Shown here piece by piece: positions 1-64,000 of a DNA stretch of 64,000 nt. How positions within the stretch are numbered: the stretch's first letter is position 1; every line of letters starts with the position of its first letter. The notes under the pieces are model-generated. The model ran no database searches, had not been told where the DNA came from, and saw nothing but the letters and a program-made list of their open reading frames with translations. Made by a program: the position numbers and the translations under genes. This DNA is from Methanooceanicella nereidis (GTDB taxonomy: Archaea; Halobacteriota; Methanocellia; Methanocellales; Methanocellaceae), in the NCBI RefSeq assembly GCF_021023085.1, contig NZ_PGCK01000002.1, positions 62,001 to 126,000 on the forward strand. Reading direction: 5' to 3'.

Positions 1-754
1 TCTGGTATTCAAGGATAGCCTCGTTCAGAGAGCATTTCATCTCAAGCGCTTTGGCTTTATTATAATGTAATTGCGGATTATCGGGATCCAGCTTGATAGC
101 TTCGTCATAGATATGAGCGGCTTCGTCGGGCATGCCTTTTATGCGGTAAGCGTTACCTATCCGGTTGTAGGCGTCTACAAGCCTTGGATTTAAACGTATC
201 GCTTCCTTTAGCTCATCGATAGCGTCATCGGGCAAACCGTTCAGGAGGAGCGTCCTTCCCAGATGATAGTGAATGATGTCGGAACCCGGCTCGATATCCA
301 GGGCTTCCCTGAACTCCCTTATCGCATCGCCATATTTTCCTTTAAACTTATACACGATCCCGAGACCGTCGTGAGCGTCGGCATATCTCGGGTTAATGTA
401 GATGGCCTCGTTAAATTCTTTGAAAGCATCATCCGCATGATTCGTGAGGATATAGCAATATCCTAAGAGATAGTGCGCCTCCGGATGCATGGGATTGATT
501 TTTATTGTTTCTTGAAAATGTCTAATGGCATCGTCATAATCGAGCGTCATGGCATAAACGTTACCCAGGCCAAAATGTACCTCAGCGTCGTCAGGTTTTA
601 TTTTTAAAGCTTTGTTGAACTCCTTTATTGCTTCATCAAAGTCCTTTGACATGGTTAGCTCATAAGCCAGTTGCTTGTGCGCGTCAAAATTATCAGGGTT
701 TTTCTCTATCTCCTCTCTCAACGATTTTATCGGGTCCTGATTATCATCTATCAT
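1..754 (-). CDS. TPR repeat protein, C-terminus cut by window edge
   Basis: Open frame read leftward from an ATG at 754; the stop lies beyond base 1, so only about 251 N-terminal residues are visible. The translation begins MIDDNQDPIKSLREEIEKNP and then repeats a 34-residue pattern with the TPR consensus (for example DAHKQLAYELTMSKDFDEAI, EAHYLLGYCYILTNHADDAF), about seven copies. TPR arrays form helical scaffolds for protein binding; no catalytic domain or signal peptide is seen. The next gene on the same strand (ending 1379) is another TPR protein, so these look like paralogs separated by a repeat array. The binding partner is unknown. Confidence 0.85.
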   Translation of the reverse strand, partial: MIDDNQDPIKSLREEIEKNPDNFDAHKQLAYELTMSKDFDEAIKEFNKALKIKPDDAEVHFGLGNVYAMTLDYDDAIRHFQETIKINPMHPEAHYLLGYCYILTNHADDAFKEFNEAIYINPRYADAHDGLGIVYKFKGKYGDAIREFREALDIEPGSDIIHYHLGRTLLLNGLPDDAIDELKEAIRLNPRLVDAYNRIGNAYRIKGMPDEAAHIYDEAIKLDPDNPQLHYNKAKALEMKCSLNEAILEYQ

Positions 755-860
755 CAATAATTAATTTATTAATTTAATTATATAAAATTTATATTCTAAG
801 TGATTTGTATGATGATCTTTAACAAATTCTGATCCATAGTAGTGTATATAGCAAGTTCAT

Positions 861-1290
861 CGCCACAAAGGCAACCAGGGGCACGATTTTTTAACCACTA
901 AGCGCACGAAGGCGAATAAGGACCACAAAACGTTAACCACAAAGCGCACAAAGTCGAAAAAGGAACACGAAGGACTTTTTAGAAAAAGCATACTCATAGT
1001 ATAAAAAAAATTTTAGTGTACCTTATTCGCCTTCGTGCGCTTCGTGGTTAACAAAATTTGTGTACCTTATTCGCCTTCGTGCGCTTCGTGGTTAACAAAA
1101 TTAGTGTACCTTATTCGCCTTCGTGCGCTTCGTGGTTAACAAAATTTGTGTACCTTATTCGCCTTCGTGCGCTTCGTGGTTAACAAAATTAGTGTACCTT
1201 ATTCGCCTTCGTGCGCTTCGTGGTTAACAAAATTAGTGTACCTTATTCGCCTTCGTGCGCTTCGTGGTTAACAAAATTAGTGTACCTTCG
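861..1290. repeat. 44-bp tandem repeat array with inverted copies
   Basis: Six head-to-tail 44-bp units start at 1017, 1061, 1105, 1149, 1193 and 1237, with a broken seventh at 1281. Each contains GTGTACCTTATTCGCC, then TTCGTGCGCTTCGTGGTTAA. Upstream, 861-975 carries two or three diverged copies in the opposite orientation (accacaaagcgcacaaag). The opposed copies are separated by an AT-rich core with ggactttttagaaa (973-1015). A transcript through it could fold into a long hairpin. Units are contiguous without unique spacers, so this is not CRISPR. The same family recurs near 9.6, 34.6 and 42.3 kb. The stretch 755-860 shows only AT-rich promoter-like DNA for the leftward TPR gene. Confidence 0.9.
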
Positions 1291-1378
1291 AGCACTTACA
1301 GCCCTTCTTGATGAAGATAGTGTCTTTCAAATTATTCTTACTGCAATAAGCCGATTTTATATCACCAGTAGAAATCTA

Positions 1379-2521
1379 TCAGCCCTTTTTAACACTTTTT
1401 TCCAGGACCATGTCAAGAGCGTTTCTAGCATCCTCATAATCCGGGTCTATCTCCAGAACTTTCCTGAACTGCCCTTCGGCTTCATCCAGCATACCTTTTT
1501 CAAGGTAAACGACACCGAGATCATAGCGCACCTCAGCATATTCAGGGTTAATCCGGATAGCAGCACACAATTCTTCGATAGCCTCATCAGGCTTCTCAAG
1601 GTCCAGATACAACAGGCCGAGAGCATAATGCAGCTCATCACCATCAGGAAAGGCCTTCAATCCGCCTTTCAATTCCGAGACTGCATCATCCGCACGATCT
1701 TCATCCAGCAGATAGTCGGATATTGCTATATACGCCTCCTGGTGATAGGGATTGATCTTTATAGTCTTCCTGAGCTCCGCCATAGCCTCGTCATACATTT
1801 CATTAGCTAAAAGGGCCATCCCGTAGGAATAATGAAATTCAGGGTTTTCCGGCTCAAGCCCGATAGCTTTTTTGATCTCTTCCAGAGACTCTTTATTATT
1901 ACCCCTCATGGAAAGAAGGTTACCAAGGATAATATGAGCATATGCGTTACCCGGATCAAGCCGGATAGACTCCCTGGCTTCGGCTATCGATTCCTCGATA
2001 TTAAGCCTCAGGTAAAGTATGCCGCTAAGGCTAAGATGCGCGTCGGAATCTTCCGGCATTAGCCTGACGACTTGCCTGTACTCTTTTTCGGACTTTTCAA
2101 GTTCGCATACCTCCAGATATAGCTCTCCAAGCTCCAGATGGGCCTGAACACTATTCGGGTCTAGAGATAAAGCCTTATTATACTCGGTCATGGCTTCAGG
2201 GACCTTATTTTTGATCCGGAATATCTCGGCCATGGAAATATGAGGATCGAGGTAGCCTGGATCTAGATTTATTGCTGTCTCGTACTCTTTTTCGGCTTCG
2301 TCTATCCATTCCTTGTACATGTAAATATTCCCGAGGAAGTAGTGAGCAGGTGCGAATTCAGGTTTCAGGCGTACAGTCTCCTTAAATTCTTTAAACGCGT
2401 GCTCTACCATATCTTGCCGGAGATATTCCACCCCGAGTAAAAAATGAGCTTCATGGTCATAAGGGTCGGATTCGATCCTTGACATTAGATCATCTATCGA
2501 CGACATGCTTTCCACTGGCAT
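1379..2521 (-). CDS. TPR repeat protein (380 aa)
   Basis: Complete protein made almost wholly of about ten 34-residue TPR units (for example HFLLGVEYLRQDMVEHAFKE, AHYFLGNIYMYKEWIDEAEK, ELHYALGLLYLDLEKPDEAI). No signal peptide, membrane segment or enzymatic domain is visible, so a cytoplasmic scaffold or adaptor role is inferred from the family. The start ATG at 2521 has no clear ribosome binding site; an internal ATG at 2506 (MSSIDD) is an alternative. The stop is about 90 bp from the 44-bp array. It is paralogous in style to the truncated TPR gene at the left edge. Confidence 0.9.
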   Translation of the reverse strand: MPVESMSSIDDLMSRIESDPYDHEAHFLLGVEYLRQDMVEHAFKEFKETVRLKPEFAPAHYFLGNIYMYKEWIDEAEKEYETAINLDPGYLDPHISMAEIFRIKNKVPEAMTEYNKALSLDPNSVQAHLELGELYLEVCELEKSEKEYRQVVRLMPEDSDAHLSLSGILYLRLNIEESIAEARESIRLDPGNAYAHIILGNLLSMRGNNKESLEEIKKAIGLEPENPEFHYSYGMALLANEMYDEAMAELRKTIKINPYHQEAYIAISDYLLDEDRADDAVSELKGGLKAFPDGDELHYALGLLYLDLEKPDEAIEELCAAIRINPEYAEVRYDLGVVYLEKGMLDEAEGQFRKVLEIDPDYEDARNALDMVLEKSVKKG

Positions 2522-2606
2522 AAATATCCAATTATAATATTAATCTGATATTTTAAATATTAAACTATTTTACAGTCGTTGACCGTATCCCTTAAATAAG
2601 CGGTAA

Positions 2607-3554
2607 ATGACATGTAAAAATATGTTTAATTTACGGGCATGGGTCAAAGAATTTCGTTTACTTTTCCTTATTTATGTCATAGTGCCCGTTATATTAGGCT
2701 CCATAATCTCATACAAGTATTACCCTGAAGATTTCAGCGTGCCCTATTTCTTACTATCCATCGTTGCTATCCTGTTACTCCATGCGGGCACTATAGCGTA
2801 TAACGACTATTTTGATTTTAAAAGCGGCGCGGACGTGATCAATGAGAACAGGACGCCATACACGGGAGGCACGGGATTACTGGTAGACAATGTGCTTAAG
2901 CCGTCCCACGTCGTTATAGTGGGGACCGTCTGCTTTATTTTGTGTATCATTATCGGCCTTTACATAGTGTTCGCGAGAAGCATTATGGTGCTCCCGATAG
3001 GCATCGCAGGCGTGGCCATGGGAATATTTTACACTGCGCCGCCGTTGAAGCTTTCATACCACGGCGCCGGTGAATTGATGTGGTTCCTGTCCACCCCGCT
3101 GATGGCCCTGGGAGCGTTGTATGTCCAGAAGCCGGTGATGTCGATATCCGAACTTATCGGGACATACGATGCGGCATTGGCAGCCGTCATCACAACATTA
3201 CCGATCGCGTTCCTCAGCTCTTCAGGCCTACTGATACTGGAATTCCCGGACCATGACGCTGACAGGGCGGCGAGAAAGAATAACCTCATTGTGCTTATGG
3301 GAAGGAAGAATTTTCTCTATATGTTCATTCTGGTAAGCCTGCTATCATATATATCGCTCATGGCGAGCGTTATTTCTGGTTCCGTCACTGTAAAGGCATT
3401 ATTTACACTGGTATCGGTGCCCGTAATGATACTGACGGTCATCGGCCTTATAAAGTTCTATATGAAGCCACAGAGCATGGTGAGGTACATAGAGCTGATG
3501 TCCATTACGATAATCATAATGAGCATCGCGATGATAGTCGCGCTTCTGTTTTAG
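2607..3554 (+). CDS. UbiA-family prenyltransferase (315 aa)
   Basis: Polytopic membrane protein with about eight hydrophobic segments. It carries both aspartate motifs of the UbiA superfamily: NDYFDFKSGAD (residues about 66-76, NDxxDxxxD type) and DHDADRAARKN (about 214-224). In this family these bind the Mg-diphosphate of a polyprenyl donor, which is transferred to an aromatic or other acceptor in the membrane. The TPYTGGTGLL segment after the first motif resembles MenA-type members, but the acceptor cannot be read from sequence. Start ATG 2607 or 2622 (MFNLRAW) are both possible. It may be cotranscribed with the NifX-like gene 55 bp downstream. Confidence 0.88.
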   Translation: MTCKNMFNLRAWVKEFRLLFLIYVIVPVILGSIISYKYYPEDFSVPYFLLSIVAILLLHAGTIAYNDYFDFKSGADVINENRTPYTGGTGLLVDNVLKPSHVVIVGTVCFILCIIIGLYIVFARSIMVLPIGIAGVAMGIFYTAPPLKLSYHGAGELMWFLSTPLMALGALYVQKPVMSISELIGTYDAALAAVITTLPIAFLSSSGLLILEFPDHDADRAARKNNLIVLMGRKNFLYMFILVSLLSYISLMASVISGSVTVKALFTLVSVPVMILTVIGLIKFYMKPQSMVRYIELMSITIIIMSIAMIVALLF

Positions 3555-3609
3555 CCTGTCTTGACCAAAGTATAATATTATTGACAAAAAGAAAGGAACA
3601 TGGATAGTT

Positions 3610-3963
3610 ATGAAGGTCTGCATACCTAAGGACAGGAATAAGGTGGCCAGGAATTTCGGGAACGCTGACGAGTTCGTGCTTTATGAGATCGAGGATGGAA
3701 AGATCATCGGTAGAGACTTGATAAAAAACCCGAGCCGCGAGCAGGCTTCATCGCCGAAAATGATGCCGAAGATAGGAGTCACTCATATCATAGCCGATGG
3801 AATAGGCAAGCGTGCGGTAGACATGTTAAAGGATGAGAACATACCGGTTTACCCTGGCGCTAAGGGAACTTTAGATGAAGCTATTGAGAAGTTCTTGCGA
3901 GGAGAATTAAAATGCGCATTTGAGCCTTCGGGAGAATATCCCTGTGAAGAGGGACGAAAGTAA
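3610..3963 (+). CDS. NifX/NifB-domain iron-molybdenum cofactor-type protein (117 aa)
   Basis: Matches the small single-domain Fe-Mo-co binding fold (NifX, NafY, C-terminal NifB). It begins MKVCIPKDRNKVARNFGNAD, and a conserved glycine-rich VTHIIADGIGKRAVDMLKD lies near residues 58-77. Members bind or carry metal-sulfur clusters; stand-alone copies are common in methanogens without a full nif operon, and no nif genes are visible here. Two C-terminal cysteines (CAFEPSGEYPC) could be ligands. A binding site is not obvious upstream. The gene runs into the first long palindromic element about 25 bp after its stop. Confidence 0.85.
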   Translation: MKVCIPKDRNKVARNFGNADEFVLYEIEDGKIIGRDLIKNPSREQASSPKMMPKIGVTHIIADGIGKRAVDMLKDENIPVYPGAKGTLDEAIEKFLRGELKCAFEPSGEYPCEEGRK

Positions 3964-3987
3964 AAAAAATTTAATATTCTAATATAG

Positions 3988-4530
3988 TAGTACCTGTCGG
4001 ATGGCAGGTAGATACTAACCTCACGAAAACACAGAAACATAAAATTTTTTTATATGATTTTTAAGGGCACGAAAGCTCTAAGAATTTACTCACTAAACCT
4101 CTAAGGCTCTAGTATCACCGTCAACGCACAAACGTCTCTAATGCTCAACTCAACGCACTAAATTCTCAAATGCACTAACGCTAAAACAAACACCGAACCT
4201 CCCCAAAGCACGAAAGTTCAATAGCACTGTTTATGTTGCGCCTTATTGATCATCATATCCGATATGCTTCAGTCGAGTTAAACGGAAACCGCGCTATTGA
4301 ACTTTAGTGGTTTGGAGAGGTTCGGTGTTTGTTTTAGCGTTAGTGAATTTGAGAATTTAGTGCGTTGAGTCGAGCGTTGGGGATGTTTGTGCGTTGACTG
4401 TGATACTAGGGCAATTAGAGATTTTGTGAGTAAGTTTTTGGTGACTTTGAGACCTTAAAAAAATCATAAAAAAAATTTGTGTTTCTGTGTTTTCGTGAGG
4501 TTAGTATCTACCTGCCATCCGACAGGTACA
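3988..4530. repeat. Long palindromic intergenic element, copy 1 (~540 bp)
   Basis: The two ends are inverted copies: GTACCTGTCGGATGGCAGGT at 3990 and its complement ending at 4529. Arms of about 220 bp match each other imperfectly along their length. The left arm is A/C-rich (cacaaacg, caacgcac) and the right arm G/T-rich. The centre (about 4208-4302) closes with a perfect 13-bp pair AAAGTTCAATAGC / GCTATTGAACTTT. Single-stranded DNA or RNA from it would form a very long branched hairpin. It fills the space between convergent nifX-like and gltX genes. Arm sequence is shared with copies at 34.0 and 50.3 kb, but the central ~90 bp is unrelated. No coding frame is credible. Confidence 0.9.
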
Positions 4531-4568
4531 ACAATATAAAAATATTAAAAAATTCAAAAAAAGCGTAC

Positions 4569-6281
4569 TCACGGGTGAGTGTAGTACGCGACTATAACGC
4601 CATTTATAGAGTCGATCCTTGCGAATCCGAACCTCTCGAACTGCACGACATTATGAAGTTCATCCTTGACGCCGGCCTCGGCCACGCCGTGGAACTCTCC
4701 GTCCGGGCTTATCACCCTTACAGAGACACCATCCTTCGGCGCCCAGTGAATGATCCTTGCACCTTTCTTAAGGACAGAAATATCATTACCTATGTATTCG
4801 GCGCAAAGCGGATCTAACGATTTTATCCTTACGTTGTACAGGTCTTTGAGCCTTATCAGGTCGCCGGGCTTCATGTTGTCCGCGTCGATCATGGTGACCA
4901 GAATATCGGCATTCTCCGGCACATGGATCTTCCTTACGCCGCGAGACTCGTCCATCGGGTGTAACGGTGCGCCTGCTACCGTCTCGGGAGCCCCGTCGAT
5001 CTTCATTACGACCGGATTGTGTACGAAGAAATACCTGTTAACCTTTGAGTCCACTATCTTCCGGTTCTCCGCGTAGAGAGTGTCCATGCTGAACTCGATG
5101 TCGGTCTCCGTCACGCCCATGTTTACCATGACGTTCCGGATAGCCTCCGGCTCGATACCCCTTCTCTTGAGCGCTGCCACGGTCGGAAGCCTCGGGTCGT
5201 CCCAGCCGGAATATTCGCCGTCCTGTATGCCCTTTTTCATTACGCTGGTGGAGAACTTGCCGAAGCCAAGAAGCCTGACACGGCCCCAGTGGTAGACCTT
5301 CGGGTATTCCCAGCCAAGATAATCATATACGTACTTTTGCTTCTGCGCGGTCTTTATGAGGTCTTTGCCCCTGATGATATGCGTGACGTTCTGGAAGTGG
5401 TCTTCCATCGCCGACTCGAAGTCAAGCATCGGCCACACAAGATACTTATTTCCTGCCCTGGGGTGCTCTTCCCTCACGATACGGAATGCTACCCAGTCCC
5501 TTAATGCCGGGTCTTTGTGGTCGATCTGAGTCTTTATCCTTAATACGACCTTCTCCTCAAAATCGCCTGCCAGCATCCGCTTCCAGTTGTTCATGTTCTC
5601 TTCGGGGGATGTGTCCCTGTGCGGGCACGGCCTGCCTGCGTCCTTAAGTTCCTTGAAAGTCTCCTGTTCGCAGAAACAGACGTATGCATGGCCCAGCGCT
5701 ATGAGCTTCTCGGCATATTCATAATAAAGAGGTATCCTGTCGGAAGCCACTACGACTTTATCGGGCGGGCATCCCATCCACTTCGCCTGCTCCACGTACC
5801 ACTGGTACGCCTCAAGCATCGGCTTCTTAATGGACGGGTCTGTGTCGTCGAACCTCATGATGAAAATGCCATCATATTTACGGGCATACTCGTAATTGAC
5901 GACAATGCCGCGGGCGTTGCCGAGTGACGGCGGGCCGTTCGGGTTCGGGGCTATCCTTAAAGTGACCTTCTGGCCGGGCTTAACGTTGGAAATGTCAAGG
6001 TCTGGCAGTCCTTTCCTCGCCTCTTTCTTAGTGTGGACCTCTTCGATGAGCTCGGGGGCGATCTCTTTCAGCTTTGACTGGACCTGTTCCGGTGACATCT
6101 CGCCTATTTCGGCGAGGACTTTCTGGATGATAGGCATCAGTTCTTTTGCATGAGGCTTAAGCTCAGGGTGTGTGCCGAGCAGTTTGCCTGTCACGGATCC
6201 CGCCTGCGGGACCTTGCCATACTTATACGCGTTCTGGAGCGCGAATTTTTGTACCAGGACCTCTATATCCTTCGTTTCCAT
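4569..6281 (-). CDS. gltX: Glutamyl-tRNA synthetase, archaeal type (570 aa)
   Basis: Class I aminoacyl-tRNA synthetase that charges tRNA-Glu. The N-terminal ~100-residue extension is typical of archaeal GluRS. The Rossmann catalytic core begins with RIAPNPNGPPSLGNARG (about 106-122), where the canonical HIGH signature is degenerate (SLGN). FDDTDP follows near residue 144. The KMSKS-equivalent loop is FSTSVMKKG. The C-terminal part is the beta-barrel anticodon domain of the GluRS/GlnRS archaeal lineage. Length is normal. The stop overlaps a small inverted repeat (4562-4588) that may end transcription. It stands alone, with TetR next upstream on the same strand. Confidence 0.96.
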   Translation of the reverse strand: METKDIEVLVQKFALQNAYKYGKVPQAGSVTGKLLGTHPELKPHAKELMPIIQKVLAEIGEMSPEQVQSKLKEIAPELIEEVHTKKEARKGLPDLDISNVKPGQKVTLRIAPNPNGPPSLGNARGIVVNYEYARKYDGIFIMRFDDTDPSIKKPMLEAYQWYVEQAKWMGCPPDKVVVASDRIPLYYEYAEKLIALGHAYVCFCEQETFKELKDAGRPCPHRDTSPEENMNNWKRMLAGDFEEKVVLRIKTQIDHKDPALRDWVAFRIVREEHPRAGNKYLVWPMLDFESAMEDHFQNVTHIIRGKDLIKTAQKQKYVYDYLGWEYPKVYHWGRVRLLGFGKFSTSVMKKGIQDGEYSGWDDPRLPTVAALKRRGIEPEAIRNVMVNMGVTETDIEFSMDTLYAENRKIVDSKVNRYFFVHNPVVMKIDGAPETVAGAPLHPMDESRGVRKIHVPENADILVTMIDADNMKPGDLIRLKDLYNVRIKSLDPLCAEYIGNDISVLKKGARIIHWAPKDGVSVRVISPDGEFHGVAEAGVKDELHNVVQFERFGFARIDSINGVIVAYYTHP

Positions 6282-6376
6282 GAATAGATGCTCCGTTATA
6301 GATTAATGAGTTTATAGGTGATGGGATAGAATATCATTCAAGATATACTTATTGTTTGCTATTTCCAGCCTTCCGA

Positions 6377-6985
6377 TCATTCATTTTTATAATCCCACAT
6401 CATCAGGGATATCTTTACTAAAAGCTCAATGACCTCTTCATCCGAGTCAAACGGCGTCGGATAGATCGCATGATGCAGCATAATATGCTTGGTCACGTCG
6501 GACCACTTTGCCATGAATCGCCATGATTCGCCTTTATTAGAAATATCCACCCCTTTAAAGCGCCCGAAGAAATTGAATATAGCCATCATTTTCTTTTCGT
6601 CTACATCTTCGAATATTTCATGTACCTTACTATCCTGTACCGCGCTCAATACAAGTGCGGTTATAAAGCGCTTATTGTTCTTGAAGTATGCAAGATTATT
6701 AGAAAAGAAGTTCCTTAAGAAACCGGGAAAATCATCAAAGTCGATGCTGCCGGGGTTATTTGCAGCTGTAAGCTCATTGACGAACTTCATGCCTATTATC
6801 CTTACGATCTCCGGCTTGCCTCCCGGGAAGTACTTATAGATAAGGCCTACGCTGACATTAGCCTCTTTTGATATGTCCCTGATAGTGACGTTCTCGTATT
6901 TGTTCTCCTCTATCAGCTTTTTTGTGGAGTCAAGAATGATGTTTATCTTTTCTTCCTTGTTCCTCACGTATTTTTTAGCTTCCAT
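6377..6985 (-). CDS. TetR/AcrR-family transcriptional regulator
   Basis: N-terminal helix-turn-helix of TetR type: IILDSTKKLIEENKYENVTI followed by RDISKEANVSVGLIYKYFPGGK (recognition helix about residues 34-50). The ~150-residue C-terminal helical ligand domain is not otherwise recognisable. ATG 6985 (MEAKKYVRNK) was chosen; an in-frame GTG at 6994 adds three residues. It is divergent from an ABC exporter operon starting at 7119. The 133-bp gap holds two copies of a TGAACAATGNTCA palindrome, so the protein probably represses itself and the exporter until a ligand binds. The ligand is unknown. Confidence 0.9.
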   Translation of the reverse strand: MEAKKYVRNKEEKINIILDSTKKLIEENKYENVTIRDISKEANVSVGLIYKYFPGGKPEIVRIIGMKFVNELTAANNPGSIDFDDFPGFLRNFFSNNLAYFKNNKRFITALVLSAVQDSKVHEIFEDVDEKKMMAIFNFFGRFKGVDISNKGESWRFMAKWSDVTKHIMLHHAIYPTPFDSDEEVIELLVKISLMMWDYKNE

Positions 6986-7012
6986 CCTTAACACACGCTT
7001 CTAAAGTATACT

Positions 7013-7031
7013 CAATATTTTATACATATAA
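7013..7031 (-). promoter_or_regulatory. Probable TATA element for the tetR-type gene
   Basis: Read leftward the sequence is TTTATATGTATAAAATA, an archaeal TATA-like element about 28-45 bp upstream of the regulator start at 6985. Operator-like site 1 lies immediately upstream of it, consistent with autoregulation. Position and AT content are the only evidence. Confidence 0.5.
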
Positions 7032-7033
7032 AG

Positions 7034-7046
7034 TGAACAATGTTCA
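7034..7046. promoter_or_regulatory. Operator-like palindrome 1 (TGAACAATGTTCA)
   Basis: Perfect 5-bp arms TGAAC/GTTCA around AAT, between the two divergent promoters. A near-copy lies at 7082. Paired sites in a tetR/ABC divergent promoter are typical of TetR-family control. Confidence 0.7.
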
Positions 7047-7050
7047 AAAA

Positions 7051-7062
7051 CTTTATTAATAT
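7051..7062 (+). promoter_or_regulatory. Probable TATA box for the ABC exporter operon
   Basis: CTTTATTAATAT lies about 25 bp ahead of the second operator-like site, so transcription would begin near 7080-7085, inside that site. Assigned by position and base composition only. Confidence 0.45.
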
Positions 7063-7081
7063 CTTACGCTATAATACCTAG

Positions 7082-7094
7082 TGAACAATGCTCA
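7082..7094. promoter_or_regulatory. Operator-like palindrome 2 (TGAACAATGCTCA)
   Basis: Second copy of the site at 7034, with one mismatch in the right arm, inside GTGAACAATGCTCAC, giving outer GTGA/TCAC symmetry. It lies 25-37 bp before the ABC ATPase start and would cover the predicted transcription start. Confidence 0.7.
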
Positions 7095-7118
7095 CCTTTA
7101 ACAGGGAGTTGAAACTAC

Positions 7119-7973
7119 ATGATAGAAGTTAAAGACTTAACCTTTACGTATCCCGGGGGTAAGAAAGAGGCGATAAGGAATATCTCCTTTAGCGTTAAGC
7201 CGGGAGAGATCTTTGGTTTCCTCGGCCCGAGCGGCGCCGGAAAGAGCACTACTCAGAAAATACTGACCGGCCAGCTGACGGGATATAAAGGCAAGATCTC
7301 GGTCATGGGAAAAGACATGGCTTCTTTAAAGTCCGATTTCTACGAGAATATCGGCGTGTCTTTCGAGATACCGAACCATTATCTCAAGCTGACCGCGATG
7401 GAGAACCTGAACTACTTCCGCGCACTGTATGGCGGAGAGACAGAGGACCCGATGGAACTCATGAAGCTGGTCGGCCTGGAGACTGACGCAAACAACAGAG
7501 TATCAAACTTTTCCAAAGGTATGAAAGTGAGGCTGGGTTTCGTCAGGGCTATGTTAAACAAGCCGGAGCTGTTGTTTTTGGATGAGCCCACGACAGGCCT
7601 TGACCCTGTGAACGGCCGTATTATCAAAGACATCATCCTTAAGAAAAAGGCAGAAGGTAAAACAATATTCCTTACAACTCACAATATGACGCTGGCCGAT
7701 GAGCTTTGCGACCGCATCGGGTTCATAGTTGACGGAGAGATAAAGCTCATAGACTCGCCGCGTAAGCTAAAACTTCAGCACGGCAAGCGTGTCGTCAGGG
7801 TTGAGTACAACGAGAACTCGCATGTCGAGACGCGCGAATTCCAGCTAAATGACCTGGCGAACAACAACGACTTTATACAGATACTCCGCAGCAAGGAAGT
7901 CCAGACCATTCACACTGAAGAGGCGACGCTTGAAGACATATTCATAAAGGTGACAGGCAGGAGTCTCGCATGA
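7119..7973 (+). CDS. ABC exporter ATP-binding protein (284 aa)
   Basis: Complete ABC ATPase: Walker A GPSGAGKS (about 36-43), signature NFSKGMKVRLG (about 133-143, a variant of LSGGQ), Walker B LLFLDEPTTGLDP (about 155-167), and H-loop in LTTHNMTLADE. The C-terminal ~75 residues are the accessory segment common in drug and ion export ATPases. It powers the two ABC-2 type permeases encoded next. Its stop overlaps the next start by 4 bp (ATGA), showing translational coupling. Control by the divergent TetR-type protein is inferred. Substrate unknown; fluoroquinolone- or antibiotic-type exporters have this layout. Confidence 0.93.
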   Translation: MIEVKDLTFTYPGGKKEAIRNISFSVKPGEIFGFLGPSGAGKSTTQKILTGQLTGYKGKISVMGKDMASLKSDFYENIGVSFEIPNHYLKLTAMENLNYFRALYGGETEDPMELMKLVGLETDANNRVSNFSKGMKVRLGFVRAMLNKPELLFLDEPTTGLDPVNGRIIKDIILKKKAEGKTIFLTTHNMTLADELCDRIGFIVDGEIKLIDSPRKLKLQHGKRVVRVEYNENSHVETREFQLNDLANNNDFIQILRSKEVQTIHTEEATLEDIFIKVTGRSLA

Positions 7974-8677
7974 TCAACAGGTTCGTCCCTACGGTAAAGC
8001 TAGACTTTAAAATGCAGGTAAGGTACGGCTTTGTCTATGTGGCGGCATTATCGGTGATCATATTTGTCCTGATGCTCAGCCAGCTGGACACTCATGGGTC
8101 ATTACTATTCCTACCGGTATTCTTACTGACCAACCTGCTTCTCAGCACGTTTTATTTCATAGCCGGCATGGTGCTCTTTGAAAAGGGCGAGGGAGTGCTG
8201 CAAGGGCTTATAGTGACGCCTTTGAAAATAGAGGAGTACCTCGGCTCAAAAGTGTTCACGCTGACAGCGCTTGCGATAGCGGAGAACATAGCGATGGTGA
8301 CCCTTGTATTTGGCACCGGCTTTAATGTATTGTTGCTGGTTCTCGGCACAATAATAACAGCAATGATATACATATTGCTGGGATTCATGGTCGTGTCCAA
8401 GTACAGTTCCATAAGCGAATATCTGATGCCGTCGGTCGTTTATTCATTCGCTTTTATGATCCCGTTACTGGATTACCTGAAGGTGCTGGAAAGCCCGCTG
8501 TTCTACCTGCACCCGATGCAGGCGCCGCTGATACTCATGAAAGCAGCGTTCGTGCCGGTAGAAACATGGCAGCTTGCATATGGCGTACTGTATTCGCTTG
8601 TATGGATCGTCGTCGCGTTCGTACTGTCAAAGAGAGCCTTCAATAAACACATAGTGAACAGGATCGGAGGTAACTGA
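7970..8677 (+). CDS. ABC-2 type permease, first subunit (235 aa)
   Basis: Six predicted hydrophobic segments, the first at about residues 20-40. The central GEGVLQGLIVTPLKIEEYLGSKV motif resembles the cytoplasmic coupling region of ABC-2 exporter permeases. It overlaps the ATPase gene by 4 bp and is followed one base later by a second permease, so the transporter is likely one ATPase dimer with a permease heterodimer. No periplasmic domain of note. Substrate not inferable. Confidence 0.88.
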   Translation: MINRFVPTVKLDFKMQVRYGFVYVAALSVIIFVLMLSQLDTHGSLLFLPVFLLTNLLLSTFYFIAGMVLFEKGEGVLQGLIVTPLKIEEYLGSKVFTLTALAIAENIAMVTLVFGTGFNVLLLVLGTIITAMIYILLGFMVVSKYSSISEYLMPSVVYSFAFMIPLLDYLKVLESPLFYLHPMQAPLILMKAAFVPVETWQLAYGVLYSLVWIVVAFVLSKRAFNKHIVNRIGGN

Positions 8678-8678
8678 G

Positions 8679-9416
8679 ATGAACTATATCAAGATCATAA
8701 GGTCTTTCGGGCTTGGCGATCTCCTGAACGTGGTACGTGACCCTCTGCTAAAATGGATGATAGCGATGCCGTTCATGATAGCCATTTTGCTGAGGTTCCT
8801 TGTGCCGGAGCTGACAGCCTGGGCGGCCCCTATGATAGACTTGGTGCCGTACTATCCGATGATCATGGCGATAGTGGTCGTTTTCGTACCCGCGATGTAC
8901 GGCGTATGCATAGGGTTCCTACTGCTGGATGAAAGAGACGAAGGAATGCTGACTGCGCTAAAAGTGACCCCTGTATCACTATCCAGCTATCTGGTATACC
9001 GTATCACGGCGCCTATGCTGTTGAGCTTTGTGTCTACGCTGATAGCATACCCGCTAGCCGGATTGACAGGCATCGACCCGTTAATCCTGATAGTAGTAGC
9101 GCTGGTGGCTTCGTTCGAGGCGCCGTTCTTCGCGCTGGTACTGGCTTGTTTCGCAGAAAACAAAGTGCAGGGATTCGCGATACAGAAGATGATGGGTTCC
9201 TTATTGATGATACCGATGATCGCCTATTTACTGGACCCGAAATGGGAGTTCGTATTCTATATCATCCCCACTTTCTGGCCGGTAAAAGCGTTCTGGGTAG
9301 GCACTATAAACGGCCCGAACTTCTGGCTATACGTGCTGGGCGCGATCGTGTTCCACCTGATACTGATCGGATTACTGCTAAAGCGGTTCGATAAGGTGAT
9401 GCACAAGGTATCATGA
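8679..9416 (+). CDS. ABC-2 type permease, second subunit (245 aa)
   Basis: About six membrane segments. DERDEGMLTALKVTPVSLSS (about 86-105) parallels the GEGVLQGLIVTPLKIEEYLG loop of the preceding permease, showing the two are diverged paralogs. It begins one base after the previous stop with GGAGG just upstream, so it is in the same operon. The operon ends here; downstream is a long repeat-filled space before a convergent cupin gene. Confidence 0.88.
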   Translation: MNYIKIIRSFGLGDLLNVVRDPLLKWMIAMPFMIAILLRFLVPELTAWAAPMIDLVPYYPMIMAIVVVFVPAMYGVCIGFLLLDERDEGMLTALKVTPVSLSSYLVYRITAPMLLSFVSTLIAYPLAGLTGIDPLILIVVALVASFEAPFFALVLACFAENKVQGFAIQKMMGSLLMIPMIAYLLDPKWEFVFYIIPTFWPVKAFWVGTINGPNFWLYVLGAIVFHLILIGLLLKRFDKVMHKVS

Positions 9417-9550
9417 TCTAGGTATAATGATCTAATCACTTAAAGTAGAGACGGGAACGACCAAGATTTCCCGTTTCAATTTTTTATAATATATGTACCG
9501 CGATTCTACCCCTTAAGTTCATTAATATAATATACTGGTTTTACATTTAT

Positions 9551-9745
9551 CAAACTCACCACAAAGGCAACCAAGTAACACAATTTTTCACCACTAAGGA
9601 CACAAAGGCAACCAGGTAACACAAGCTTAACCACAAAGGACACAAAGGCAACCAAGTAACACAATTTTTCACCACAAAGGACACAAGGGCAACCAGGTAA
9701 CACAAGCTTAACCACAAAGGACACAAGGGCAACCAGGTAACACAA
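9551..9745. repeat. 40/41-bp tandem repeat array, first orientation
   Basis: About five units repeat at 9591, 9631, 9672 and 9712. Each holds CCACAAAGGACACAAGGGCA and then ACCAGGTAACACAA, joined alternately by AAGCTTAA or AATTTTTCA. It is the 40-bp relative of the 43- and 44-bp arrays elsewhere. The opposite-orientation partner is at 9975-10168, so the pair forms a large inverted repeat around an AT-rich loop (9746-9974) with no gene. It lies between convergent genes. Confidence 0.9.
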
Positions 9746-9974
9746 AATTTTTTTAAGATATTCAAAAACATTTTATAGTGGTTCCTTTTTCCATATATTC
9801 AATATAATGACTATTACCACATATATGGATTAAAATATAAAAACACTACAAACTATTTATTTTTTAAAAATTTTTGGTGCAGTCCCCATATTGCTGTAAT
9901 TTGAGAATCTATGCAAGTGCTATAAGGCTGTCATATAAGATTTACAGACAAATATGGACACTACCAAATTTCTT

Positions 9975-10168
9975 GTGTACCCTGGTTACCCTTGTGTCCT
10001 TAGTGGTGAAAAACCGTGTACCTTAGTAACCCTTGTGTCCTTAGTGGTGAAAAACCGTGTACCTTAGTAACCCTTGTGTCCTTAGTGGTTAAGCTTGTGT
10101 TACCTGGTTGCCCTTGTGTCCTTAGTGGTGAAAAATTGTGTTACTTGGTTGCCTTTGTGGTGAGCTTG
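9975..10168. repeat. 40-bp tandem repeat array, inverted partner
   Basis: Four to five units of CCCTTGTGTCCTTAGTGGT with linkers GAAAAACCGTGTACC or TAAGCTTGTGTTACC, the reverse complement of the 9551 array. Together they could form a cruciform or a long RNA hairpin. The remaining flanks (9417-9550, 10169-10222) are AT-rich with no gene. Confidence 0.88.
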
Positions 10169-10222
10169 TAAAATAAATTTTTGTTGATTCCATACAAAAA
10201 AGTTAACCGAATAGTCCTAAAG

Positions 10223-10570
10223 CTATAATCTTTGTCCGGGTTTTATACCATACCTGTCCTTTTGGTCGAAATAATCCATGACATTAAGCCCGGCATATAT
10301 GTGCCCGGAATGCCTGACGCCTTCGGGAATAAAATAGTGATCACCCTTCAGGTAAGTCTTTTTAACGCCGCCTATCGTCAAGTCCAGTTTCCCTTCAAAG
10401 ACCACGCCCCACTGGCTTTTATGAGAATGCTCCGGCAGGTCGACGTCCTCTCCGAAGTACATGAAGATCACCTGGTGGTTCTCGCCCTGGGACAGGTATG
10501 CACTGATGCCTTTCAAAGGTATATCAGCTTCTGGCAGCCTTAAGATAGGTTCTGGAAAAATATTGGTCAT
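10223..10570 (-). CDS. Small cupin-domain protein (115 aa)
   Basis: Single cupin beta-barrel. The metal motif is present as PEHSHKSQWGVVFEGKLDL and, later, HYFIPEGVRHSGHIYAG, giving the H, H, E and H pattern of cupin motifs 1 and 2. Such small cupins bind a metal and a small ligand and act as sensors or isomerases; no specific activity can be named. ATG 10570 (MTNIFPEP) was chosen because a TATA-like tttttattaatta sits about 25-40 bp upstream, suggesting a nearly leaderless mRNA; a TTG at 10615 is possible. It lies 27 bp after the RNase J stop and may have its own promoter. Confidence 0.85.
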   Translation of the reverse strand: MTNIFPEPILRLPEADIPLKGISAYLSQGENHQVIFMYFGEDVDLPEHSHKSQWGVVFEGKLDLTIGGVKKTYLKGDHYFIPEGVRHSGHIYAGLNVMDYFDQKDRYGIKPGQRL

Positions 10571-10642
10571 GATATCATAACTAAAATGACAATAATTAAT
10601 AAAAAGTTTTTTCAAAAAAGAAAAAAAGATATGTGAGCCTTA

Positions 10643-11980
10643 TTAAAGGCTCAGTTCCTGTCCGTTCCTTAAGATGTGCACAGTCTCGCCAAACTCGTAG
10701 CCGGTATCTTCGGCCATCTGAGTGTAAGCTGCGTGCATATCAAGCGAACCGTGTGCAGGTATGACGTGCTCCGGCTTGACCATCCTCAGGAGTTCCCAGT
10801 GGTCCTCACGGAAAGCGTGTCCGGATACGTGCACATTGTCGTATATACGGGCGCCCCTCATCTTAAGCTTGGTCTCGAGAGAGTACCTGTTCGCCTCGTT
10901 CAGCCTGTTCGGTATGACGTTGGCGGAGAATATGATCTTATCGCCGCACTCGAGCTTATAGTCGGTCTCGCCGCTTGCCACCCTGCCAAGGATAGCGTCC
11001 GGCTCGCCCTGGTGCCCTGTGACGATAGGCAGGTATTTCTCTTTACCGTCATCAATTATTCTCTTGAACTCCTTGTTAATGGATTTACGGTAGCCGAATA
11101 TCCTGAGGTTGTCCGGCTTCTTGACATATCCCATCTTCAATGCCGTGCCGAAGTACCTCTCCATGCTGTTACCCAGGAGCACGGGTATGCGGTCCATCTT
11201 CTCGGCCGCGTCTATGATAGACTTAAGCCTTGCGATATGCGATGAGAATGTCGTTACGAGCACTCCGTTCTCGGTCTCCTCGGTACCCAGCAATGTGTCC
11301 CATACAAGGTCGCGGGCGATCTTTTCCGAGGGGGTCTTACCCGACTTGTCAACGTTAGTGCTTTCCGTTATCATTGCGAGCACGCCTTCCTTTCCGATCT
11401 GCTTGAGCCTCTTGAAGTCCGGCATTTCGCCGATTATGGGCGTCCTGTCGATCTTGAAGTCACAGGCGTAAAGAATGATACCGTAAGGGGTATGTAACGC
11501 TGCGAACGCGCAGTCGATGATACTGTGCTGCACTCTTATGAGCTCGACGGATATGTTCCTTGAAAGCTCAAAAAATTCTCCGCACTGTACGGGGTGAACC
11601 TTGTTCGCAACCTCGAACTTTCTCTCGGACTCTATCTCCTGCTTGATCAGTTCTGCGGTGAACGGCGTCCCTATGATGGGCGCGTTATACCTGTGTGCCA
11701 GCTTTGGCACGGCGCCTATGTGGTCCAGGTGGCCGTGGGAACATACGATGCCCACGACGTTGCCGTCAACGTTGTTCATTATCTTATCGTCGGGAATAGC
11801 GCCCATCTGGATAAGGTCCAGCGAGTGCATTTTTTCGATCTCGGTCTCCTCATGGATCTGGATACGGTCTAATCTTATTCCCATATCCATAATGACTATC
11901 TCTTTTCCAACTCTGATCGCTGTCATGTTGCGGCCGACTTCTTCATAGCCTCCGACCGCGATAATTCCTACATCTTTCAT
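10643..11980 (-). CDS. RNase J-type beta-CASP ribonuclease (445 aa)
   Basis: Metallo-beta-lactamase/beta-CASP nuclease. The zinc motif is CSHGHLDHIGAVP (about 79-91, HxHxDH), with later ACDFKIDRTP, TGHQGEPDAILGR (beta-CASP) and a final VIPAHGSLDMHAAY histidine motif. Archaeal RNase J is a 5'-to-3' exonuclease for RNA decay. It is the last member of the isoprenoid part of the minus-strand superoperon, 21 bp after IDI-2, an arrangement conserved in many euryarchaea. Length fits archaeal members, which lack the bacterial C-terminal extension. Confidence 0.93.
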   Translation of the reverse strand: MKDVGIIAVGGYEEVGRNMTAIRVGKEIVIMDMGIRLDRIQIHEETEIEKMHSLDLIQMGAIPDDKIMNNVDGNVVGIVCSHGHLDHIGAVPKLAHRYNAPIIGTPFTAELIKQEIESERKFEVANKVHPVQCGEFFELSRNISVELIRVQHSIIDCAFAALHTPYGIILYACDFKIDRTPIIGEMPDFKRLKQIGKEGVLAMITESTNVDKSGKTPSEKIARDLVWDTLLGTEETENGVLVTTFSSHIARLKSIIDAAEKMDRIPVLLGNSMERYFGTALKMGYVKKPDNLRIFGYRKSINKEFKRIIDDGKEKYLPIVTGHQGEPDAILGRVASGETDYKLECGDKIIFSANVIPNRLNEANRYSLETKLKMRGARIYDNVHVSGHAFREDHWELLRMVKPEHVIPAHGSLDMHAAYTQMAEDTGYEFGETVHILRNGQELSL

Positions 11981-12001
11981 TTATGATCACACTTTTTTAA
12001 T

Positions 12002-13075
12002 TTAGCGCTGAGAATAATTCTTCCAGTTAAAGCCCCTAGCCTCGAGCGTATCCCTGGTCTTCCCATGGATCACTATAGGGGCTCTCTTAAGGCCTTCCAC
12101 AGACTTTGAGCCTGTCAGGAACATCGTAGCCTTAAGTTCCTCGATGTATAATTCCAGCTGTTTTTTTACTTTTTCAGCGCTGACCCTTGCCGGTGCTACC
12201 AGCGGAAGGGCGATACCGCTCATGGATGCGCCCAATGCAATGGATTTGGCGACCATGATGCCATCCCTTATCCCGCCCGTAGCTATTAACGGAAGGCCTA
12301 TGTCAGCTTCAACAATACTCACCGCAGTGGGTATTCCCCAGTCCCAAAATTTCATTCCCAGGTGTTCCCCAAGCTCGTCGGACTCCATTCTTGCGCGATA
12401 GACCTCGACGCCTGCCCAGCTCGTGCCGCCTTTTCCGCCAACGTCGATCGCCCCTATACCTGCTTTTTTCAGCGTGTACGCGTCGATATGGCATATGCCA
12501 GCCCCGGTCTCTTTTATTATGACGGGCACTGATAATGATGAGGCGACCTCGGCTATTTTTTCAAGGCATCCTCTTGCATCTATATCTCCCTCGGGCTGTA
12601 TGGCCTCCTGGAGGAAGTTGAGGTGTATAGCCATTGCGTCAGCGTCTATCATCTCCACTGCACGCTCAAGGTCCTCTATACTGTACTTGGAGAGCTGCGG
12701 TGCTCCGATGTTACCGTAAATAAAAGCGCTGGGAGCGCTGTCTCTTACGATCCGGTAAGAGTCTTCCAGCCTGCTGTCCTCCAGCGCGGCTCTCTGGCTC
12801 CCTACTCCTATTCCGATCCCCAAGGCTTCGGCTGCGACGGCAAGGTTCGCATTGACCGCCTTAGTTTCCGGATGTCCGCCCGTCATCGATGCTATCATGA
12901 TGGGCGCTTCGAACTTGTGACCCAGGAAAGACGTCTTCGTGGATATTTCAGACTTGTTTATTTCTGGAAGGCACCGGTGAACGAACTCGATGTCGTCAAA
13001 GCCGTTGCCATATGATTCCACGTTCTCTCTAGTACAAATATCCAGGTGTTCTATCTTCCTTTTTGAGGTCACCAT
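12002..13075 (-). CDS. fni: Isopentenyl-diphosphate delta-isomerase, type 2 (357 aa)
   Basis: FMN-dependent IDI-2, which interconverts isopentenyl and dimethylallyl diphosphate for archaeal lipid synthesis. Visible features: TSFLGHKFEAPIMIASMTGG near residues 47-66, IKETGAGI, and DVGGKGGTSWAGVE with the glycine-rich FMN phosphate loop. Starts 4 bp after the isopentenyl phosphate kinase stop, so the two act consecutively in the alternative mevalonate pathway and are cotranscribed. Length is standard. Confidence 0.96.
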   Translation of the reverse strand: MVTSKRKIEHLDICTRENVESYGNGFDDIEFVHRCLPEINKSEISTKTSFLGHKFEAPIMIASMTGGHPETKAVNANLAVAAEALGIGIGVGSQRAALEDSRLEDSYRIVRDSAPSAFIYGNIGAPQLSKYSIEDLERAVEMIDADAMAIHLNFLQEAIQPEGDIDARGCLEKIAEVASSLSVPVIIKETGAGICHIDAYTLKKAGIGAIDVGGKGGTSWAGVEVYRARMESDELGEHLGMKFWDWGIPTAVSIVEADIGLPLIATGGIRDGIMVAKSIALGASMSGIALPLVAPARVSAEKVKKQLELYIEELKATMFLTGSKSVEGLKRAPIVIHGKTRDTLEARGFNWKNYSQR

Positions 13076-13079
13076 ATGA

Positions 13080-13856
13080 TCATTCTCCTCTGATTGACGT
13101 GCCTTCGCACACGCCGCCGTTCAGGAACCTGGCAATGTTGCCTTCTTTTTCAGCGTTGAACACCTGCGAGGGTATCCCTGCGTTCGCCAGTTCCATTAAT
13201 TCCATGATCTTGCCATACATGCCGCCGGTCACGTCCACTCCGCTTGACCCGGACAGCATACCCCTAACGGACTCTATGTTCCCGGGGGTAATTTCACGTA
13301 TTACATTAAATTCTTTCACGTCATAGACGCCATCGACGTTTGTCCCGATACCGACTTTTTTTGCCCTGAGTTCCCTTGCAAGATAAACCACAAGCTGGTC
13401 CCCGGAGAGTATATCGATGCCTTTTTCTCTATCGAGGACGGCATCGCCGTGTAATACCGGGACGACGTTCGCGTCGAGCATTAGCTCGATAACGTCCGTG
13501 CACATGCTATCAATGCGCCCGTCCTTTAGCGTGCATGCGGATAAGGGATGCACGGGCAGAGCATTGACGCCGTTTTTAGCTAGTGCTTCTATTATCATAT
13601 TGTTTAAAGATTTAACGGCATAATGAGTAGGCCATATACCTTTGATGCTCTTTTCGTTAAGGCCGTTCTTCAGCCCGTACTCTTTTGCCTGATGATGGCC
13701 GAAAGAGCCGGCGCCGTGTATCAGGACCAGGCCGCCGCTCAACCCCTCGTGGATCTCACGGGCAACGCGGGCGATCTGCTCCGGCCTTGCAGTAGAGCTT
13801 TTATTTTTATCGGTCAGGACGCTGCCCCCGACCTTTAGGACTACCAGGTCTCTCAT
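13080..13856 (-). CDS. Isopentenyl phosphate kinase (258 aa)
   Basis: Amino-acid-kinase fold enzyme phosphorylating isopentenyl phosphate to the diphosphate, the step that defines the archaeal mevalonate route. Key segments: LKVGGSVLTDK (about 6-16, nucleotide lysines), LIHGAGSFGHHQAKEYGL (about 45-62, with the histidine that marks IPK), and SGDQLVVYLARELRAKKVGIG. The start overlaps the mevalonate kinase stop by 4 bp (ATGA), so the two are translationally coupled. Length is normal. Confidence 0.96.
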   Translation of the reverse strand: MRDLVVLKVGGSVLTDKNKSSTARPEQIARVAREIHEGLSGGLVLIHGAGSFGHHQAKEYGLKNGLNEKSIKGIWPTHYAVKSLNNMIIEALAKNGVNALPVHPLSACTLKDGRIDSMCTDVIELMLDANVVPVLHGDAVLDREKGIDILSGDQLVVYLARELRAKKVGIGTNVDGVYDVKEFNVIREITPGNIESVRGMLSGSSGVDVTGGMYGKIMELMELANAGIPSQVFNAEKEGNIARFLNGGVCEGTSIRGE

Positions 13857-14749
13857 TCTATCCGCACACCTTCTGCGGTAGGACTGGTAATAAAGCTATC
13901 CCCATAGGACCTTCCTATGGCATCTGCGATATCCTTACATTTATCCGGGTCGCATATGGCGACCATACAGCCGCCGCCACCTGCTCCGGTAAGCTTGGCG
14001 CCGTACGCCCCATGCTGCCTGGCTGCATATATCTGATGAGACAGCTCAGGTATGCAAACGCCCATTGCGTCAAGCAGGCCCTGGTTAACGTTCATCAGTT
14101 CCCCTATGGAGCGATAATCGTTCTCCAGTACCAGTTTTTCTCCTCTCTCGGACATCTGCCCGATAGCGTTCAGTATATTCTCGAAGACCTCGGGATATCT
14201 ATCCTTTAATCCCCTTACGCGAGAGACCATCCTTGACGTGGATTTGAATATGCCGGTATGGCCGACGACGACACCGCATGTTATGGGCGGAAGTTTTTTC
14301 CTGTCCGGCACTATGACCGTGCCTCCCATGGTGGATACAAAAGTGTCTGTGGGGCTTGCGGCTCCCTGGACCTCTAGCTCGGTCTGATATGCCAAAAAAG
14401 CTATCTGATCATTATCGAGTCCCGCCTGGAACTCTTTATTCAATGCCGCTATAGTAGCGACCGTAACTGCTGCAGAGGATCCCAGACCTGATGCCACAGG
14501 TATTTTAGATGAAACTGAAATGTTTATGTTATTGACTTCCGCATAATTCTGCACTTTTTTTATTGCTGTTTTAATATATAAATTTTTATCAGGATCGTCC
14601 TTGAAAACAGAATTAATGTGAATTCCGCTGGCGCTCGTTATCTCGACAGAAGTCCTTAGATCTATCGCACATGCGATGGCGCGTTTTCCATAGACTACCG
14701 CATGCTCTCCAAATAAAAATATCTTGCCCGGGGCAGAACAGATGACCAT
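13853..14749 (-). CDS. mvk: Mevalonate kinase (298 aa)
   Basis: GHMP-family kinase. Begins MVICSAPGKIFLFGEHAVVY with the family N-motif, then PVASGLGSSAAVTVAT (about 85-100, ATP loop) and LTGAGGGGCMVAI (about 252-264, motif 3). It phosphorylates mevalonate, feeding isopentenyl phosphate kinase and IDI-2 encoded directly after it. Start ATG 14749 has AGGGAT about 6 bp upstream. It follows the MEMO gene by 13 bp, inside the same operon. Confidence 0.96.
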   Translation of the reverse strand: MVICSAPGKIFLFGEHAVVYGKRAIACAIDLRTSVEITSASGIHINSVFKDDPDKNLYIKTAIKKVQNYAEVNNINISVSSKIPVASGLGSSAAVTVATIAALNKEFQAGLDNDQIAFLAYQTELEVQGAASPTDTFVSTMGGTVIVPDRKKLPPITCGVVVGHTGIFKSTSRMVSRVRGLKDRYPEVFENILNAIGQMSERGEKLVLENDYRSIGELMNVNQGLLDAMGVCIPELSHQIYAARQHGAYGAKLTGAGGGGCMVAICDPDKCKDIADAIGRSYGDSFITSPTAEGVRIE

Positions 14750-14762
14750 TAGATATCCCTGA

Positions 14763-15554
14763 CTAATAAACTGCTATTCCTGCATATCCTACTACCTGGC
14801 GGTCACCGGTGACATCTCCACTCGTAGCGTATCTTAAAAGTTTACCGTACTTAGCTCCCCTTTCCCTGCAGGCCATCATCATCGCGCCTATCGGTCCGTA
14901 GCCGCATGTGCTCGCGTTGATCCTGTAAAGCTCATCATAGAATGCCGGGACATCAAGCTGTTCTATAGTCTTGATCAGCGCACGGTCTTTCCTGTGCGCA
15001 ACGTCAACGTCCTCATAATGTGTGAAGTCGCTTGATGCGATGATCACGACACGCTCATCATATTTTTCTATGGCTTTGACAAGTTCGCCGGCTAATTCTT
15101 TTATAGTATCGTAGTCCTGAAGCCCCAATGCTATCGGGACGATCTTGAAATCCTTAAAAAAGTATTGTAAAAAGGGGATCTGAACTTCTATCGAGTGCTC
15201 GCTTCGATGAGCCAGTTCATCCTTATCTATGATACCGATCGGCAGACAGTCGATGAAATCTTCATCGACCTGGACATTCCCCAGAGGCGTCATCCACTCC
15301 TGCGTGGATAGTGCGACTGCGGATCCATACATGTAATGGTTAGGGCCCAGGATGACGAATGTCGGCGCCTCCTCTATGGATGCGTAAACCTCGGCCGCGA
15401 CCCTTCCCGAATATATGTAACCTGCATGAGGGGCTACCACACCGAGCGCGGGGATCTTCGAAGGAGTATGCTCCGGTGCGAGCTTTTTGATAAGCTCTCG
15501 AAGATCATTTTCGTTACCCGGGTAGAATTGCCCTGCAACTGCCGGTCTTCTCAT
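14763..15554 (-). CDS. MEMO1 family protein (263 aa)
   Basis: Full-length MEMO protein (metal-binding, related to class III extradiol dioxygenases). Begins MRRPAVAGQFYPGNENDL; conserved GVVAPHAGYIYSGR, ILGPNHYMYG and IASSDFTHYED supply the family histidines. MEMO genes sit beside S2 in this superoperon in many archaea, but the cellular role is unsettled. ATG 15554 was chosen because it gives the family N-terminus and lies just past the S2 stop; an in-frame GTG at 15587 would overlap S2. Confidence 0.93.
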   Translation of the reverse strand: MRRPAVAGQFYPGNENDLRELIKKLAPEHTPSKIPALGVVAPHAGYIYSGRVAAEVYASIEEAPTFVILGPNHYMYGSAVALSTQEWMTPLGNVQVDEDFIDCLPIGIIDKDELAHRSEHSIEVQIPFLQYFFKDFKIVPIALGLQDYDTIKELAGELVKAIEKYDERVVIIASSDFTHYEDVDVAHRKDRALIKTIEQLDVPAFYDELYRINASTCGYGPIGAMMMACRERGAKYGKLLRYATSGDVTGDRQVVGYAGIAVY

Positions 15555-15564
15555 AATGATCTGA

Positions 15565-16188
15565 TTATATCTCCGATTCGAAATCACTTACGGTGTAGTT
15601 GAAGCCCTGTTCGCCCCTTTCGCGAATGACTTCGCGGGCCAGCAACCAGTATACCAGTGCCAGTGCTTTTCTACCCTTGTTGTTCGTCGGTATGACCAGG
15701 TCGATGTTCATGGTCATATTGTTCGTGTCGCACATCGCGACTACGGGTACGCCGATGTTTATGGATTCCGAGACAGCCTGCTGGTCGCCTATGGGGTCAG
15801 TGATGACCACGACGTCCGGCTCGGTGAAGAACAGGTAGTCCGGATTCGTCAGAGTTCCCGGTATGAACCTGCCTACGTTGTGCTTTGCGCCGATAGCCTT
15901 TGCGAACATCTCTGCCGGGTGCTGGCCGTACTGCCTTGCGCATACGACGAGAATGCTTGCGGGGTCGTAGTGTGCTAAGAATTTTGCTGCGGACCTGATC
16001 CTCTCGTCGGTGCTCTGGACATCAAGCACATATAGACCGTCGCTCCTGACGCGGTATATGAACTTCTTCATGTCCTCGGTCTTCTGCTGCGTACCGATGT
16101 GAACTCCTGCTGCCAGGTACTCGTCCATCGGTATTAATGACTGGTAAGTCTCGTCTCTGATCTCTCTTACGTCTGATTTTTCTGCCAT
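15565..16188 (-). CDS. rps2: Small-subunit ribosomal protein S2 (uS2, 207 aa)
   Basis: Archaeal uS2: [20 protein letters not shown] near the N-terminus, then [20 protein letters not shown] and [20 protein letters not shown] near the end. It binds the 30S head-platform junction. ATG 16188 ([10 protein letters not shown]) was chosen because GGAGTG lies 8 bp upstream; a longer frame to 16248 has no family match. Located between enolase and MEMO, as in other euryarchaea. Confidence 0.97.
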
Positions 16189-16265
16189 TTTTGACACTCC
16201 TGTGTTTTCGATATTCTGTATCTCTGTTTTTCTGTATTGTGTAAGCATGAAGGAACGGGAAAGCC

Positions 16266-17474
16266 TTAGCTTTCCGTCATCCTGTCGCTTCCTATCTCTT
16301 CTCCTATACGGATCAGTTCATTTAGTTTAGCGATCCTCTCTCCACCTACGATGCCCGTCTTGATCAGTTCGCATCCGAAAGCGACGGATAAGTGTGCTAT
16401 TGTATTGTCCGTCGTCTCGCCGCTCCTGTGTGACATAATGCATGAGTAGCCATATTTTCTGGCGAGCTGTATCGCGTTGAAGGTATCGGTGACCGTACCG
16501 ATCTGGTTCGGCTTGATGAGTACCGCATTAGCGGCGAACATCTCGATACCTTTTGTGATCCTGTCAACGTTCGTCACGAAGAGGTCGTCTCCGCAGATTA
16601 TGCATCTGTCGCCTACCTTCTCCGTCAGGCTCGCGAAGCCTTCGAAGTCGTTCTCATGTAATGGGTCCTCGACGTAGTATAGGTCATACTCGTCGATGAG
16701 GCCTGCGATGTATTCGATCTGTTCCTCTGTGGTGCGCTTACGGTCCTTATAGACATAATGGCTGCCGTTCCAGAGCTCGGTAGCGGCCACGTCAAGGCCG
16801 AACCTTATCTCGAATCCCATCTCGTCGGAAACTTCGTCTACAGCTTTGCTGACTATTTCGAACGCCTTTGCATCAGTTACCTGTGGCGCCCATCCGCCCT
16901 CATCGCCTTTGCCGCACACGACGCCCTCGTCCGTAAGGAGCTTCTTGACCCTCTTATGGACCAGTGTGTTCGCATATACAGCCTCGTCGATGAGAGACGC
17001 GCCTACGGGTGTGATAAGAAATTCCTGAATGTCGGTAGCGCCCTTCGCATGAGCTCCTCCGCCCAGTGCGTTTCCGAGCGGGTAAGGTATTCTCTGGTAA
17101 GGGCCGCTCAGGTACCTGTAAAGCGGTAAGTTATAAGCGTCCGCTGCCGCCCAGGCCACTGCCATCGATATTGCGACGGAAGTGTTTCCACCTATGTTGC
17201 TAAAATTATCCGTGCCGTCTATTTCATGGAGCAGGTAATCGATATCGGCCTGCATTGACGCGTCCTCGCCGACCAGTTGCTCTGCCACTTCGGTCTCGAG
17301 CTTTAATATTGCATCGTCCACCGGTATCACGACAGCCTCGTACGTGCCCGTTGATGCGCCCGCAGGTGCTGCTGCCCGGCCAAAGCCGCTATCAGTATAT
17401 ACTTCGACCTCTATGGTCGGGTTTCCTCTACTGTCAAAGATCTTTCTGGCGAGAATATCCTGAATTATTGTCAT
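16266..17474 (-). CDS. eno: Enolase (402 aa)
   Basis: Phosphopyruvate hydratase interconverting 2-phosphoglycerate and phosphoenolpyruvate. N-terminal [34 protein letters not shown], the metal ligands in [14 protein letters not shown] and [10 protein letters not shown], catalytic lysine in [11 protein letters not shown] and [18 protein letters not shown] are all present. ATG 17474 has GGGAGGT 7 bp upstream; a longer frame to 17504 lacks family sequence. Length is slightly short of bacterial enolases, normal for archaea. Confidence 0.97.
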
Positions 17475-17518
17475 ACAATATACCTCCCATAAAATATTGT
17501 GCACGTGATTATATAATA

Positions 17519-17752
17519 TTAGGATGCTGTTACTTCCCGCCTCGCTGATTTATTGGTCTTTTTAACAGTAATTGGGATAACGTTACGCTCCAGCTCTATT
17601 AATGCCACCTCTATCGGCTCGACCGTGTTAATGTCTTTTACGAGGACAGGCGCTCCCATTGATATCTGTAATGCTCTGGCGCCTACTATACGGGCACGCT
17701 CATAGCGTGTATACTCTTCTTTTTGTAATTTACTTGCTGCCTTATTGCTCAA
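17519..17752 (-). CDS. rpoK: DNA-directed RNA polymerase subunit K (77 aa)
   Basis: Archaeal Rpb6/omega homolog. Conserved [20 protein letters not shown] and the C-terminal [20 protein letters not shown] are visible. It clamps the largest subunit during polymerase assembly. The start is a TTG at 17752 (protein begins MSNKAASK) with GAGGTG about 7 bp upstream. It sits between tRNA-Pro and enolase, the usual archaeal order. Confidence 0.95.
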
Positions 17753-17924
17753 AGAGACACCTCTATAAAAAGTTCCTGATGTAAACTAATGTATGAAAAT
17801 AGAGTTACTGATAATCCTTTTGTGAAGATTGATCTCATACGGGTTAAGTACGCCCTGGATTTTGCTCAAGGATCCCCTTGAGAGGTTCACACACCATGCA
17901 TTTTTGCACGGGAATAAAGATTAG

Positions 17925-18002
17925 TGGTGGGATCGCTGAGATTTGAACTCAGGTTTCCGCGTCCCGAACGCGAAAGGATGGACCAGGCTACCCCACGATC
18001 CC
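17925..18002 (-). tRNA. tRNA-Pro (CGG)
   Basis: Read leftward: acceptor GGGATCG pairs with CGATCCC, D arm GTAGCCTGGTC, anticodon stem TCGCG/CGCGG closing loop TTCGGGA (anticodon CGG), T arm CTGAG-TTCAAAT-CTCAG, and an encoded CCA end (tgg at 17925-17927). No intron. It lies within the ribosomal/RNA polymerase gene string on the same strand, between rpoN and rpoK. Confidence 0.95.
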
Positions 18003-18017
18003 ATACTGATATCTTTA

Positions 18018-18233
18018 TTACTGGTACGGTGCCAGTACGTCGACTAGCTCGACGTGCGATAACAGCATGCGTCTGCAGCAGTATCGCTCAAGGCCAAGGT
18101 CATCCATGATGTCCCCGACCCTTAATACTTCACCCTTGGGAAGGTTCTTTTTGCGCTCCTCAACGCGGGCCTTGTATTCTTCCCATACGTTTGAGACGAC
18201 CTTTCCGCAGGTGAAACATCTTACAGGTATCAT
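18018..18233 (-). CDS. rpoN: DNA-directed RNA polymerase subunit N (71 aa)
   Basis: Rpb10 homolog; begins [20 protein letters not shown] with the zinc pair CxxC, and ends with [18 protein letters not shown], supplying the second cysteine pair. It is a zinc-stabilised assembly subunit of archaeal RNA polymerase (unrelated to bacterial sigma-54 rpoN). AAAGGT lies about 10 bp upstream. Sits between S9 and tRNA-Pro. Confidence 0.96.
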
Positions 18234-18292
18234 AGTTATTCTACCTTTTAAATTATATCATGGAGGTATTTTAATGTACCTCCGCGATCAAT

Positions 18293-18697
18293 TTAACGGT
18301 ACGACTTCTGGATCTTTGCTCTTGCTCCGGGTCCGCCGTATTTCTTCGACTCTTTCTGCCTGACGTCGTTGACCAGAAGGTTTCTGTCATGTGTCAGGAA
18401 AGCGTCACGAAGTGCTACGTCGTTCGTCCAGTTGACAATGCCCCTTGAGATGGCGCATCTTGCGGCCTCTGCCTGGCCCATTATGCCTCCGCCGCGGACA
18501 TCTACGTCAATGTCGAAGCTGTTTGCTATCTCGGGCCCTGCTATTAATAAGGGCTCGGATATCTTTAATCTCAGAAGCTCATTCTCCATGTTCTTCAAGA
18601 GCTGCTTGTTGATCCTTATCACGCCGGTACCCTTCTTTACAACGGCCCTTGCGATGGCGGTCTTTCTCTTTCCGCTGGTGGTCAATACTTTTACCAT
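18293..18697 (-). CDS. rps9: Small-subunit ribosomal protein S9 (uS9, 134 aa)
   Basis: uS9: begins [20 protein letters not shown], contains [20 protein letters not shown], and ends [14 protein letters not shown] with the basic tail that reaches the P-site tRNA. GGTGAG precedes the start by 5 bp. Ten bases separate it from L13 upstream, the conserved L18e-L13-S9 order. Confidence 0.97.
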
Positions 18698-18707
18698 AAT
18701 CTCACCT

Positions 18708-19127
18708 TCAGAACTTTGCTCCTAGCTGCTTTGAGAGTTCGCCCAGCTCCATGTACCTGAATGAGCTGAGGCGGTCTACACTTGCCTTCTCCAGTGTTAT
18801 GGAGGGCTGGCCGTTGAATTCAATAGGCGTTCCGATGAAGATCTTAAGCCTTGCCATTGCGTCCCTTCCGCGCTGTCTCTTGTACGGGAGCATGCCCCTG
18901 ACAGTCCTCTTAAGGATGGCGTCCGGCCTCTTCGGGAAGTACGGGCCCTTTTCTTTGGTACCGCGCTCGTATGCCTGCTTGTATTCCTCGAAAGTGCTCT
19001 TCTTAGAACCGGATAATACTGCCTTTTCGGCATTGATGATAGTGACTTCATCGCCCTCTAAAAGCTTTTTCGCGACGATGCTTGCGAGCCTGCCGACAAT
19101 AAGTCCCTGTGCGTTGATTAATACCAT
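18708..19127 (-). CDS. rpl13: Large-subunit ribosomal protein L13 (uL13, 139 aa)
   Basis: uL13: [20 protein letters not shown] at the N-terminus, [20 protein letters not shown] in the middle and RFRYMELGE-type end. Early 50S assembly protein. AGGAGGA lies 6 bp before ATG 19127. Between L18e and S9 in the conserved operon. Confidence 0.97.
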
Positions 19128-19139
19128 CTTAGGTCCTCC

Positions 19140-19502
19140 TTATTTTAAGATACGGACTCCCTTGCCCGTCGGATTTGCCTGCATAAGCTGCTCGATTGAC
19201 ATGCACTTGCCGTTAGCACCGGTGATCAGTACCTCTGCAGTTAAACTGAAGTTAAGTGCCGCAACGTTCACCGGGTGGTCGATGCTTCCTGCGCCCAGTA
19301 CCTTACCCGGGACTATAATGAACTCGTTATCGTTGCTGAACCTGTTTATCTTGCTGAGGTTGACCTCTGCGAAATTCCTGTTCGGCTTCTCCAGCCTCTC
19401 GGCGATGTCTCTCCAGAAACCAACGTTCTGTTCCCTGGATTTTGCTTTGAGGTCGTTGATAAGCTTTAACAACCTTGGGTTAGTCTTTTTAACTCTCTTC
19501 AT
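19140..19502 (-). CDS. rpl18e: Large-subunit ribosomal protein L18e (eL18, 120 aa)
   Basis: eL18: begins MKRVKKTNPRLLKLINDLKA, with VLGAGSIDHPVNVAALNFSL and a lysine-rich end. ATG 19502 has GGAGGAT 7 bp upstream; the longer frame to 19583 shows no family sequence and covers the leader. It is the first gene of the visible minus-strand superoperon, so the promoter should lie in 19503-19800. Confidence 0.96.
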   Translation of the reverse strand: MKRVKKTNPRLLKLINDLKAKSREQNVGFWRDIAERLEKPNRNFAEVNLSKINRFSNDNEFIIVPGKVLGAGSIDHPVNVAALNFSLTAEVLITGANGKCMSIEQLMQANPTGKGVRILK

Positions 19503-19821
19503 GATGTTATCCTCCGTAAGGCCACATTCGGCCTGACTCACATGCCATAGCGCAAAGCCCTCGTGAAAGGGGAAATGCGGCACGTTCGGACATTTTTCAT
19601 ATCCCTGCGCCGGATAGCACCTGGCTATCCTACGGTTTGATTGCTGACTATGTAATAGTGCGAATCTCTTAATGCCATTTTCCTATATGAAACTTTCGAT
19701 GCGAACGTTTCTAAATATTAAAGAGACTGCCCGCTCTTTATGGCAGAGCCAGTTGCATATCAAGCTACATATTAAAAAATTTTTCTGATAGTTCAAAGGA
19801 TTTTTCTTCATCATATGACAA
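19503..19821 (-). promoter_or_regulatory. Upstream/leader region of the L18e superoperon
   Basis: No gene seen. A TATA-like TTTAATATTTAG (leftward, near 19714-19725) would leave a leader of roughly 190 nt, unusually long for this genome. Within it 19612-19630 forms a perfect stem GGATAGC/GCTATCC with a 5-nt loop, about 110 nt before the L18e start. A structured leader of this length could host ribosomal-protein feedback control; this is inference. Confidence 0.4.
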
Positions 19822-20610
19822 TTAAGAAGGATAAAAGCCGTTGATGATATTGATAATACTGGTCTGCGCCTTTTCGGATTCCCGGGGATCGGTTATCCAT
19901 ATGTGTACTTCATAGCTGACATTATCCTTATTTATGTTAGTCTTATAGATGTTGATGCCGAGTTCAGGTTTTAAGCCGGGTATCTCCCCTGCCCGCTCCA
20001 TCAATTCTCCCTCCAGTCCGGATATGTCCGCTCCTCTTGGCATCATAAATGGTATTTTTATGAGATATGACCTGTTACGGGTATAGTTTATTATGGGCGA
20101 GTTCAGGAAACTGGCGTTGGGCACCACGATGTTAAGGCCGTTCAGGCCTTTGATGGTGGTGGTCCTTATGCTGATGTTCTGGACTTCCCCGATATTGTCG
20201 CCGACCTTTATTAAGTCACCTATGACAAACGACCGTTCAAGGAATACGATAGTTCCGCCCAGAAGGTTAGATATCAGGGTCTGTGAGCCTAAGGCGACTA
20301 CAAGGCTGATAAGCCCGAGGCTGAGTATCAATGAATCCAGTCGTATGCCAAATATGCCCAGGACAGTTACCACGACAAGTGCTGCGATCAGGTAAGACAC
20401 GAGCCGTTTTATCGACTTGAGCATCTCCGCAGGCATTTTTTTATCGCGGCTATACCGGTCCAGGATACCGATGAACACGCCGTTCAGCAAATATGCGATA
20501 ATTATGATCCCGATTGAGATAGCGATCTTGTCCGCGTTGGCTATCAACAGGTTCGCGAGCTCAAGATAGGATGTCAATCTGGTGACGCCGGGCGTGGAGG
20601 TCTGATACAT
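19822..20610 (-). CDS. mscS: Small-conductance mechanosensitive channel, MscS family (262 aa)
   Basis: Three N-terminal membrane segments (about 25-45, 65-85, 88-115). The third is the pore helix with SLVVALGSQTLISNLLGGTI, then the MscS beta domain FVIGDLIKVGDNIGEVQNIS. It releases solutes when membrane tension rises. ATG 20610 was chosen; a TTG at 20616 adds two residues. It starts 32 bp after the stop of the exported-protein gene at 20643 on the same strand, so readthrough is possible, though an AT-rich cattaaaaaataatta lies in the gap. Confidence 0.93.
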   Translation of the reverse strand: MYQTSTPGVTRLTSYLELANLLIANADKIAISIGIIIIAYLLNGVFIGILDRYSRDKKMPAEMLKSIKRLVSYLIAALVVVTVLGIFGIRLDSLILSLGLISLVVALGSQTLISNLLGGTIVFLERSFVIGDLIKVGDNIGEVQNISIRTTTIKGLNGLNIVVPNASFLNSPIINYTRNRSYLIKIPFMMPRGADISGLEGELMERAGEIPGLKPELGINIYKTNINKDNVSYEVHIWITDPRESEKAQTSIINIINGFYPS

Positions 20611-20642
20611 ACACAATGATATGTGCAGGCATTAAAAAATAA

Positions 20643-21326
20643 TTACGGAGAATAACCGAAGAAATATTGTGTCGCGGGCGTGTAGGAGCTTGTGCCGTCC
20701 ATCACTGCACCGGTATAGCCCAGTCCCAGCCCCAGCGGGAAAGTATAGGCGCTGCCGAAATCGATCCGTTCTGTCTCTTTTGCTACCATGAGGTCTATGC
20801 TTTCGGCGTATTTAACATAGGATTTATCGGATGTTATTGTCGGGAACGATAGGCCTGCGGAGCCCACCCCGAATCCGGGGAACCCTATGAACGTATTATC
20901 GGTTGCCGCTTCATATGCGAGATCTTTTGAGAACATAGTGGTCGAGGCGTCGCGGAATGCGCCGGAGCTTCCGAAATTTACTCCGGGATAACCGTAGGTA
21001 GACATCCCGAGCGTGATGCCGTTCCAGTTCGGGCCGAAATAGCCCCCTGTGCTTCCCTGAACGCCATAGTTAGGGGATACTTCGCTCGCGACCACGCCGT
21101 ACCTTGTCGTAAGATCTCCGGGAAGGTTCACCCCGAGGTTATTATAGGTCACGCCCTGGCCGGGCACTCCGGCACCGTTCGTGCCGCCGAGCCCTATGGA
21201 CATAGGAAAACCGTATATGTTCGCTCCGCCGTACTGCAGGCCATCGTCGGCGAAAGCAAAGCTCGTCGATATGACAGATAATAGCGTTAAAGCGATAATA
21301 ATGCCAGGGGTTCTATAATGTACCAT
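20643..21326 (-). CDS. Exported glycine/aromatic-rich protein with FPTI segment (227 aa)
   Basis: Signal peptide of about 25 residues (GIIIALTLLSVISTSFAFAD). The mature part is rich in Gly, Tyr, Phe and Ser (GGANIYGFPMSIGLGG, GMSTYGYPGVNFG). Near residue 165 the segment LSFPTITSDKSYVKY, followed by ETERIDF and YTFPLGLG, resembles the FPTI repeat of the four proteins at 25.4-28.3 kb. ATG 21326 has GAAGGGTG about 5 bp upstream. It shares the locus promoter (CGA 21 bp from the TATA box). I do not recognise a named family; an extracellular or surface role is inferred. Confidence 0.75.
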   Translation of the reverse strand: MVHYRTPGIIIALTLLSVISTSFAFADDGLQYGGANIYGFPMSIGLGGTNGAGVPGQGVTYNNLGVNLPGDLTTRYGVVASEVSPNYGVQGSTGGYFGPNWNGITLGMSTYGYPGVNFGSSGAFRDASTTMFSKDLAYEAATDNTFIGFPGFGVGSAGLSFPTITSDKSYVKYAESIDLMVAKETERIDFGSAYTFPLGLGLGYTGAVMDGTSSYTPATQYFFGYSP

Positions 21327-21365
21327 GCAACACCCTTCCAACCTTAAATACAATTAGTCCCGGCT

Positions 21366-21400
21366 AAATAAATATATTATTAACTAATTTAACGATTCAA
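21366..21400 (-). promoter_or_regulatory. Locus-type promoter, exported protein at 20643
   Basis: TATA-like aaatatattatta with its ATATATT at 21372, and cga at 21393, 21 bp away; agcccaaat follows. Same spacing as the other genes of this cluster. Confidence 0.6.
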
Positions 21401-21527
21401 TAGCCCAAATATAAAAAATTAAACTGCAATTAGCATATATTATAACAAATAGAGCTATATTTATCGGTATTTAATATAACTATTGGATAGATAGCATATG
21501 GCCAGCGATATTTTAAAAATAAGTTAA

Positions 21528-21553
21528 CGAATTGAGGGCAATGCCCCAATTCG
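21528..21553 (-). terminator. Hairpin after the gene at 21622
   Basis: Near-perfect palindrome CGAATTGAGGGCA / TGCCCCAATTCG, about 70 bp past the stop. Read leftward it is followed by a T-rich stretch (ttaacttatttttaaaat). Confidence 0.6.
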
Positions 21554-21621
21554 TTCAAGCCGATTTTTCCCAACCTATGTTCCTGATTATGGAGGTTATC
21601 TACTTGATAGGATATGGGTGT

Positions 21622-22380
21622 TTATTGCTGTACCTGCTGCGGTGCCATTTCCATCGGCATCTGCTGCTGGATCTGCGGCATCTGCTGCTGGATCTGCGGC
21701 ATCTGCTGCTGCATCATCGGCATCTGCTGCTGCATCATCGGGAATTGCTGGCCAATGCCAGCGCCGAGACCATATCCACCAATGCCGGTTGTGCCGAGAC
21801 CATATCCGCCAATGCCACAGGTTCCAAGGCCGCATCCGCCGATACCGGCTCCGAGACCATATCCGCCAAGACCTGCTCCGAGACCATATCCGCCAAGACC
21901 TGCTCCGATCGGGCCGCATGGGGCAGCTGCTGCAGGAGCACCTTCAGGTATACATGCCGAGCTTACTGGCATCGTGTATACCTGGGGTATCTTAGACACG
22001 ACAGGTACGGTAGTCGTGACCGGTACTGTGACAGGCACGGTGGTAGAAGTACATGCAGGCCTGACTACTGGCACGGGTATTGTCTGCGGGACTATGACCG
22101 CCCTGGGGACGGTGACAGGGCAAACATCTCCGACCGGTACAGTGACCGGGACCTGGACTGCACTTGTCGCTGGTACTGTTACAGGTACCTGGCTCGTAAC
22201 AGGTATATTACAATAGACCTGGGCTACACAATCCTGTGGCGGGCCATATGCAACAGGTGCTGCACATAAACCGCATCCGCCTGGGATTCCACATCCACAT
22301 TGTGCTAAAGCGGGTGATGTAACTAACAGAGTAGCCATTATCAGCATAATAGCTACAGTTACTTTTCTTGCCATCTTCAT
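21622..22380 (-). CDS. Exported low-complexity protein: PVTVP, GLGGYGLGAG and MMQQQMP repeats (252 aa)
   Basis: Signal peptide MKMARKVTVAIMLIMATLLV then SPALAQ. The mature part has three zones: a Cys/Pro/Val zone with repeated VPVTVP (about residues 60-135), glycine repeats GLGGYGLGAGLGGYGLGAG (about 160-210), and a Met/Gln tail of QQQMPMMQQQMPQIQ. Eleven or so cysteines may cross-link it. Such composition suggests an elastic or aggregating surface material, but no family is recognised. ATG 22380 has AGAGGTG 6 bp upstream; frames in the other strands over this repeat are shadows. Confidence 0.75.
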   Translation of the reverse strand: MKMARKVTVAIMLIMATLLVTSPALAQCGCGIPGGCGLCAAPVAYGPPQDCVAQVYCNIPVTSQVPVTVPATSAVQVPVTVPVGDVCPVTVPRAVIVPQTIPVPVVRPACTSTTVPVTVPVTTTVPVVSKIPQVYTMPVSSACIPEGAPAAAAPCGPIGAGLGGYGLGAGLGGYGLGAGIGGCGLGTCGIGGYGLGTTGIGGYGLGAGIGQQFPMMQQQMPMMQQQMPQIQQQMPQIQQQMPMEMAPQQVQQ

Positions 22381-22421
22381 AACTACACCTCTGAACTGCA
22401 CTTTTATGTCCTACTACACAA

Positions 22422-22455
22422 AATAAATATATTATTATATAAAAATACGAAATAT
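22422..22455 (-). promoter_or_regulatory. Locus-type promoter, gene at 21622
   Basis: ATATATT at 22427 and cga at 22448 (21 bp), followed by aatataaccg. The remaining upstream DNA to 22706 is AT-rich with no gene. Confidence 0.6.
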
Positions 22456-22706
22456 AACCGTTTTAGGTCGCTTTATCGCATTCTAAGTATAAACCAATGA
22501 TAATAATTAAAAAGAGAGTTAATGCAGGGCAATACCTAACATTAGAACAATAAATACGCTTAATTTGATAAAATACCATCTATTTTAAATGCGATAGCCC
22601 TTATTTGAATAATCAGGCTTGTATTTGAAAAATAGATGCATATTTTTATACGGTTTTCTTATCAACAGGATGAACTAAACAACACCCGTAAATAGACAAA
22701 AAGCTT

Positions 22707-22757
22707 ACTGGCCTTTAAAAAAATGGAGGGGGCGTACCTTCCTGCTTTTTTAAGCCA
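22707..22757 (-). terminator. Hairpin overlapping the stop of the gene at 22750
   Basis: TACTGGCCTTTAAAAAA on one side pairs with TTTTTTAAGCCAGTA on the other across a GC-rich loop. It spans the stop codon and gives a T-run leftward. Confidence 0.5.
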
Positions 22758-23214
22758 GTACAGGGAAAGCGAACGGGAGCATTACCTGTGTCTGTTCGAT
22801 ATGTCTGTTGTTCTGGACGAACTGGCCAAGATGAGTGGTCTGGAGATCTCCCTGAGCTATCGGCAGACCAAACGCGGATCCGTCGAACCCGGTCCCGACA
22901 GCCTGATCTACAGTCACGCCCAGGTTATACCCGAGGTCTCCGACCGTGACTGAGCCCAGTCCACCATAACCATATGGATATCCTGCCATACTGCCCACAT
23001 CAACGTCAACGCCCCAGTCTACCCCGATGTTTAGACCGGTAAGACTATATCCCGTGTTTAAAGCGTTTATGTTATTTCCAAAATTAAAGTTTAAGGTGTC
23101 CCCAAGATGTTTATTTACGCTCACCCCCGCACCCACGAAAGCTCCTGCCGGCATTGCCAGCGAAAGCCCGAGGAACAAGGTGGCGAGCACGATCAATACT
23201 CTCGCCTTATCCAT
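22750..23214 (-). CDS. Small exported protein with C-terminal FPTI-like segment (154 aa)
   Basis: Signal peptide RVLIVLATLFLGLSLAMPAG then AFVGAG. A middle region of short Gly/Asn/Val strands (NFGNNINALNTGYSLTGLNI) is followed by FGLPIAQGDLQTTHLGQF and EQTQVMLPFAFPVLA, matching the spacing of the FPTI repeat (aromatic-x-P-x-I, ~25 residues, then E-x5-PFAF). No cysteines. The leader GAGGAGGGTAG before ATG 23214 is shared with four later genes. Function unknown; extracellular. Confidence 0.72.
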   Translation of the reverse strand: MDKARVLIVLATLFLGLSLAMPAGAFVGAGVSVNKHLGDTLNFNFGNNINALNTGYSLTGLNIGVDWGVDVDVGSMAGYPYGYGGLGSVTVGDLGYNLGVTVDQAVGTGFDGSAFGLPIAQGDLQTTHLGQFVQNNRHIEQTQVMLPFAFPVLA

Positions 23215-23257
23215 TTTCTACCCTCCTCAATAGCACGTATATCTTTTACCATTGATT

Positions 23258-23290
23258 TTAAATATATTAGTAATACAATAAGCGAATTAA
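23258..23290 (-). promoter_or_regulatory. Locus-type promoter, gene at 22750
   Basis: ATATATT at 23262 and cga at 23283 (21 bp), then attaaccatat. It lies 45-75 bp upstream of the start, leaving a leader of about 20-25 nt. Confidence 0.6.
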
Positions 23291-23442
23291 CCATATATTT
23301 TAGAATTAAATGGAATAAAAGCTTAAAAAATAGAATTATCAGAATATAGGGCTGATCATGACTTATCAAGGAATAAAAACAAGGCATAAATAGCCCGTAT
23401 TGATCGCCTCATAAGAAGTTCTTGAAAACAATAAAGAAAAGA

Positions 23443-23465
23443 TAGTAGGTGGGTGTCACCTACTA
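23443..23465 (-). terminator. Hairpin after the gene at 23534
   Basis: Perfect 9-bp stem TAGTAGGTG / CACCTACTA with a 5-nt loop, about 70 bp past the stop. Leftward it is followed by tcttttctttattgttttc. Confidence 0.65.
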
Positions 23466-23533
23466 ACAAATATTTTATTTCGCTTCTCATATTACTGTGC
23501 ATGATATGGTGTGGGTATTAAGCGGTAAGGTGA

Positions 23534-23788
23534 TTACCACCACATGCCGCCCCAGCCACCCCATGCAGGCCAGCCCCAGCCAAAGCCGCGACCGAAGCCC
23601 CAGCCGCCCCAGCCAGGCCAGCCCCAGCCGCCCCAGCCAAAGCCGCGACCCCAGCCGCCCCAGCCAAAGCCGCGACCGAAGCCCCAGCCACCCCACCATG
23701 CGGTGACTGTTGGAAGTGCAATAGCTACAAGGGCTAACACAGCTAATACGAGAAGAACGAATAATGCAATTCTTGTCCAGTGTTTCAC
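23534..23788 (-). CDS. Exported or membrane-anchored Gly/Trp-rich mini-protein (84 aa)
   Basis: Begins at GTG 23788 (MKHWTRIALFVLLVLAVLAL), with AGGGGGG about 6 bp upstream. One hydrophobic segment (signal peptide or anchor) is followed by about 50 residues built almost only of Gly, Trp, Phe, Pro and Arg: WGGWGFGRGFGWGGWG repeats, ending WGGMWW. About one residue in four is tryptophan. This extreme composition suggests stacking or adhesive fibres. No known family is recognised. The DNA is strongly repetitive, so opposite-strand Pro-rich frames here are artefacts. Confidence 0.72.
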   Translation of the reverse strand: MKHWTRIALFVLLVLAVLALVAIALPTVTAWWGGWGFGRGFGWGGWGRGFGWGGWGWPGWGGWGFGRGFGWGWPAWGGWGGMWW

Positions 23789-23827
23789 TTCGTTCCCCCC
23801 TACAATATAAAACATTCCGATTAATGA

Positions 23828-23860
23828 TAAAAATATTATTATAATTAATTCACGAAAAAA
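23828..23860 (-). promoter_or_regulatory. Locus-type promoter, gene at 23534
   Basis: AT-rich aaaatattattata with cga at 23853, about 22 bp from the equivalent TATA position, then aaaaaggtccc. Confidence 0.5.
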
Positions 23861-24127
23861 GGTCCCATATTTAATTATAGTATCAAAAAGCCTTTAACAA
23901 TACTATATTATCAAATTTAATCCAAAATCAGTCTTAAAATACCCAATCTATCGATATTATCAGTGTTTTTACAATAAATACCTGTTTTTGGAATGCTTTT
24001 TTATAAAGTGTAACTCCACTAATAAGAATTAGCCGGGGTATAATCGTTTGATCTAAATAAAAATTACAGAGCATTATAAAATTGTATCATGAGTATTACG
24101 AGAGCAGAATATAAAGGTAATAATCAT

Positions 24128-24238
24128 ATGCCGGGATCGATCCAGAGACTGAACAGAATATATGAAAAAGATCCTGGATTAAACGATCATATACGCAAGA
24201 TACACAAATATCGAGTCAAACTGTTGAGAATAAAATAA
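24128..24238 (+). CDS. Possible 36-aa peptide
   Basis: ATG CCG GGA to TAA gives MPGSIQRLNRIYEKDPGLND and then HIRKIHKYRVKLLRIK, basic and helix-like, with AAAGGT about 8 bp before the start. It is the only plus-strand candidate inside the exported-protein cluster. There is no homolog I recognise and chance is a real alternative. The rest of 23860-24250 is AT-rich with no gene. Confidence 0.2.
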   Translation: MPGSIQRLNRIYEKDPGLNDHIRKIHKYRVKLLRIK

Positions 24239-24255
24239 AAAAACAAATGAAATAA

Positions 24256-24274
24256 TGGGGAATGAAATTCCCCA
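24256..24274 (-). terminator. Hairpin after the gene at 24316
   Basis: Perfect 8-bp stem TGGGGAAT / ATTCCCCA, 3-nt loop, about 40 bp past the stop; leftward it runs into tatttcatttgtttttttat. Confidence 0.7.
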
Positions 24275-24315
24275 GTCTTTCTCGTCAGCGATACAGGTCT
24301 AGACTTTTGTTACGC

Positions 24316-25113
24316 CTAACAGATGGACGGAGGCGTGAATGCTACGCGTCCACAGCCGATGGTGAACGGGAAGCCGAAGCCATGCGAACCGAAGTACAAC
24401 GGAGCAGATTTCGTGCAACCTCCAAGACCGAACGCCCACGGCGAAAGAGCCCAGCCAAAGCCGCCAACAGAACCCGTACCAAGAATGAACGGAGCCGCCG
24501 CGCAGATCGCAGGCGTGAATGCTACGCGTCCACAGCCGATGGTGAACGGGAAGCCGAAGCCATGCGAACCGAAGTACAACGGAGCAGATTTCGTGCAACC
24601 TCCAAGACCGAACGCCCACGGCGAAAGAGCCCAGCCAAAGCCGCCAACAGAACCCGTACCAAGAATGAACGGAGCCGCTAGATAGCTTAATCCTGCACCG
24701 CAGCCTCCCAGGAAGCACGGGCTGAAGAATCCTCCGCACCCTGTGCCGAAACACGGGCTGAACTTATTCCAGCAAAGTCCGAACGGTGACAGGCCTCCCC
24801 CAAGAGCATAGTTGAACGGGAAGCAGCCTACGCCAAATGGTGCGAATCCCCAGTTGAATGGGAAGTAGGCTCCGCCAAATGGTCCGAATCCTGCCGCTGC
24901 AGTAGTTGCCGCGATCGGTGCTGCGATAGGCGCAGCTGCAGGCGCGGCTATAGGCGCTGCTGCTGTCGAGACAGCAGAAGTGGCTGCCACTGCTTGCGTC
25001 TGAGCCACATTTGAACTGGATATTCCTGTTGTTTGAGCGGATGCTGGTATGTTAAAGGCAATAAGTAATACGACCAGCATCGTAAGTACTGCCGATTTCT
25101 TTAAGGTACTCAT
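24316..25113 (-). CDS. Exported Ala/Gly/Phe-rich protein with exact internal duplication (265 aa)
   Basis: ATG 25113 (MSTLKKSAVLTMLVVLLIAF) has GGGGGGATT upstream. After the signal peptide come an Ala-rich stretch (AAPIAAPAAAPIAAPIAA), then Phe/Gly/Cys/Pro segments such as FGPFGGAYFPFNWGFAPFG. Finally a 60-residue unit occurs twice in tandem; it starts AAPFILGTGSVGGFGWALSP and includes LYFGSHGFGFPFTIGCG. The two copies are DNA-identical for 168 bp. Cysteines occur in each unit. No named family is recognised; a surface or matrix protein is likely. The duplication is either very recent or kept identical by conversion. Confidence 0.75.
   Translation of the reverse strand: MSTLKKSAVLTMLVVLLIAFNIPASAQTTGISSSNVAQTQAVAATSAVSTAAAPIAAPAAAPIAAPIAATTAAAGFGPFGGAYFPFNWGFAPFGVGCFPFNYALGGGLSPFGLCWNKFSPCFGTGCGGFFSPCFLGGCGAGLSYLAAPFILGTGSVGGFGWALSPWAFGLGGCTKSAPLYFGSHGFGFPFTIGCGRVAFTPAICAAAPFILGTGSVGGFGWALSPWAFGLGGCTKSAPLYFGSHGFGFPFTIGCGRVAFTPPSIC
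24331..24678. repeat. Exact tandem duplication, 180-bp period
   Basis: Bases 24331-24498 and 24511-24678 are identical over 168 bp, including third codon positions, and are separated by 12 bp. The unit is in frame (60 codons) inside the exported-protein gene. Confidence 0.95.
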
Positions 25114-25156
25114 ACAATCCCCCCTACTTGACAATCTAAAAATAGAGGAAACGATA

Positions 25157-25190
25157 ATAAATATATTATTATTTATTATAACGAAATCGT
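25157..25190 (-). promoter_or_regulatory. Locus-type promoter, gene at 24316
   Basis: ATATATT at 25161 and cga at 25182 (21 bp), then aatcgtaccgg. The rest of the gap to 25431 has no gene. Confidence 0.6.
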
Positions 25191-25370
25191 ACCGGTTCCG
25201 ATTCTATTATCACAGCAATCGGATAAAAAAATACAGATATTATTTGCTGAATGGGTCATTGTAGTTGCTAATTATCCAATTATGACCGAGAGCCCGTAAT
25301 ATATGATGTCTTATTACACTTTTATGATGCCAGACGTACCTTATGATAGGTCCGGAAAAAATAAAAGTGT

Positions 25371-25405
25371 GGGAGGATGAACCCGCAGGGTCCTGTATCC
25401 CTCCG
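25371..25405 (-). terminator. Possible hairpin after the gene at 25432
   Basis: gggaggat at 25371 pairs imperfectly with atccctcc at 25398 across a GC-rich loop; leftward it is followed by acacttttattttttcc. Confidence 0.4.
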
Positions 25406-25431
25406 CCCGCATCATATATGCTTTACTTTGT

Positions 25432-25803
25432 TTAGATGAATCCCATAGATGGTATGGGCGAGCATCCGATGCTTAAGTACGGGTATGCAAAGCAGAACGA
25501 TTCCCGCTCTTCCATGAACCTGCATTGCTTGAATAAGCTTTCAGAGTCCGCGTTTTGAAGGATCGTCGGGAATGCCGAGCTGACACCTACACCGCCGAAA
25601 TCCGAGAATCCGCTGCCGAACGCTATCTCTGCGCCCTGTACATCTCTTGCCTGTGCGAATTGGTTTTCGAATACGGTAAGCGAGTGATCCGAACTCATCG
25701 TCGGGAAACCCCAGGACATAGGCACAAGGCTGGAGCTCGCGGGCAACGTGATCAGAGCAACAGCAAAGGCAAGCATGATAATAGCTACTAATTTTCTCAC
25801 CAT
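25432..25803 (-). CDS. Small exported FPTI-repeat protein (123 aa)
   Basis: Signal peptide MVRKLVAIIMLAFAVALITL then PASSSLVP. Two repeats are visible: SWGFPTMSSDHSLTVFENQF, ending EIAF, and SAFPTILQNADSESLFKQCR, ending ESFCFAYPY. This is the most diverged of four paralogs (others at 26077, 26965 and 27855). Two cysteines in repeat 2 match cysteines of the paralogs. It shares the leader GAGGAGGGTAGTAT and the promoter with them. Unknown function; extracellular. Confidence 0.78.
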   Translation of the reverse strand: MVRKLVAIIMLAFAVALITLPASSSLVPMSWGFPTMSSDHSLTVFENQFAQARDVQGAEIAFGSGFSDFGGVGVSSAFPTILQNADSESLFKQCRFMEERESFCFAYPYLSIGCSPIPSMGFI

Positions 25804-25850
25804 GTTATACTACCCTCCTCAATAATTATTGAATATGTATCGCGGACGAT

Positions 25851-25890
25851 AATTAATATATTAGTATATATAAAAACGAATATTCAGCCA
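25851..25890 (-). promoter_or_regulatory. Locus-type promoter, gene at 25432
   Basis: ATATATT at 25856 and cga at 25877 (21 bp), then atattcagcca. Confidence 0.6.
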
Positions 25891-26033
25891 TTTAATCCAA
25901 TATTATACAGTATTAACCAATAATAATCCAAATAAAATACGTTGTTCATCAAACGCATGGGAGCACCGCATAATTACAGGGTTTTAAAAGACCTGTAAAA
26001 CGCCGTAAATCCGATCTAAAAAAATGAAAATAT

Positions 26034-26056
26034 AATGAGAGGTTTAAGGGCTCTCA
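26034..26056 (-). terminator. Hairpin after the gene at 26077
   Basis: Stem ATGAGAG / CTCTCAT with a 9-nt loop, 20 bp past the stop, then leftward tatattttcatttttttag. Confidence 0.6.
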
Positions 26057-26076
26057 TCATATTCACTTATGCTTAC

Positions 26077-26496
26077 TTAGAACCCGAAGCCGAAGCCAGG
26101 TAATGCACATCCGCCGACGGCTGCGAACGGATATGAGAAGCACGCTGTCTCTGCAGTCTCAGCGAAGTCACAGTGCGTAAGGACCTGAGCCTGATCAACA
26201 CTCTGGACTATGGTCGGGAACGCAAGAGATGCTCCACAGAACGGGATCGCTACTGCGCCATCCTGGCAGAGAGACAGACCGTTGGTCTCCGTCTTTGCAG
26301 GAGTGAAGCAGATCGCAACTGCCTCGTTGTCAAAAGCTGCCGCAGTGTCACGGTTGAACGCAAGAGTCTCGCCAGTCTGAGAAATAGTCGGGAAACCGAA
26401 CTGGGTCGCGACAAGGCTGGCACCTGCAGGCAAGATCATACCCGCGATGGCAAGAGCCAGCACTAAAAACATTCCGTATCTTATCACCTTACTCAT
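26077..26496 (-). CDS. Small exported FPTI-repeat protein, paralog A (139 aa)
   Basis: Signal peptide MSKVIRYGMFLVLALAIAGM then ILPAGA. Mature chain of ~113 residues with two repeats: FGFPTISQTGETLAFNRD, ending EAVAICF, and LAFPTIVQSVDQAQVLTHCD, ending ACFSYPF. It ends GFGFGF. Five cysteines may pair. The signal region is nearly identical in DNA to the gene at 27855. Monocistronic by layout (own promoter and hairpin). No known family recognised; extracellular role inferred. Confidence 0.8.
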   Translation of the reverse strand: MSKVIRYGMFLVLALAIAGMILPAGASLVATQFGFPTISQTGETLAFNRDTAAAFDNEAVAICFTPAKTETNGLSLCQDGAVAIPFCGASLAFPTIVQSVDQAQVLTHCDFAETAETACFSYPFAAVGGCALPGFGFGF

Positions 26497-26545
26497 ATAA
26501 TACCCTCCTCAATTTCTTAATGAGAGTATAATAACTAAAAATTAA

Positions 26546-26580
26546 AACATATTTAATCATAAATGCGAATAATAAGCCAT
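26546..26580 (-). promoter_or_regulatory. Locus-type promoter, gene at 26077
   Basis: acatatttaatc with cga at 26566 (19 bp spacing), then ataataagccat, identical in this part to the promoter of the gene at 26965. Confidence 0.65.
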
Positions 26581-26922
26581 AAAAGCGGGGTATTAACAGA
26601 TAGATCTACTAAATGATAGATAATAAGATATATCGCTTAATGTAAAGATGATTGATATTCCAATACGTTAAAATTTTTCACGGACGTTTTTCTAAATTTA
26701 TAATTTCGTTACAGGTTTTTGTTCGAGAATTTTTGTGATTTTTTAGCTTCTGGCCTATTCCATAGTATTTATCCACACATGGATCGCACATAAATAAATG
26801 GCAAATTGGTTCGCATGGGGGAACATAACCCTAAAAATTAAAGAAAGTAAATGTTATTTTCTTGAAATTTTTTAGAGATATTTGAATAGACTGATTTTGT
26901 CTAAAGTTTAAAAAAAATGAAT

Positions 26923-26948
26923 TAGCAGGAGAAGTGATCCTCCTGCTA
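26923..26948 (-). terminator. Hairpin after the gene at 26965
   Basis: Stem TAGCAGGAG / CTCCTGCTA, about 20 bp past the stop; leftward T-rich (attcattttttttaaac). The gene at 27855 has a sister hairpin. Confidence 0.7.
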
Positions 26949-26964
26949 GCATAACACTACCTGC

Positions 26965-27381
26965 TTAGAACCCAAAGCCGAAGCCAGGTAATGGTACGCC
27001 GCCAACGCCTGCGAACGGATATGAGAAGCACGCTGTCTCCTTGGTCTGTGCGAAGTCACAGTGCGTAAGGACCTGAGCCTGATCAACAGTCTGGACTATG
27101 GTCGGGAACGCAAGAGATGCTCCGCAGAACGGGATAGCGGTTGCCCCTTCTTGTGCGAGATAGAGACCGTTGGTCTCAGTCACTGCAGGAGTGAAGCAAA
27201 TTGCTACTGCCTCATTATCAAAAGCTGCCGCTGTGTCACGGTTGAACGCAAGAGTCTCGCCAGCCTGGTAAATGGTCGGGAAACCAAACTGAGTCGCGAC
27301 AAGAGACGCACCGGCCGGTACTATCATACTAGCTACTGCGATAGCCAGTAACAGGAAAATTCCGAAATTTTTCACCTTCAT
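26965..27381 (-). CDS. Small exported FPTI-repeat protein, paralog B (138 aa)
   Basis: Signal peptide MKVKNFGIFLLLAIAVASMI then VPAGA. The mature part has two FPTI repeats (FGFPTIYQAGETLAFNRD; LAFPTIVQTVDQAQVLTHCD) and ends LPGFGFGF. The mature sequence is identical in protein to that of the gene at 27855, and almost identical in DNA, while the signal region differs. Leader GAGGAGGGTAG before ATG 27381. Function unknown. Confidence 0.8.
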   Translation of the reverse strand: MKVKNFGIFLLLAIAVASMIVPAGASLVATQFGFPTIYQAGETLAFNRDTAAAFDNEAVAICFTPAVTETNGLYLAQEGATAIPFCGASLAFPTIVQTVDQAQVLTHCDFAQTKETACFSYPFAGVGGVPLPGFGFGF

Positions 27382-27430
27382 TAACTACCCTCCTCAATTA
27401 TTAAAAGAGTGTTATACAACCCTGAATTAA

Positions 27431-27465
27431 TACATATTTAATCATAAATGCGAATAATAAGCCAT
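27431..27465 (-). promoter_or_regulatory. Locus-type promoter, gene at 26965
   Basis: acatatttaatc at 27432 and cga at 27451 (19 bp), then ataataagccat. The block from acatattt to gccat matches the promoter of the gene at 26077. Confidence 0.65.
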
Positions 27466-27813
27466 TAAAACGGGCTTATAACAAATAAATCCTTAAATCC
27501 TGGTAGAATAAAAGCAATCATCGACTGCCATAACCACAACGTATGGAAGCCGGGCATAGTAAAACATAGCGTTAGTATATCATGTAAAATGGATCTTATA
27601 ATATGATATACGACTCCGTTTTTTATCACTTTTTTGATATGAAAGTATGGATATAAAGACATGTATAAAGTGATGAGTGAATTAAGAGGAGTACATAGAA
27701 AAGATCATTATCATTTTTTATGATCAGATCCGGTTTCTCCTGGAAAGAAAATAATATTTTTTGTAGTTAAGATATTGATAAAAAAATATGGATGAAATTT
27801 TTAAAAATTGATC

Positions 27814-27837
27814 GGCAGGGGAGTTTATCCTCCTGCC
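27814..27837 (-). terminator. Hairpin after the gene at 27855
   Basis: Stem GGCAGG / CCTGCC with extended pairing, 20 bp past the stop, then leftward caatttttaaaaatttc. Sister of the hairpin at 26923. Confidence 0.65.
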
Positions 27838-27854
27838 ACATTCATTCAACCAGC

Positions 27855-28274
27855 TTAGAACCCGAAGCCGAAGCCAGGTAATGGTACGCCGCCAACGCCT
27901 GCGAACGGATATGAGAAGCACGCTGTCTCCTTGGTCTGTGCGAAGTCACAGTGCGTAAGGACCTGAGCCTGATCAACAGTCTGGACTATGGTCGGGAACG
28001 CAAGAGATGCTCCGCAGAACGGGATAGCGGTTGCCCCTTCTTGTGCGAGATAGAGACCGTTGGTCTCAGTCACTGCAGGAGTGAAGCAGATCGCTACTGC
28101 CTCATTATCAAAAGCTGCCGCTGTGTCACGGTTGAACGCAAGAGTCTCGCCAGCCTGGTAAATGGTCGGGAAACCAAACTGAGTCGCGACAAGGCTGGCA
28201 CCTGCAGGCAAGATCATACCCGCGATGGCAAGAGCCAGCACTAAAAACATTCCGTATCTTATCACCTTACTCAT
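27855..28274 (-). CDS. Small exported FPTI-repeat protein, mosaic paralog (139 aa)
   Basis: The signal region MSKVIRYGMFLVLALAIAGM matches paralog A (26077) at DNA level, whereas everything after about base 28192 toward the stop matches paralog B (26965). The switch falls in the shared gtcgcgacaag, just after the signal peptide region. The mature protein has two FPTI repeats and ends GFGFGF. Leader GAGGAGGGTAGTAT before ATG 28274. Either gene conversion or duplication followed by recombination explains it. Function unknown; exported. Confidence 0.8.
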   Translation of the reverse strand: MSKVIRYGMFLVLALAIAGMILPAGASLVATQFGFPTIYQAGETLAFNRDTAAAFDNEAVAICFTPAVTETNGLYLAQEGATAIPFCGASLAFPTIVQTVDQAQVLTHCDFAQTKETACFSYPFAGVGGVPLPGFGFGF

Positions 28275-28320
28275 ATACTACCCTCCTCAATAGGCAAGAC
28301 AATGTTTATTATTCATTTTT

Positions 28321-28357
28321 AAATATATTATTAGCGTTTGTAGTGAATTAAATGGCC
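28321..28357 (-). promoter_or_regulatory. Locus-type promoter, gene at 27855
   Basis: ATATATT at 28323; a variant tga replaces cga at 28344 (21 bp), then attaaatggcc. The rest of 28358-28556 has no gene. Confidence 0.5.
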
Positions 28358-28556
28358 AAATAATTCTATAATTTCAATTTAACATGATAAATATGATTTT
28401 TATAAATAAAATAAGTAATTATGAGGTAAATCTAAAAATAAGGGCAAAAATAACCTGCATATCTATAGCTTGAACAAAAGCTCAAATGATCTGTGAGCAA
28501 GCTTAAAACCTAAAATGAATTAAATTGTCAAAGTTAAGAAAATAAAATGCAAGAAT

Positions 28557-28580
28557 AAAAAGGGGCCAAAGCTCCTTTTT
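28557..28580 (-). terminator. Intrinsic-type terminator after S6e
   Basis: AAAAAGGGGC / AGCTCCTTTTT hairpin; read leftward the stem ends in CCCCTTTTT, the usual layout of a hairpin plus T-run. Seven bases past the S6e stop. Confidence 0.65.
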
Positions 28581-28587
28581 AAAAAAA

Positions 28588-28983
28588 TTATTTCTTGGGC
28601 TCTTCCTTCGGTAAAAGCTCTTCTATGGGCTTATCGCCGTATGCGGTGATCTTTGCGTTGATCTGGACGAGCTCGCTGCTGATCTCGTTACCCCTGAAAA
28701 GCTTTCTCCTTCTTATGCCCTGGGTCTTTGGATCGTATCCGACGCCGCCCGCTACGAGAAGCTTCCTGCGGACCTGTCCGGGGAGGTCGTTCCTCATCGG
28801 GATGCCAGTCTTATCGGAGCCACCGGTGATCATGAGCGTGTAACCCGGAAGACCTGCGGTCTCTCCTTCGATCTCGGAGCCGATCTCCTTACCGACGAAC
28901 TTGTTGGATTTTGCGCCGGTAACATCGAACTTGTATGCCTTTCCGGTCTTAGGGTCTGAAACTACTAACTTGAAATCTGCCAT
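28588..28983 (-). CDS. rps6e: Small-subunit ribosomal protein S6e (eS6, 131 aa)
   Basis: Archaeal short eS6: MADFKLVVSDPKTGKAYKFD, IGSEIEGETAGLPGYTLMIT, GGSDKTGIPMRNDLPGQVRR and a central basic RRRKLF. It binds the foot of the 30S subunit. AAGGAGA lies 8 bp before ATG 28983. Single gene with its own terminator hairpin. Confidence 0.96.
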   Translation of the reverse strand: MADFKLVVSDPKTGKAYKFDVTGAKSNKFVGKEIGSEIEGETAGLPGYTLMITGGSDKTGIPMRNDLPGQVRRKLLVAGGVGYDPKTQGIRRRKLFRGNEISSELVQINAKITAYGDKPIEELLPKEEPKK

Positions 28984-29144
28984 TTTAATATCTCCTTAAG
29001 GTTCTCTCATCTACATACTGATGATTATTTATAAGTTTTACCTGTCCGCGTACTATTGCATTACTTATATAAGTAAAATTCGACTGAATCCAGGATGGAA
29101 AAAATCAAGCATTTGGAGAATATAAATATTTTGGTAGGAAAACA

Positions 29145-29489
29145 CTATTGACCGACCTTTTTACACAGGTCATCGATAGAGGATTCCCCTATTACGATCT
29201 CCAGATGGCCCGGAATACTGCGGGCGGACATTCGTTCACATCCGCTTTTTAGGCCAAAAAATGCCTGAATGGTTATCATATCGTTATTGCCGCTTACATA
29301 TATATTTAGTTCGAACCTGCCGCCTTCGGAAGATGATGTCATTTTCCTGTCGACGCAGGATTCTAAAAGCACATCAGCCCCTCTGACTGTGTAGCCATCC
29401 CCATCGATAACCCTTCCTGAGATGCGGTAAAGCTCCAGTCTAGTATAATTAGTGGCATGGGATATGGGTTGTATATGTATAGAAGACAT
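29145..29489 (-). CDS. Carboxypeptidase-regulatory-like (beta-sandwich) domain protein (114 aa)
   Basis: Central YRISGRVIDGDGYTVRGADV then LLESCVDRKMTSSSEGGRFEL is the CarboxypepD_reg pattern (G-x-V-x-D-x10-G-A-x-V, then G-x-F). This transthyretin-like fold normally sits in larger surface proteins; here it is stand-alone without a signal peptide. ATG 29489 (MSSIHIQP) follows AAGGGTG by 3-4 bp. Divergent from the glutamate-synthase-like gene. Role unknown. Confidence 0.65.
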   Translation of the reverse strand: MSSIHIQPISHATNYTRLELYRISGRVIDGDGYTVRGADVLLESCVDRKMTSSSEGGRFELNIYVSGNNDMITIQAFFGLKSGCERMSARSIPGHLEIVIGESSIDDLCKKVGQ

Positions 29490-29713
29490 TTGCACCCTTA
29501 TGATTTTAATATAAAAATATTATCTATAATTAAATACTTTCTTATTATCAAGAAATATCGAATAATTTTATTGGCTTTTTAAAAAAAATGATACGAATAA
29601 TATTAATATATTAATATATTTAAGTAGGAAAGTTGTGGCTATACCATTATTTAAAAATGTTACGGAAATATTTATAAATAAGAACTGTGTAGCCTATTGT
29701 CGGTGAAACCATC

Positions 29714-31306
29714 ATGAGCGACATATACGCAAACTCACGTTCAACTACGGATACGTCTGTAAGAAAGAGGGACGTAAATCCGACCAGCGGTATGTGCCCG
29801 ATATGCATAAAAGACTGTAAGGTCCTTTGTGAAGTAGGCAAGTCCGCGTTAAGGGGCAGAGAAGTCCTCTACCCGGATACCGAACAGTTCGGACACTCGA
29901 CCGCATCATCAAACAAGGATTATGGCCTTGACTGGTCAGACTTCCAGATACTGACCGACTGTATAGGTGCAAAAGGCATAGCACCGAACCCGGACGCAGC
30001 GACGTTCCCGGCAGTGGACATCAGAACCGTAGCAGGCGGCGTACCATTAAGCGTACCTGTATTCACGGCAGGCCTCGGCTCCACCGCAGTGGCCAAGAAC
30101 TACTGGGACGGCCTCGCAGTAGGTGCCGCAATATCAGGCTCCATGCAGGTCATCGGAGAGAACGTATGCGGCATGGACATGGACTCAGTCATAACCGGCG
30201 GCAAAGTCACTCACTCGCCGGACCTTACGTTCAGGGTCCAGAGGTTCAGGGACTTCTGGGACGGTAAGAACGGAGAGATCGTCGTCCAGACCAACGTCGA
30301 GGACCAGAGGCTCGGCACTGACGTTTACGCATTATCAAAATTAGAAGTTAACATCATCGAGAGAAAGTGGGGACAGGGAGCAAAGGCCATCGGAGGCGAA
30401 GTTAGGATCTATGACCTCAACAAAGCACTCGAGCTGAAGAGGAGAGGCTACATAGTCCTGCCGGACCCCGAGGACCCCGCTGTTCAGAAGGCGTTCAAGG
30501 AAGGCGCGTTCAAGACCTTCGAGAGGCACTCCAGGGTAGGCTTCCCGGAATTCAAGGGATTCGTAGAGGACATCGAGTGGCTCCGCAACCAGGGCGCAAA
30601 GAAGGTATTCTTAAAGACCGGCGCATACAGGCCAGTCACCACCGCGTTCGCGCTTAAGTGCGCATCGGCCGCAAAGATCGACCTGCTGACCTTCGACGGC
30701 GCAGGCGGAGGAACCGGAATGAGCCCGGTGCCCATGATGAACGACTGTTCGACCCCGACCGTATACTTACAGGCACAGGTCATGGACTGCGTCAAGATCA
30801 TGAAAGAGAACGGAATGTATGTCCCGGACATAGCATTTGCAGGCGGTTTCGTCAACGAGACCCAGATGTTCAAGTCCATGGCAATGTCCGACCTCGGCAG
30901 CGGCCCGACCGTCAAGGCAATAGCAATGGCCCGCCCGCCAATCACTGCAGTCATGAAGGCGCAGTACTTCAGCGAGCTTGCCCAGAAGAACGACCTGCCA
31001 GGCCAGTTTACCAGGGCATACTCCACAGACCCCGAGAAGTTCATGATCGCCTACAGCGATCTCGTCGCCAAGTACGGCAACGATGCCAAGAACATCCCGA
31101 TCGGAGCTATCGGCCTGTACACCTACTGGCACGACCGCTTAGGTGTTGGCTTACAGCAGCTCATGGCCGGCTCAAGGAAGTTCAAGCTCAAGTACATATC
31201 CAGGGGCGACATAGCCTCGCTCACCGAGAGAGCCGCGGCAGTTACCGGCATCCCGATGATATCCGAGCTTGAGAACGACCTGATGGCAAAGATACTGTTA
31301 GAGTAA
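29714..31306 (+). CDS. Glutamate synthase-type FMN-binding protein (530 aa)
   Basis: Matches the FMN-binding (alpha subunit domain 2) part of glutamate synthase in its archaeal stand-alone form. A CX2CX3CX3C cluster (C28, C31, C35, C39) precedes the barrel. Barrel landmarks are VPVFTAGLGSTAVAKNYWDG, DLLTFDGAGGGTGMSPVPMM, VPDIAFAGGFVNE and IPIGAIGLYTYW. It would move ammonia-derived nitrogen or electrons to 2-oxoglutarate; glutaminase and NADPH subunits are not encoded nearby, so the partner is open. Codons are strongly C-ending, unlike the neighbours, suggesting high expression. A terminator hairpin follows. Confidence 0.88.
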   Translation: MSDIYANSRSTTDTSVRKRDVNPTSGMCPICIKDCKVLCEVGKSALRGREVLYPDTEQFGHSTASSNKDYGLDWSDFQILTDCIGAKGIAPNPDAATFPAVDIRTVAGGVPLSVPVFTAGLGSTAVAKNYWDGLAVGAAISGSMQVIGENVCGMDMDSVITGGKVTHSPDLTFRVQRFRDFWDGKNGEIVVQTNVEDQRLGTDVYALSKLEVNIIERKWGQGAKAIGGEVRIYDLNKALELKRRGYIVLPDPEDPAVQKAFKEGAFKTFERHSRVGFPEFKGFVEDIEWLRNQGAKKVFLKTGAYRPVTTAFALKCASAAKIDLLTFDGAGGGTGMSPVPMMNDCSTPTVYLQAQVMDCVKIMKENGMYVPDIAFAGGFVNETQMFKSMAMSDLGSGPTVKAIAMARPPITAVMKAQYFSELAQKNDLPGQFTRAYSTDPEKFMIAYSDLVAKYGNDAKNIPIGAIGLYTYWHDRLGVGLQQLMAGSRKFKLKYISRGDIASLTERAAAVTGIPMISELENDLMAKILLE

Positions 31307-31318
31307 AATCCATTGTAA

Positions 31319-31340
31319 AGGACCGGCAAATACCGGTCCT
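31319..31340 (+). terminator. Terminator hairpin after the glutamate-synthase-like gene
   Basis: Perfect AGGACCGG / CCGGTCCT stem with a 6-nt loop, 13 bp past the stop, followed by ctattttttataa. Confidence 0.75.
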
Positions 31341-31407
31341 GACATCTATTTTTTATAAATTCAGCTTACATTAAAGGTCAAGTTATTTGGTTTTTTGATG
31401 TTTTTTT

Positions 31408-31440
31408 AGTGTTGTTACTTTCGGATGGCAGGTAAACACA
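31408..31440. repeat. Solo end of the palindromic element family
   Basis: gttgttactttcggatggca then ggtaaacaca matches the outer end of the long palindromes (for example the 34000 end) over about 30 bp, without an arm or partner. It lies between convergent genes, as do the full copies. Confidence 0.7.
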
Positions 31441-31446
31441 AAAACA

Positions 31447-31734
31447 TCATGCCGGAATATGATAATTGGCAGGATATCTTCTATCATAATATATTTTTAA
31501 ACCGAGCAATTCCGTATTACAAAGGAATGCGTACAGGTTCAGCCCGAATATAATGATGTCATGTATGCCGTATCCATATAGGGTCAGACATAAAGATCCG
31601 ACTACCAGTACTAGTAAATAGTATAGAGAAATATCGGAAACTTTTCTCGTATTAAGTATCCTGTAGCACTGGGGTAAGAACGCCAGGGCCAGTAATATGC
31701 TTCCAAATATGCCGATCTCCGAATATCCTATCAT
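31447..31734 (-). CDS. SemiSWEET/PQ-loop small membrane protein (95 aa)
   Basis: Three membrane segments (about 5-23, 38-55, 60-78). The PQ-loop pattern is clear: LAFLPQCYRILNTRKVSDIS, with P-Q, the basic run and D-I-S as in MtN3/SemiSWEET half-transporters. These act as dimers moving sugars or other small solutes. Length is normal for the family. Substrate unknown. The solo repeat end abuts the stop. Confidence 0.82.
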   Translation of the reverse strand: MIGYSEIGIFGSILLALAFLPQCYRILNTRKVSDISLYYLLVLVVGSLCLTLYGYGIHDIIIFGLNLYAFLCNTELLGLKIYYDRRYPANYHIPA

Positions 31735-31839
31735 TTTATCACTCAGACAGGATAAAGATTGAATTCCATAGGCTAAAGATGGTTTCGGTAAGATGTAGCG
31801 AAAGTATAGTCTGTAGCAGCTATCTGAAATTAAAATATT

Positions 31840-32691
31840 TTACGGCCTGAATGATTTTTTTCTACGGCGACGTATCTTTTTTTCAGAGGATGGAGACCGG
31901 TATTTTTCCCGGGAATACTTTCGCAAGTTATCTATAGTGCCCATGTATGTGCCGTCCAGCAGGTACACCTGCGACTCCTCAAGGTGCACGGCTTTTGATG
32001 TGAACAGCGGGCCGAGAAGGTCATCATGCCAGGATTCGTTAAAAGCGATGCCTCCGCATAGCTCGTTAAAGGACGGGACTATGATAAGCTCCGGATCGCC
32101 CCAATCGAACTCGCCCGGATAGTTAGCCGCCACGATGTCGCGGTCGAGCTTTGCGCGTATCCAGCTCTGTCTCGTGAGAGTATGTCCCAGCGCATCAGTG
32201 AGCTTTATGGTAGGGTGGTTATGCGACATTACAAGGTATGAGTTCTTTAGTAGCGAAACGTCCGGCCACGTATGCCCATGAAAATAAGATACCCCGTCGA
32301 TCTCCGCTCCGCGGGGATCGTGAAGGTCAATGTCCGGGTTGTCCGGTATCAGCTTTTCTATGCCGCCGTCATGGTTCCCGGGAATAATGTCTACGATAGC
32401 ATGCTTTGCCAGCTCGTTCAGGAACCTCGGCACCTCGTCGACTTCCTGGTAAGATGTCCTCGGGACGTTATGTTTGATATCGCCCAGCAATATTATACGG
32501 TCGGGGCCGACTTCCGCGATATAGTTCCTGACTCGATCTATACGCTTCGCTATCTGCGAAGGGATATTGATGCCGCTATAATAGAGGTCATATTCTATGC
32601 CGAGGTGTATATCCGCGATGACAAGCGATACATCCTCGTTTTTGACCTCGAGCGCCGGGGAGTCTATCAAAGGTATTAATTCTGGCGTCAT
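31840..32691 (-). CDS. Metallophosphoesterase, archaeal SbcD-related type (283 aa)
   Basis: Calcineurin-like phosphoesterase with all metal motifs: VIADIHLGIEYD (about 25-36), ILLGDIKHNVP (about 68-78), IIPGNHDGGIE (about 101-111) and YLVMSHNHPTIK (about 152-163, plus an earlier YFHGHTWP). The C-terminus is very basic (KKIRRRRKKSFRP), suggesting nucleic-acid contact. The family is often near helicase or repair genes, but none is adjacent here. Substrate unproven. Divergent from marker protein 12. Confidence 0.87.
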   Translation of the reverse strand: MTPELIPLIDSPALEVKNEDVSLVIADIHLGIEYDLYYSGINIPSQIAKRIDRVRNYIAEVGPDRIILLGDIKHNVPRTSYQEVDEVPRFLNELAKHAIVDIIPGNHDGGIEKLIPDNPDIDLHDPRGAEIDGVSYFHGHTWPDVSLLKNSYLVMSHNHPTIKLTDALGHTLTRQSWIRAKLDRDIVAANYPGEFDWGDPELIIVPSFNELCGGIAFNESWHDDLLGPLFTSKAVHLEESQVYLLDGTYMGTIDNLRKYSREKYRSPSSEKKIRRRRKKSFRP

Positions 32692-32857
32692 TACCGGAAA
32701 AAGCTCCGCATATACTATCCTGTCATATTAGATAGCTTTTACCGTTTTATAAAATATTTTCATATAATATTAATTGAATCCACGTGCAGCTTAAGTAAAA
32801 CTTATTATGTATTATAAATGATAGAGTAAGACCAGTAATTACAAGGAAGGTCATATT

Positions 32858-33811
32858 TTGTTCATCGGCATAGATCATGGCACCACAGGCATACGTTTCG
32901 CTAACACCGAAGGGCAATGGTTCGAGATATCGAGAAAGCAGGCCCGGGATATGACAAAGGAGCAGATAATCTCTAAGATGACTTCGAGCTTTGACGTCAA
33001 AGTAAATGATATAGAGCTGATAGCTCTGACATATTCCATGGGTGACGGAATATCTAAGATCACCGGCGTGAACAAAGTAGAGAACAGGGGAGTCATCAGC
33101 CAGAAGGGAGCCGGCGTACATATAGGAGGAGGTACCAACGTCTATGACGCCATAGCTTCATCGGGGATCAGGGCAGTCGTGATACCGGGAATACACCGCC
33201 ATAATTCGGCTCACCCCTGCTTCAGGTTATTTTCACATGGAGCCAGCCCTGAAAAGCTCGGGATCGCCTATAACGCATATATGGCAAGAAAGGACAGGAG
33301 CTTTATCGTATCCGACATAAGCTCGAACACTGTAACTATGTGCGTACAGGATTTGAAAATGCTTGGCGCCATCGATGCATGCATTTTCGCCCCGGGAGTG
33401 CATCACGGGCCCCTTGACCTTGACGCCATAAGGGACGTTGATGCAGGACTGATGAGCGCCAATGACGCGTTTTCTACGGCAGGCGTGACCAGGGTGATAC
33501 CGCATAAAAGCCTGGACGAACTGCTTGCGGCTAAAGATAAGAACGATGAAGATGCGTTGTGGGCATTCGATACGATAGCTGTTTTTGCCGCGATGGAAAT
33601 TGCCTCTTTCCTGATGCTATGCCCTGAATGCACCGTGTTCACAGCCGGATCGGTAGGTTCAATGGATATGGTCAGGGACAGGATATCGGGACTTATCAAA
33701 AAGGAAGTCCATGTCCTCGGAAAATTATCGGCTGCCATAGGACTTGCGCAGATAGCACGAGACGTCTATGCGGGAGAAAAAGATATACTTGGTATCAAGG
33801 TCGACATTTAA
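32858..33811 (+). CDS. Methanogenesis marker protein 12 (UPF0285, 317 aa)
   Basis: Begins MFIGIDHGTTGIRFANTEGQ, an ASKHA-type nucleotide-binding start, followed by the family segments GVISQKGAGVHIGGGTNVYD, IFAPGVHHGPLDLDAIRDVD and a late AGSVGSMDMV phosphate loop. Restricted to methanogens and relatives; role unknown, possibly in cofactor or Mcr maturation. The start is TTG 32858, with AAGGAAGG about 9 bp upstream. It supports the methanogen identity of the window. Confidence 0.9.
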   Translation: MFIGIDHGTTGIRFANTEGQWFEISRKQARDMTKEQIISKMTSSFDVKVNDIELIALTYSMGDGISKITGVNKVENRGVISQKGAGVHIGGGTNVYDAIASSGIRAVVIPGIHRHNSAHPCFRLFSHGASPEKLGIAYNAYMARKDRSFIVSDISSNTVTMCVQDLKMLGAIDACIFAPGVHHGPLDLDAIRDVDAGLMSANDAFSTAGVTRVIPHKSLDELLAAKDKNDEDALWAFDTIAVFAAMEIASFLMLCPECTVFTAGSVGSMDMVRDRISGLIKKEVHVLGKLSAAIGLAQIARDVYAGEKDILGIKVDI

Positions 33812-33901
33812 ACGCGCCTGCTAAGGTATCTATCCCTTTTTTTATATGTAATATCATTTCATTTTTTATCAAGTCAATCACCAAGGCAACTAAGGACACG
33901 G

Positions 33902-34600
33902 TTTTTTCACCACGAAATCTTTGATGAGCGGGTTCTTGCTCAGGTTTTAAGAATGAAAATGTGTTTTACTCAATGGTCTTTGAGATGAAGTTTTTATGGT
34001 TGTGCCTTTCGGATGGCAGGTAGGCACGTAATTTCACAGAAACACAGAACCACAAAAATTTTTATATGATTTTTTAAGGTCACAAAAACCCTAATAGTTT
34101 ACTCACCAAACCACAAATGCTCCAGTATCACCGTCAACGCACTAACACCACCAACGCCCGACTCAACGCACTAACCTCTCAGAGTCACCAACTCTAAAAC
34201 AAATCCCGAACATTCTCCAAACCACTAAAGTTTAATATCCCGGTCTGTGCTCTCCTGAACTATGGCAGGGATATATTAGTCGTGTAAGCGTCAACCGTGC
34301 AGTTAAAATTTAGTGTTTTTGGGAATGTTCGGGCCTTGTTTTAGAGTTGGTGACTTAGAGCGCTTCGAGCGTTGAGCCGGGCGTTAGAGGTGTTAGTGCG
34401 TTGACGGTGATACTGGAGCATTTGTGGTTTGGTGAGTGAACTTTAGAGATTTCGTGATCTTAAATTCTAAAAAAATTTAGTGTTTCCGTGTTTCTGTGAA
34501 ATTACGTGCCTACCTGCCATCCGACAGGCACAACGGCAGAACATCAATCCCGTAATGAATTGTTATATGCACGTCTTTACAATGACCATCTAAAAGTTTT
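33902..34600. repeat. Long palindromic element, copy 2 (~0.7 kb, with unique flanks)
   Basis: Inner palindrome 34000-34534: ends gttgtgcctttcggatggca and its complement, arms of ~220 bp, core with ATATCCC/GGGATAT. Outside it, 33902-33999 and 34535-34600 are non-palindromic but recur beside copy 3 in reverse order, so the true unit is about 0.7 kb. Its outer edges abut accacgaa-type repeats. No coding frame is credible. Confidence 0.9.
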
Positions 34601-34790
34601 TCATGGGAGCGCACGAAGGCGAATAAGGTACACTAATTTGTTAACCACGAAGCGCACGAAGGCGAATAAGGTATACAAAGGACTTTCTTAGAAGGTTTAA
34701 CATATCTTAAAAAAATGGTGGTCCTTTGAGCCCTTCGTGCGCTTCGTGGTGAAAGCTAATGTTCCATTGTTGCCTTTGTGTTGAAATAGA
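34600..34790. repeat. Short inverted pair of the accacgaag repeat family
   Basis: Two units (gcgcacgaaggcgaataagg at 34612 and 34658) face an inverted unit cccttcgtgcgcttcgtggt (34733-34752) across an AT-rich core with aaaggactttcttagaaggt. The core matches those at 973 and 42289, defining a common hairpin element. Confidence 0.8.
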
Positions 34791-34835
34791 AGATATAATA
34801 ATATTATGAATTACCGAAACGCATCACTAAGTAAA

Positions 34836-37800
34836 TCATTCGACAGAAACGTTCTCTTCGTAAGCGGCAGGCACGATCACCACGAATTTACTGCCTTTGC
34901 CATGGTCTCCGGGGACCCTGTCCTCAACCCAGACCCTGCCGTTGAACTCTTCCACAAGGGTTTTCACAAGGTACAAACCTATGCCTTTTCCAGTGGCTTT
35001 CGTCTTACCTCTTTGAAGCCGGGTGAATATGATCTCCTTCATTTCATCCGATATGCCCGGGCCGTTATCCTCTATGATGAATTTATAATATTTTTTACCG
35101 TCCTCGTATATTTTAGTGATATTGATGTCTATGGTCACACTATCCGCAGAATGCTTAATAGCGTTCCATACGAGGTTTTCAAAAACGTCCTTTAATAATA
35201 CGTTAGCAAGGACCTTGAATCCGGGTCGGTGAACATAATTAATGGTCACGTCCTTACCGTGTATATGAGAATATTCTTCGCTAATGGTTTTTAGTAATTC
35301 TCCCGCATCGATTATCTCGGACTTTATCTCCCCTTCTTTGACCATCTGGATCTTTCGAACGTTCTCTATAAGCTGGGAGCTGTTCTTCAATGAATCCAGG
35401 GACTTGATCAGCAAAAGCCGGTCTTCTTCTGAGAGTTCGAGTTTTTCCAGGGCCATTTCAAGATATCCCATCCCCGCCTGATTCATATTATTGATATCAT
35501 GGCTCATGAGGTCGAGATAAAGCTCTACCTGAGACTTAGCCTCTCTCAGAGCCTCCTCAGCGCGCTTTCTTTCGGTAATGTCCTCATGGGTACCCAGCAT
35601 GCCGATGACGTTACCCCATTTATCATGCAGGGGTATCTTATTTATGTCAAGCCATGCCTTTTTACCGTCCGCCTGCCTGACTTTTACGATTATGTTGTAT
35701 TCCGGCCTGTCAGAGTCCATCACGCGGCGGTCATACGTTCTAAATGTGATCGCTTCGTCTTTACTCCAAGCAAGGTCGAAATCGGTCTTTCCTGCAATGT
35801 TCTCCGGGGCACCGATACCCGACACCTTCGCGAAATTAGTGTTACATCCCAGATATACCGAGTTAAGGTCTTTCCAGAATATTGACTGGGGGATATTATC
35901 TATAACAAGCTGAAGCATCTCCCGCTTCTCGTACAGCTCTTCTTCTGCCTTCTTTCGTCCGGTTATATCCGTGCCTATGCAGATGATCTCGGAGACTTTC
36001 CCCGTCTCGTCAAAAATAGCCTTGTTAGTCCATGCGACCCATACACGCTCTCCGTTCTTACGGATATTTTCATTTTCATTGTACTGATATTGTTCAGGAT
36101 GTGAGATTATATTTCTGATGACACCTGAAAGATTACGGCCAAAAGTATCTGTTTCCGGAACGATGGTGTCAATGACGTTCTTTCCCATTATCTCCTCTTC
36201 ATTATATCCGAAGAAAGACTGCGCGAACTCGTTGAAAAATATTATATTGCCTGCGGGGTCCATTCTTAAAATGATACTGTTCGCATTCTGCACGAGTTCC
36301 CTGTACTTTGCCTCGCTTTCCCTGAGCGCATTATCCACGCGCTTAAGCTCGGTGACGTCCCTTACAATGCTCGCGTACAGCATTCTGCCCTTTATGTTCA
36401 CCACCTGGATATGGACTTCCACCGGCATTACAGTCCCGTCCTTCTTCAAGTGGGCGGACTCGTACACTGCACGTCCCGTGGTAAATAGTGACTCCATACG
36501 AGGCCTTATGAGCTTTTTGTAGTCCTCCGTCAGAATGTCCCTCAGTTTCATTCCCAGGAGCTCTTCTCTGGTATATCCGCGGGTCTTATATGCGGCTTCG
36601 TTTACGTAAATTATCTTACCATCAAAGTCATGTACAAAAACGGAGTCTGTGGCGCTGTCAAGCAGCAGCGACTTGAATTCAAGCTCTTCCTGGGCCTCTT
36701 TTCGCTTTGTGATATTGACGATGCTCGAGACTGCAGACATGATACGGCCATCCTTATCTATCACCGGAGCGCTGCTCATGAGCACTGTCAGTCTCCTGCC
36801 GTCCTTATGGCAGATCACCACTTCTTTGTTGTTGATATATTCGCCATGGTACAATGACCTGGAAAGCGGCAGGTCCTCCGGATGTACCGGGCTTCCGTCC
36901 GGATTTAAAAGCTCATAAGAGGTCGGCCCCATATCTTCCGCATATCCGAACGCAGGTATATCAAAAAGGTCTTTTGCGCAGTTCGTAAAATACGATATCT
37001 TACCTGTGTTGGATTCAGCCACGACTACCCCTATCGGGACGGTGTCCAGGATCGTCTGTAACGTCCCGCGGGCCCGGGCGAGCTCAGCAGTCCTTTCTTC
37101 AACCCTTATCTCAAGCTGATCGCGGGCTCTTCGCAGCTCCTCCTCCATATTCCTGCGGTCGGTGATGTCTACATCCATGCAGTAGACTTCAACGACCGAG
37201 CCGTGTTCAAATATGGGAAAAATCGAAGAATATACCCATCGCTGTTTACCGGCCTTTGTAAGGACTTTCCATTCATTACCCGATGAAGACTCCCCTGTTC
37301 GCACTATGTGACCTAGCGTTTTTTCAAAGGTGTCCGTCTGGTCCGGACATATCAGTATATCCTGCATCTTACGCCCGATGACCTCTTCGACTTTGTATCC
37401 ATACAGATCCTTACTGGCCGTGTTCCAGTGAAGGATCGTCCCCTCTTTATCAAAGCCCTGTATAGCCACAAGAGGCGTGTTCTCAAAAATAGCCTCGAAA
37501 CGTTTTAAAGCGTCCATAAGAGCTTCTTCTGCAAGTCTCTTTTCGGTGATGTCCCTCAGGGACTCGATAGCGCCGATGAAATTGCCTTCTTTATCGCAAA
37601 GCTTTGTGGCAGTGCCGTGTAGATAAACGTTCTTACCTTTGAGCCTGGCCTTTATCGAAGGGCATTCGAGCTTGCCGTCAGCCTTATACACATACTTATA
37701 TTTTGTTAGCTCCTCATCAGGCAGGTCCACAAGGTCGATCAGCATCGGGCCTCTTCGCCCGTAAAACGGAACGGAGTATTCATGATCGCCCTTTCCCATC

Positions 37801-38276
37801 ATGTCTCCGGCTTGGACACCGGTCATATCCTCCATGGCCTTGTTCCATGCTACGACATTATGGTTATTATCGATGATCAATGTGGCATCCGGATAAAATT
37901 CTATGATGTTAGATAGCATCCTGTGCGATTCATTCAATTTATCGTACAGGAGGTCCTTTCTTTCTGACAGGGACCCGACGACGACCGCCACTATGACAAA
38001 TATTATCGCCCTTATTAAAGAGTTAGGCATGACCGTGCCTGAAATTATCACGTTAGATATAACATGGAACAAGCCCAGGAACAGAGCGACATATATGGCT
38101 TTTTTACGGTACCAGAGGCCTGCCAGGATAATAGGGATATAAAATAGGTGAGTGAAAACGATGTCAATACCCAGGTATATGTTAACATAGATGGTCAGGA
38201 GTATGCATAATAAAAGAAGCGATCCCAGTATAATAAGCCGGAATTTATTCTTCTGTGAGCTTATTCTCTCGAACAT
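34836..38276 (-). CDS. Membrane sensor histidine kinase with six PAS domains (1146 aa)
   Basis: N-terminal membrane region with about four helices (residues ~14-105). Then six PAS/PAC modules, near 115-245, 255-380, 405-525, 535-650, 660-785 and 795-915, each closing with a DIT-type PAC end. A coiled coil ([20 protein letters not shown]) precedes PAS3. The phosphoacceptor region is [20 protein letters not shown] (near 930-950), and the HATPase domain has N-box [21 protein letters not shown] and [12 protein letters not shown]. No response regulator is adjacent, as is usual in methanogens, so the output partner is unknown. Signals probably include redox or small molecules. Confidence 0.92.
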
Positions 38277-38521
38277 ATCTATGCGCCAGCATTATTTCTA
38301 CGCTAACTACCATTTTTCATATTATTCGTTCATTTTATATATTTCTAAGTATATTAATCATTATTAGAGCAAGCAATTATTATATAAGGTCGGCCTTATC
38401 CTTACTGTACAATGTTTTATAATCGATTTATAATAATTATCCTTTAAGTATAAATAATAAACATATCAATCAAATGAAAATAAATTTAACGTATTTTTGT
38501 TTTTAAAAAAAAGTAATGTCA

Positions 38522-39124
38522 TTACTTATTTTTACTCTCTACCATACCAAAGAAATATTTATGGATCCGGAGATCATCCGTAAGCTCCGGATGGAATGCA
38601 AGCGCAAGTAAATTTCCCTGCCTGGCGGCCACTATGAGGTCGTCGATCTTAGCCAGTACTTCGACATTCTCCCCCGCCCCGGTGATTGCTGGCGCCCTTA
38701 TAAATATAGCATTAAATGGCGGGCCGTTTATTAGCTCAGGCATGTCAAGCTCCATCTCGAATGATTCTCTCTGCCTTCCGAAAGCGTTTCTGTTGACGGA
38801 TATATCCATGATCCCCAGCAGCCTCTGGCAAGTCTTTTCGACCTGATCGTCGCCTTTATTTGCCATCATGATAAGCCCGGCACAGGTACCCATCACGGGC
38901 ATGCCTTCTTTTACCCGGTCCTTGATCTCCTGAGCTATGCCCTCGGACCATGCGAGCCTGCAAACAGTAGTGCTTTCTCCCCCGGGGATTATGATCGCGT
39001 CGCAGGAGGGGACTATGCCCTTATGCTTTATCTTAACGACTTCGCCTTTACCATTAAGCGCTTTCTTAGCGGCCTCGACATGTTCCTCTACGTTACCCTG
39101 TAAAGCTATAACTCCGATCTTCAT
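38522..39124 (-). CDS. pdxT: Pyridoxal 5'-phosphate synthase glutaminase subunit PdxT (200 aa)
   Basis: Class I glutaminase passing ammonia to PdxS for PLP synthesis. MKIGVIALQGNVEEHVEAAK start, IIIPGGESTTVCRLA (about 46-60), catalytic Cys in VMGTCAGLIMMANKG, and the His/Glu pair in LALAFHPELTDD. ATG 39124 gives the family start; the frame extends ten residues further. PdxS is not in the window, so it is encoded elsewhere. Confidence 0.95.
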   Translation of the reverse strand: MKIGVIALQGNVEEHVEAAKKALNGKGEVVKIKHKGIVPSCDAIIIPGGESTTVCRLAWSEGIAQEIKDRVKEGMPVMGTCAGLIMMANKGDDQVEKTCQRLLGIMDISVNRNAFGRQRESFEMELDMPELINGPPFNAIFIRAPAITGAGENVEVLAKIDDLIVAARQGNLLALAFHPELTDDLRIHKYFFGMVESKNK

Positions 39125-39229
39125 TTTACTGCACCAGATTAACGGGGTTATCATGCACGTACAAGCTTTAAAACTTTTTTGTTAAAGCCGGATAAAACGA
39201 ATGACGGCTTATTCGGGGTATATCGCATA

Positions 39230-39844
39230 TCAAGATGTTTCAGCAGCCCCGGATGCTAAAGGGACAGTATCCCCCCGATGATCCCCCAGTAAATGCCTTA
39301 GTTCCCTGAAAAATGAAGCTTCCCTGTCCGAGTCTTTCGGAGCTTTTATGGGCACTTCCATAAACGGTATATAGATACCTCTTTTTCTTAGCTCTTCCGC
39401 AAGTATCTCCACGTTTATCCCGGATGACCTGACCTCGCATGCGGACTCAAGTTCGCGCACTTCGATTATCTCGAATCCACGCCTGTCAGTCCTGTGGCTG
39501 CCCCATGAAAGTCCGCAATTTGGGCTGCCCTCGACTGCCAAAAAGCATACAGGCTGATAGTGTCTTGATACGAACTCTTCGACAAGGTCGATTTCTGGCT
39601 GCATTATTTCTTTACAGTGTTTTCGGTAAAAGGTATTATCATACTGCTGCCTGCCCATAGGCCACCTTATGAGGCCGTTGGCCGTAGTTTCAGGGCATGG
39701 AAGTTGTATTATACCCACCCCATTTTCCAGCAGATATGAGAACAGCCTGCTCGACAACTGAAAATTCCTGCCGGAGAGATATACTCTGCAAAAAGGGTTT
39801 AGAAGACAATTAGATGATAAAATGAACCGTTTTTTCCTGGTCAA
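39230..39844 (-). CDS. TudS-related (DUF523-like) putative desulfidase (204 aa)
   Basis: Conserved cysteines in LSSNCLLNPFCRVYLSG (near residues 13 and 19), QLPCPETTANGLIRWPMGRQ (near 49), and EGSPNCGLSWGSH (near 110) fit the CD3072-type TudS-related family. Members are thought to carry a 4Fe-4S cluster that removes sulfur from thiolated nucleobases; activity here is inference. The C-terminal ~60 residues are variable. It is followed by homoserine dehydrogenase in the reverse direction of transcription order, without clear operon linkage. Confidence 0.78.
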   Translation of the reverse strand: MTRKKRFILSSNCLLNPFCRVYLSGRNFQLSSRLFSYLLENGVGIIQLPCPETTANGLIRWPMGRQQYDNTFYRKHCKEIMQPEIDLVEEFVSRHYQPVCFLAVEGSPNCGLSWGSHRTDRRGFEIIEVRELESACEVRSSGINVEILAEELRKRGIYIPFMEVPIKAPKDSDREASFFRELRHLLGDHRGDTVPLASGAAETS

Positions 39845-39993
39845 TTTCGTATCCCCATTTTACTTGAAATGGTATATAGAAATCAGTTGATGATAAAAAG
39901 TACAAAAATATTAATTTATTTTTCGTTTTTGTTTGAAATTATGAGGACTATGGCTAAACGCCATATGTCCTGAGCCAAAAATAGTTAGAGCTT

Positions 39994-41004
39994 TTAGTCT
40001 TTGCTCGATGCGATATACATCATATCGCTGAGTATCGCGCTCGCTGTCTCTATAGACCCTGCGCCTTTCCCTATGACCATGATGTCTCCGGCGAGTTCGG
40101 TCTGCATGAGGGCGGCGTTCAGTGTTCCCTGGACTGCCAGCGGATGTGTTTTCGGCACAAGCCTCGGGCTTACTCTAAGGATGCTCTCCTCCCCGTTCGG
40201 CCTGACCTCTCCGATAAGCTTAACGACATAGCCGTCATCGCTCGCCAGTTTCAGGGCGTCAAGGGTGATGCTTGAGATGCCTACGATGTCGACGTCGTCC
40301 AGCTTTACGTCCATGCCGAATACTGCGTTAGCCAGTATCACGAGCTTAAGTGCAGTATCTATGCCTTCCACGTCATAGGTCGGGTCCGCCTCGGCATAGC
40401 CCAGCTCCTTTGCTTCGGACAGGACCATATCATAAGGCAGCTCCTCGGTGATCATGCGCGTGAGAATGTAGTTGCAGGTACCGTTGAATATGCCCATAAT
40501 GCTCTTTATCTTATTACCAGCCAGCGGAGTGCGGGCCAGGTTAAAGACGGGCATAGCGCCCCCTGCGGTGGCCTCAAATAAGAGCTTAACGTTGTTCTCC
40601 TTCGACAGGCCCAGGAGCATCTTATACTGGTTTGCCAGTGGGCCTTTATTCGAGGTCACAACATGTTTGCCGCGGGATAATGCCTCGATTATATAGGATA
40701 AGCCAGGCTCTCCGGTCCTGGCGTCCGTCGGCGTGACCTCTACAAGGATGTCATAGTCGACGTTCTTTACGACGTCCAAGCTTGACATGCTCACCCTTTT
40801 TAGTGTGCCTTCGCGCTTTTGCTTCAGCGCAGACGATATATCGATCCCTTTCGGGTCCAGCACTGCGCCCTTAGAATCTGTGATGGCGACTATCTTGAAT
40901 TCGGCATGCGCCTCATCGAATATGCCGTTGCGGGACGCGATGACCTTTGCGACTCCCTGGCCGACACTTCCGAAGCCGACGATAGCGACCTTAAATGACC
41001 TCAA
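39994..41004 (-). CDS. hom: Homoserine dehydrogenase (336 aa)
   Basis: NAD(P)-binding start KVAIVGFGSVGQGVAKVIAS, central LLFEATAGGAMPVFNLARTP, IMGIFNGTCNYILTRM, and ELGYAEADPTYDVEGIDTAL, all diagnostic. It reduces aspartate semialdehyde to homoserine for threonine and methionine. It has no C-terminal ACT domain of its own; the immediately preceding gene is an ACT protein ending one base before this start, so the two probably act together. Length is normal for short archaeal forms. Confidence 0.95.
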   Translation of the reverse strand: MRSFKVAIVGFGSVGQGVAKVIASRNGIFDEAHAEFKIVAITDSKGAVLDPKGIDISSALKQKREGTLKRVSMSSLDVVKNVDYDILVEVTPTDARTGEPGLSYIIEALSRGKHVVTSNKGPLANQYKMLLGLSKENNVKLLFEATAGGAMPVFNLARTPLAGNKIKSIMGIFNGTCNYILTRMITEELPYDMVLSEAKELGYAEADPTYDVEGIDTALKLVILANAVFGMDVKLDDVDIVGISSITLDALKLASDDGYVVKLIGEVRPNGEESILRVSPRLVPKTHPLAVQGTLNAALMQTELAGDIMVIGKGAGSIETASAILSDMMYIASSKD

Positions 41005-41508
41005 TCACATCCCCTCCGTGTCTATGGGCTCTATGATAAGCAGTTCCTTTTCCTTTGAGATGTCCCTGAGAAGCTTTACAGCCTTCTTCATCTCATCTTT
41101 GCCGGTCGCGTTTATCCCGATGCGTGCGGATGATTTTAAGTTAATGCCGGGCATGCTCATTGCGAGGTCGACTACCTCCGCATAGCCCGTTGAGTCGATC
41201 TGGTCAATAGTATCGCGAATGTCGGAATGGATTATGTGTCCCACTATCAGAATGGTCTCGTGCACCAGCAGCTTTGCCTCATCTACCCTGACCACCTTTA
41301 TATCCCTCGATTCGAGCTTATTCTTCAGCTCGGTCAGGCCGTCCTCCATGTCGACTATGACCTGTATGGGGATAGTGCCGCGCGGTGTCCGGTTCTCGTG
41401 GTGGTGCACTACGCTTACAATATTACCTCCCGCGTCCGATATCGGCTCAAGGGCCCTTACCAGCTGTCCGGGGATGTCCTTTAGCTCTAGATCCATCGTT
41501 ATTCTCAT
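41005..41508 (-). CDS. ACT-domain amino-acid-binding protein (167 aa)
   Basis: N-terminal ACT domain: MDLELKDIPGQLVRALEPIS, DAGGNIVSVVHHHENRTPRG. A second ACT-like half (VDEAKLLVHETILIVGHIIH onward) ends in a helix. Adjacent to homoserine dehydrogenase (zero-gap, same strand), a conserved archaeal pairing; the likely role is feedback sensing of threonine or a related amino acid. This is inference from fold and neighbour. Confidence 0.85.
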   Translation of the reverse strand: MRITMDLELKDIPGQLVRALEPISDAGGNIVSVVHHHENRTPRGTIPIQVIVDMEDGLTELKNKLESRDIKVVRVDEAKLLVHETILIVGHIIHSDIRDTIDQIDSTGYAEVVDLAMSMPGINLKSSARIGINATGKDEMKKAVKLLRDISKEKELLIIEPIDTEGM

Positions 41509-41594
41509 AAAAATGCCTTCCGCTGTACAATTGACCGTTTAAAAGGCTCGATACTATTAGTAGCCCGGACAAATATAAGTTTATTGGTGCGACA

Positions 41595-42110
41595 ATGGAT
41601 GTATCGGAAGCGATAGAAACAAGACGTGCGATCAGGTCTTTTAAAAAGGAAAGGCCGTCAAAGGAGCAGATCAAAAGGATATTACATGCGGGCCATATGG
41701 CGCCCTCCGCGGGGAACCTTCAGGGAAGGGATTTCATCATTATCGAGGAGGACAGTATCAAGAGGAGCCTGAGTATAGCTGCTCTTGGCCAGACGTTCAT
41801 CATGGAGGCCCCTGTTTGCATAGTCTCCTGCGCCAATACACCCAGAAGCGCCTCCAAGTACGGTTCCCGCGCCGCGATGTATGCTATTCAGGATGCGTCC
41901 ATCGCGGTCATGAACATGATGCTGATGGCGCGAGATCTGGGACTGGGCACCTGCTGGGTGGGAGCCTTCGATGAAAATAAAGTTGCGGAAATACTGGGTT
42001 TACCGGACGGCGTACGCCCGGTGGCAATAGTTCCTCTCGGATATCCGGATGAAAAGCCCGAAGCGCCGCCCAGGCTTGGAGACAGGATAGAGCACTGGAA
42101 TGGCTGGTAA
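41595..42110 (+). CDS. Nitroreductase-family flavoprotein (171 aa)
   Basis: Starts MDVSEAIETRRAIRSFKKER, the FMN-phosphate contact of the family; PSAGNLQGRDFIII, and ARDLGLGTCWVGAFDENKVA near residue 110 are conserved. Short members like this form dimers with FMN and reduce nitro, quinone or flavin substrates with NAD(P)H. The physiological substrate is unknown. Divergent from the ACT/homoserine dehydrogenase pair. Confidence 0.9.
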   Translation: MDVSEAIETRRAIRSFKKERPSKEQIKRILHAGHMAPSAGNLQGRDFIIIEEDSIKRSLSIAALGQTFIMEAPVCIVSCANTPRSASKYGSRAAMYAIQDASIAVMNMMLMARDLGLGTCWVGAFDENKVAEILGLPDGVRPVAIVPLGYPDEKPEAPPRLGDRIEHWNGW

Positions 42111-42252
42111 CTGCATATATGCTCATGGCCCGGTATTAGATATTAGGTGATTGAGTCGTTAACAACAGTAACGCTTAGTAGTCTATTCCCCATATTCGTG
42201 AGTCATATGGATATCCTGATTACAGAAATGAAGGATATACGAAAGTTATTTG

Positions 42253-42540
42253 TTAACCACAAAGCGCACAAAGGCGAACAAGGAACACAAAGAACTTTTT
42301 TAGAAGATTAGCATATACTAAAAAAAATTTGTGTTCATTGTTCGCCTTCGTGCGCTTCGTGGTTAACAGTTTAGTGTACCTTGTTCGCCTTCGTGCGCTT
42401 CGTGGTTAACAGTCTAGTGTACCTTACTCGCCTTCGTGCGCTTCGTGGTTAACAGTATAGTGTACCTTACTCGCCTTCGTGCGCTTCGTGGTTAACAATA
42501 TAGTGTTCCTTGTTCGCCTTCGTGCGCTTTGTGGTGAAAA
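42253..42540. repeat. 43-bp tandem repeat array with one inverted copy
   Basis: Units start at 42331, 42374, 42417, 42460 and 42503, exactly 43 bp apart, each GTGTACCTTACTCGCCTTCG then TGCGCTTCGTGGTTAACA. One inverted unit (accacaaagcgcacaaaggc) precedes them across the core aaagaacttttttagaag. Lies between convergent genes. The rest of 42111-42684 has no gene. Confidence 0.9.
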
Positions 42541-42684
42541 AGAAACTATAAAACTTAGAATTAACAGGACACACCATTTATTAAGTTCATCTCAACGACT
42601 CAAAGACGAGTTAATTCATTAAAACGATCAAAAATCCATCAATTAACTATACCATCATAAAAAAATCATGGAGCTTTAAAATCC

Positions 42685-43221
42685 TTAAAGCCCTTTATTT
42701 TTTAGAAGTATCATTTCAAGGTAAGATTCGCGAATGAACTCTCCCTCGATGCCAAGGCTTTTTATCAAAGAGAACAGCTTTTCCCTTTTTTCATCGACCT
42801 CGCCCATGCCGTTCGCCTGCATCTCGAACTCGATAAAATCCCCCAGACCGTCCACTCTGTCAACACATATCTCCGCGTCCATTAAATGATATATTTCACG
42901 CTGCTTTGATACGCTCAGAGTCTTCTTAAATCCCAGCGACAGGAGAATATCCTCCATTTTTGAATAATTATCGACCTCAACCTCAACCTCTTTTCTGGTC
43001 TTGCTTTTAAGGTCGAGCTTTTTACCTTTATAGGTCATATAGACTTTACCGGATTGCTCCCTTAGCCTTAACGCTTCATCGGTCTCCCCGAAATCCCTGT
43101 GAGGCGCGTTATAATAAGAGTCCGTCTGGCGAACCGATTTTTCAAATACTGCGCCGGCGTCCTTTAAAACCTGTATTATGTCATTATTGCCGGACCTTAC
43201 TTTCATTTCAACTTCTATCAT
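42685..43221 (-). CDS. CYTH-domain protein, class IV adenylate cyclase-like (178 aa)
   Basis: CYTH tunnel fold: begins MIEVEMKVRSGNNDIIQVLK with ExExK, then DSYYNAPHRDFGETDEALRL, REQSGKVYMTYKGKK and KTRKEVEVEVDN; the later acidic EICVDRVDGLGDFIEFEM closes the domain. CyaB-type members bind triphosphate substrates; thiamine triphosphatase or cyclase activity cannot be told apart here. ATG 43221 gives the family start; a TTG at 43239 is possible. Confidence 0.9.
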   Translation of the reverse strand: MIEVEMKVRSGNNDIIQVLKDAGAVFEKSVRQTDSYYNAPHRDFGETDEALRLREQSGKVYMTYKGKKLDLKSKTRKEVEVEVDNYSKMEDILLSLGFKKTLSVSKQREIYHLMDAEICVDRVDGLGDFIEFEMQANGMGEVDEKREKLFSLIKSLGIEGEFIRESYLEMILLKNKGL

Positions 43222-43339
43222 CCATGTATCAAAGGTCAATAATGGATATAATCTTTTCAGATATTTGCCCCATCATTTTAGATTATCCCGTAAAAAATGG
43301 CAGTATAAGTGATGAGTTCGGAGTGTAATAAATCATATC

Positions 43340-44026
43340 ATGAGCGCATTAGACCTGGCCAAAGCGCTTGCTTTAATAAGTATATTTACCTACCGGTTTT
43401 CGAAAGGAGCCTCATCGGTAGCGGGCGGCATGAGCTATGATGCCATGAAGGCAGTGGACATGTCCGGATTGATGGAATACCTGGCAGGGAGCGACAGAGT
43501 ATCCGCAAGAGACGTTCTTGAAAAGTATAAGCAATATTACATTTCCAGCGCAGATAAGACGCGGGCAAGGCTAGAACTGGCAAAGTCAAGGGTTAAGGCT
43601 GCGTCGATAAGCGAAGAAGAGAAGAGATGGCTGATCAGAAAGCTTGAGGAAGGCACAGGATGGCTCAAGGAGCTCGGGTCAAAAATTGCATCGGCGAAGG
43701 GAGAGGCGGGATTTAATAAAGTGACTACGGGCATATTTGATAAATGGCATCTGATCAAATTACTCCCGTCCAGCGCCGAAGGATGCGCGTTGACCGCCTC
43801 GATGCGGAGCGATATTAAAAGGATCAGAATGAATAGCGGGCTTACGAGCGAAAAAGCCGTGTACTTATCGGAGGCCGGGGATCACAATATACGGGCATAT
43901 AACCTATTCCGCACCATTATGAGACTGGATGTGAGATCTGACCTGTGGGAAGCCGAAGAGATGAGGCTCGAAGCATATAAGGAAGCTTCGGCGGCCTTAG
44001 AAAAGTTGAAAAAGATAAACGGATGA
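43340..44026 (+). CDS. Uncharacterised helical protein (228 aa)
   Basis: Not recognised. N-terminal hydrophobic stretch (LDLAKALALISIFTYRFSKG) is followed by long charged helices (KTRARLELAKSRVKAASISE, EEKRWLIRKLEEGTGWLKEL). No cysteines of note and no motif. ATG 43340 follows an AT-rich gap. Divergent from the CYTH gene, whose start is 118 bp away. Could be cytoplasmic or weakly membrane-associated. Confidence 0.6.
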   Translation: MSALDLAKALALISIFTYRFSKGASSVAGGMSYDAMKAVDMSGLMEYLAGSDRVSARDVLEKYKQYYISSADKTRARLELAKSRVKAASISEEEKRWLIRKLEEGTGWLKELGSKIASAKGEAGFNKVTTGIFDKWHLIKLLPSSAEGCALTASMRSDIKRIRMNSGLTSEKAVYLSEAGDHNIRAYNLFRTIMRLDVRSDLWEAEEMRLEAYKEASAALEKLKKING

Positions 44027-44147
44027 CATTAGCGGGCTATGATAATGCCTTATATCGATATATTGCAGATAATATGGCGCGACCCGGTATCATGAAGTAT
44101 ATTTGTTACCGGATAATTTTTTAAATATCCATTTTAAATAGTATTTT

Positions 44148-44813
44148 ATGACAGTATCAAACAAGCCTGAGGCGGTCATACTGGACATAGATAATACAGT
44201 ACTCTCGTGCGACCTCAGGCGGGCTTTGTTCTGTTCGGAGATCCTGGGCAGGCATGTTTCCGAGGAAGAGGTCAGGCATGACCTTTATTGCAGCAGGTTA
44301 TTGTCCGGGAAAATGCAGGAGAGATATTTTAACGCATTTTTATCAACACGCCTGATGTCCGTCGACGTGCCGTATCCCCTGGCTGTCGATACCATAGAGG
44401 TCATAAGGGACCGAGGCGTGAAGATCGTGTATCTTTCCGGCAGGTTCAAAAGCCCTGCGGATAAGGAAAAGATCACGATAGAGCATATGAAGAGGCATGA
44501 CCTTTACAAAGACGGCGACGTGGCTATCTTCAAGCCCTCGTCGAGCGTACATGATCGGGACTTTAAAAAAGACGCCATATCTTCTTTGAAAAGAAAATAT
44601 GATATTTTATGGGCTATGGAGGATACTCCCCGGAATCTCAGAGTATTCAAGGACTTCGGCATATTCAGCGTGGGTATAACGACTAGCTACCCGCCCATAA
44701 GATTTGATTTTGCCGATCTTGTGGTCGATGGATGGAGCGAGCTAAAGAAACTGATAGAAGAAAAGAATGATTGCGCTTTTCATGATAAAAACGATCAAAG
44801 TAACGTACAGTAA
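44148..44813 (+). CDS. HAD-superfamily phosphatase (221 aa)
   Basis: HAD motif I AVILDIDNTVLSCD (about 8-21) with the DxDxT nucleophile; motif II VYLSGRFKSPADKEK; motif III AIFKPSSS region with lysine; motif IV WAMEDTPRNLRVF. Cap domain is an N-terminal helical insert (LRRALFCSEILGRHVSEEEV). Such enzymes dephosphorylate small molecules; substrate unknown. TATA-like tattttatgac lies right at the start, suggesting a short leader. Confidence 0.85.
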   Translation: MTVSNKPEAVILDIDNTVLSCDLRRALFCSEILGRHVSEEEVRHDLYCSRLLSGKMQERYFNAFLSTRLMSVDVPYPLAVDTIEVIRDRGVKIVYLSGRFKSPADKEKITIEHMKRHDLYKDGDVAIFKPSSSVHDRDFKKDAISSLKRKYDILWAMEDTPRNLRVFKDFGIFSVGITTSYPPIRFDFADLVVDGWSELKKLIEEKNDCAFHDKNDQSNVQ

Positions 44814-44864
44814 AGACGTTAAGCATTAATGACAGTAATGGTGCTGGAAAAGGATAATGGATTG

Positions 44865-45815
44865 TCAGCAGCCGTGACCATCCAGTAACATATAGATATC
44901 CGAGACCTTACCCGGCTTCAAAGATGACAGGTTAACGTAGCAGAACGGGCAGTATGTGACTATCTTTGCGGAATTTCCGTCTACAACTTTCCTTGCTTTT
45001 GAGCTTGCAAGTGACTTATCGAAGGACATAACGCCCCCTCCGGCGCCACAGCATGGGCCTGCGCTTTCCTTTCTGGAACCCGGGAGTATTTTACGCACGG
45101 TACCGGCTTTTTCTCTGGCATGGCATGGATCCTGGATCGCGAAGTCGCCTTCTAAAGTAGTCGATCCGCTCAATAAGTCAACGGCAAGGATGACCTCCGG
45201 GTCGAATCCATCCTGTCCCCGGTAATATTTATTGAAAGCATTGTAACAGCCCGGACAGATCGTTATTATCCGTTTAACGCCGGCCGTTTTGAATTTTTGT
45301 ATATTTTTCCTGACGGCCCCGGATCCAGATGCCCGGTCCCCCATGTTGAATAATATGTTGCCGCAGCAGGTCTCATCGCTTATCGTGCTGTATTCGATGC
45401 CCTTGCGTTTTAGCAGGTTTTCTGCCGCCGTTAGTATTTCCGGAGTTTTATAGGTGGGTGTGCATCCTCTGAATAGCACGGTCTCTTTGATGCCCCCGGT
45501 ATTTTCCCTGCGTACAGGCATCATGCCGTATGGATTACCGAACTCGTTGATGTTTTTGTTTATCCTGGTCAAATGAGGCGCAACGAGGCCTTTGTTCACA
45601 GCAGTGTTTCTTACGCTCAGATTCAGGTCCGCCAGCCTGCAGTTATTACATAATGCACACCTGTAAAGTCCGTCAAGGTCTTTTTCATTCAGGCTGCCGG
45701 TCACCCTTGTCTTTAAATAATAATATAAAGAGCTTAGCGGTAAGCAATCTCTTGTATCAATGTTTTCATCATATGTCTTACTGGATATTTTTTGAGTAAT
45801 TGATGATCCCTCCAT
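44865..45815 (-). CDS. CCG-domain iron-sulfur protein, HdrD/GlpC-like (316 aa)
   Basis: Two CCG-type cysteine modules: ETCCGNILFNMGDRASG with CPGCYNAFNKYYRG, and DPCHAREKAG with GPCCGAGGGVMSF and CPFCYVNLSS. These bind noncubane Fe-S clusters for heterodisulfide-like chemistry. The N-terminal ferredoxin part is degenerate: YRCALCNNCRLADLN has only CX2CX2C and no following Cys-Pro. No ribosome binding site precedes ATG 45815. An upstream frame (MSASREISGEAAIKPMIDRK) one register off hints at a possible N-terminal frameshift. Stand-alone; electron partner unknown. Confidence 0.8.
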   Translation of the reverse strand: MEGSSITQKISSKTYDENIDTRDCLPLSSLYYYLKTRVTGSLNEKDLDGLYRCALCNNCRLADLNLSVRNTAVNKGLVAPHLTRINKNINEFGNPYGMMPVRRENTGGIKETVLFRGCTPTYKTPEILTAAENLLKRKGIEYSTISDETCCGNILFNMGDRASGSGAVRKNIQKFKTAGVKRIITICPGCYNAFNKYYRGQDGFDPEVILAVDLLSGSTTLEGDFAIQDPCHAREKAGTVRKILPGSRKESAGPCCGAGGGVMSFDKSLASSKARKVVDGNSAKIVTYCPFCYVNLSSLKPGKVSDIYMLLDGHGC

Positions 45816-46028
45816 TTCGGTTCGTGTTTTTCCTGTCGATCATCGGCTTTATAGCGGCTTCGCCGGATATTTCGCGGGAAGCGCTCATAATATCAGGTAA
45901 AAAGGTATGTTTAACATACTGTTATTACCAATTAAATCGATGTTATGTAAGCTATTTATTGATTATTGATTAAGTTAATATACCATGGTATATCATTAAA
46001 TTTTAAATACTCTGGAGTAAGATATGCG

Positions 46029-47069
46029 ATGGGCGGCAGAACAAGAGCGAGAGGAGAAAAAGAGCCGACAGGCAAAACCAAGTCAACCATTCTCCTGTAT
46101 CTGGCCAATAACGGGGAGAGCACGTTCACGCAGATCAGGATACACCTGCAGGAGCAGTGTAACATAAAAAGTTCCAAGGACGTAAGGCTGCACCTGGAAG
46201 ACCTTGCATCCGACGACAGGTTTGCGCTTATCGACAAGATCCCCCATGGTAACGGCAACGCTAATTCATACCGTATCAGGGATGGCTTCACCGGCCTGAA
46301 AAGGCTTCATAACTTCCTGAATAGATACGGCGCTGTGCCTGCATTGATGAAAACCCGGTACTTCCGTGACTATACGACCTCAAGGGACTTCATAGTCAAG
46401 GCAAGGGCCAACATCAGCCGGAACACGACGCTGGCGCTATACGATAGCATTATGGACGACAAAAAGTACGAAAAGCTCAAGTCGTTGCTGCGGGACATCT
46501 CCGAAGACGACAGGGCGATGCTGATCGCATGGATGGACAGGATCAGGTGTCATGACCGTGACGATATGGATTCGGGTGGCTTCCTGCTGGTACTCGACTC
46601 GATAAAGTCCGGAGACATCGACAGGCTTGGCGACATCATGAACGATTTCGTGCAATTGAGCGGTGTGATGGATACAGGAGCTGCCCGGGATAAATTCAGC
46701 AGGCTGATGTTTGAGCTGGCTATCCCCGAAAGCCAGAGAGAAAAGTTTTCGGCCATTTTACGCCTTTCACCGGGCGCTTTTGACTACATGCTGAACTCTA
46801 CGTCTAGCAACCCGCTATTCCCGCCGAACCCGTTCCCGGCATACGTCACCAGCATGATCATCTCACGCATGTTTCGCGGGCAAAAAGCGCTGTTCGACGA
46901 AAGTATGGGCAGGTGGGCGGATTATGTGTCGACGATCCCAAAATTATCCGGCGAGCCCCCGATATTGCTTATAACAAGGTCGCTATTCGTGGCCGACATG
47001 GTCCGCGGCGACCTGGCGGTGAAGGAAGTACCCGATGAGACGCTAAGGCTGATCTTCTCCGATACATGA
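46029..47069 (+). CDS. Winged-helix-type protein of unknown function (346 aa)
   Basis: N-terminal ~70 residues read as a winged helix (STILLYLANNGESTFTQIRI, HLQEQCNIKSSKDVRLHLED), preceded by a basic GGRTRARGEKEPTGKTK. The C-terminal ~270 residues are helical and unrecognised (AMLIAWMDRIRCHDRDDMDS). A transcription-factor role is plausible but unproven. ATG 46029 was chosen with GGAG about 12 bp upstream; the frame extends to 45966. TATA-like sequence lies near 45985-46010. Confidence 0.65.
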   Translation: MGGRTRARGEKEPTGKTKSTILLYLANNGESTFTQIRIHLQEQCNIKSSKDVRLHLEDLASDDRFALIDKIPHGNGNANSYRIRDGFTGLKRLHNFLNRYGAVPALMKTRYFRDYTTSRDFIVKARANISRNTTLALYDSIMDDKKYEKLKSLLRDISEDDRAMLIAWMDRIRCHDRDDMDSGGFLLVLDSIKSGDIDRLGDIMNDFVQLSGVMDTGAARDKFSRLMFELAIPESQREKFSAILRLSPGAFDYMLNSTSSNPLFPPNPFPAYVTSMIISRMFRGQKALFDESMGRWADYVSTIPKLSGEPPILLITRSLFVADMVRGDLAVKEVPDETLRLIFSDT

Positions 47070-47177
47070 AAAGGTGATGGGATAATTATTAGTTCATACT
47101 GGTGACACACTTTTTCACCGTAACAATTATCAAACTAAAGCGTAATTATGACTAAAAGAATTTAACAGGTGTAAATC

Positions 47178-47882
47178 ATGGCAGTTCAGAAAGGAGATTA
47201 CATTAAGCTTTCATTCACCGGTAAGCTACAGAATGGCACCATATTTGACACCACGGATGCGAACGTGGCAAAGGAATACGGCCTGTATAATGAAAACGCG
47301 AAATATGGGCCTCAGACCGTTATCGTCGGAAAGGGCTTCATAGTACCGGGATTAGATGAGGATTTGATCGGACAGGAAATCGGAAAGAAGACCGAGGTGA
47401 CATTACCGCCCGAGAAGGGATTCGGTATCAAGCGCCTTGAGCTCATCGAGACAGTGCCCGTAAAGAAATTCAAGGAGCCTGTAAGGCCGGGAATGAGAGT
47501 CACGATGGGCCAGCAGACCGGCATGGTCGAAAGCGTAGCAGGCGGCAGGGCAAGGATAAACTTCAACTCACCCCTGGCAGGCGAGACGCTTACCTACCAG
47601 TACGAGGTAGACTCCATCATCGAAGGCAAAGAGGAAAGGATAGCAGCGACCCTTGAGATGTACACGGGCCGCGACATCGAGTACAGCATAGACGGCGACA
47701 GAGTCATCATTGAGGTTCCGAAAGAGTTCACTTTCAACCAGAGATGGGGATTCGCCAAGAGCGCCATAGCCGCACAGATAATGGAACTTGAGAACGTCAA
47801 CGCAGTCATATTCCAGGAAACTTACAAAAAGGAAGAAGCAGCCCCAGAGGCTGAAGTTGCGGCAGAGGAACAGAGCGAATAA
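47178..47882 (+). CDS. FKBP-type peptidyl-prolyl isomerase, long archaeal form (234 aa)
   Basis: FKBP core YIKLSFTGKLQNGTIFDTTD and IVGKGFIVPGLDEDLIGQEI with the insert-in-flap (SlyD-like) region around 95-140 (GMRVTMGQQTGMVESVAGGR). An extra ~80-residue C-terminal domain is shared with the next gene. Accelerates proline isomerisation and acts as chaperone. It is the first of a tandem paralog pair; the C-terminus is Glu/Ala-rich. Confidence 0.93.
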   Translation: MAVQKGDYIKLSFTGKLQNGTIFDTTDANVAKEYGLYNENAKYGPQTVIVGKGFIVPGLDEDLIGQEIGKKTEVTLPPEKGFGIKRLELIETVPVKKFKEPVRPGMRVTMGQQTGMVESVAGGRARINFNSPLAGETLTYQYEVDSIIEGKEERIAATLEMYTGRDIEYSIDGDRVIIEVPKEFTFNQRWGFAKSAIAAQIMELENVNAVIFQETYKKEEAAPEAEVAAEEQSE

Positions 47883-47898
47883 GCTCTTATGATGTTAC

Positions 47899-47923
47899 TT
47901 GAAAGGCTGCCATTGTCTTTCAA
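47899..47923 (+). terminator. Hairpin between the two FKBP genes
   Basis: TTGAAAG / CTTTCAA stem about 17 bp past the first FKBP stop, then attttagatctttttataaat. Confidence 0.5.
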
Positions 47924-48006
47924 TTAACATTTTAGATCTTTTTATAAATAGATTAATTAGTTTTAACTTATAAATAAAGTCTTAACGACTATTGCAGGTT
48001 TTTATT

Positions 48007-48684
48007 ATGTCGACAAAGATCGGAGATATTATCAAGCTTACGTATACGGGCAGGCTCGAAGACGGCACTATATTTGATACGACAGACGAGACTGTGGCCA
48101 AAGAGAATGGGATACATCAGGAAGGAAGACCGTACGGTCCTTTAGCGGTCGTCATAGGCTCGGGTTTCCTGGTCCAGGGTTTCGAAGAGGACATCACGGG
48201 TAAAAAAGCAGGATACAAAGGCAGCGTCACTGTACAGCCAGAGGTCGGCTTCGGTTTAAGGAGGGTCGAGCTCGTCGAGACTATCCCTGAAAAGAAATTT
48301 GGTTTTGAGGTCAAGCCCGGAGATGCAGTAGAGGTCGAGGGCAGGATGGGCGTAGTGCAAAGCATGTCAGGAGGCCGGGTAAAGGTCGACTTTAACGACC
48401 CTCTCGCAGGCCAGGTCATAGTCTATGAATATAAGATAGAGGACGTGATCGAAGATAAAAACACAAAGATAGGCGAGATAATAAAGCAATACGTCGGCAA
48501 AGACGCTAAATACAAGGTCGATAAGGACATGGTAACGATAGAGGTGCCCAAAGGGCTTTACCTCGATGACAACTGGCTTATCGGCAAGTTCATAGTATCA
48601 AAGTTCCTGATAAGGTTCGTCGATGTCAAGAAAGTGACACTCATCGAGACCATAGATGAGAACGATTTCAAAGAAGAGATATAA
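48007..48684 (+). CDS. FKBP-type peptidyl-prolyl isomerase, second paralog (225 aa)
   Basis: Same three-part layout as its neighbour: IIKLTYTGRLEDGTIFDTTD, IGSGFLVQGFEEDITGKKAG, flap insert GRMGVVQSMSGGRVKVDFND, and a C-terminal domain ending KKVTLIETIDENDFKEEI. ATG 48007 (MSTKIGD) was chosen; the frame has an in-phase TTG at 47992. The tandem pair probably arose by duplication; sequences have diverged substantially. Confidence 0.92.
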   Translation: MSTKIGDIIKLTYTGRLEDGTIFDTTDETVAKENGIHQEGRPYGPLAVVIGSGFLVQGFEEDITGKKAGYKGSVTVQPEVGFGLRRVELVETIPEKKFGFEVKPGDAVEVEGRMGVVQSMSGGRVKVDFNDPLAGQVIVYEYKIEDVIEDKNTKIGEIIKQYVGKDAKYKVDKDMVTIEVPKGLYLDDNWLIGKFIVSKFLIRFVDVKKVTLIETIDENDFKEEI

Positions 48685-48694
48685 TTGAAGCCGT

Positions 48695-48733
48695 ATCACG
48701 AAAGTCCTGTTCAGACCTTTCGTGATCTTTTTT
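48695..48733 (+). terminator. Strong terminator after the FKBP pair
   Basis: ATCACGAAAG / CTTTCGTGAT stem (48695-48726) directly followed by cttttttt. Confidence 0.8.
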
Positions 48734-48817
48734 TGAACCCTGAATGACTGGCGCTCATTTTTATTCTCTCATTACTTATGGGGTAATCCCAAGTTTTATA
48801 TACCTAGATATATACAG

Positions 48818-48839
48818 TATAGTGTGTTATATAACTATA
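48818..48839. promoter_or_regulatory. Inverted repeat in the padR-type promoter
   Basis: TATAGT and ACTATA separated by 10 bp, just downstream of TATA-like tttatatacc (48795). PadR regulators often bind such AT-rich palindromes at their own promoter; low certainty. Confidence 0.35.
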
Positions 48840-48872
48840 TGAGTCACATAATATTTAGAGTGACTATGAGTG

Positions 48873-49211
48873 ATGCGAATGGCTGATATCCTGGAAAGGT
48901 TCGAGACCGAAGTTAAAAGAGGCGTGATGCAGGTAGCCGTCATGTGCCTGCTGGATCAGGAAATGTATGGCTATGACATCATAAAGAGCCTGAAGGAGAA
49001 CGGCCTTAACGTTGAGGAAGGGACGCTTTACCCCATACTGAGGCGTCTTGAAGATGAGGGGCTTCTGTCGAGCCGTTGGGAGACCGTGGGCCCGAGACCA
49101 AGAAAGTACTATATCATTACTGACAAAGGTAAAGATGTTAGAGTAAAACTGCTGGCATCGCTAAGGTCAATAATGTTCGCAGTGGATAAGATAGCTGTAC
49201 AAATGGTGTGA
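48873..49211 (+). CDS. PadR-family transcriptional regulator (112 aa)
   Basis: PadR winged helix: VMCLLDQEMYGYDIIKSLKE, EGTLYPILRRLEDEGLLSSR, KYYIITDKGKD. It forms dimers that sense stress or membrane conditions. ATG 48873 was chosen (GTG 48870 and ATG 48879 are near). The next gene overlaps by 4 bp (GTGA) and carries a HAAS domain, the standard PadR partner arrangement, so they form a two-gene regulatory unit. Confidence 0.93.
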   Translation: MRMADILERFETEVKRGVMQVAVMCLLDQEMYGYDIIKSLKENGLNVEEGTLYPILRRLEDEGLLSSRWETVGPRPRKYYIITDKGKDVRVKLLASLRSIMFAVDKIAVQMV

Positions 49212-50146
49212 GGGAGAGCATGTACGATAAGATTATAGATGACTACCTGAATGATGTGACAAGGGATATGGACCCGAAACTAAAGAGCGACGTGAAAAGA
49301 GAGCTTAAGACGCATATCCTTGATAGCGCAGAAGCGCTTGCATCGGAGAGGTATGTTCCTGCGGACGAGAACATTGTAAGAGAAGTGATCTCAAAAATGG
49401 GTTCCCCGAAAGAGATAGCCTCCAGGTATCCTTCCAGGAAAGGATCCAAGAAAGCAAAAGAATTCATGGACGTGTTAAAAGTACTGGCAGGATTAATTGT
49501 AGCATTCACTATCGCCGGTATCGTTATGACGATGATAGCACCGGAATTAGGGCTTCCGGTACATCTCATCCTGACCGGTGTCGTTCCGGCCATGATCATT
49601 GCTGTCATTGTAATAAGCATTATCTTCGCGATAATTTATATTTACGAGTCCAGGCTAAAGATGACTTATGAGGAAAAGATCAAAAAGATGAACGAAAACC
49701 TTGAGAAGCCGTCTTCACCAATAAGAGTGGCTATAATCACTATATGTAACCTGGTATTCCTGGCAGTAATAAATCTCTACTGGGATAAAGTTCCTGCCAT
49801 CATAGTCTTTGAGGGAGATAAGCCCACAGGCATTGTGTCGTTATTCTCTCCGGATTTTGCGACATTCATCCCTTACATTAATATGCTGATAATTGCGACG
49901 ATAATCGTTAACCTCCTGTATTTGCTGATAAAAAGTAAATGGATACCGTCGGCACTGGAGACAGTTCTCGGTATAGCAAGCGCGATCCTGATATACGGCC
50001 TGATCACCATGTTCCCGTTCAATCCGGAACTGATTTCGGAAATTGTCCTCGGTATAAAATTACTGCTGGCGTTTGTCTTGATCATGACGCTGTTCGGGGC
50101 GGTAAAAAATCTCTGGCAGGCGATAATACTGGCGATCGGGAAGTAA
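49208..50146 (+). CDS. HAAS-domain membrane protein (312 aa)
   Basis: N-terminal ~75 residues form the HAAS (anti-sigma-like) fold: YDKIIDDYLNDVTRDMDPKL, SKMGSPKEIASRYPSRKG. Then seven or so hydrophobic segments (first at about 85-110). HAAS proteins partner with PadR, which is encoded just upstream with overlapping stop and start. It may tether or signal to PadR from the membrane. GTG 49208 or ATG 49220 are the possible starts. Confidence 0.85.
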   Translation: MRESMYDKIIDDYLNDVTRDMDPKLKSDVKRELKTHILDSAEALASERYVPADENIVREVISKMGSPKEIASRYPSRKGSKKAKEFMDVLKVLAGLIVAFTIAGIVMTMIAPELGLPVHLILTGVVPAMIIAVIVISIIFAIIYIYESRLKMTYEEKIKKMNENLEKPSSPIRVAIITICNLVFLAVINLYWDKVPAIIVFEGDKPTGIVSLFSPDFATFIPYINMLIIATIIVNLLYLLIKSKWIPSALETVLGIASAILIYGLITMFPFNPELISEIVLGIKLLLAFVLIMTLFGAVKNLWQAIILAIGK

Positions 50147-50235
50147 ACAGCTTCCCTATCCCTGTTTTTTGTAATAAGTATATCTGTCCTGCAAGTTACT
50201 GGTTTTTAGTTAATATGTTGATAAACCCTTTTCTT

Positions 50236-50953
50236 ACCACAAAGGCGAACAAGGAACACTTTTGATGGTCTCTGTAAAGACGTGTATGTACATCCATCAT
50301 GGGATCGATGTTTTGCCGTTGTGCCTGTCGGATGGCAGGTAGGCACGTAATTTCACAGAAACACAGAACCACAATTTTTTTAGAATTTAAGATCACGAAA
50401 TCTCTAAAGTTCACTCACCAAACCACAAATGCTCCAGTATCACCGTCAACGCACTAACACCTCAAATACACGGCTCAACGCACAAACTTCTCTAAGTCAC
50501 CAACTCTAAAACAAGACCCGAACATTCTCCAAAAACACGAAAGTTTAACTGCACGGTTGACGCTTACACGACTAATATATCCCTGCCATATGTCAGGCGA
50601 ACACAGACCGGGATATTAAACTTTAGTGGTTTGGAGAATGTTCGGGCCTTGTATTAGAGTTGGTGACTTAGAGCACTTCGAGCGTTGAGCCGTGCATTTG
50701 AGGTGTTAGTGCGTTGACGGTGATACTGGAGCCCTTCGTGGTTTTTGTGAGTCGGATTTTGGGGTCTTTGAGCCCTTAAAAAATCATATAAAAAATTTTT
50801 GTGTTTCCGTGTTTCTGTGAGGTTACGTGCCTACCTGCCATCCGACAGGCATAACCATAAAAACTATATCTCAAAGACCATTTAGTAAGAGACATTTCTC
50901 ATTCATAAAACCTGATCAAGACCCCGCTCATCAAAGATTTCGTGGTGAAAAAT
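50236..50953. repeat. Long palindromic element, copy 3 (reverse orientation of copy 2)
   Basis: Inner palindrome 50318-50855 with ends gttgtgcctgtcggatggca and complement. Flanks 50260-50317 and 50856-50953 match, in reverse order and orientation, the flanks of copy 2 (98 bp on the longer side in both). The core is likewise reversed as a whole. Both outer edges are accacaaa/cgtggt repeats (50236-50258, 50950). The DNA from 50954 to 51123 shows no gene. Confidence 0.9.
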
Positions 50954-51123
50954 AGCTCTTTTTCATCCTCCCTGATCCAAAGCAATGTAATTATAGAATA
51001 GATAAGAGCTAAAGAAGCCACGGAGCGGATATCAAAATATCGGCAAGAGTTAACGATACAAGAACAGCGATGGAAAACTTTGAAAACTGGATGAGAAGGC
51101 TGTATTTATACAGCCAGGTCATT

Positions 51124-51567
51124 TTATACTCTAAGCTCTACTTTTTTAAGGGTCAGCCCCTTCGGGCATGTGATGTGATCATCGCCCAGCACTTCGGCTA
51201 TTGTATACTTGTCACCGCTGACAAGTCCGGTAGGATGGCATATCTCATAATGAGGGCAGGAATCTTCACATTCGGGCTCCTCATATATGATCCTGGATCC
51301 GTTGAAAGCCTTGCGTGACTCTATCATCGCTATTATCGGACATGGGACCACTTCGACGGCCTTGACGCTTGTATCGTGGAGGTAGCAGTCGTGCTCCATG
51401 CCGTTCCTTAAGGCGACAACACGGTATTTTTTATTCCGGTCAAGGTTTATACAGGTATTCTTTAACTTGCACTTTTCACACTCGCCCACAGCGCCGCGAA
51501 AGATAAACTCTGTACCCACCTTTGCAAGTTTACTGCCGATTAAAGTTATTGTAGTAGATTCGCTCAT
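51124..51567 (-). CDS. UPF0179 family protein (147 aa)
   Basis: Archaeal family of unknown function with eight or more cysteines in CX2C-type groups: GECEKCKLKNTCINL, HDCYLHD, PCPIIAM, EDSCPHYEICHPTG, HITCPKGL. These probably bind a metal cluster or zinc. ATG 51567 (MSESTTIT) has GGAGTGA about 6 bp upstream. It is transcribed away from the palindromic element. Neighbouring HdrA is on the same strand, 230 bp upstream. Confidence 0.88.
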   Translation of the reverse strand: MSESTTITLIGSKLAKVGTEFIFRGAVGECEKCKLKNTCINLDRNKKYRVVALRNGMEHDCYLHDTSVKAVEVVPCPIIAMIESRKAFNGSRIIYEEPECEDSCPHYEICHPTGLVSGDKYTIAEVLGDDHITCPKGLTLKKVELRV

Positions 51568-51795
51568 GTAAGTCACTCCTGAAATTCTGATATAATAAGG
51601 ATCAAAGTAATAAGTATAGCATGATCACTTTAGATATTAGACTACCTATAACATTAAAAAGTTTCTCTACCAAATATAAAAAACCAGACCATCGGGCTTA
51701 TTTTGGTTTTGATCGGTCGAACGGCTCTTTATAGACGTTTATATGCCTGTCGTCAGGAAAAATACTACGATCATATGGCTGACCGCCGAAAGATG

Positions 51796-54165
51796 CTATC
51801 GAGGTATCGCTTCGTTCTGAACTGCCTGTGATCCTGCCTGGATCGTCCCGTTAATGTTCTTTAACTCCAGCATATGGGCAAATCTTTCCATCCTTTTCGC
51901 CATGCCGCGGAAGTGAGGCAGGTAAGCCTCGTAATAAAATATCCTGTCCGGATCTATGCCGAGAGCAGCCGCTTTTTCCTTATGCTCGTTAACACGCTTT
52001 GCTACGTTAGCTCTAATGGCACCGCTTGATGCGTTCACTGTGCCGTCGCCGAGAAAGATGCCCAGCGCACCCCTTTCGAAAGCGTACAGGAGGTGTTTCG
52101 TTTCAAGACGCATAACCGAAGGCAGCCGTATTATACGGACCGATGACGGATAAGGCACTCTGTTGGTGCCTATGTTATCGGCAGCCACGTATGCGATCAT
52201 CTCATCAAGGAAAGCCAGTATCTTAGGCCCTCCTGCCAGCAAGGCGTCTATTCTGGCATAAATTTCCTCGTCGCTGTTCGAAGGCATGCTGATGGCGTGC
52301 TCGGGGCACCTGCTGATACAGCCGCCGAGACCTATGCATGACAGCGGGTCGATCTTTATCGTGCCGTTCTTATACGGGGCATTGTAAGGGCAAAGTTCTA
52401 TGCACTTGCCGCATCCGCTGCACTTTTCCGGGTCGATGACCGCGAATTTTGGCTCTATTGATATCGTTCCGCCGTTGACGAGTTCCGCCGCCATGGAAGC
52501 GGCTGCCTTTGCCTGTATGATAGAGTCGGTGACATCCTTTGCTCCCTGTGCCGTACCGCATACGAAAACCCCGCGCGACGTAGTCGATACCGGCTCCAGC
52601 TTCGGGTGTTTTTCTTTGATGAAAAGTTCCTGGGTAAGTCCGATATTCAGCGCCCGGGCAGTCTCTATCGTGCCCTCCGAAGGCTCCAGCGCACAAGACA
52701 GCACGACCATGTCCGCCTCTATCTCAAGAGGGCCGTTACCGAGAGTGTCTTCGACTCTGACAAGCAGCGTCTTTTCTGGCGTCTCAATGACCTCGCCCAC
52801 CCTGCCGCGGACGAACTTTACGCCCTTTTTCTGGACTTCGCGATAGTAGTTCTCAAAAGTGCCCGGCGCACGTATGTCAGTATAACAGATATACACTTCC
52901 GTGCCCGGGAAATGATCGGAAATGAAGTTCGCATGTTTTAACGCCGTCATACAGCAGATCTTTGAGCAATACGGTAATGAGCCGGGCTTTTCATCCCTTG
53001 AGCCGACACACTGTACCATGACTATACGCTGCGGGACCTTTTCGCTTACCGGCAGCATAAGTTTGCCCAGTGTAGGCCCGTTGACCGCAAGAAGCCTTGC
53101 GAGTTCCATCTGGGTGATCACGCCTTCGTATTTTTTATAGCCAAGCTCATATTTTTCCGACGGGTCAAGCTCGTTGTGGCCCGTTGCCACTACAATGGCG
53201 CCGACCCTTAAAAGCCTTTTAACCGGCTCTCTTGACAGGTCTATGGCGCCTGCGCCGCATTCCTTGACGCATTTGCCGCATTTTTTACAGGCTTCATCAT
53301 CTATAGTATATGCCGTCGGGACCGCCTGCGGGAAAGGCCTGTATATGGCAGTTCTTTTCGAAAGCCCTGCATTCCATTCGTCCGGCACGCTTACACAGCA
53401 TACACGTGAGCATTTTCCGCATGATGTGCATATTTCGGGATCCACGTATACAGGGCCCTGCTCTATCGTGACTCGAAAATCCCCTGCATGGCCTGCTATG
53501 TTTACCGCCTTTGAAAGAGTCAATACCTCTATGTTCTTATTCCTGGATACTTCGCCCATCAAGGGCGCAAGCGAGCACATGGCGCATTCTTCGGTGAGCC
53601 TTTCGGGCGAGAAAACTTTCCCTATTTTTACCATATTTCCGCCGATGCTCGAGTTTTTCTCGACGAGGTATACCTTAATGCCATGTTTAGCAAGCGACAA
53701 AGCTGCTGTGATGCCGGCAATGCCTCCGCCGATGACCATTGCGCTTTTCTCGACGTCGACATGGTATTCTTTCAAAGGCTTTGCCTGCCTCATTGCAAAT
53801 ATCGAAGATCTCACGATATCGGCCGCCCTTCCGGTCGGATCATCGCCGGAGACCCAGGAGCACTGCTCCCTGATGTTCGCTATGTCGACAAAATTAGGGT
53901 TCAGGTCCGCATCGGTCACGCATTCCTTGAACGTGCCCTCGTGGACGTTCGGGGAGCATGCGGCGACAACGACGCGGTCAAGGCCAAGCTCTTTTATCCT
54001 GTCCTTTATCAGCGACTGGCCTGCTACAGAGCACAGGTATGGAAAATCCTCTACACACCTTACACCTTCTGCGGATACGCGAGCTTTTAGCTCCTCGATG
54101 TTCACCGTGCCGGAGATGTTATCGCCGCAGTGGCATATGAATACGCCTATAGATGGGTCTTTCAT
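51796..54165 (-). CDS. hdrA: HdrA-like subunit with cysteine-less MvhD-type C-terminal domain (789 aa)
   Basis: Heterodisulfide reductase A family. N-terminal cluster region GVFICHCGDNISG, VVVAACSPNVHEGTF; FAD site AMVIGGGIAGITAALSLAKH (about 141-160); four ferredoxin-type motifs (CTSCGKCSRVC, CKKCGKCVKEC, CSGCGKCIELC, CIGLGGCISRC, the last lacking the standard second Cys). The C-terminal ~110 residues align with MvhD (KILAFLDEMIAYVAAD, YPSSVRIIRLP, GALGIFLGDGTVNASSG), but all the 2Fe-2S cysteines are replaced. It overlaps HdrB by 4 bp. The cofactor content suggests an electron-bifurcating-type core without the hydrogenase link. Confidence 0.9.
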   Translation of the reverse strand: MKDPSIGVFICHCGDNISGTVNIEELKARVSAEGVRCVEDFPYLCSVAGQSLIKDRIKELGLDRVVVAACSPNVHEGTFKECVTDADLNPNFVDIANIREQCSWVSGDDPTGRAADIVRSSIFAMRQAKPLKEYHVDVEKSAMVIGGGIAGITAALSLAKHGIKVYLVEKNSSIGGNMVKIGKVFSPERLTEECAMCSLAPLMGEVSRNKNIEVLTLSKAVNIAGHAGDFRVTIEQGPVYVDPEICTSCGKCSRVCCVSVPDEWNAGLSKRTAIYRPFPQAVPTAYTIDDEACKKCGKCVKECGAGAIDLSREPVKRLLRVGAIVVATGHNELDPSEKYELGYKKYEGVITQMELARLLAVNGPTLGKLMLPVSEKVPQRIVMVQCVGSRDEKPGSLPYCSKICCMTALKHANFISDHFPGTEVYICYTDIRAPGTFENYYREVQKKGVKFVRGRVGEVIETPEKTLLVRVEDTLGNGPLEIEADMVVLSCALEPSEGTIETARALNIGLTQELFIKEKHPKLEPVSTTSRGVFVCGTAQGAKDVTDSIIQAKAAASMAAELVNGGTISIEPKFAVIDPEKCSGCGKCIELCPYNAPYKNGTIKIDPLSCIGLGGCISRCPEHAISMPSNSDEEIYARIDALLAGGPKILAFLDEMIAYVAADNIGTNRVPYPSSVRIIRLPSVMRLETKHLLYAFERGALGIFLGDGTVNASSGAIRANVAKRVNEHKEKAAALGIDPDRIFYYEAYLPHFRGMAKRMERFAHMLELKNINGTIQAGSQAVQNEAIPR

Positions 54166-55097
54166 TTTTTAGTCCCCTTTATACCTATCTTTTCCAGAAG
54201 ACCGTCTACAGGCACGATGTGCATGTCGAGGCCTATCTCTTCCGGGCCTGCCCCGAGCATGAGCGCTACGAGCTCGGAAATGTACAGGACGGGTATGTCA
54301 ATGTCGCCAATGGAGCCGGCCAGCGATTCCTGGTAATGGTCAAGATTAAAAATACAGCCGGGACACTGTGTTATTATGACGTCGGGGCCGGCGTCCCTGA
54401 TGCTTGAGAACTTTCTTTTAAGTACCTCTTCCGGGTATTCGCTTTCCGTGAGCGTATGGTGGAATCCCATGCCGCAGCATAGCGAGCGTTCCCCGTATTC
54501 CACTATATCGCAGCCGAAAGCTTTAGCGATATTATCCAGCACCATGGGACGCTCGAAATTACCCGATGCCACGTCCCTGTAAAAGATTTTCGTATAATGG
54601 CAGCCGTGATGGGTTACGGCTTTTATGCCCGATAACGAGCGTACTGACTTTGCCGTTATATCGTCAAGCCTTGCTAGAAATATCTCAGAAATATGATTGA
54701 CCGAAGGGGAAATATCGTAATCTTTACCGATCTTATAAAGAACACCGGCTGTGCGATCGCGTAAGTCCGCGTCCTTTGACAGGATGTCCTTACATTCTTT
54801 TAAATTGCCATACGAGGTAGGGCAGCTGCATACGATGTTTTTATTAGTATCTCCTGCTGCCAGCGAAAAATTTCTTGCGTTGAGTGCCAGGTTAGTGCTC
54901 AGCGGCATTACTCCCGTATGATATGCGAACCCGGTGCAGGAGGAGTGCCGGGGATCATCCGAGTAATCTACGCCGATCCTGTCCAGCACGAACCGGATGG
55001 CTATCTCTATGCCCGGGTACATCGACCCGGCGACGCAGCTTTTGAAAAGATAATAATTATTATCTGGTACTTTTCCCATGGCCGTATTATTCAGCAT
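54162..55097 (-). CDS. hdrB: HdrB-like CCG-domain subunit (311 aa)
   Basis: Noncubane Fe-S subunit: FKSCVAGSMYPGIEIAIR start, first module SSCTGFAYHTGVMP with CSCPTSYGNLKEC, second module HHGCHYTKIF, LCCGMGFHHT and CPGCIFNLD. In the first module the usual Cys-Cys pair is Ser-Cys, so that cluster may be altered. ATG 55097 has GGGGAAT 8 bp upstream; ATG 55115 would overlap HdrC. In an HdrC-HdrB-HdrA operon; substrate disulfide unproven. Confidence 0.85.
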   Translation of the reverse strand: MLNNTAMGKVPDNNYYLFKSCVAGSMYPGIEIAIRFVLDRIGVDYSDDPRHSSCTGFAYHTGVMPLSTNLALNARNFSLAAGDTNKNIVCSCPTSYGNLKECKDILSKDADLRDRTAGVLYKIGKDYDISPSVNHISEIFLARLDDITAKSVRSLSGIKAVTHHGCHYTKIFYRDVASGNFERPMVLDNIAKAFGCDIVEYGERSLCCGMGFHHTLTESEYPEEVLKRKFSSIRDAGPDVIITQCPGCIFNLDHYQESLAGSIGDIDIPVLYISELVALMLGAGPEEIGLDMHIVPVDGLLEKIGIKGTKK

Positions 55098-55101
55098 GTC
55101 A

Positions 55102-55689
55102 TTATTCCCCGGCATAGGTCAGATCGATTATAGCCCTTATCTCTGCCATCGACTCTTCAGGTATGGGGACTTTCCGGGCATCGTCCCGGCAATATCCAAG
55201 CTTTACCCTTTTGTCCAGATTCTCAAGGTATCTCGCATAAGTTCGGGGCCCTACTTTATCCCTGCCGTTTTGGGCGAACGTGGAAGGCAGTAAGATCTCG
55301 CCTTTATCATAAAGATTATTTTTTATCAGTGACGCGAGGCGTTTGATGCTTTCCGGGGCAATGCCGTGCTTCAAGGCATACTCCCTCAACGCTAAAATTG
55401 CAAGACCTGCGCTGTTATTCCTGGGACACCTGGCATGGCAGGAATAGCACTGTCCGCATTTCCATATGTCCTCGCTGCGGGCCAGCTCGCCGATCTCGCC
55501 TAGCGAAAGCCGCCTCATTATGTCACGGGGCGCATAATCTCCGAAAGCGTACGCGGCAGGGCAACTGGCAGTGCATCGTCCGCACTGTAAGCACTTTTCA
55601 TAGCCGCTGGACCTGATGCGAACATCATCAGGGCTGGCATACTTTTTTGCAAGGCTTATCCTTGTGCCTCTCCCGACTTCCGGTGTCAT
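55102..55689 (-). CDS. hdrC: HdrC-like ferredoxin subunit (195 aa)
   Basis: Two 4Fe-4S motifs, CLQCGRCTASCPAAYAFGDY (near 35-54) and CGQCYSCHARCPRNNSAG (near 76-93), with the HdrC intervening segment PRDIMRRLSLGEIGELARS. It shuttles electrons between HdrA and HdrB. First gene of the operon. It is divergent from the coenzyme M synthesis genes, 175 bp away, a linkage that suggests related control. Confidence 0.88.
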   Translation of the reverse strand: MTPEVGRGTRISLAKKYASPDDVRIRSSGYEKCLQCGRCTASCPAAYAFGDYAPRDIMRRLSLGEIGELARSEDIWKCGQCYSCHARCPRNNSAGLAILALREYALKHGIAPESIKRLASLIKNNLYDKGEILLPSTFAQNGRDKVGPRTYARYLENLDKRVKLGYCRDDARKVPIPEESMAEIRAIIDLTYAGE

Positions 55690-55864
55690 AAAAATTATTT
55701 TACATCTGGCACGTATTAATACTTTCCCAAATAGATATAAAAATAATACAAAAAGGTTATTATTTAGAAAATATTACCCATATGTAAAGAACACATATGA
55801 AAAAAGAAAAACATATATCACATTTGAAATGAAACTAAATTTGTAAAAATCAGGAGAGTTACTA

Positions 55865-57127
55865 TTGGGATCCTATAAGCTCATCTGCCTTTCATGCAAT
55901 CGTACAATTGTCGATAACTATACTCTTAGCTGCCCCTGCGGCGGAGGGTTCGTAAGGACGGCTTATGACGCCCGGCAGCTGACTGTAAGGGATATGCCGG
56001 GAATGTGGAAGTATTACGACTGGCTCCCTACGAAAGGGTTCATCGACATACCGGGCAAGACTGTCACTTATAAAAGCGAGGCGCTGGCAAAGGAACTCGG
56101 CCTTCGCGAGCTTTATATAGCTTTCAACGGCTACTGGCCCGAAATAGGCGCGATGATACACACCTGCAGCTTTAAGGAGCTTGAAGCGCCTCCGACGATC
56201 CTCAGGGCAATGGAGCACGGGGGAAAGGCGATGGTGCTGGCGTCCGCGGGTAACACTGCAAGGGCCTTTGCTTATCTATCGACTATTACCGGGTTCCCGC
56301 TGATAATTGTGGTACCCGGCAAAAACCTGGGTAACCTGTGGATACCGGGAAGGGAACCGGGTAAGTCCGTACATCTTATCGCGATGGGAGAAGGTAATGA
56401 CTATACAGACGCCATTAATCTGGCAGGGCGTATCGCATCAGTACCGGGACTGCTCCCGGAGGGGGGCGCAAAGAACGTTGCCAGGAGAGACGGTATGGCC
56501 ACGGTGATGCTGGATGGGGCGGTATTCATGAAAACGCTCCCCGACGAATATTTCCAGGCGATAGGCAGCGGCACTGGAGGTGTTGCAGCCTGGGAAGCGG
56601 CATTGCGATTACGCGATGATGGCCGTTTCGGGCAGAGGCTCCCGAGGCTTCATCTTGCGCAGAACCTGCCTTTCGCCCCGATGCTGCATGCATGGGAGGA
56701 GGGAAGAAGAGACATAATGCCGGAAAGGGACATGCCCGAGGCAAAAGAGCTCATATCGCAGATGTACACGGACATACTGTCTAACAGGAACCCGCCTTAC
56801 AGTGTAAAAGGCGGAGTCTACGACGCGATGAAAGATACGGACGGCATAATGTATGGCGTGACTAACGAAGAGGCAATATCGGCGAAAAAACTCTTCGAGT
56901 CCCTGGAAGGAATTGACCTGCTCCCGGCATCGGCAGTGGCCGTGAGCGCTCTCATACAGGCATGTGACCGTGGCACCATAAGCCCGGACAAAAAGGTGCT
57001 TTTAAACATCACCGGAGGCGGCTATGAGAGGCTGAAGAAAGACATGAAGCTTAACCCGGTAAAGCCGTGCATTGAAGTTGAGGGTCCTGATGTGCCTCTG
57101 GACGATATCTTAAAGGTGATAGAATGA
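55865..57127 (+). CDS. Cysteate synthase (420 aa)
   Basis: Threonine-synthase-like PLP enzyme of fold type II. It makes cysteate from phosphoserine and sulfite, the first step of coenzyme M synthesis in Methanosarcina-type methanogens. N-terminal CLSCNRTIVDNYTLSCPCGG, PLP lysine in TCSFKELEAPPT, phosphate-binding VLASAGNTARAFAYL and AIGSGTGGVAAWEA. The neighbouring ComDE gene confirms the assignment over threonine synthase. The start is TTG 55865 with AGGAGAG upstream. It overlaps ComDE by 4 bp. Confidence 0.88.
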   Translation: MGSYKLICLSCNRTIVDNYTLSCPCGGGFVRTAYDARQLTVRDMPGMWKYYDWLPTKGFIDIPGKTVTYKSEALAKELGLRELYIAFNGYWPEIGAMIHTCSFKELEAPPTILRAMEHGGKAMVLASAGNTARAFAYLSTITGFPLIIVVPGKNLGNLWIPGREPGKSVHLIAMGEGNDYTDAINLAGRIASVPGLLPEGGAKNVARRDGMATVMLDGAVFMKTLPDEYFQAIGSGTGGVAAWEAALRLRDDGRFGQRLPRLHLAQNLPFAPMLHAWEEGRRDIMPERDMPEAKELISQMYTDILSNRNPPYSVKGGVYDAMKDTDGIMYGVTNEEAISAKKLFESLEGIDLLPASAVAVSALIQACDRGTISPDKKVLLNITGGGYERLKKDMKLNPVKPCIEVEGPDVPLDDILKVIE

Positions 57128-58245
57128 CCAATGTCGAGCAAAAAGTCGTGGATGTCATGAGATCTTGCGGGATCGACACGGCACTGACGCTGCCCTGCGA
57201 CAGGATGAAGAACCTGTTCCCGCTGATCTCTGAAAATTTTAATGAGATCCCCCTTACCAGGGAAGAGGACGGAATAGGCATCGCAGCAGGACTATATATG
57301 GCCGGGAAGAGGCCTGTGATGGTCATCCAGAGCACAGGGCTGGGTAATTCGATCAATGCACTGTCATCACTGCATAAGACCTTTGAGATCCCCCTTCCGA
57401 TACTGGCAAGCTGGAGAGGCCCTTATAAAGAAGGAATCGAAGCCCAGTTACACCTTGGCAAATGTTTACCCGGGATACTGGATAGTGCGGGGATACCTTA
57501 TGTCGTGGCTGAGACCGTCGAGGACCTGCCAAAGGTCAAGAGCGCGATCGAGGCTTCTTTCGAAAAATGCACACCGTATGTGATCCTGCTCTCCCCCAGG
57601 ATATGGGAAGGATCGACGGCAAAACCTTTCATCCCGGAGATATCTCAGGAAGAGAGAAAATTCAACATCGCATGCAACACGATCATCCCGAAAGCGACAC
57701 AGTCCAGGTTTGACATGATCATCGGTATCGTGCCATACCTTAAAGATAAGGTGGTCGTGGCGAACATCGGGGTCCCCTGCAAAGAGCTTTATGCGGCGCT
57801 TGACCAGCCGACGAACTTTTACATGCTGGGCAGCCTGGGCCTTGCATCTTCCATAGGGAATGGCCTTGCACAGGGACAAAAAAGGGAAGTCGTCGTTCTG
57901 GACGGAGACGGCAGCCTGCTGATGAACCCCAATACGCTGGGTACCGTGGCACAGGAATTTCCCGATAATTTGACCATCATCGCCTTTGATAACAGCGCAC
58001 ACGGATCCACGGGTAACCAGAAGACGTTTTCGTCGTGCATGGACCTTGAGCTTCTGGCCAGGGTTTATGGCATTAAGAACACCTCAAAGGTATCTATGCC
58101 GGAAGAGTTGCTTGAAGCTCTTGAAAAGGACGGCAGAGGTCCGCGTTTTATTCATGCGGTGATACTTGCTGTGAATGCTGACGTACCGAATATCCCCATG
58201 TCGGCTGTTGATATAAAGAAAAGATTTATATCATCATTAAAATAG
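57124..58245 (+). CDS. comDE: Sulfopyruvate decarboxylase, fused ComDE (373 aa)
   Basis: Thiamine-diphosphate enzyme converting sulfopyruvate to sulfoacetaldehyde, for coenzyme M. The N-terminal half is the ComD (Pyr) part with TREEDGIGIAAGLYMAGKRP and the catalytic Glu region. The C-terminal half is ComE (PP) with VVLDGDGSLLMNPNTLGTVA (GDGS...N ThDP motif) and AFDNSAHGSTGNQKTF. Fusion of ComD and ComE in one chain is as in Methanosarcinales-type genomes. The ATGA overlap with cysteate synthase shows coupling; the connecting aminotransferase is not here. Confidence 0.9.
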   Translation: MTNVEQKVVDVMRSCGIDTALTLPCDRMKNLFPLISENFNEIPLTREEDGIGIAAGLYMAGKRPVMVIQSTGLGNSINALSSLHKTFEIPLPILASWRGPYKEGIEAQLHLGKCLPGILDSAGIPYVVAETVEDLPKVKSAIEASFEKCTPYVILLSPRIWEGSTAKPFIPEISQEERKFNIACNTIIPKATQSRFDMIIGIVPYLKDKVVVANIGVPCKELYAALDQPTNFYMLGSLGLASSIGNGLAQGQKREVVVLDGDGSLLMNPNTLGTVAQEFPDNLTIIAFDNSAHGSTGNQKTFSSCMDLELLARVYGIKNTSKVSMPEELLEALEKDGRGPRFIHAVILAVNADVPNIPMSAVDIKKRFISSLK

Positions 58246-58319
58246 AGAGTTATATTCCGAAAATTTTAAGTACGTTGAAGTATATGTGTTGTGCTGTACC
58301 CCAGTGATGAGGTACAAAT

Positions 58320-58411
58320 CCCGCCTTAGCTCAGCCTGGTTAGAGCGGTCGGCTGTAGACCTTACGACTGCGGAAACCGACAGGTCCCCGATTCAAATTC
58401 GGGAGGCGGGA
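58320..58411 (+). tRNA. tRNA-Tyr (GTA) with short intron
   Basis: Acceptor CCCGCCT / AGGCGGG with C1-G72, the archaeal tyrosine identity pair, discriminator A, no encoded CCA. Anticodon stem GTCGG / CCGAC around CTGTAG; an intron of about 17 nt (accttacgactgcggaa, 58357-58373) follows position 37, the usual archaeal splice site. T arm CCCGA-TTCAAAT-TCGGG. Confidence 0.92.
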
Positions 58412-58488
58412 CATTTTCCCTTTATTCGTTGAAGGGAAAAGTATAAATGCGATCGGGTGCTAGTAGGATTCCCGAATTTTAATTCAAT

Positions 58489-58561
58489 GCTCGGATAGTG
58501 TAGAGGCCTATCATGGGGCCCTGTCGAGGCTCCGACTCGGGTTCAAATCCCGATCCGAGCG
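58489..58561 (+). tRNA. tRNA-Asp (GTC)
   Basis: Acceptor GCTCGGA / TCCGAGC, discriminator G, anticodon loop CTGTCGA (GTC), stem GGGCC / GGCTC, T arm CTCGGGTTCAAATCCCGA. No intron and no encoded CCA. Seventy-seven bases after tRNA-Tyr, probably one transcript. Confidence 0.94.
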
Positions 58562-58604
58562 CTTCCTATTTTATTATCTTTATTAGTTTTTAAGAAAATA
58601 TTTT

Positions 58605-58677
58605 GCAACTCCGAAGGAGTTGCTATGGTTAAAAGTTTTTGAAAGGCCAGCGGAAAACTTTTTTCAAAAAGTTTTCC
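58605..58677. repeat. Two adjacent hairpins after the tRNA pair
   Basis: 58605-58623 is GCAACTCC-gaa-GGAGTTGC, a perfect 8-bp stem. 58652-58677 is GGAAAACTTTTT / AAAAAGTTTTCC, a perfect 12-bp stem that could end the tRNA transcript. Confidence 0.7.
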
Positions 58678-59235
58678 TGCGTCTAAATGTTATTCTTTCA
58701 TGCAGTTCGATTCTTGATTTATTCGGTAATCCATATCTTATTGGTTAACGCGGTTCGACGCTCGTTTTGTTTGTTGGTCTTTAATTTGTTCTTTCACGCG
58801 GTTCGACGATAGTTCTGTTTGATTATTTATATTTTCTACATTCACGCGGTTCGACGCTCGTTTTGTTTGTTGGTCTTTAATTTGTTCTTTCACGCGGTTC
58901 GACGCTCGGCCTTTTGGCCTCGCTACTCGTCTTTTAGGGTGCTCCGATGTCAGGGCCGGGCTTGCACCCCGCTCGCATTTCTGCTTCGCAGAATGCTCGC
59001 TCGCAAGCCCTAAGCGACGCGGACTGAGGCCGCGTCCATTACCCTGCCATCTACGCATCCCTTCGCTCGCTCACTTCGTTCGCTCGCTACGGGCAGACCC
59101 TAAAAGCCTCGCCGAACGCGACAATTGTGGTCATAGAAAGGCATATTTTTGATTTCATTAATTCTGGCAGTTATCGGATTGTGAGAGAGCCCTTTTATAT
59201 CTTGCTTTGTATATATTATCCCGAAAGGGGATAAC
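58678..59235. repeat. Repetitive intergenic region with cacgcggttcgacg units
   Basis: cacgcggttcgac recurs four times (58747 without full leader, 58796, 58843, 58892), with a ttttgtttgttggtctttaa spacer duplicated. 59050-59095 holds the cgctcgctcacttcgttcgc type of runs. Frames across it are low-complexity and not credible. The downstream 150 bp carries the promoter of the lipoprotein gene. Confidence 0.75.
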
Positions 59236-60033
59236 ATGAATTACAGGCTGGCATTTCTGTTTATGATCATTATCTTATCGGTAGCCGTTTGCGGCTGTGA
59301 CGATCCGTTTCTGCCGAGGGCGCCGTTTTACCAGTATTCTGCTGAGGTTACCGGACTGGAAGATTTTGCCACTGAAAACGGTTCGGCTACGATCATGCTG
59401 CCTGTGCCTGCAGTGTACGGATCGCCGATTCTTGCGGACGGATGGACGTCTAATGACCGTTTCCCGTATGATCAGGAACGACATGGTACGGAAAGTGTCG
59501 GGCCGTTGAATACAAGTTACGGCCCCATGCTTGCGGTGAATATCAATATGACCGACTATTACCTCAGTTATGCCCGGGTGACACCCATCGCTGTCAGCCC
59601 CGGACAAAACATGTCTACTGTGCCGACGGTCGTTCCCGACAGGATAAATAAAAGCTGGTCGTTTGATGATATCAGTGTATTATCAGGCGGAAGTGTTGCC
59701 CTTCTGGACTATTCGACATCGGAGGAAGGCAGGCGTGAGGTCGCGAAGTTTCTTGATTCCCCGCTGCTTCCGGCGGTGAAAGAGTCTTCGGGGCCGCAGG
59801 ATTATATGTCATATATCTATATCGATGAGAATTTACGGCCGCTGAACGAGAATAGCAGCCTGGACATCTCGATCATGCTCAGGGTCAATTTAAACCATAA
59901 CAAGCTGAACGCATCCGAGGAGGGTGTGAGAAGCTTCGAGTTCCATACGTATACTATAAGGGAAACGATCCCGGGTAATACTACGGGCTTTATTCCTGTA
60001 ACTGTGCGGTATACGTACTCGACAGGCTATTAA
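59236..60033 (+). CDS. Exported lipoprotein-like protein (265 aa)
   Basis: Signal peptide LAFLFMIIILSVAVCGCDDP with a lipobox-like AVCGC cysteine near residue 19. The mature domain is beta-rich, with about eight N-x-S/T glycosylation sites (NGS, NTS, NMT, NMS, NKS, NSS, NAS, NTT), typical of archaeal surface proteins. No family recognised. AAAGGGGAT precedes ATG 59236. It may be cotranscribed with the next membrane protein, 25 bp on. Confidence 0.75.
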   Translation: MNYRLAFLFMIIILSVAVCGCDDPFLPRAPFYQYSAEVTGLEDFATENGSATIMLPVPAVYGSPILADGWTSNDRFPYDQERHGTESVGPLNTSYGPMLAVNINMTDYYLSYARVTPIAVSPGQNMSTVPTVVPDRINKSWSFDDISVLSGGSVALLDYSTSEEGRREVAKFLDSPLLPAVKESSGPQDYMSYIYIDENLRPLNENSSLDISIMLRVNLNHNKLNASEEGVRSFEFHTYTIRETIPGNTTGFIPVTVRYTYSTGY

Positions 60034-60058
60034 ATAGTTCAAATTAAAAGTTGATCAG

Positions 60059-60472
60059 ATGGATATGATGAAGGAAAGATGGCTGAATATCATTAACGTC
60101 CTGGGTGTTATCGCGGCTCTAGCCGTTGTAGCATCTATGTGGTTCTATGTGAGAGAGCAGTTCATGTGGGGGATCATATTAGCGATACTGATCATATCGC
60201 TACTGGTCTGGATCAATATTAGAAAATTATTTTTTGATCGTATCAATGTCCGGAGAAAAGCGGGCGGAAAGGCAGAATATGATCCGGCCGGTGACAGATT
60301 GCTACAGGCTCTAAACTATGCGTCGGTGATCGCAATACTCGCCATAGGAGCGTTCTTCTGGATCTACATGAGAGAGCAGGTCACGTGGGGAATTTACCTG
60401 ATAGTGCTAATTCTGATAGTGTTGGTCTTCATCAATGTTTTGAAAATGTTTTCATTATATATGGAAAAGTAA
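60059..60472 (+). CDS. Small membrane protein with tandemly duplicated two-helix unit (137 aa)
   Basis: Four hydrophobic segments in two homologous halves: FYVREQFMWGIILAILIISL and IYMREQVTWGIYLIVLILIV share a Y-x-R-E-Q-x2-W-G-I core. The link is charged (RRKAGGKAEYDPAGDR). Internal duplication is therefore visible. Unknown function; envelope role with the upstream lipoprotein is inferred. Confidence 0.68.
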   Translation: MDMMKERWLNIINVLGVIAALAVVASMWFYVREQFMWGIILAILIISLLVWINIRKLFFDRINVRRKAGGKAEYDPAGDRLLQALNYASVIAILAIGAFFWIYMREQVTWGIYLIVLILIVLVFINVLKMFSLYMEK

Positions 60473-60586
60473 AGATTGCCGCTATAGACATGCTTTAGAA
60501 GTTTTTGGTAGTTCTCACAGGATGCAGGTTTTTGGAAAACTGATACGCAACAGAGATAAAAAGTAAAAATAATTAAAAAAGAAAGA

Positions 60587-61063
60587 TCATGCCTCAGCCG
60601 GGATCAGGTTACCAAGCCCGACCTCGCTTATTACTTTCTTCAGGTCGACAAGTATCAGAAGACGGTTAGGAAGCTTACATACTCCCTGGATATATTCGCC
60701 GGAAACGCTGCCTGAGATCATACCCGGAAGCATTTCTATCTGACTGCCGGCAATATACTTGACCTCTGTTACGCTGTCAACCATCATACCGACGATGTTC
60801 TTATCGATCTCTACGACGATGATGCGTGAATTGCCGTCGACGGGCTTATCCTCAAGCCCCATCTTCTTTCTTAAATTTACTACGGTCGTTATCTGTCCGC
60901 GAAGGTTTATCACGCCGTCTATGTAGGAGGGCGCGTTCGGTATGCTTGTTATCTCGCTTACGCGGATAATTTCTCTTACCTGGCTGATGTCTACACCGAA
61001 CTCTTCCTGCCCCAGGCGGAACACGACGAGTTGAGTATCGTTTATACCCGTATTTTCTGCCAT
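60587..61063 (-). CDS. cheW: CheW-type chemotaxis adaptor (158 aa)
   Basis: CheW fold: QLVVFRLGQEEFGVDISQVR, SYIDGVINLRGQITTVVNLR, IVVEIDKNIVGMMVDSVTEV. It couples receptors to CheA. No CheA or receptor gene is in the window, so this is an isolated copy. ATG 61063 has AGAGGT about 9 bp upstream. Length is normal. Confidence 0.93.
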   Translation of the reverse strand: MAENTGINDTQLVVFRLGQEEFGVDISQVREIIRVSEITSIPNAPSYIDGVINLRGQITTVVNLRKKMGLEDKPVDGNSRIIVVEIDKNIVGMMVDSVTEVKYIAGSQIEMLPGMISGSVSGEYIQGVCKLPNRLLILVDLKKVISEVGLGNLIPAEA

Positions 61064-61318
61064 TTTAGAACCTCTTTTGATCTATTGATACGATGAGTCT
61101 TATCCACAGCACGCAGCCCAGTTCATTATCGCTTGATCGCTGGCCGGATTGAATGATCGCCTCTTAGGACCAATCTATTATGGATTAATTTAACTTTTAT
61201 CGGGCTAAGGGTATAAAAAGAGTTTGTAACAGGTTAGAAATTTCAAAAACGAAATAAATTTGTAGGAAAAATTTTCAGAGGGAATATGATAGCGTTTAAA
61301 ATAGTAGATAACTGGCCG

Positions 61319-62113
61319 CTATTTCCTTTTTTCATGGCCATCGTAGCTGGATAGATCAGACTGCTGTACTATCCTTGAGAAAAGCTTCTTCCCGAATAGC
61401 TTGAAAACCGTCTCCTTACCGTACGGGCAAACGTAAAGGCAAAGCCCGCAAACTGCCGACCCTGTCGTCTCGCCCAAAAAATGAAGGTACCTTTCGCACA
61501 CTGAGGCATCATAGCGTGCCTCTCTTGGCTCTTTTTCATCGAAAGGCCTGCCGGAAAAAGCCCGGACGGGGCATATATTGACACATTCCCTGCATTCGCG
61601 GCATCGGTCTTCTATAGGCTTACCGGTCGCATTTAAAGGAGCGTCGGTGAGCACTGTCACCCATCTTACCCTGGGCCCTGCTTCGGGAGTCACTAAAAGA
61701 CAGCTTTTGCCTATCCACCCGAGTCCTGCAAGCCTTGCCGCCATCTTGTGAGAGAATATTGCGCATATCCTTTCGTCGTCCACGCGCTCTGAAGCTGGCA
61801 CAGGGAATGCCCTGTAACCTTCCTTCTGTAAAACGCTGCTTATGTGAGAGGCAATGAGGTCAAGCCTTTGATTTATAATGTCATAACAATGGAGCCTGTA
61901 GCTGATAGAGACCTCGCGACGGTTCCGGTTAGGTAGTTCATCGACGATAGGATGTAATAGCTCGATACCGACGGATATTGCCCGCGGGTATTGTGCGATC
62001 ATCTGGCCGCCCTGGTCAAGGACCGCATCTCTTGCCGTCGATAGGTCGGCGATGCCAAAAAAGTTCGCGCCGTGTCCCTCTGCGATCTCCCGGATCCTTT
62101 TCTCGAAGTCCAT
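61319..62113 (-). CDS. QueG-like 4Fe-4S protein (264 aa)
   Basis: Epoxyqueuosine-reductase-like: N-terminal [40 protein letters not shown], and two ferredoxin motifs [18 protein letters not shown] and [13 protein letters not shown] near the C-terminus. Archaea lack queuosine, so a different corrinoid or Fe-S dependent reduction is likely; the specific reaction is unknown. Divergent from trkA. Confidence 0.82.
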
Positions 62114-62366
62114 TCGATTACTATTTACATTTTTTTAATTTAAAACTTTACATTGATAGCATATCTTGAAATATTGAAATGGAGGAGAAGAGAATGATTT
62201 TTTGTATTTTCGCGATCATTATGCTTTTCCAAAATAGTCGGCACTTTTTTTATCGGGTGAAAAACTAATGTCCTTATATATGATAAAAGGCAATATCTAT
62301 CCAGACTTTAAGCATATTTATTATAGATAAAAGCTTAACCTGCTTTAGACTTGTTGAGGATTTACT

Positions 62367-63035
62367 ATGTATATGATCATAGTGGGGCTGGGAGCCATTG
62401 GCAGAAATCTGGCAATGATCGCTGTCGCCGAGAAGCATAATGTTGTCGTTATCGATACGAATATCGATAGATGTAAGGACGTCGCGACAAAGATCGACCT
62501 TGTGAGTATCCATGGCGATGCCACTTCTATGGTTGTGCTGGAAGAAGCCGGCATTAACGAAGCGGACGCGGTAATCGCTACGACCGGCAGTGATGCAAAT
62601 AATTTAATGATAATGCTGCTGGCTAAAGATAAAGGCGTTAAGAAGCTCACGACGATCGTCAACGAAAGGGAGCACACAGACATATTCAAACGTGCGGGAG
62701 TTAACATCCACAAAAATCCTGCCGCCATTGTCGCTGAGGACATATATAACACGATGCTGAGGCCGAGCATCAATAAGTTCGTCAGCATGGCAGGCGGAAA
62801 AGCCGAGATCCTGGAGATAATCATCAAGGAAGGATCGTATGCCGCGGATAAGACCGTGAAAGAGATGGGGCTGCCGGGTAATGTGCTTATCATCGCCATT
62901 GAAAGAGGGGACGATGTCATAATACCGGAAGGCAATACGGTTATCCAGGCCGGGGATTCGGTGTATATTTTCGTAAGAAGGAACCTCGTCGAAAGAGTGT
63001 TCAACCTGTTCTCTATAGGAAACCTGGAGAAATAA
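62367..63035 (+). CDS. trkA: Trk potassium uptake regulator TrkA (222 aa)
   Basis: RCK protein: N-terminal Rossmann MYMIIVGLGAIGRNLAMIAV with NAD(H)-binding acidic VVIDTNIDRC, then C-terminal TrkA_C domain (LEIIIKEGSYAADKTVKEMG). It binds nucleotides and gates the TrkH channel encoded next, one base after its stop. The divergent gene is QueG-like. Confidence 0.95.
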   Translation: MYMIIVGLGAIGRNLAMIAVAEKHNVVVIDTNIDRCKDVATKIDLVSIHGDATSMVVLEEAGINEADAVIATTGSDANNLMIMLLAKDKGVKKLTTIVNEREHTDIFKRAGVNIHKNPAAIVAEDIYNTMLRPSINKFVSMAGGKAEILEIIIKEGSYAADKTVKEMGLPGNVLIIAIERGDDVIIPEGNTVIQAGDSVYIFVRRNLVERVFNLFSIGNLEK

Positions 63036-63036
63036 G

Positions 63037-64000
63037 ATGACATCGGGCAGGGACATTGAGGTCATCCTGAGTAACACCAAGGAATTATTCCTTGTCATGT
63101 CCATCATCATGTTAGTGATGGCCGGGGTGTGTTTCCTGCTCGGCGAGCCACAAAACTCCATAGCTTTTATCGACGCGTTTATCGTAAGCCTGGGAATTGG
63201 CGTTTTACTCTGGATGGTATTCCCGGATATCCCGGAGCCTGAGCTTCGGCATGCCATAATCATTGCAGCCCTTGCATACCCCATAGTGGCCGCTATAACC
63301 ATGATACCGTATTATGTGATACAGGGTATCCCGCCCCTTGACGCGTTTTTCGAGGGAATGTCCGGGTGGACGGGGACCGGAATGACCATGATAGCGGACC
63401 CTCAAAATTCGGATCGTGTGATCCAGCTATGGCGCAGCACGACAGAATGGCTCGGCGGTTTCGGGGTCATAGTGCTGATGATCACCATCCTGATACGACC
63501 GGGTACGAGTACTTACGTTCTTTACCAGTCCGAGTCACATAAAGAGAAGATCCACCCCAGCGTCAGGTCCACTGTGAGGACGATGTGGGGACTGTATGTG
63601 ATATTGACGATACTGGGCATATTTCTTTTATACATTGCAGGAATGCCCCTGTGGGATTCCCTTAACCATTCTTTAGCCTCTTTCGCGACCGGCGGTTTTT
63701 CGATATACCCTGAGAGTATCGCCGCATACGACAGTATCTGGATAGAGATGGCCATATCGTTGCTTGTGATCATAGGCGCTCTGCCGTTCGTTGTCATCTA
63801 CAGGACGATAAGGGATGGCAAGATGGCCCTTTTTAAGGATATTCAGGCGAGGGCAATGTTCATAATCATTATTTTTGGCGCTATGATCCTTACTGCCGAG
63901 AACTACTTTACATATGGCAATATCATTGATTCCGCCAGGTATTCCTTATTTCAGTTCATTTCTGCAGTGACGACGACAGGTTTCCAGACAGCGGACATCG
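63037..64000 (+). CDS. trkH: Trk potassium uptake channel TrkH, C-terminus cut by window edge
   Basis: Starts at ATG 63037 (MTSGRDIEVILSNTKELFLV); 321 codons are visible and the frame runs off the window. Pore selectivity segments are SGWTGTGMTMI, SFATGGFSIYP and SAVTTTGFQTADI, as in TrkH/KtrB. It forms the K+ (or Na+/K+) channel gated by TrkA, with which it is translationally coupled. Confidence 0.94.
   Translation, partial: MTSGRDIEVILSNTKELFLVMSIIMLVMAGVCFLLGEPQNSIAFIDAFIVSLGIGVLLWMVFPDIPEPELRHAIIIAALAYPIVAAITMIPYYVIQGIPPLDAFFEGMSGWTGTGMTMIADPQNSDRVIQLWRSTTEWLGGFGVIVLMITILIRPGTSTYVLYQSESHKEKIHPSVRSTVRTMWGLYVILTILGIFLLYIAGMPLWDSLNHSLASFATGGFSIYPESIAAYDSIWIEMAISLLVIIGALPFVVIYRTIRDGKMALFKDIQARAMFIIIIFGAMILTAENYFTYGNIIDSARYSLFQFISAVTTTGFQTADI

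Follow-up and report, generated by a model that had tools for sequence, protein, structure and literature searches.

The gene cluster and its products

The window, i.e. the whole stretch of DNA that was analysed, comprises 64,000 nt of a Methanocellaceae genome of 3.19 Mb (G000, contig C2, positions 62001-126000; coordinates below are those of the window). Between 20643 and 28274 nine open reading frames are located on the minus strand. As proposed in the original prediction, each of them encodes a protein with a hydrophobic N-terminal signal or anchor, judged by eye from the hydrophobic N terminus.

20643..21326, minus strand: g1, exported protein, 227 aa from the ATG at 21326; distant homologue of the g6-g9 family (family profile E 2.7e-4)
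21622..22380, minus strand: g2, exported VPVTVP-repeat / Gly-rich protein, 252 aa
22750..23214, minus strand: g3, exported protein, 154 aa
23534..23788, minus strand: g4, small Gly/Trp-rich protein with N-terminal hydrophobic anchor or signal, 84 aa from GTG
24316..25113, minus strand: g5, exported Gly/Phe-rich protein, 265 aa
25432..25803, minus strand: g6, exported protein of the GFPT family, 123 aa
26077..26496, minus strand: g7, exported protein of the GFPT family, 139 aa
26965..27381, minus strand: g8, exported protein of the GFPT family, 138 aa
27855..28274, minus strand: g9, exported protein of the GFPT family, 139 aa

A hairpin with a T-rich tail is clear downstream of g2 and g4-g9 and not clear for g1 and g3, in agreement with the assumption that most of the genes end in this way. 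Hence the genes look monocistronic. g5 contains an internal direct repeat of 171 nt (24328-24498 and 24508-24678, 99%), and g2 has a paralogue in its own genome (C10:31.3 kb) with the same promoter.

None of the nine ORFs scored above the family cut-off in Pfam. The g6-g9 proteins consist of two similar halves of the pattern [GA]FPTI-Q...F...E...YP. Using a profile, this family, to which g1 belongs distantly, was found in four Methanocellaceae; none turned up in the other 291 genomes searched within the phylum. A sequence search of the PDB with g9 gave no significant relative. The AlphaFold model of g9 (based on 24 sequences) is of low confidence, with a mean pLDDT of 70.6 and a pTM of 0.28; it contains two long strands (37-63 and 95-121). 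Foldseek returned generic long-hairpin matches only for this model (E>0.01, TM<0.25), which we left uninterpreted. The cluster proteins presumably represent surface or extracellular structural material.

A two-part promoter element with nearly fixed spacing

The nine genes have a common promoter design, WTTCG-N13-TAATATATTWAT. An ATATATT-like TATA box is located 48-58 bp before the start codon in all nine (about 50-60 bp in the aligned upstream regions), and the leaders carry a strong ribosome-binding site of the GAGGAGGG or GGGGGG type. Measured from centre to centre, WTTCG and the TATA box are ~20 bp apart, about two helical turns.

21369..21396, minus strand: g1 promoter, ATCG (21393-21396) - N13 - TAATATATTTA (21369-21379)
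22424..22451, minus strand: g2 promoter, TTCG (22448-22451) - N13 - TAATATATTTA
23259..23286, minus strand: g3 promoter, TTCG (23283-23286) - N13 - TAATATATTTA
23828..23856, minus strand: g4 promoter, TTCG (23853-23856) - N14 - TAATATTTTTA
25158..25185, minus strand: g5 promoter, TTCG (25182-25185) - N13 - TAATATATTTA
25853..25880, minus strand: g6 promoter, TTCG (25877-25880) - N13 - TAATATATTAA
26544..26569, minus strand: g7 promoter, short-spaced, TTCG (26566-26569) - N11 - AAATATGTTTT; weak model match (E 3.9)
27429..27454, minus strand: g8 promoter, short-spaced, TTCG (27451-27454) - N11 - AAATATGTATT; weak model match (E 0.77)
28320..28347, minus strand: g9 promoter, TTCA (28344-28347) - N13 - TAATATATTTA

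The original prediction had listed spacings of 21, 22 and 19 bp, and these correspond to TTCG-N13-TAATATATT in g1, g2, g3, g5, g6 and g9, to N14 in g4 and to N11 in g7 and g8, respectively. The deviating TGA reported for one of the 21-bp promoters was also recovered; it is the TTCA of g9. TTCG is short and non-palindromic, and g7 and g8 deviate in spacing as well as in the TATA box, which sets limits to a regulon reading. Moreover several cluster genes are paralogues, so that promoter counts are not fully independent. An inverted TTCG partner was not evident in the column frequencies of 35 aligned promoters.

A larger site, GGCT-N4-ATTCG, did not hold. The GGCT block reaches at most 0.26 bit per column across the 35 promoters, and its GG is conserved neither in relatives nor at unlinked sites. 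What is conserved is WTTCG(Y).

In order to estimate how often the element arises by chance, the nine upstream regions were shuffled under a dinucleotide model. For a strict match, TTCG had to precede, at N11-14, a TATA box that agreed in at least 8 of 11 positions. Such a match was found in 6 of the 9 regions, compared to a mean of 0.2 of 9 and a maximum of 3 in 2000 shuffles. With a relaxed element 8 of 9 were observed, the TATA box of g8 falling under the 8/11 cut. The regions upstream of 145 other ORFs in this genome gave four matches, three of them at further exported-protein genes; the fourth, before a TPR gene (L064), is unconserved in relatives and was regarded as chance.

Conservation of the element in Methanocellaceae

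For comparison, three relatives of the same family were used: G001 (3,179,916 bp), G002 (2,957,635 bp) and G003 (Methanocella sp. PtaU1.Bin125). In all three the cluster is syntenic, located between rpS6e and an MscS-like gene which is followed by the ribosomal protein operon; the G002 stretch compared ends just past g1. Homologues of g4 occupy the same position in all three.

The WTTCG/TATA element also precedes the orthologues in G001, G002 and G003. Ungapped identity across 42 orthologous promoter pairs is 97% for WTTCG (100% in the four core columns) and 92% for the TATA box, while it amounts to 68% in the spacer, 61% at the leader start and only 38% in the flank at -81 to -45. To judge from these identities, the element is under selection, whereas the DNA around it drifts. 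For g5, conservation extends through the leader as far as the start codon. The N14 spacing of g4 recurs in two of the three orthologues (G001 and G003), and the same two genomes also have TTCA before their g9 orthologues, indicating that the deviations are partly inherited.

Occurrence of the element in four genomes

A sequence-only model was built from 22 sites of the relatives, leaving the own genome out of training, and was run on all four genomes. It scored 150 pre-selected candidates per genome, hence weak members may be missed in the following counts. At E<0.05 the model gave 35 matches, 34 of them before exported-protein genes. These comprise 21 training sites, 6 sites of the cluster studied here, i.e. 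6 of its 9 promoters, and 8 unlinked sites. Seven of the unlinked matches precede exported-protein genes; the exception, G001:457.8 kb, lies before a kinase-like gene and was taken as chance. The match at G002:2157.7 kb consists of the TATA half only.

Combining the model with an exact pattern search, seven complete elements were found that are unlinked to the cluster; these precede members of two more exported families. An SFP-type family carries it at C1:85.8 kb in the own genome, at G001:628.7 kb, at G002:2225.7 kb and in G003:C126. The g2-like family carries it at C10:31.3 kb in the own genome, at G001:530.9 kb and in G003:C79. The nine genes are therefore not the whole set, since C1:85.8 kb and C10:31.3 kb are two more clear sites in the same genome; a further one at C1:220.8 kb is degenerate. 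A model extended to 35 sites did not yield any further convincing class beyond the earlier scan. In eight family members located elsewhere in the relatives the element is absent. It thus defines a subset of these families and does not simply come along with the gene.

The spacing itself was evaluated using pairs of the form TTCG-N0-30-WAATATWTTWA, of which the four genomes contain 77. N13 accounts for 23 of them, compared to ~1.8 per other spacing. Exported-protein genes follow 21 of the 23 N13 pairs. The remaining two are G002:768 kb and C2:166 kb of the own genome, the latter before a gene without signal sequence. TAATATATTWA occurs at 50 sites in the own genome. In seven of them WTCG is present at N13; five of these belong to the cluster and two are unlinked, and each precedes an exported-protein gene. 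The g9 promoter, with its TTCA, represents an eighth such site. The original prediction had named an equally frequent spacing before unrelated genes as the outcome that would speak against it; this was not observed, and the reading stands. In the four genomes this two-part element, nearly fixed in its spacing and conserved between orthologues, is an almost exclusive feature of exported-protein genes. Co-regulation of these genes appears well supported on this comparative basis.

What may read the element

Each of the four genomes has one TFB gene. A single TBP gene was found in G000 and G001, and extra TBP matches in G002 and G003. That the TATA variant is read by an alternative TBP or TFB was hence rejected for the own genome and G001: with one TFB and one TBP each, a dedicated basal factor is excluded there. 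Inspection of ORF sequences and synteny revealed no evident regulator gene among the flanking genes common to the four clusters. Next to C1:85.8 kb there is a small winged-helix gene (L064 3648-3962, L066 3527-3859), but it is one of a multi-copy family and no counterpart was seen next to the G002 orthologue (L068), so that it is a weak candidate only.

Taken together our data suggest a lineage-specific regulon of the Methanocellaceae, in which WTTCG-N13-TAATATATTWAT would drive the separate transcription of small secreted, Methanocellaceae-restricted proteins via a putative activator. We assign this reading a probability of about 0.62. The promoter class has nine members in the cluster and about twelve in this genome. 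The ordinary TBP/TFB pair would bind TAATATATTWAT. If transcription starts at the usual distance from TATA, WTTCG would lie at about -48 to -45, and one putative sequence-specific factor would bind there. Most likely this factor would be an activator which helps to recruit TBP/TFB on the same DNA face. The secreted proteins would thereby be made together as one surface programme. We infer an activator as the reader of WTTCG by analogy with archaeal activators upstream of BRE and with a motif in Sulfolobus (see below).

A more far-reaching version seems rather doubtful. Here, a Methanocellaceae-specific factor would read WTTCG at a distance of two helical turns from a specialised TATA variant, and would switch on a secreted coat or fibre of lineage-restricted long-beta-strand proteins, and a small RNA with a C-rich loop beside one unlinked member would add a translational layer.

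Alternatively, no dedicated regulator may be involved, and the element may be part of a core promoter that is strong or of distinct structure. TTCG would then be contacted by general factors (RNA polymerase, TFB, upstream-DNA wrapping), or it would determine how the DNA bends or excludes chromatin; the class would simply mark highly expressed secreted proteins. A short, non-palindromic element at a nearly fixed distance from TATA indeed resembles a core-promoter extension, one TBP/TFB pair has to read it in two genomes, and these genes have very strong GAGGAGGG-type ribosome-binding sites. However, other strong promoters should carry the element as well, and the genome scans returned almost only exported-protein genes. 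Moreover, TTCG at N11-14 precedes 0 of 81 canonical TATA boxes upstream of other ORFs. We consider this explanation unlikely.

The factor bound to WTTCG could also be a repressor that shuts the set off. Position alone does not settle the sign of control, and according to the introduction of PMC5512572 archaeal repressors may bind around TATA/BRE, too. The same source has repressors usually overlapping BRE/TATA or the start site and activators typically upstream of BRE; in the promoters studied here TTCG ends 13 bp before TATA and leaves BRE free, which makes a repressor improbable.

Improbable, too, is a relic of duplication, by which the promoters would be alike since the genes were duplicated together with their upstream DNA, without co-regulation. 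g6-g9 and distantly g1 do form one family, and the C10 gene is a g2 paralogue. Yet g2, g3, g4, g5 and the C1:85.8 kb family carry the element without detected homology to g6-g9, the flank has diverged to 38% identity versus 97% for WTTCG, and the eight family members without the element at other loci show that it is not simply carried along. Finally, although TATA-like strings are common in AT-rich upstream DNA and the pattern was first picked by eye, chance resemblance is ruled out for practical purposes by the shuffles (0.2 of 9), the held-out genome-wide matches, the spacing peak and the cross-species conservation.

Archaeal regulons have so far been defined mostly in a small number of model lineages. 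The putative Methanocellaceae regulon offers a nearly fixed two-part element at about a dozen promoters per genome, with just one TFB in each of the four genomes and one TBP in two of them, so that purification of the reader and a clean test of activator-TBP/TFB spacing would be feasible. Since the secreted proteins are without a Pfam family and their largest family is confined to Methanocellaceae among the genomes searched, a condition that induces such a promoter would show what these methanogens build at their surface.

Comparison with known systems

The papers searched (on Methanocella promoters, regulons, transcriptomes and secreted proteins) contain no matching description, in line with the statement that no such regulon was known. 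A word search gave no mention of the gene set in the main text of the M. conradii transcriptome paper. Hence the literature searched yielded no description of the regulon, its element or its proteins, and the layout is of a known archaeal kind.

In haloarchaeal regulons of alternative TBP/TFB proteins, a distinctive TATA variant is common to the gene set. The promoters described here differ from these by one TFB in the four genomes and one TBP in two. The consensus of Ptr2, the Lrp-type activator of Methanocaldococcus jannaschii, is palindromic, whereas around WTTCG no palindrome is evident from the column frequencies; moreover, Ptr2 uses multiple sites upstream of one promoter. The resemblance lies in an activator, inferred in our case, upstream of BRE that recruits TBP (PMC5512572). 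More generally, archaeal activators typically bind upstream of BRE and help to recruit TBP or TFB (PMC5512572). The EarA regulon (fla operon of Methanococcus maripaludis) is similar in having sites immediately upstream of BRE and in serving extracellular-structure genes of a methanogen, the surface role being presumed in our case. It differs by four 6-bp sites at one operon and a known regulator, compared to one site per promoter at many monocistronic genes (PMC5512572).

UV-inducible promoters of Sulfolobus acidocaldarius contain a short non-palindromic A(N)TTTC hexamer at -44 to -39 that is essential for promoter activity; its reader protein is not identified in that work (PMC5817253). The motif of our promoters is WTTCG(Y) instead of A(N)TTTC and belongs to another lineage, its distance to TATA is apparently longer and almost invariant, and it is linked to a set of secreted proteins rather than to a DNA-damage response. 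The two are alike in layout only and do not represent the same regulon: in both cases a short non-palindromic motif just upstream of BRE/TATA is common to many promoters at a near-fixed distance.

Sequence features of the exported-protein genes

The 5' leaders of two of the nine minus-strand exported-protein genes, g5 (window 25113-25189) and g2 (22380-22455), are conserved nearly base for base with their orthologues between genera, and the conserved stretch reaches the start codon. Judged from sequence, this conservation exceeds what a ribosome-binding site would need.

In each of three genomes g5 additionally harbors a nearly perfect internal direct repeat which differs between species.

Direct repeats within g5
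Window 24328-24678, minus strand: 171 nt, 99%
Stretch L022, 10360-10793: 200 nt, 94%
Stretch L025, 14380-14973: 297 nt, 100%

Near-perfect copies per genome that are yet different between species indicate concerted evolution inside the gene.

The genes g7, g8 and g9 (window 26077-28274) are mosaics. The signal-peptide DNA of g9 is 100% identical to that of g7, with 88% identity in the mature part; against g8 the values are 65% for the signal-peptide DNA and 99% (3 differences) for the mature part. Mature parts are likewise near-identical in the relative G001. The mosaic pattern points to recent gene conversion.

Inspection by eye of the upstream regions of paralogues outside the clusters (stretches L026, L027, L030, L031), which lack the WTTCG-N13-TATA promoter element, revealed a seemingly common motif of the type TTAAAG-N-TTTAAC / CAAACCTTTAA ~100 bp upstream of the start. 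It perhaps marks a second regulatory class within the same protein family.

A conserved stem-loop near an unlinked gene

Downstream of an unlinked exported-protein gene of the proposed regulon lies a conserved stem-loop with the loop AUAUACCCCCCACAC.

Conserved stem-loops with loop AUAUACCCCCCACAC
L064, ~4060-4170 (M. nereidis C1:85.1 kb): one copy
L066, ~3860-3960: one copy
L067, ~4080-4290: two copies

The 15-mer of the loop occurs in 3 of 41 genomes, exclusively at these loci, and an Rfam search with the stem-loop gave zero matches. On its 5' side it is preceded by TGTACATACA-N-GTTGTACT, then TTTATATA. A small winged-helix gene follows in L064 and L066; in the relative G003 (L067), with its two copies of the loop, no winged-helix gene was seen at that locus. 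The adjoining exported-protein gene has a ribosome-binding site of the GUGGGGGU type, to which the C-rich loop could base-pair; this potential pairing makes the stem-loop a candidate small regulatory RNA.
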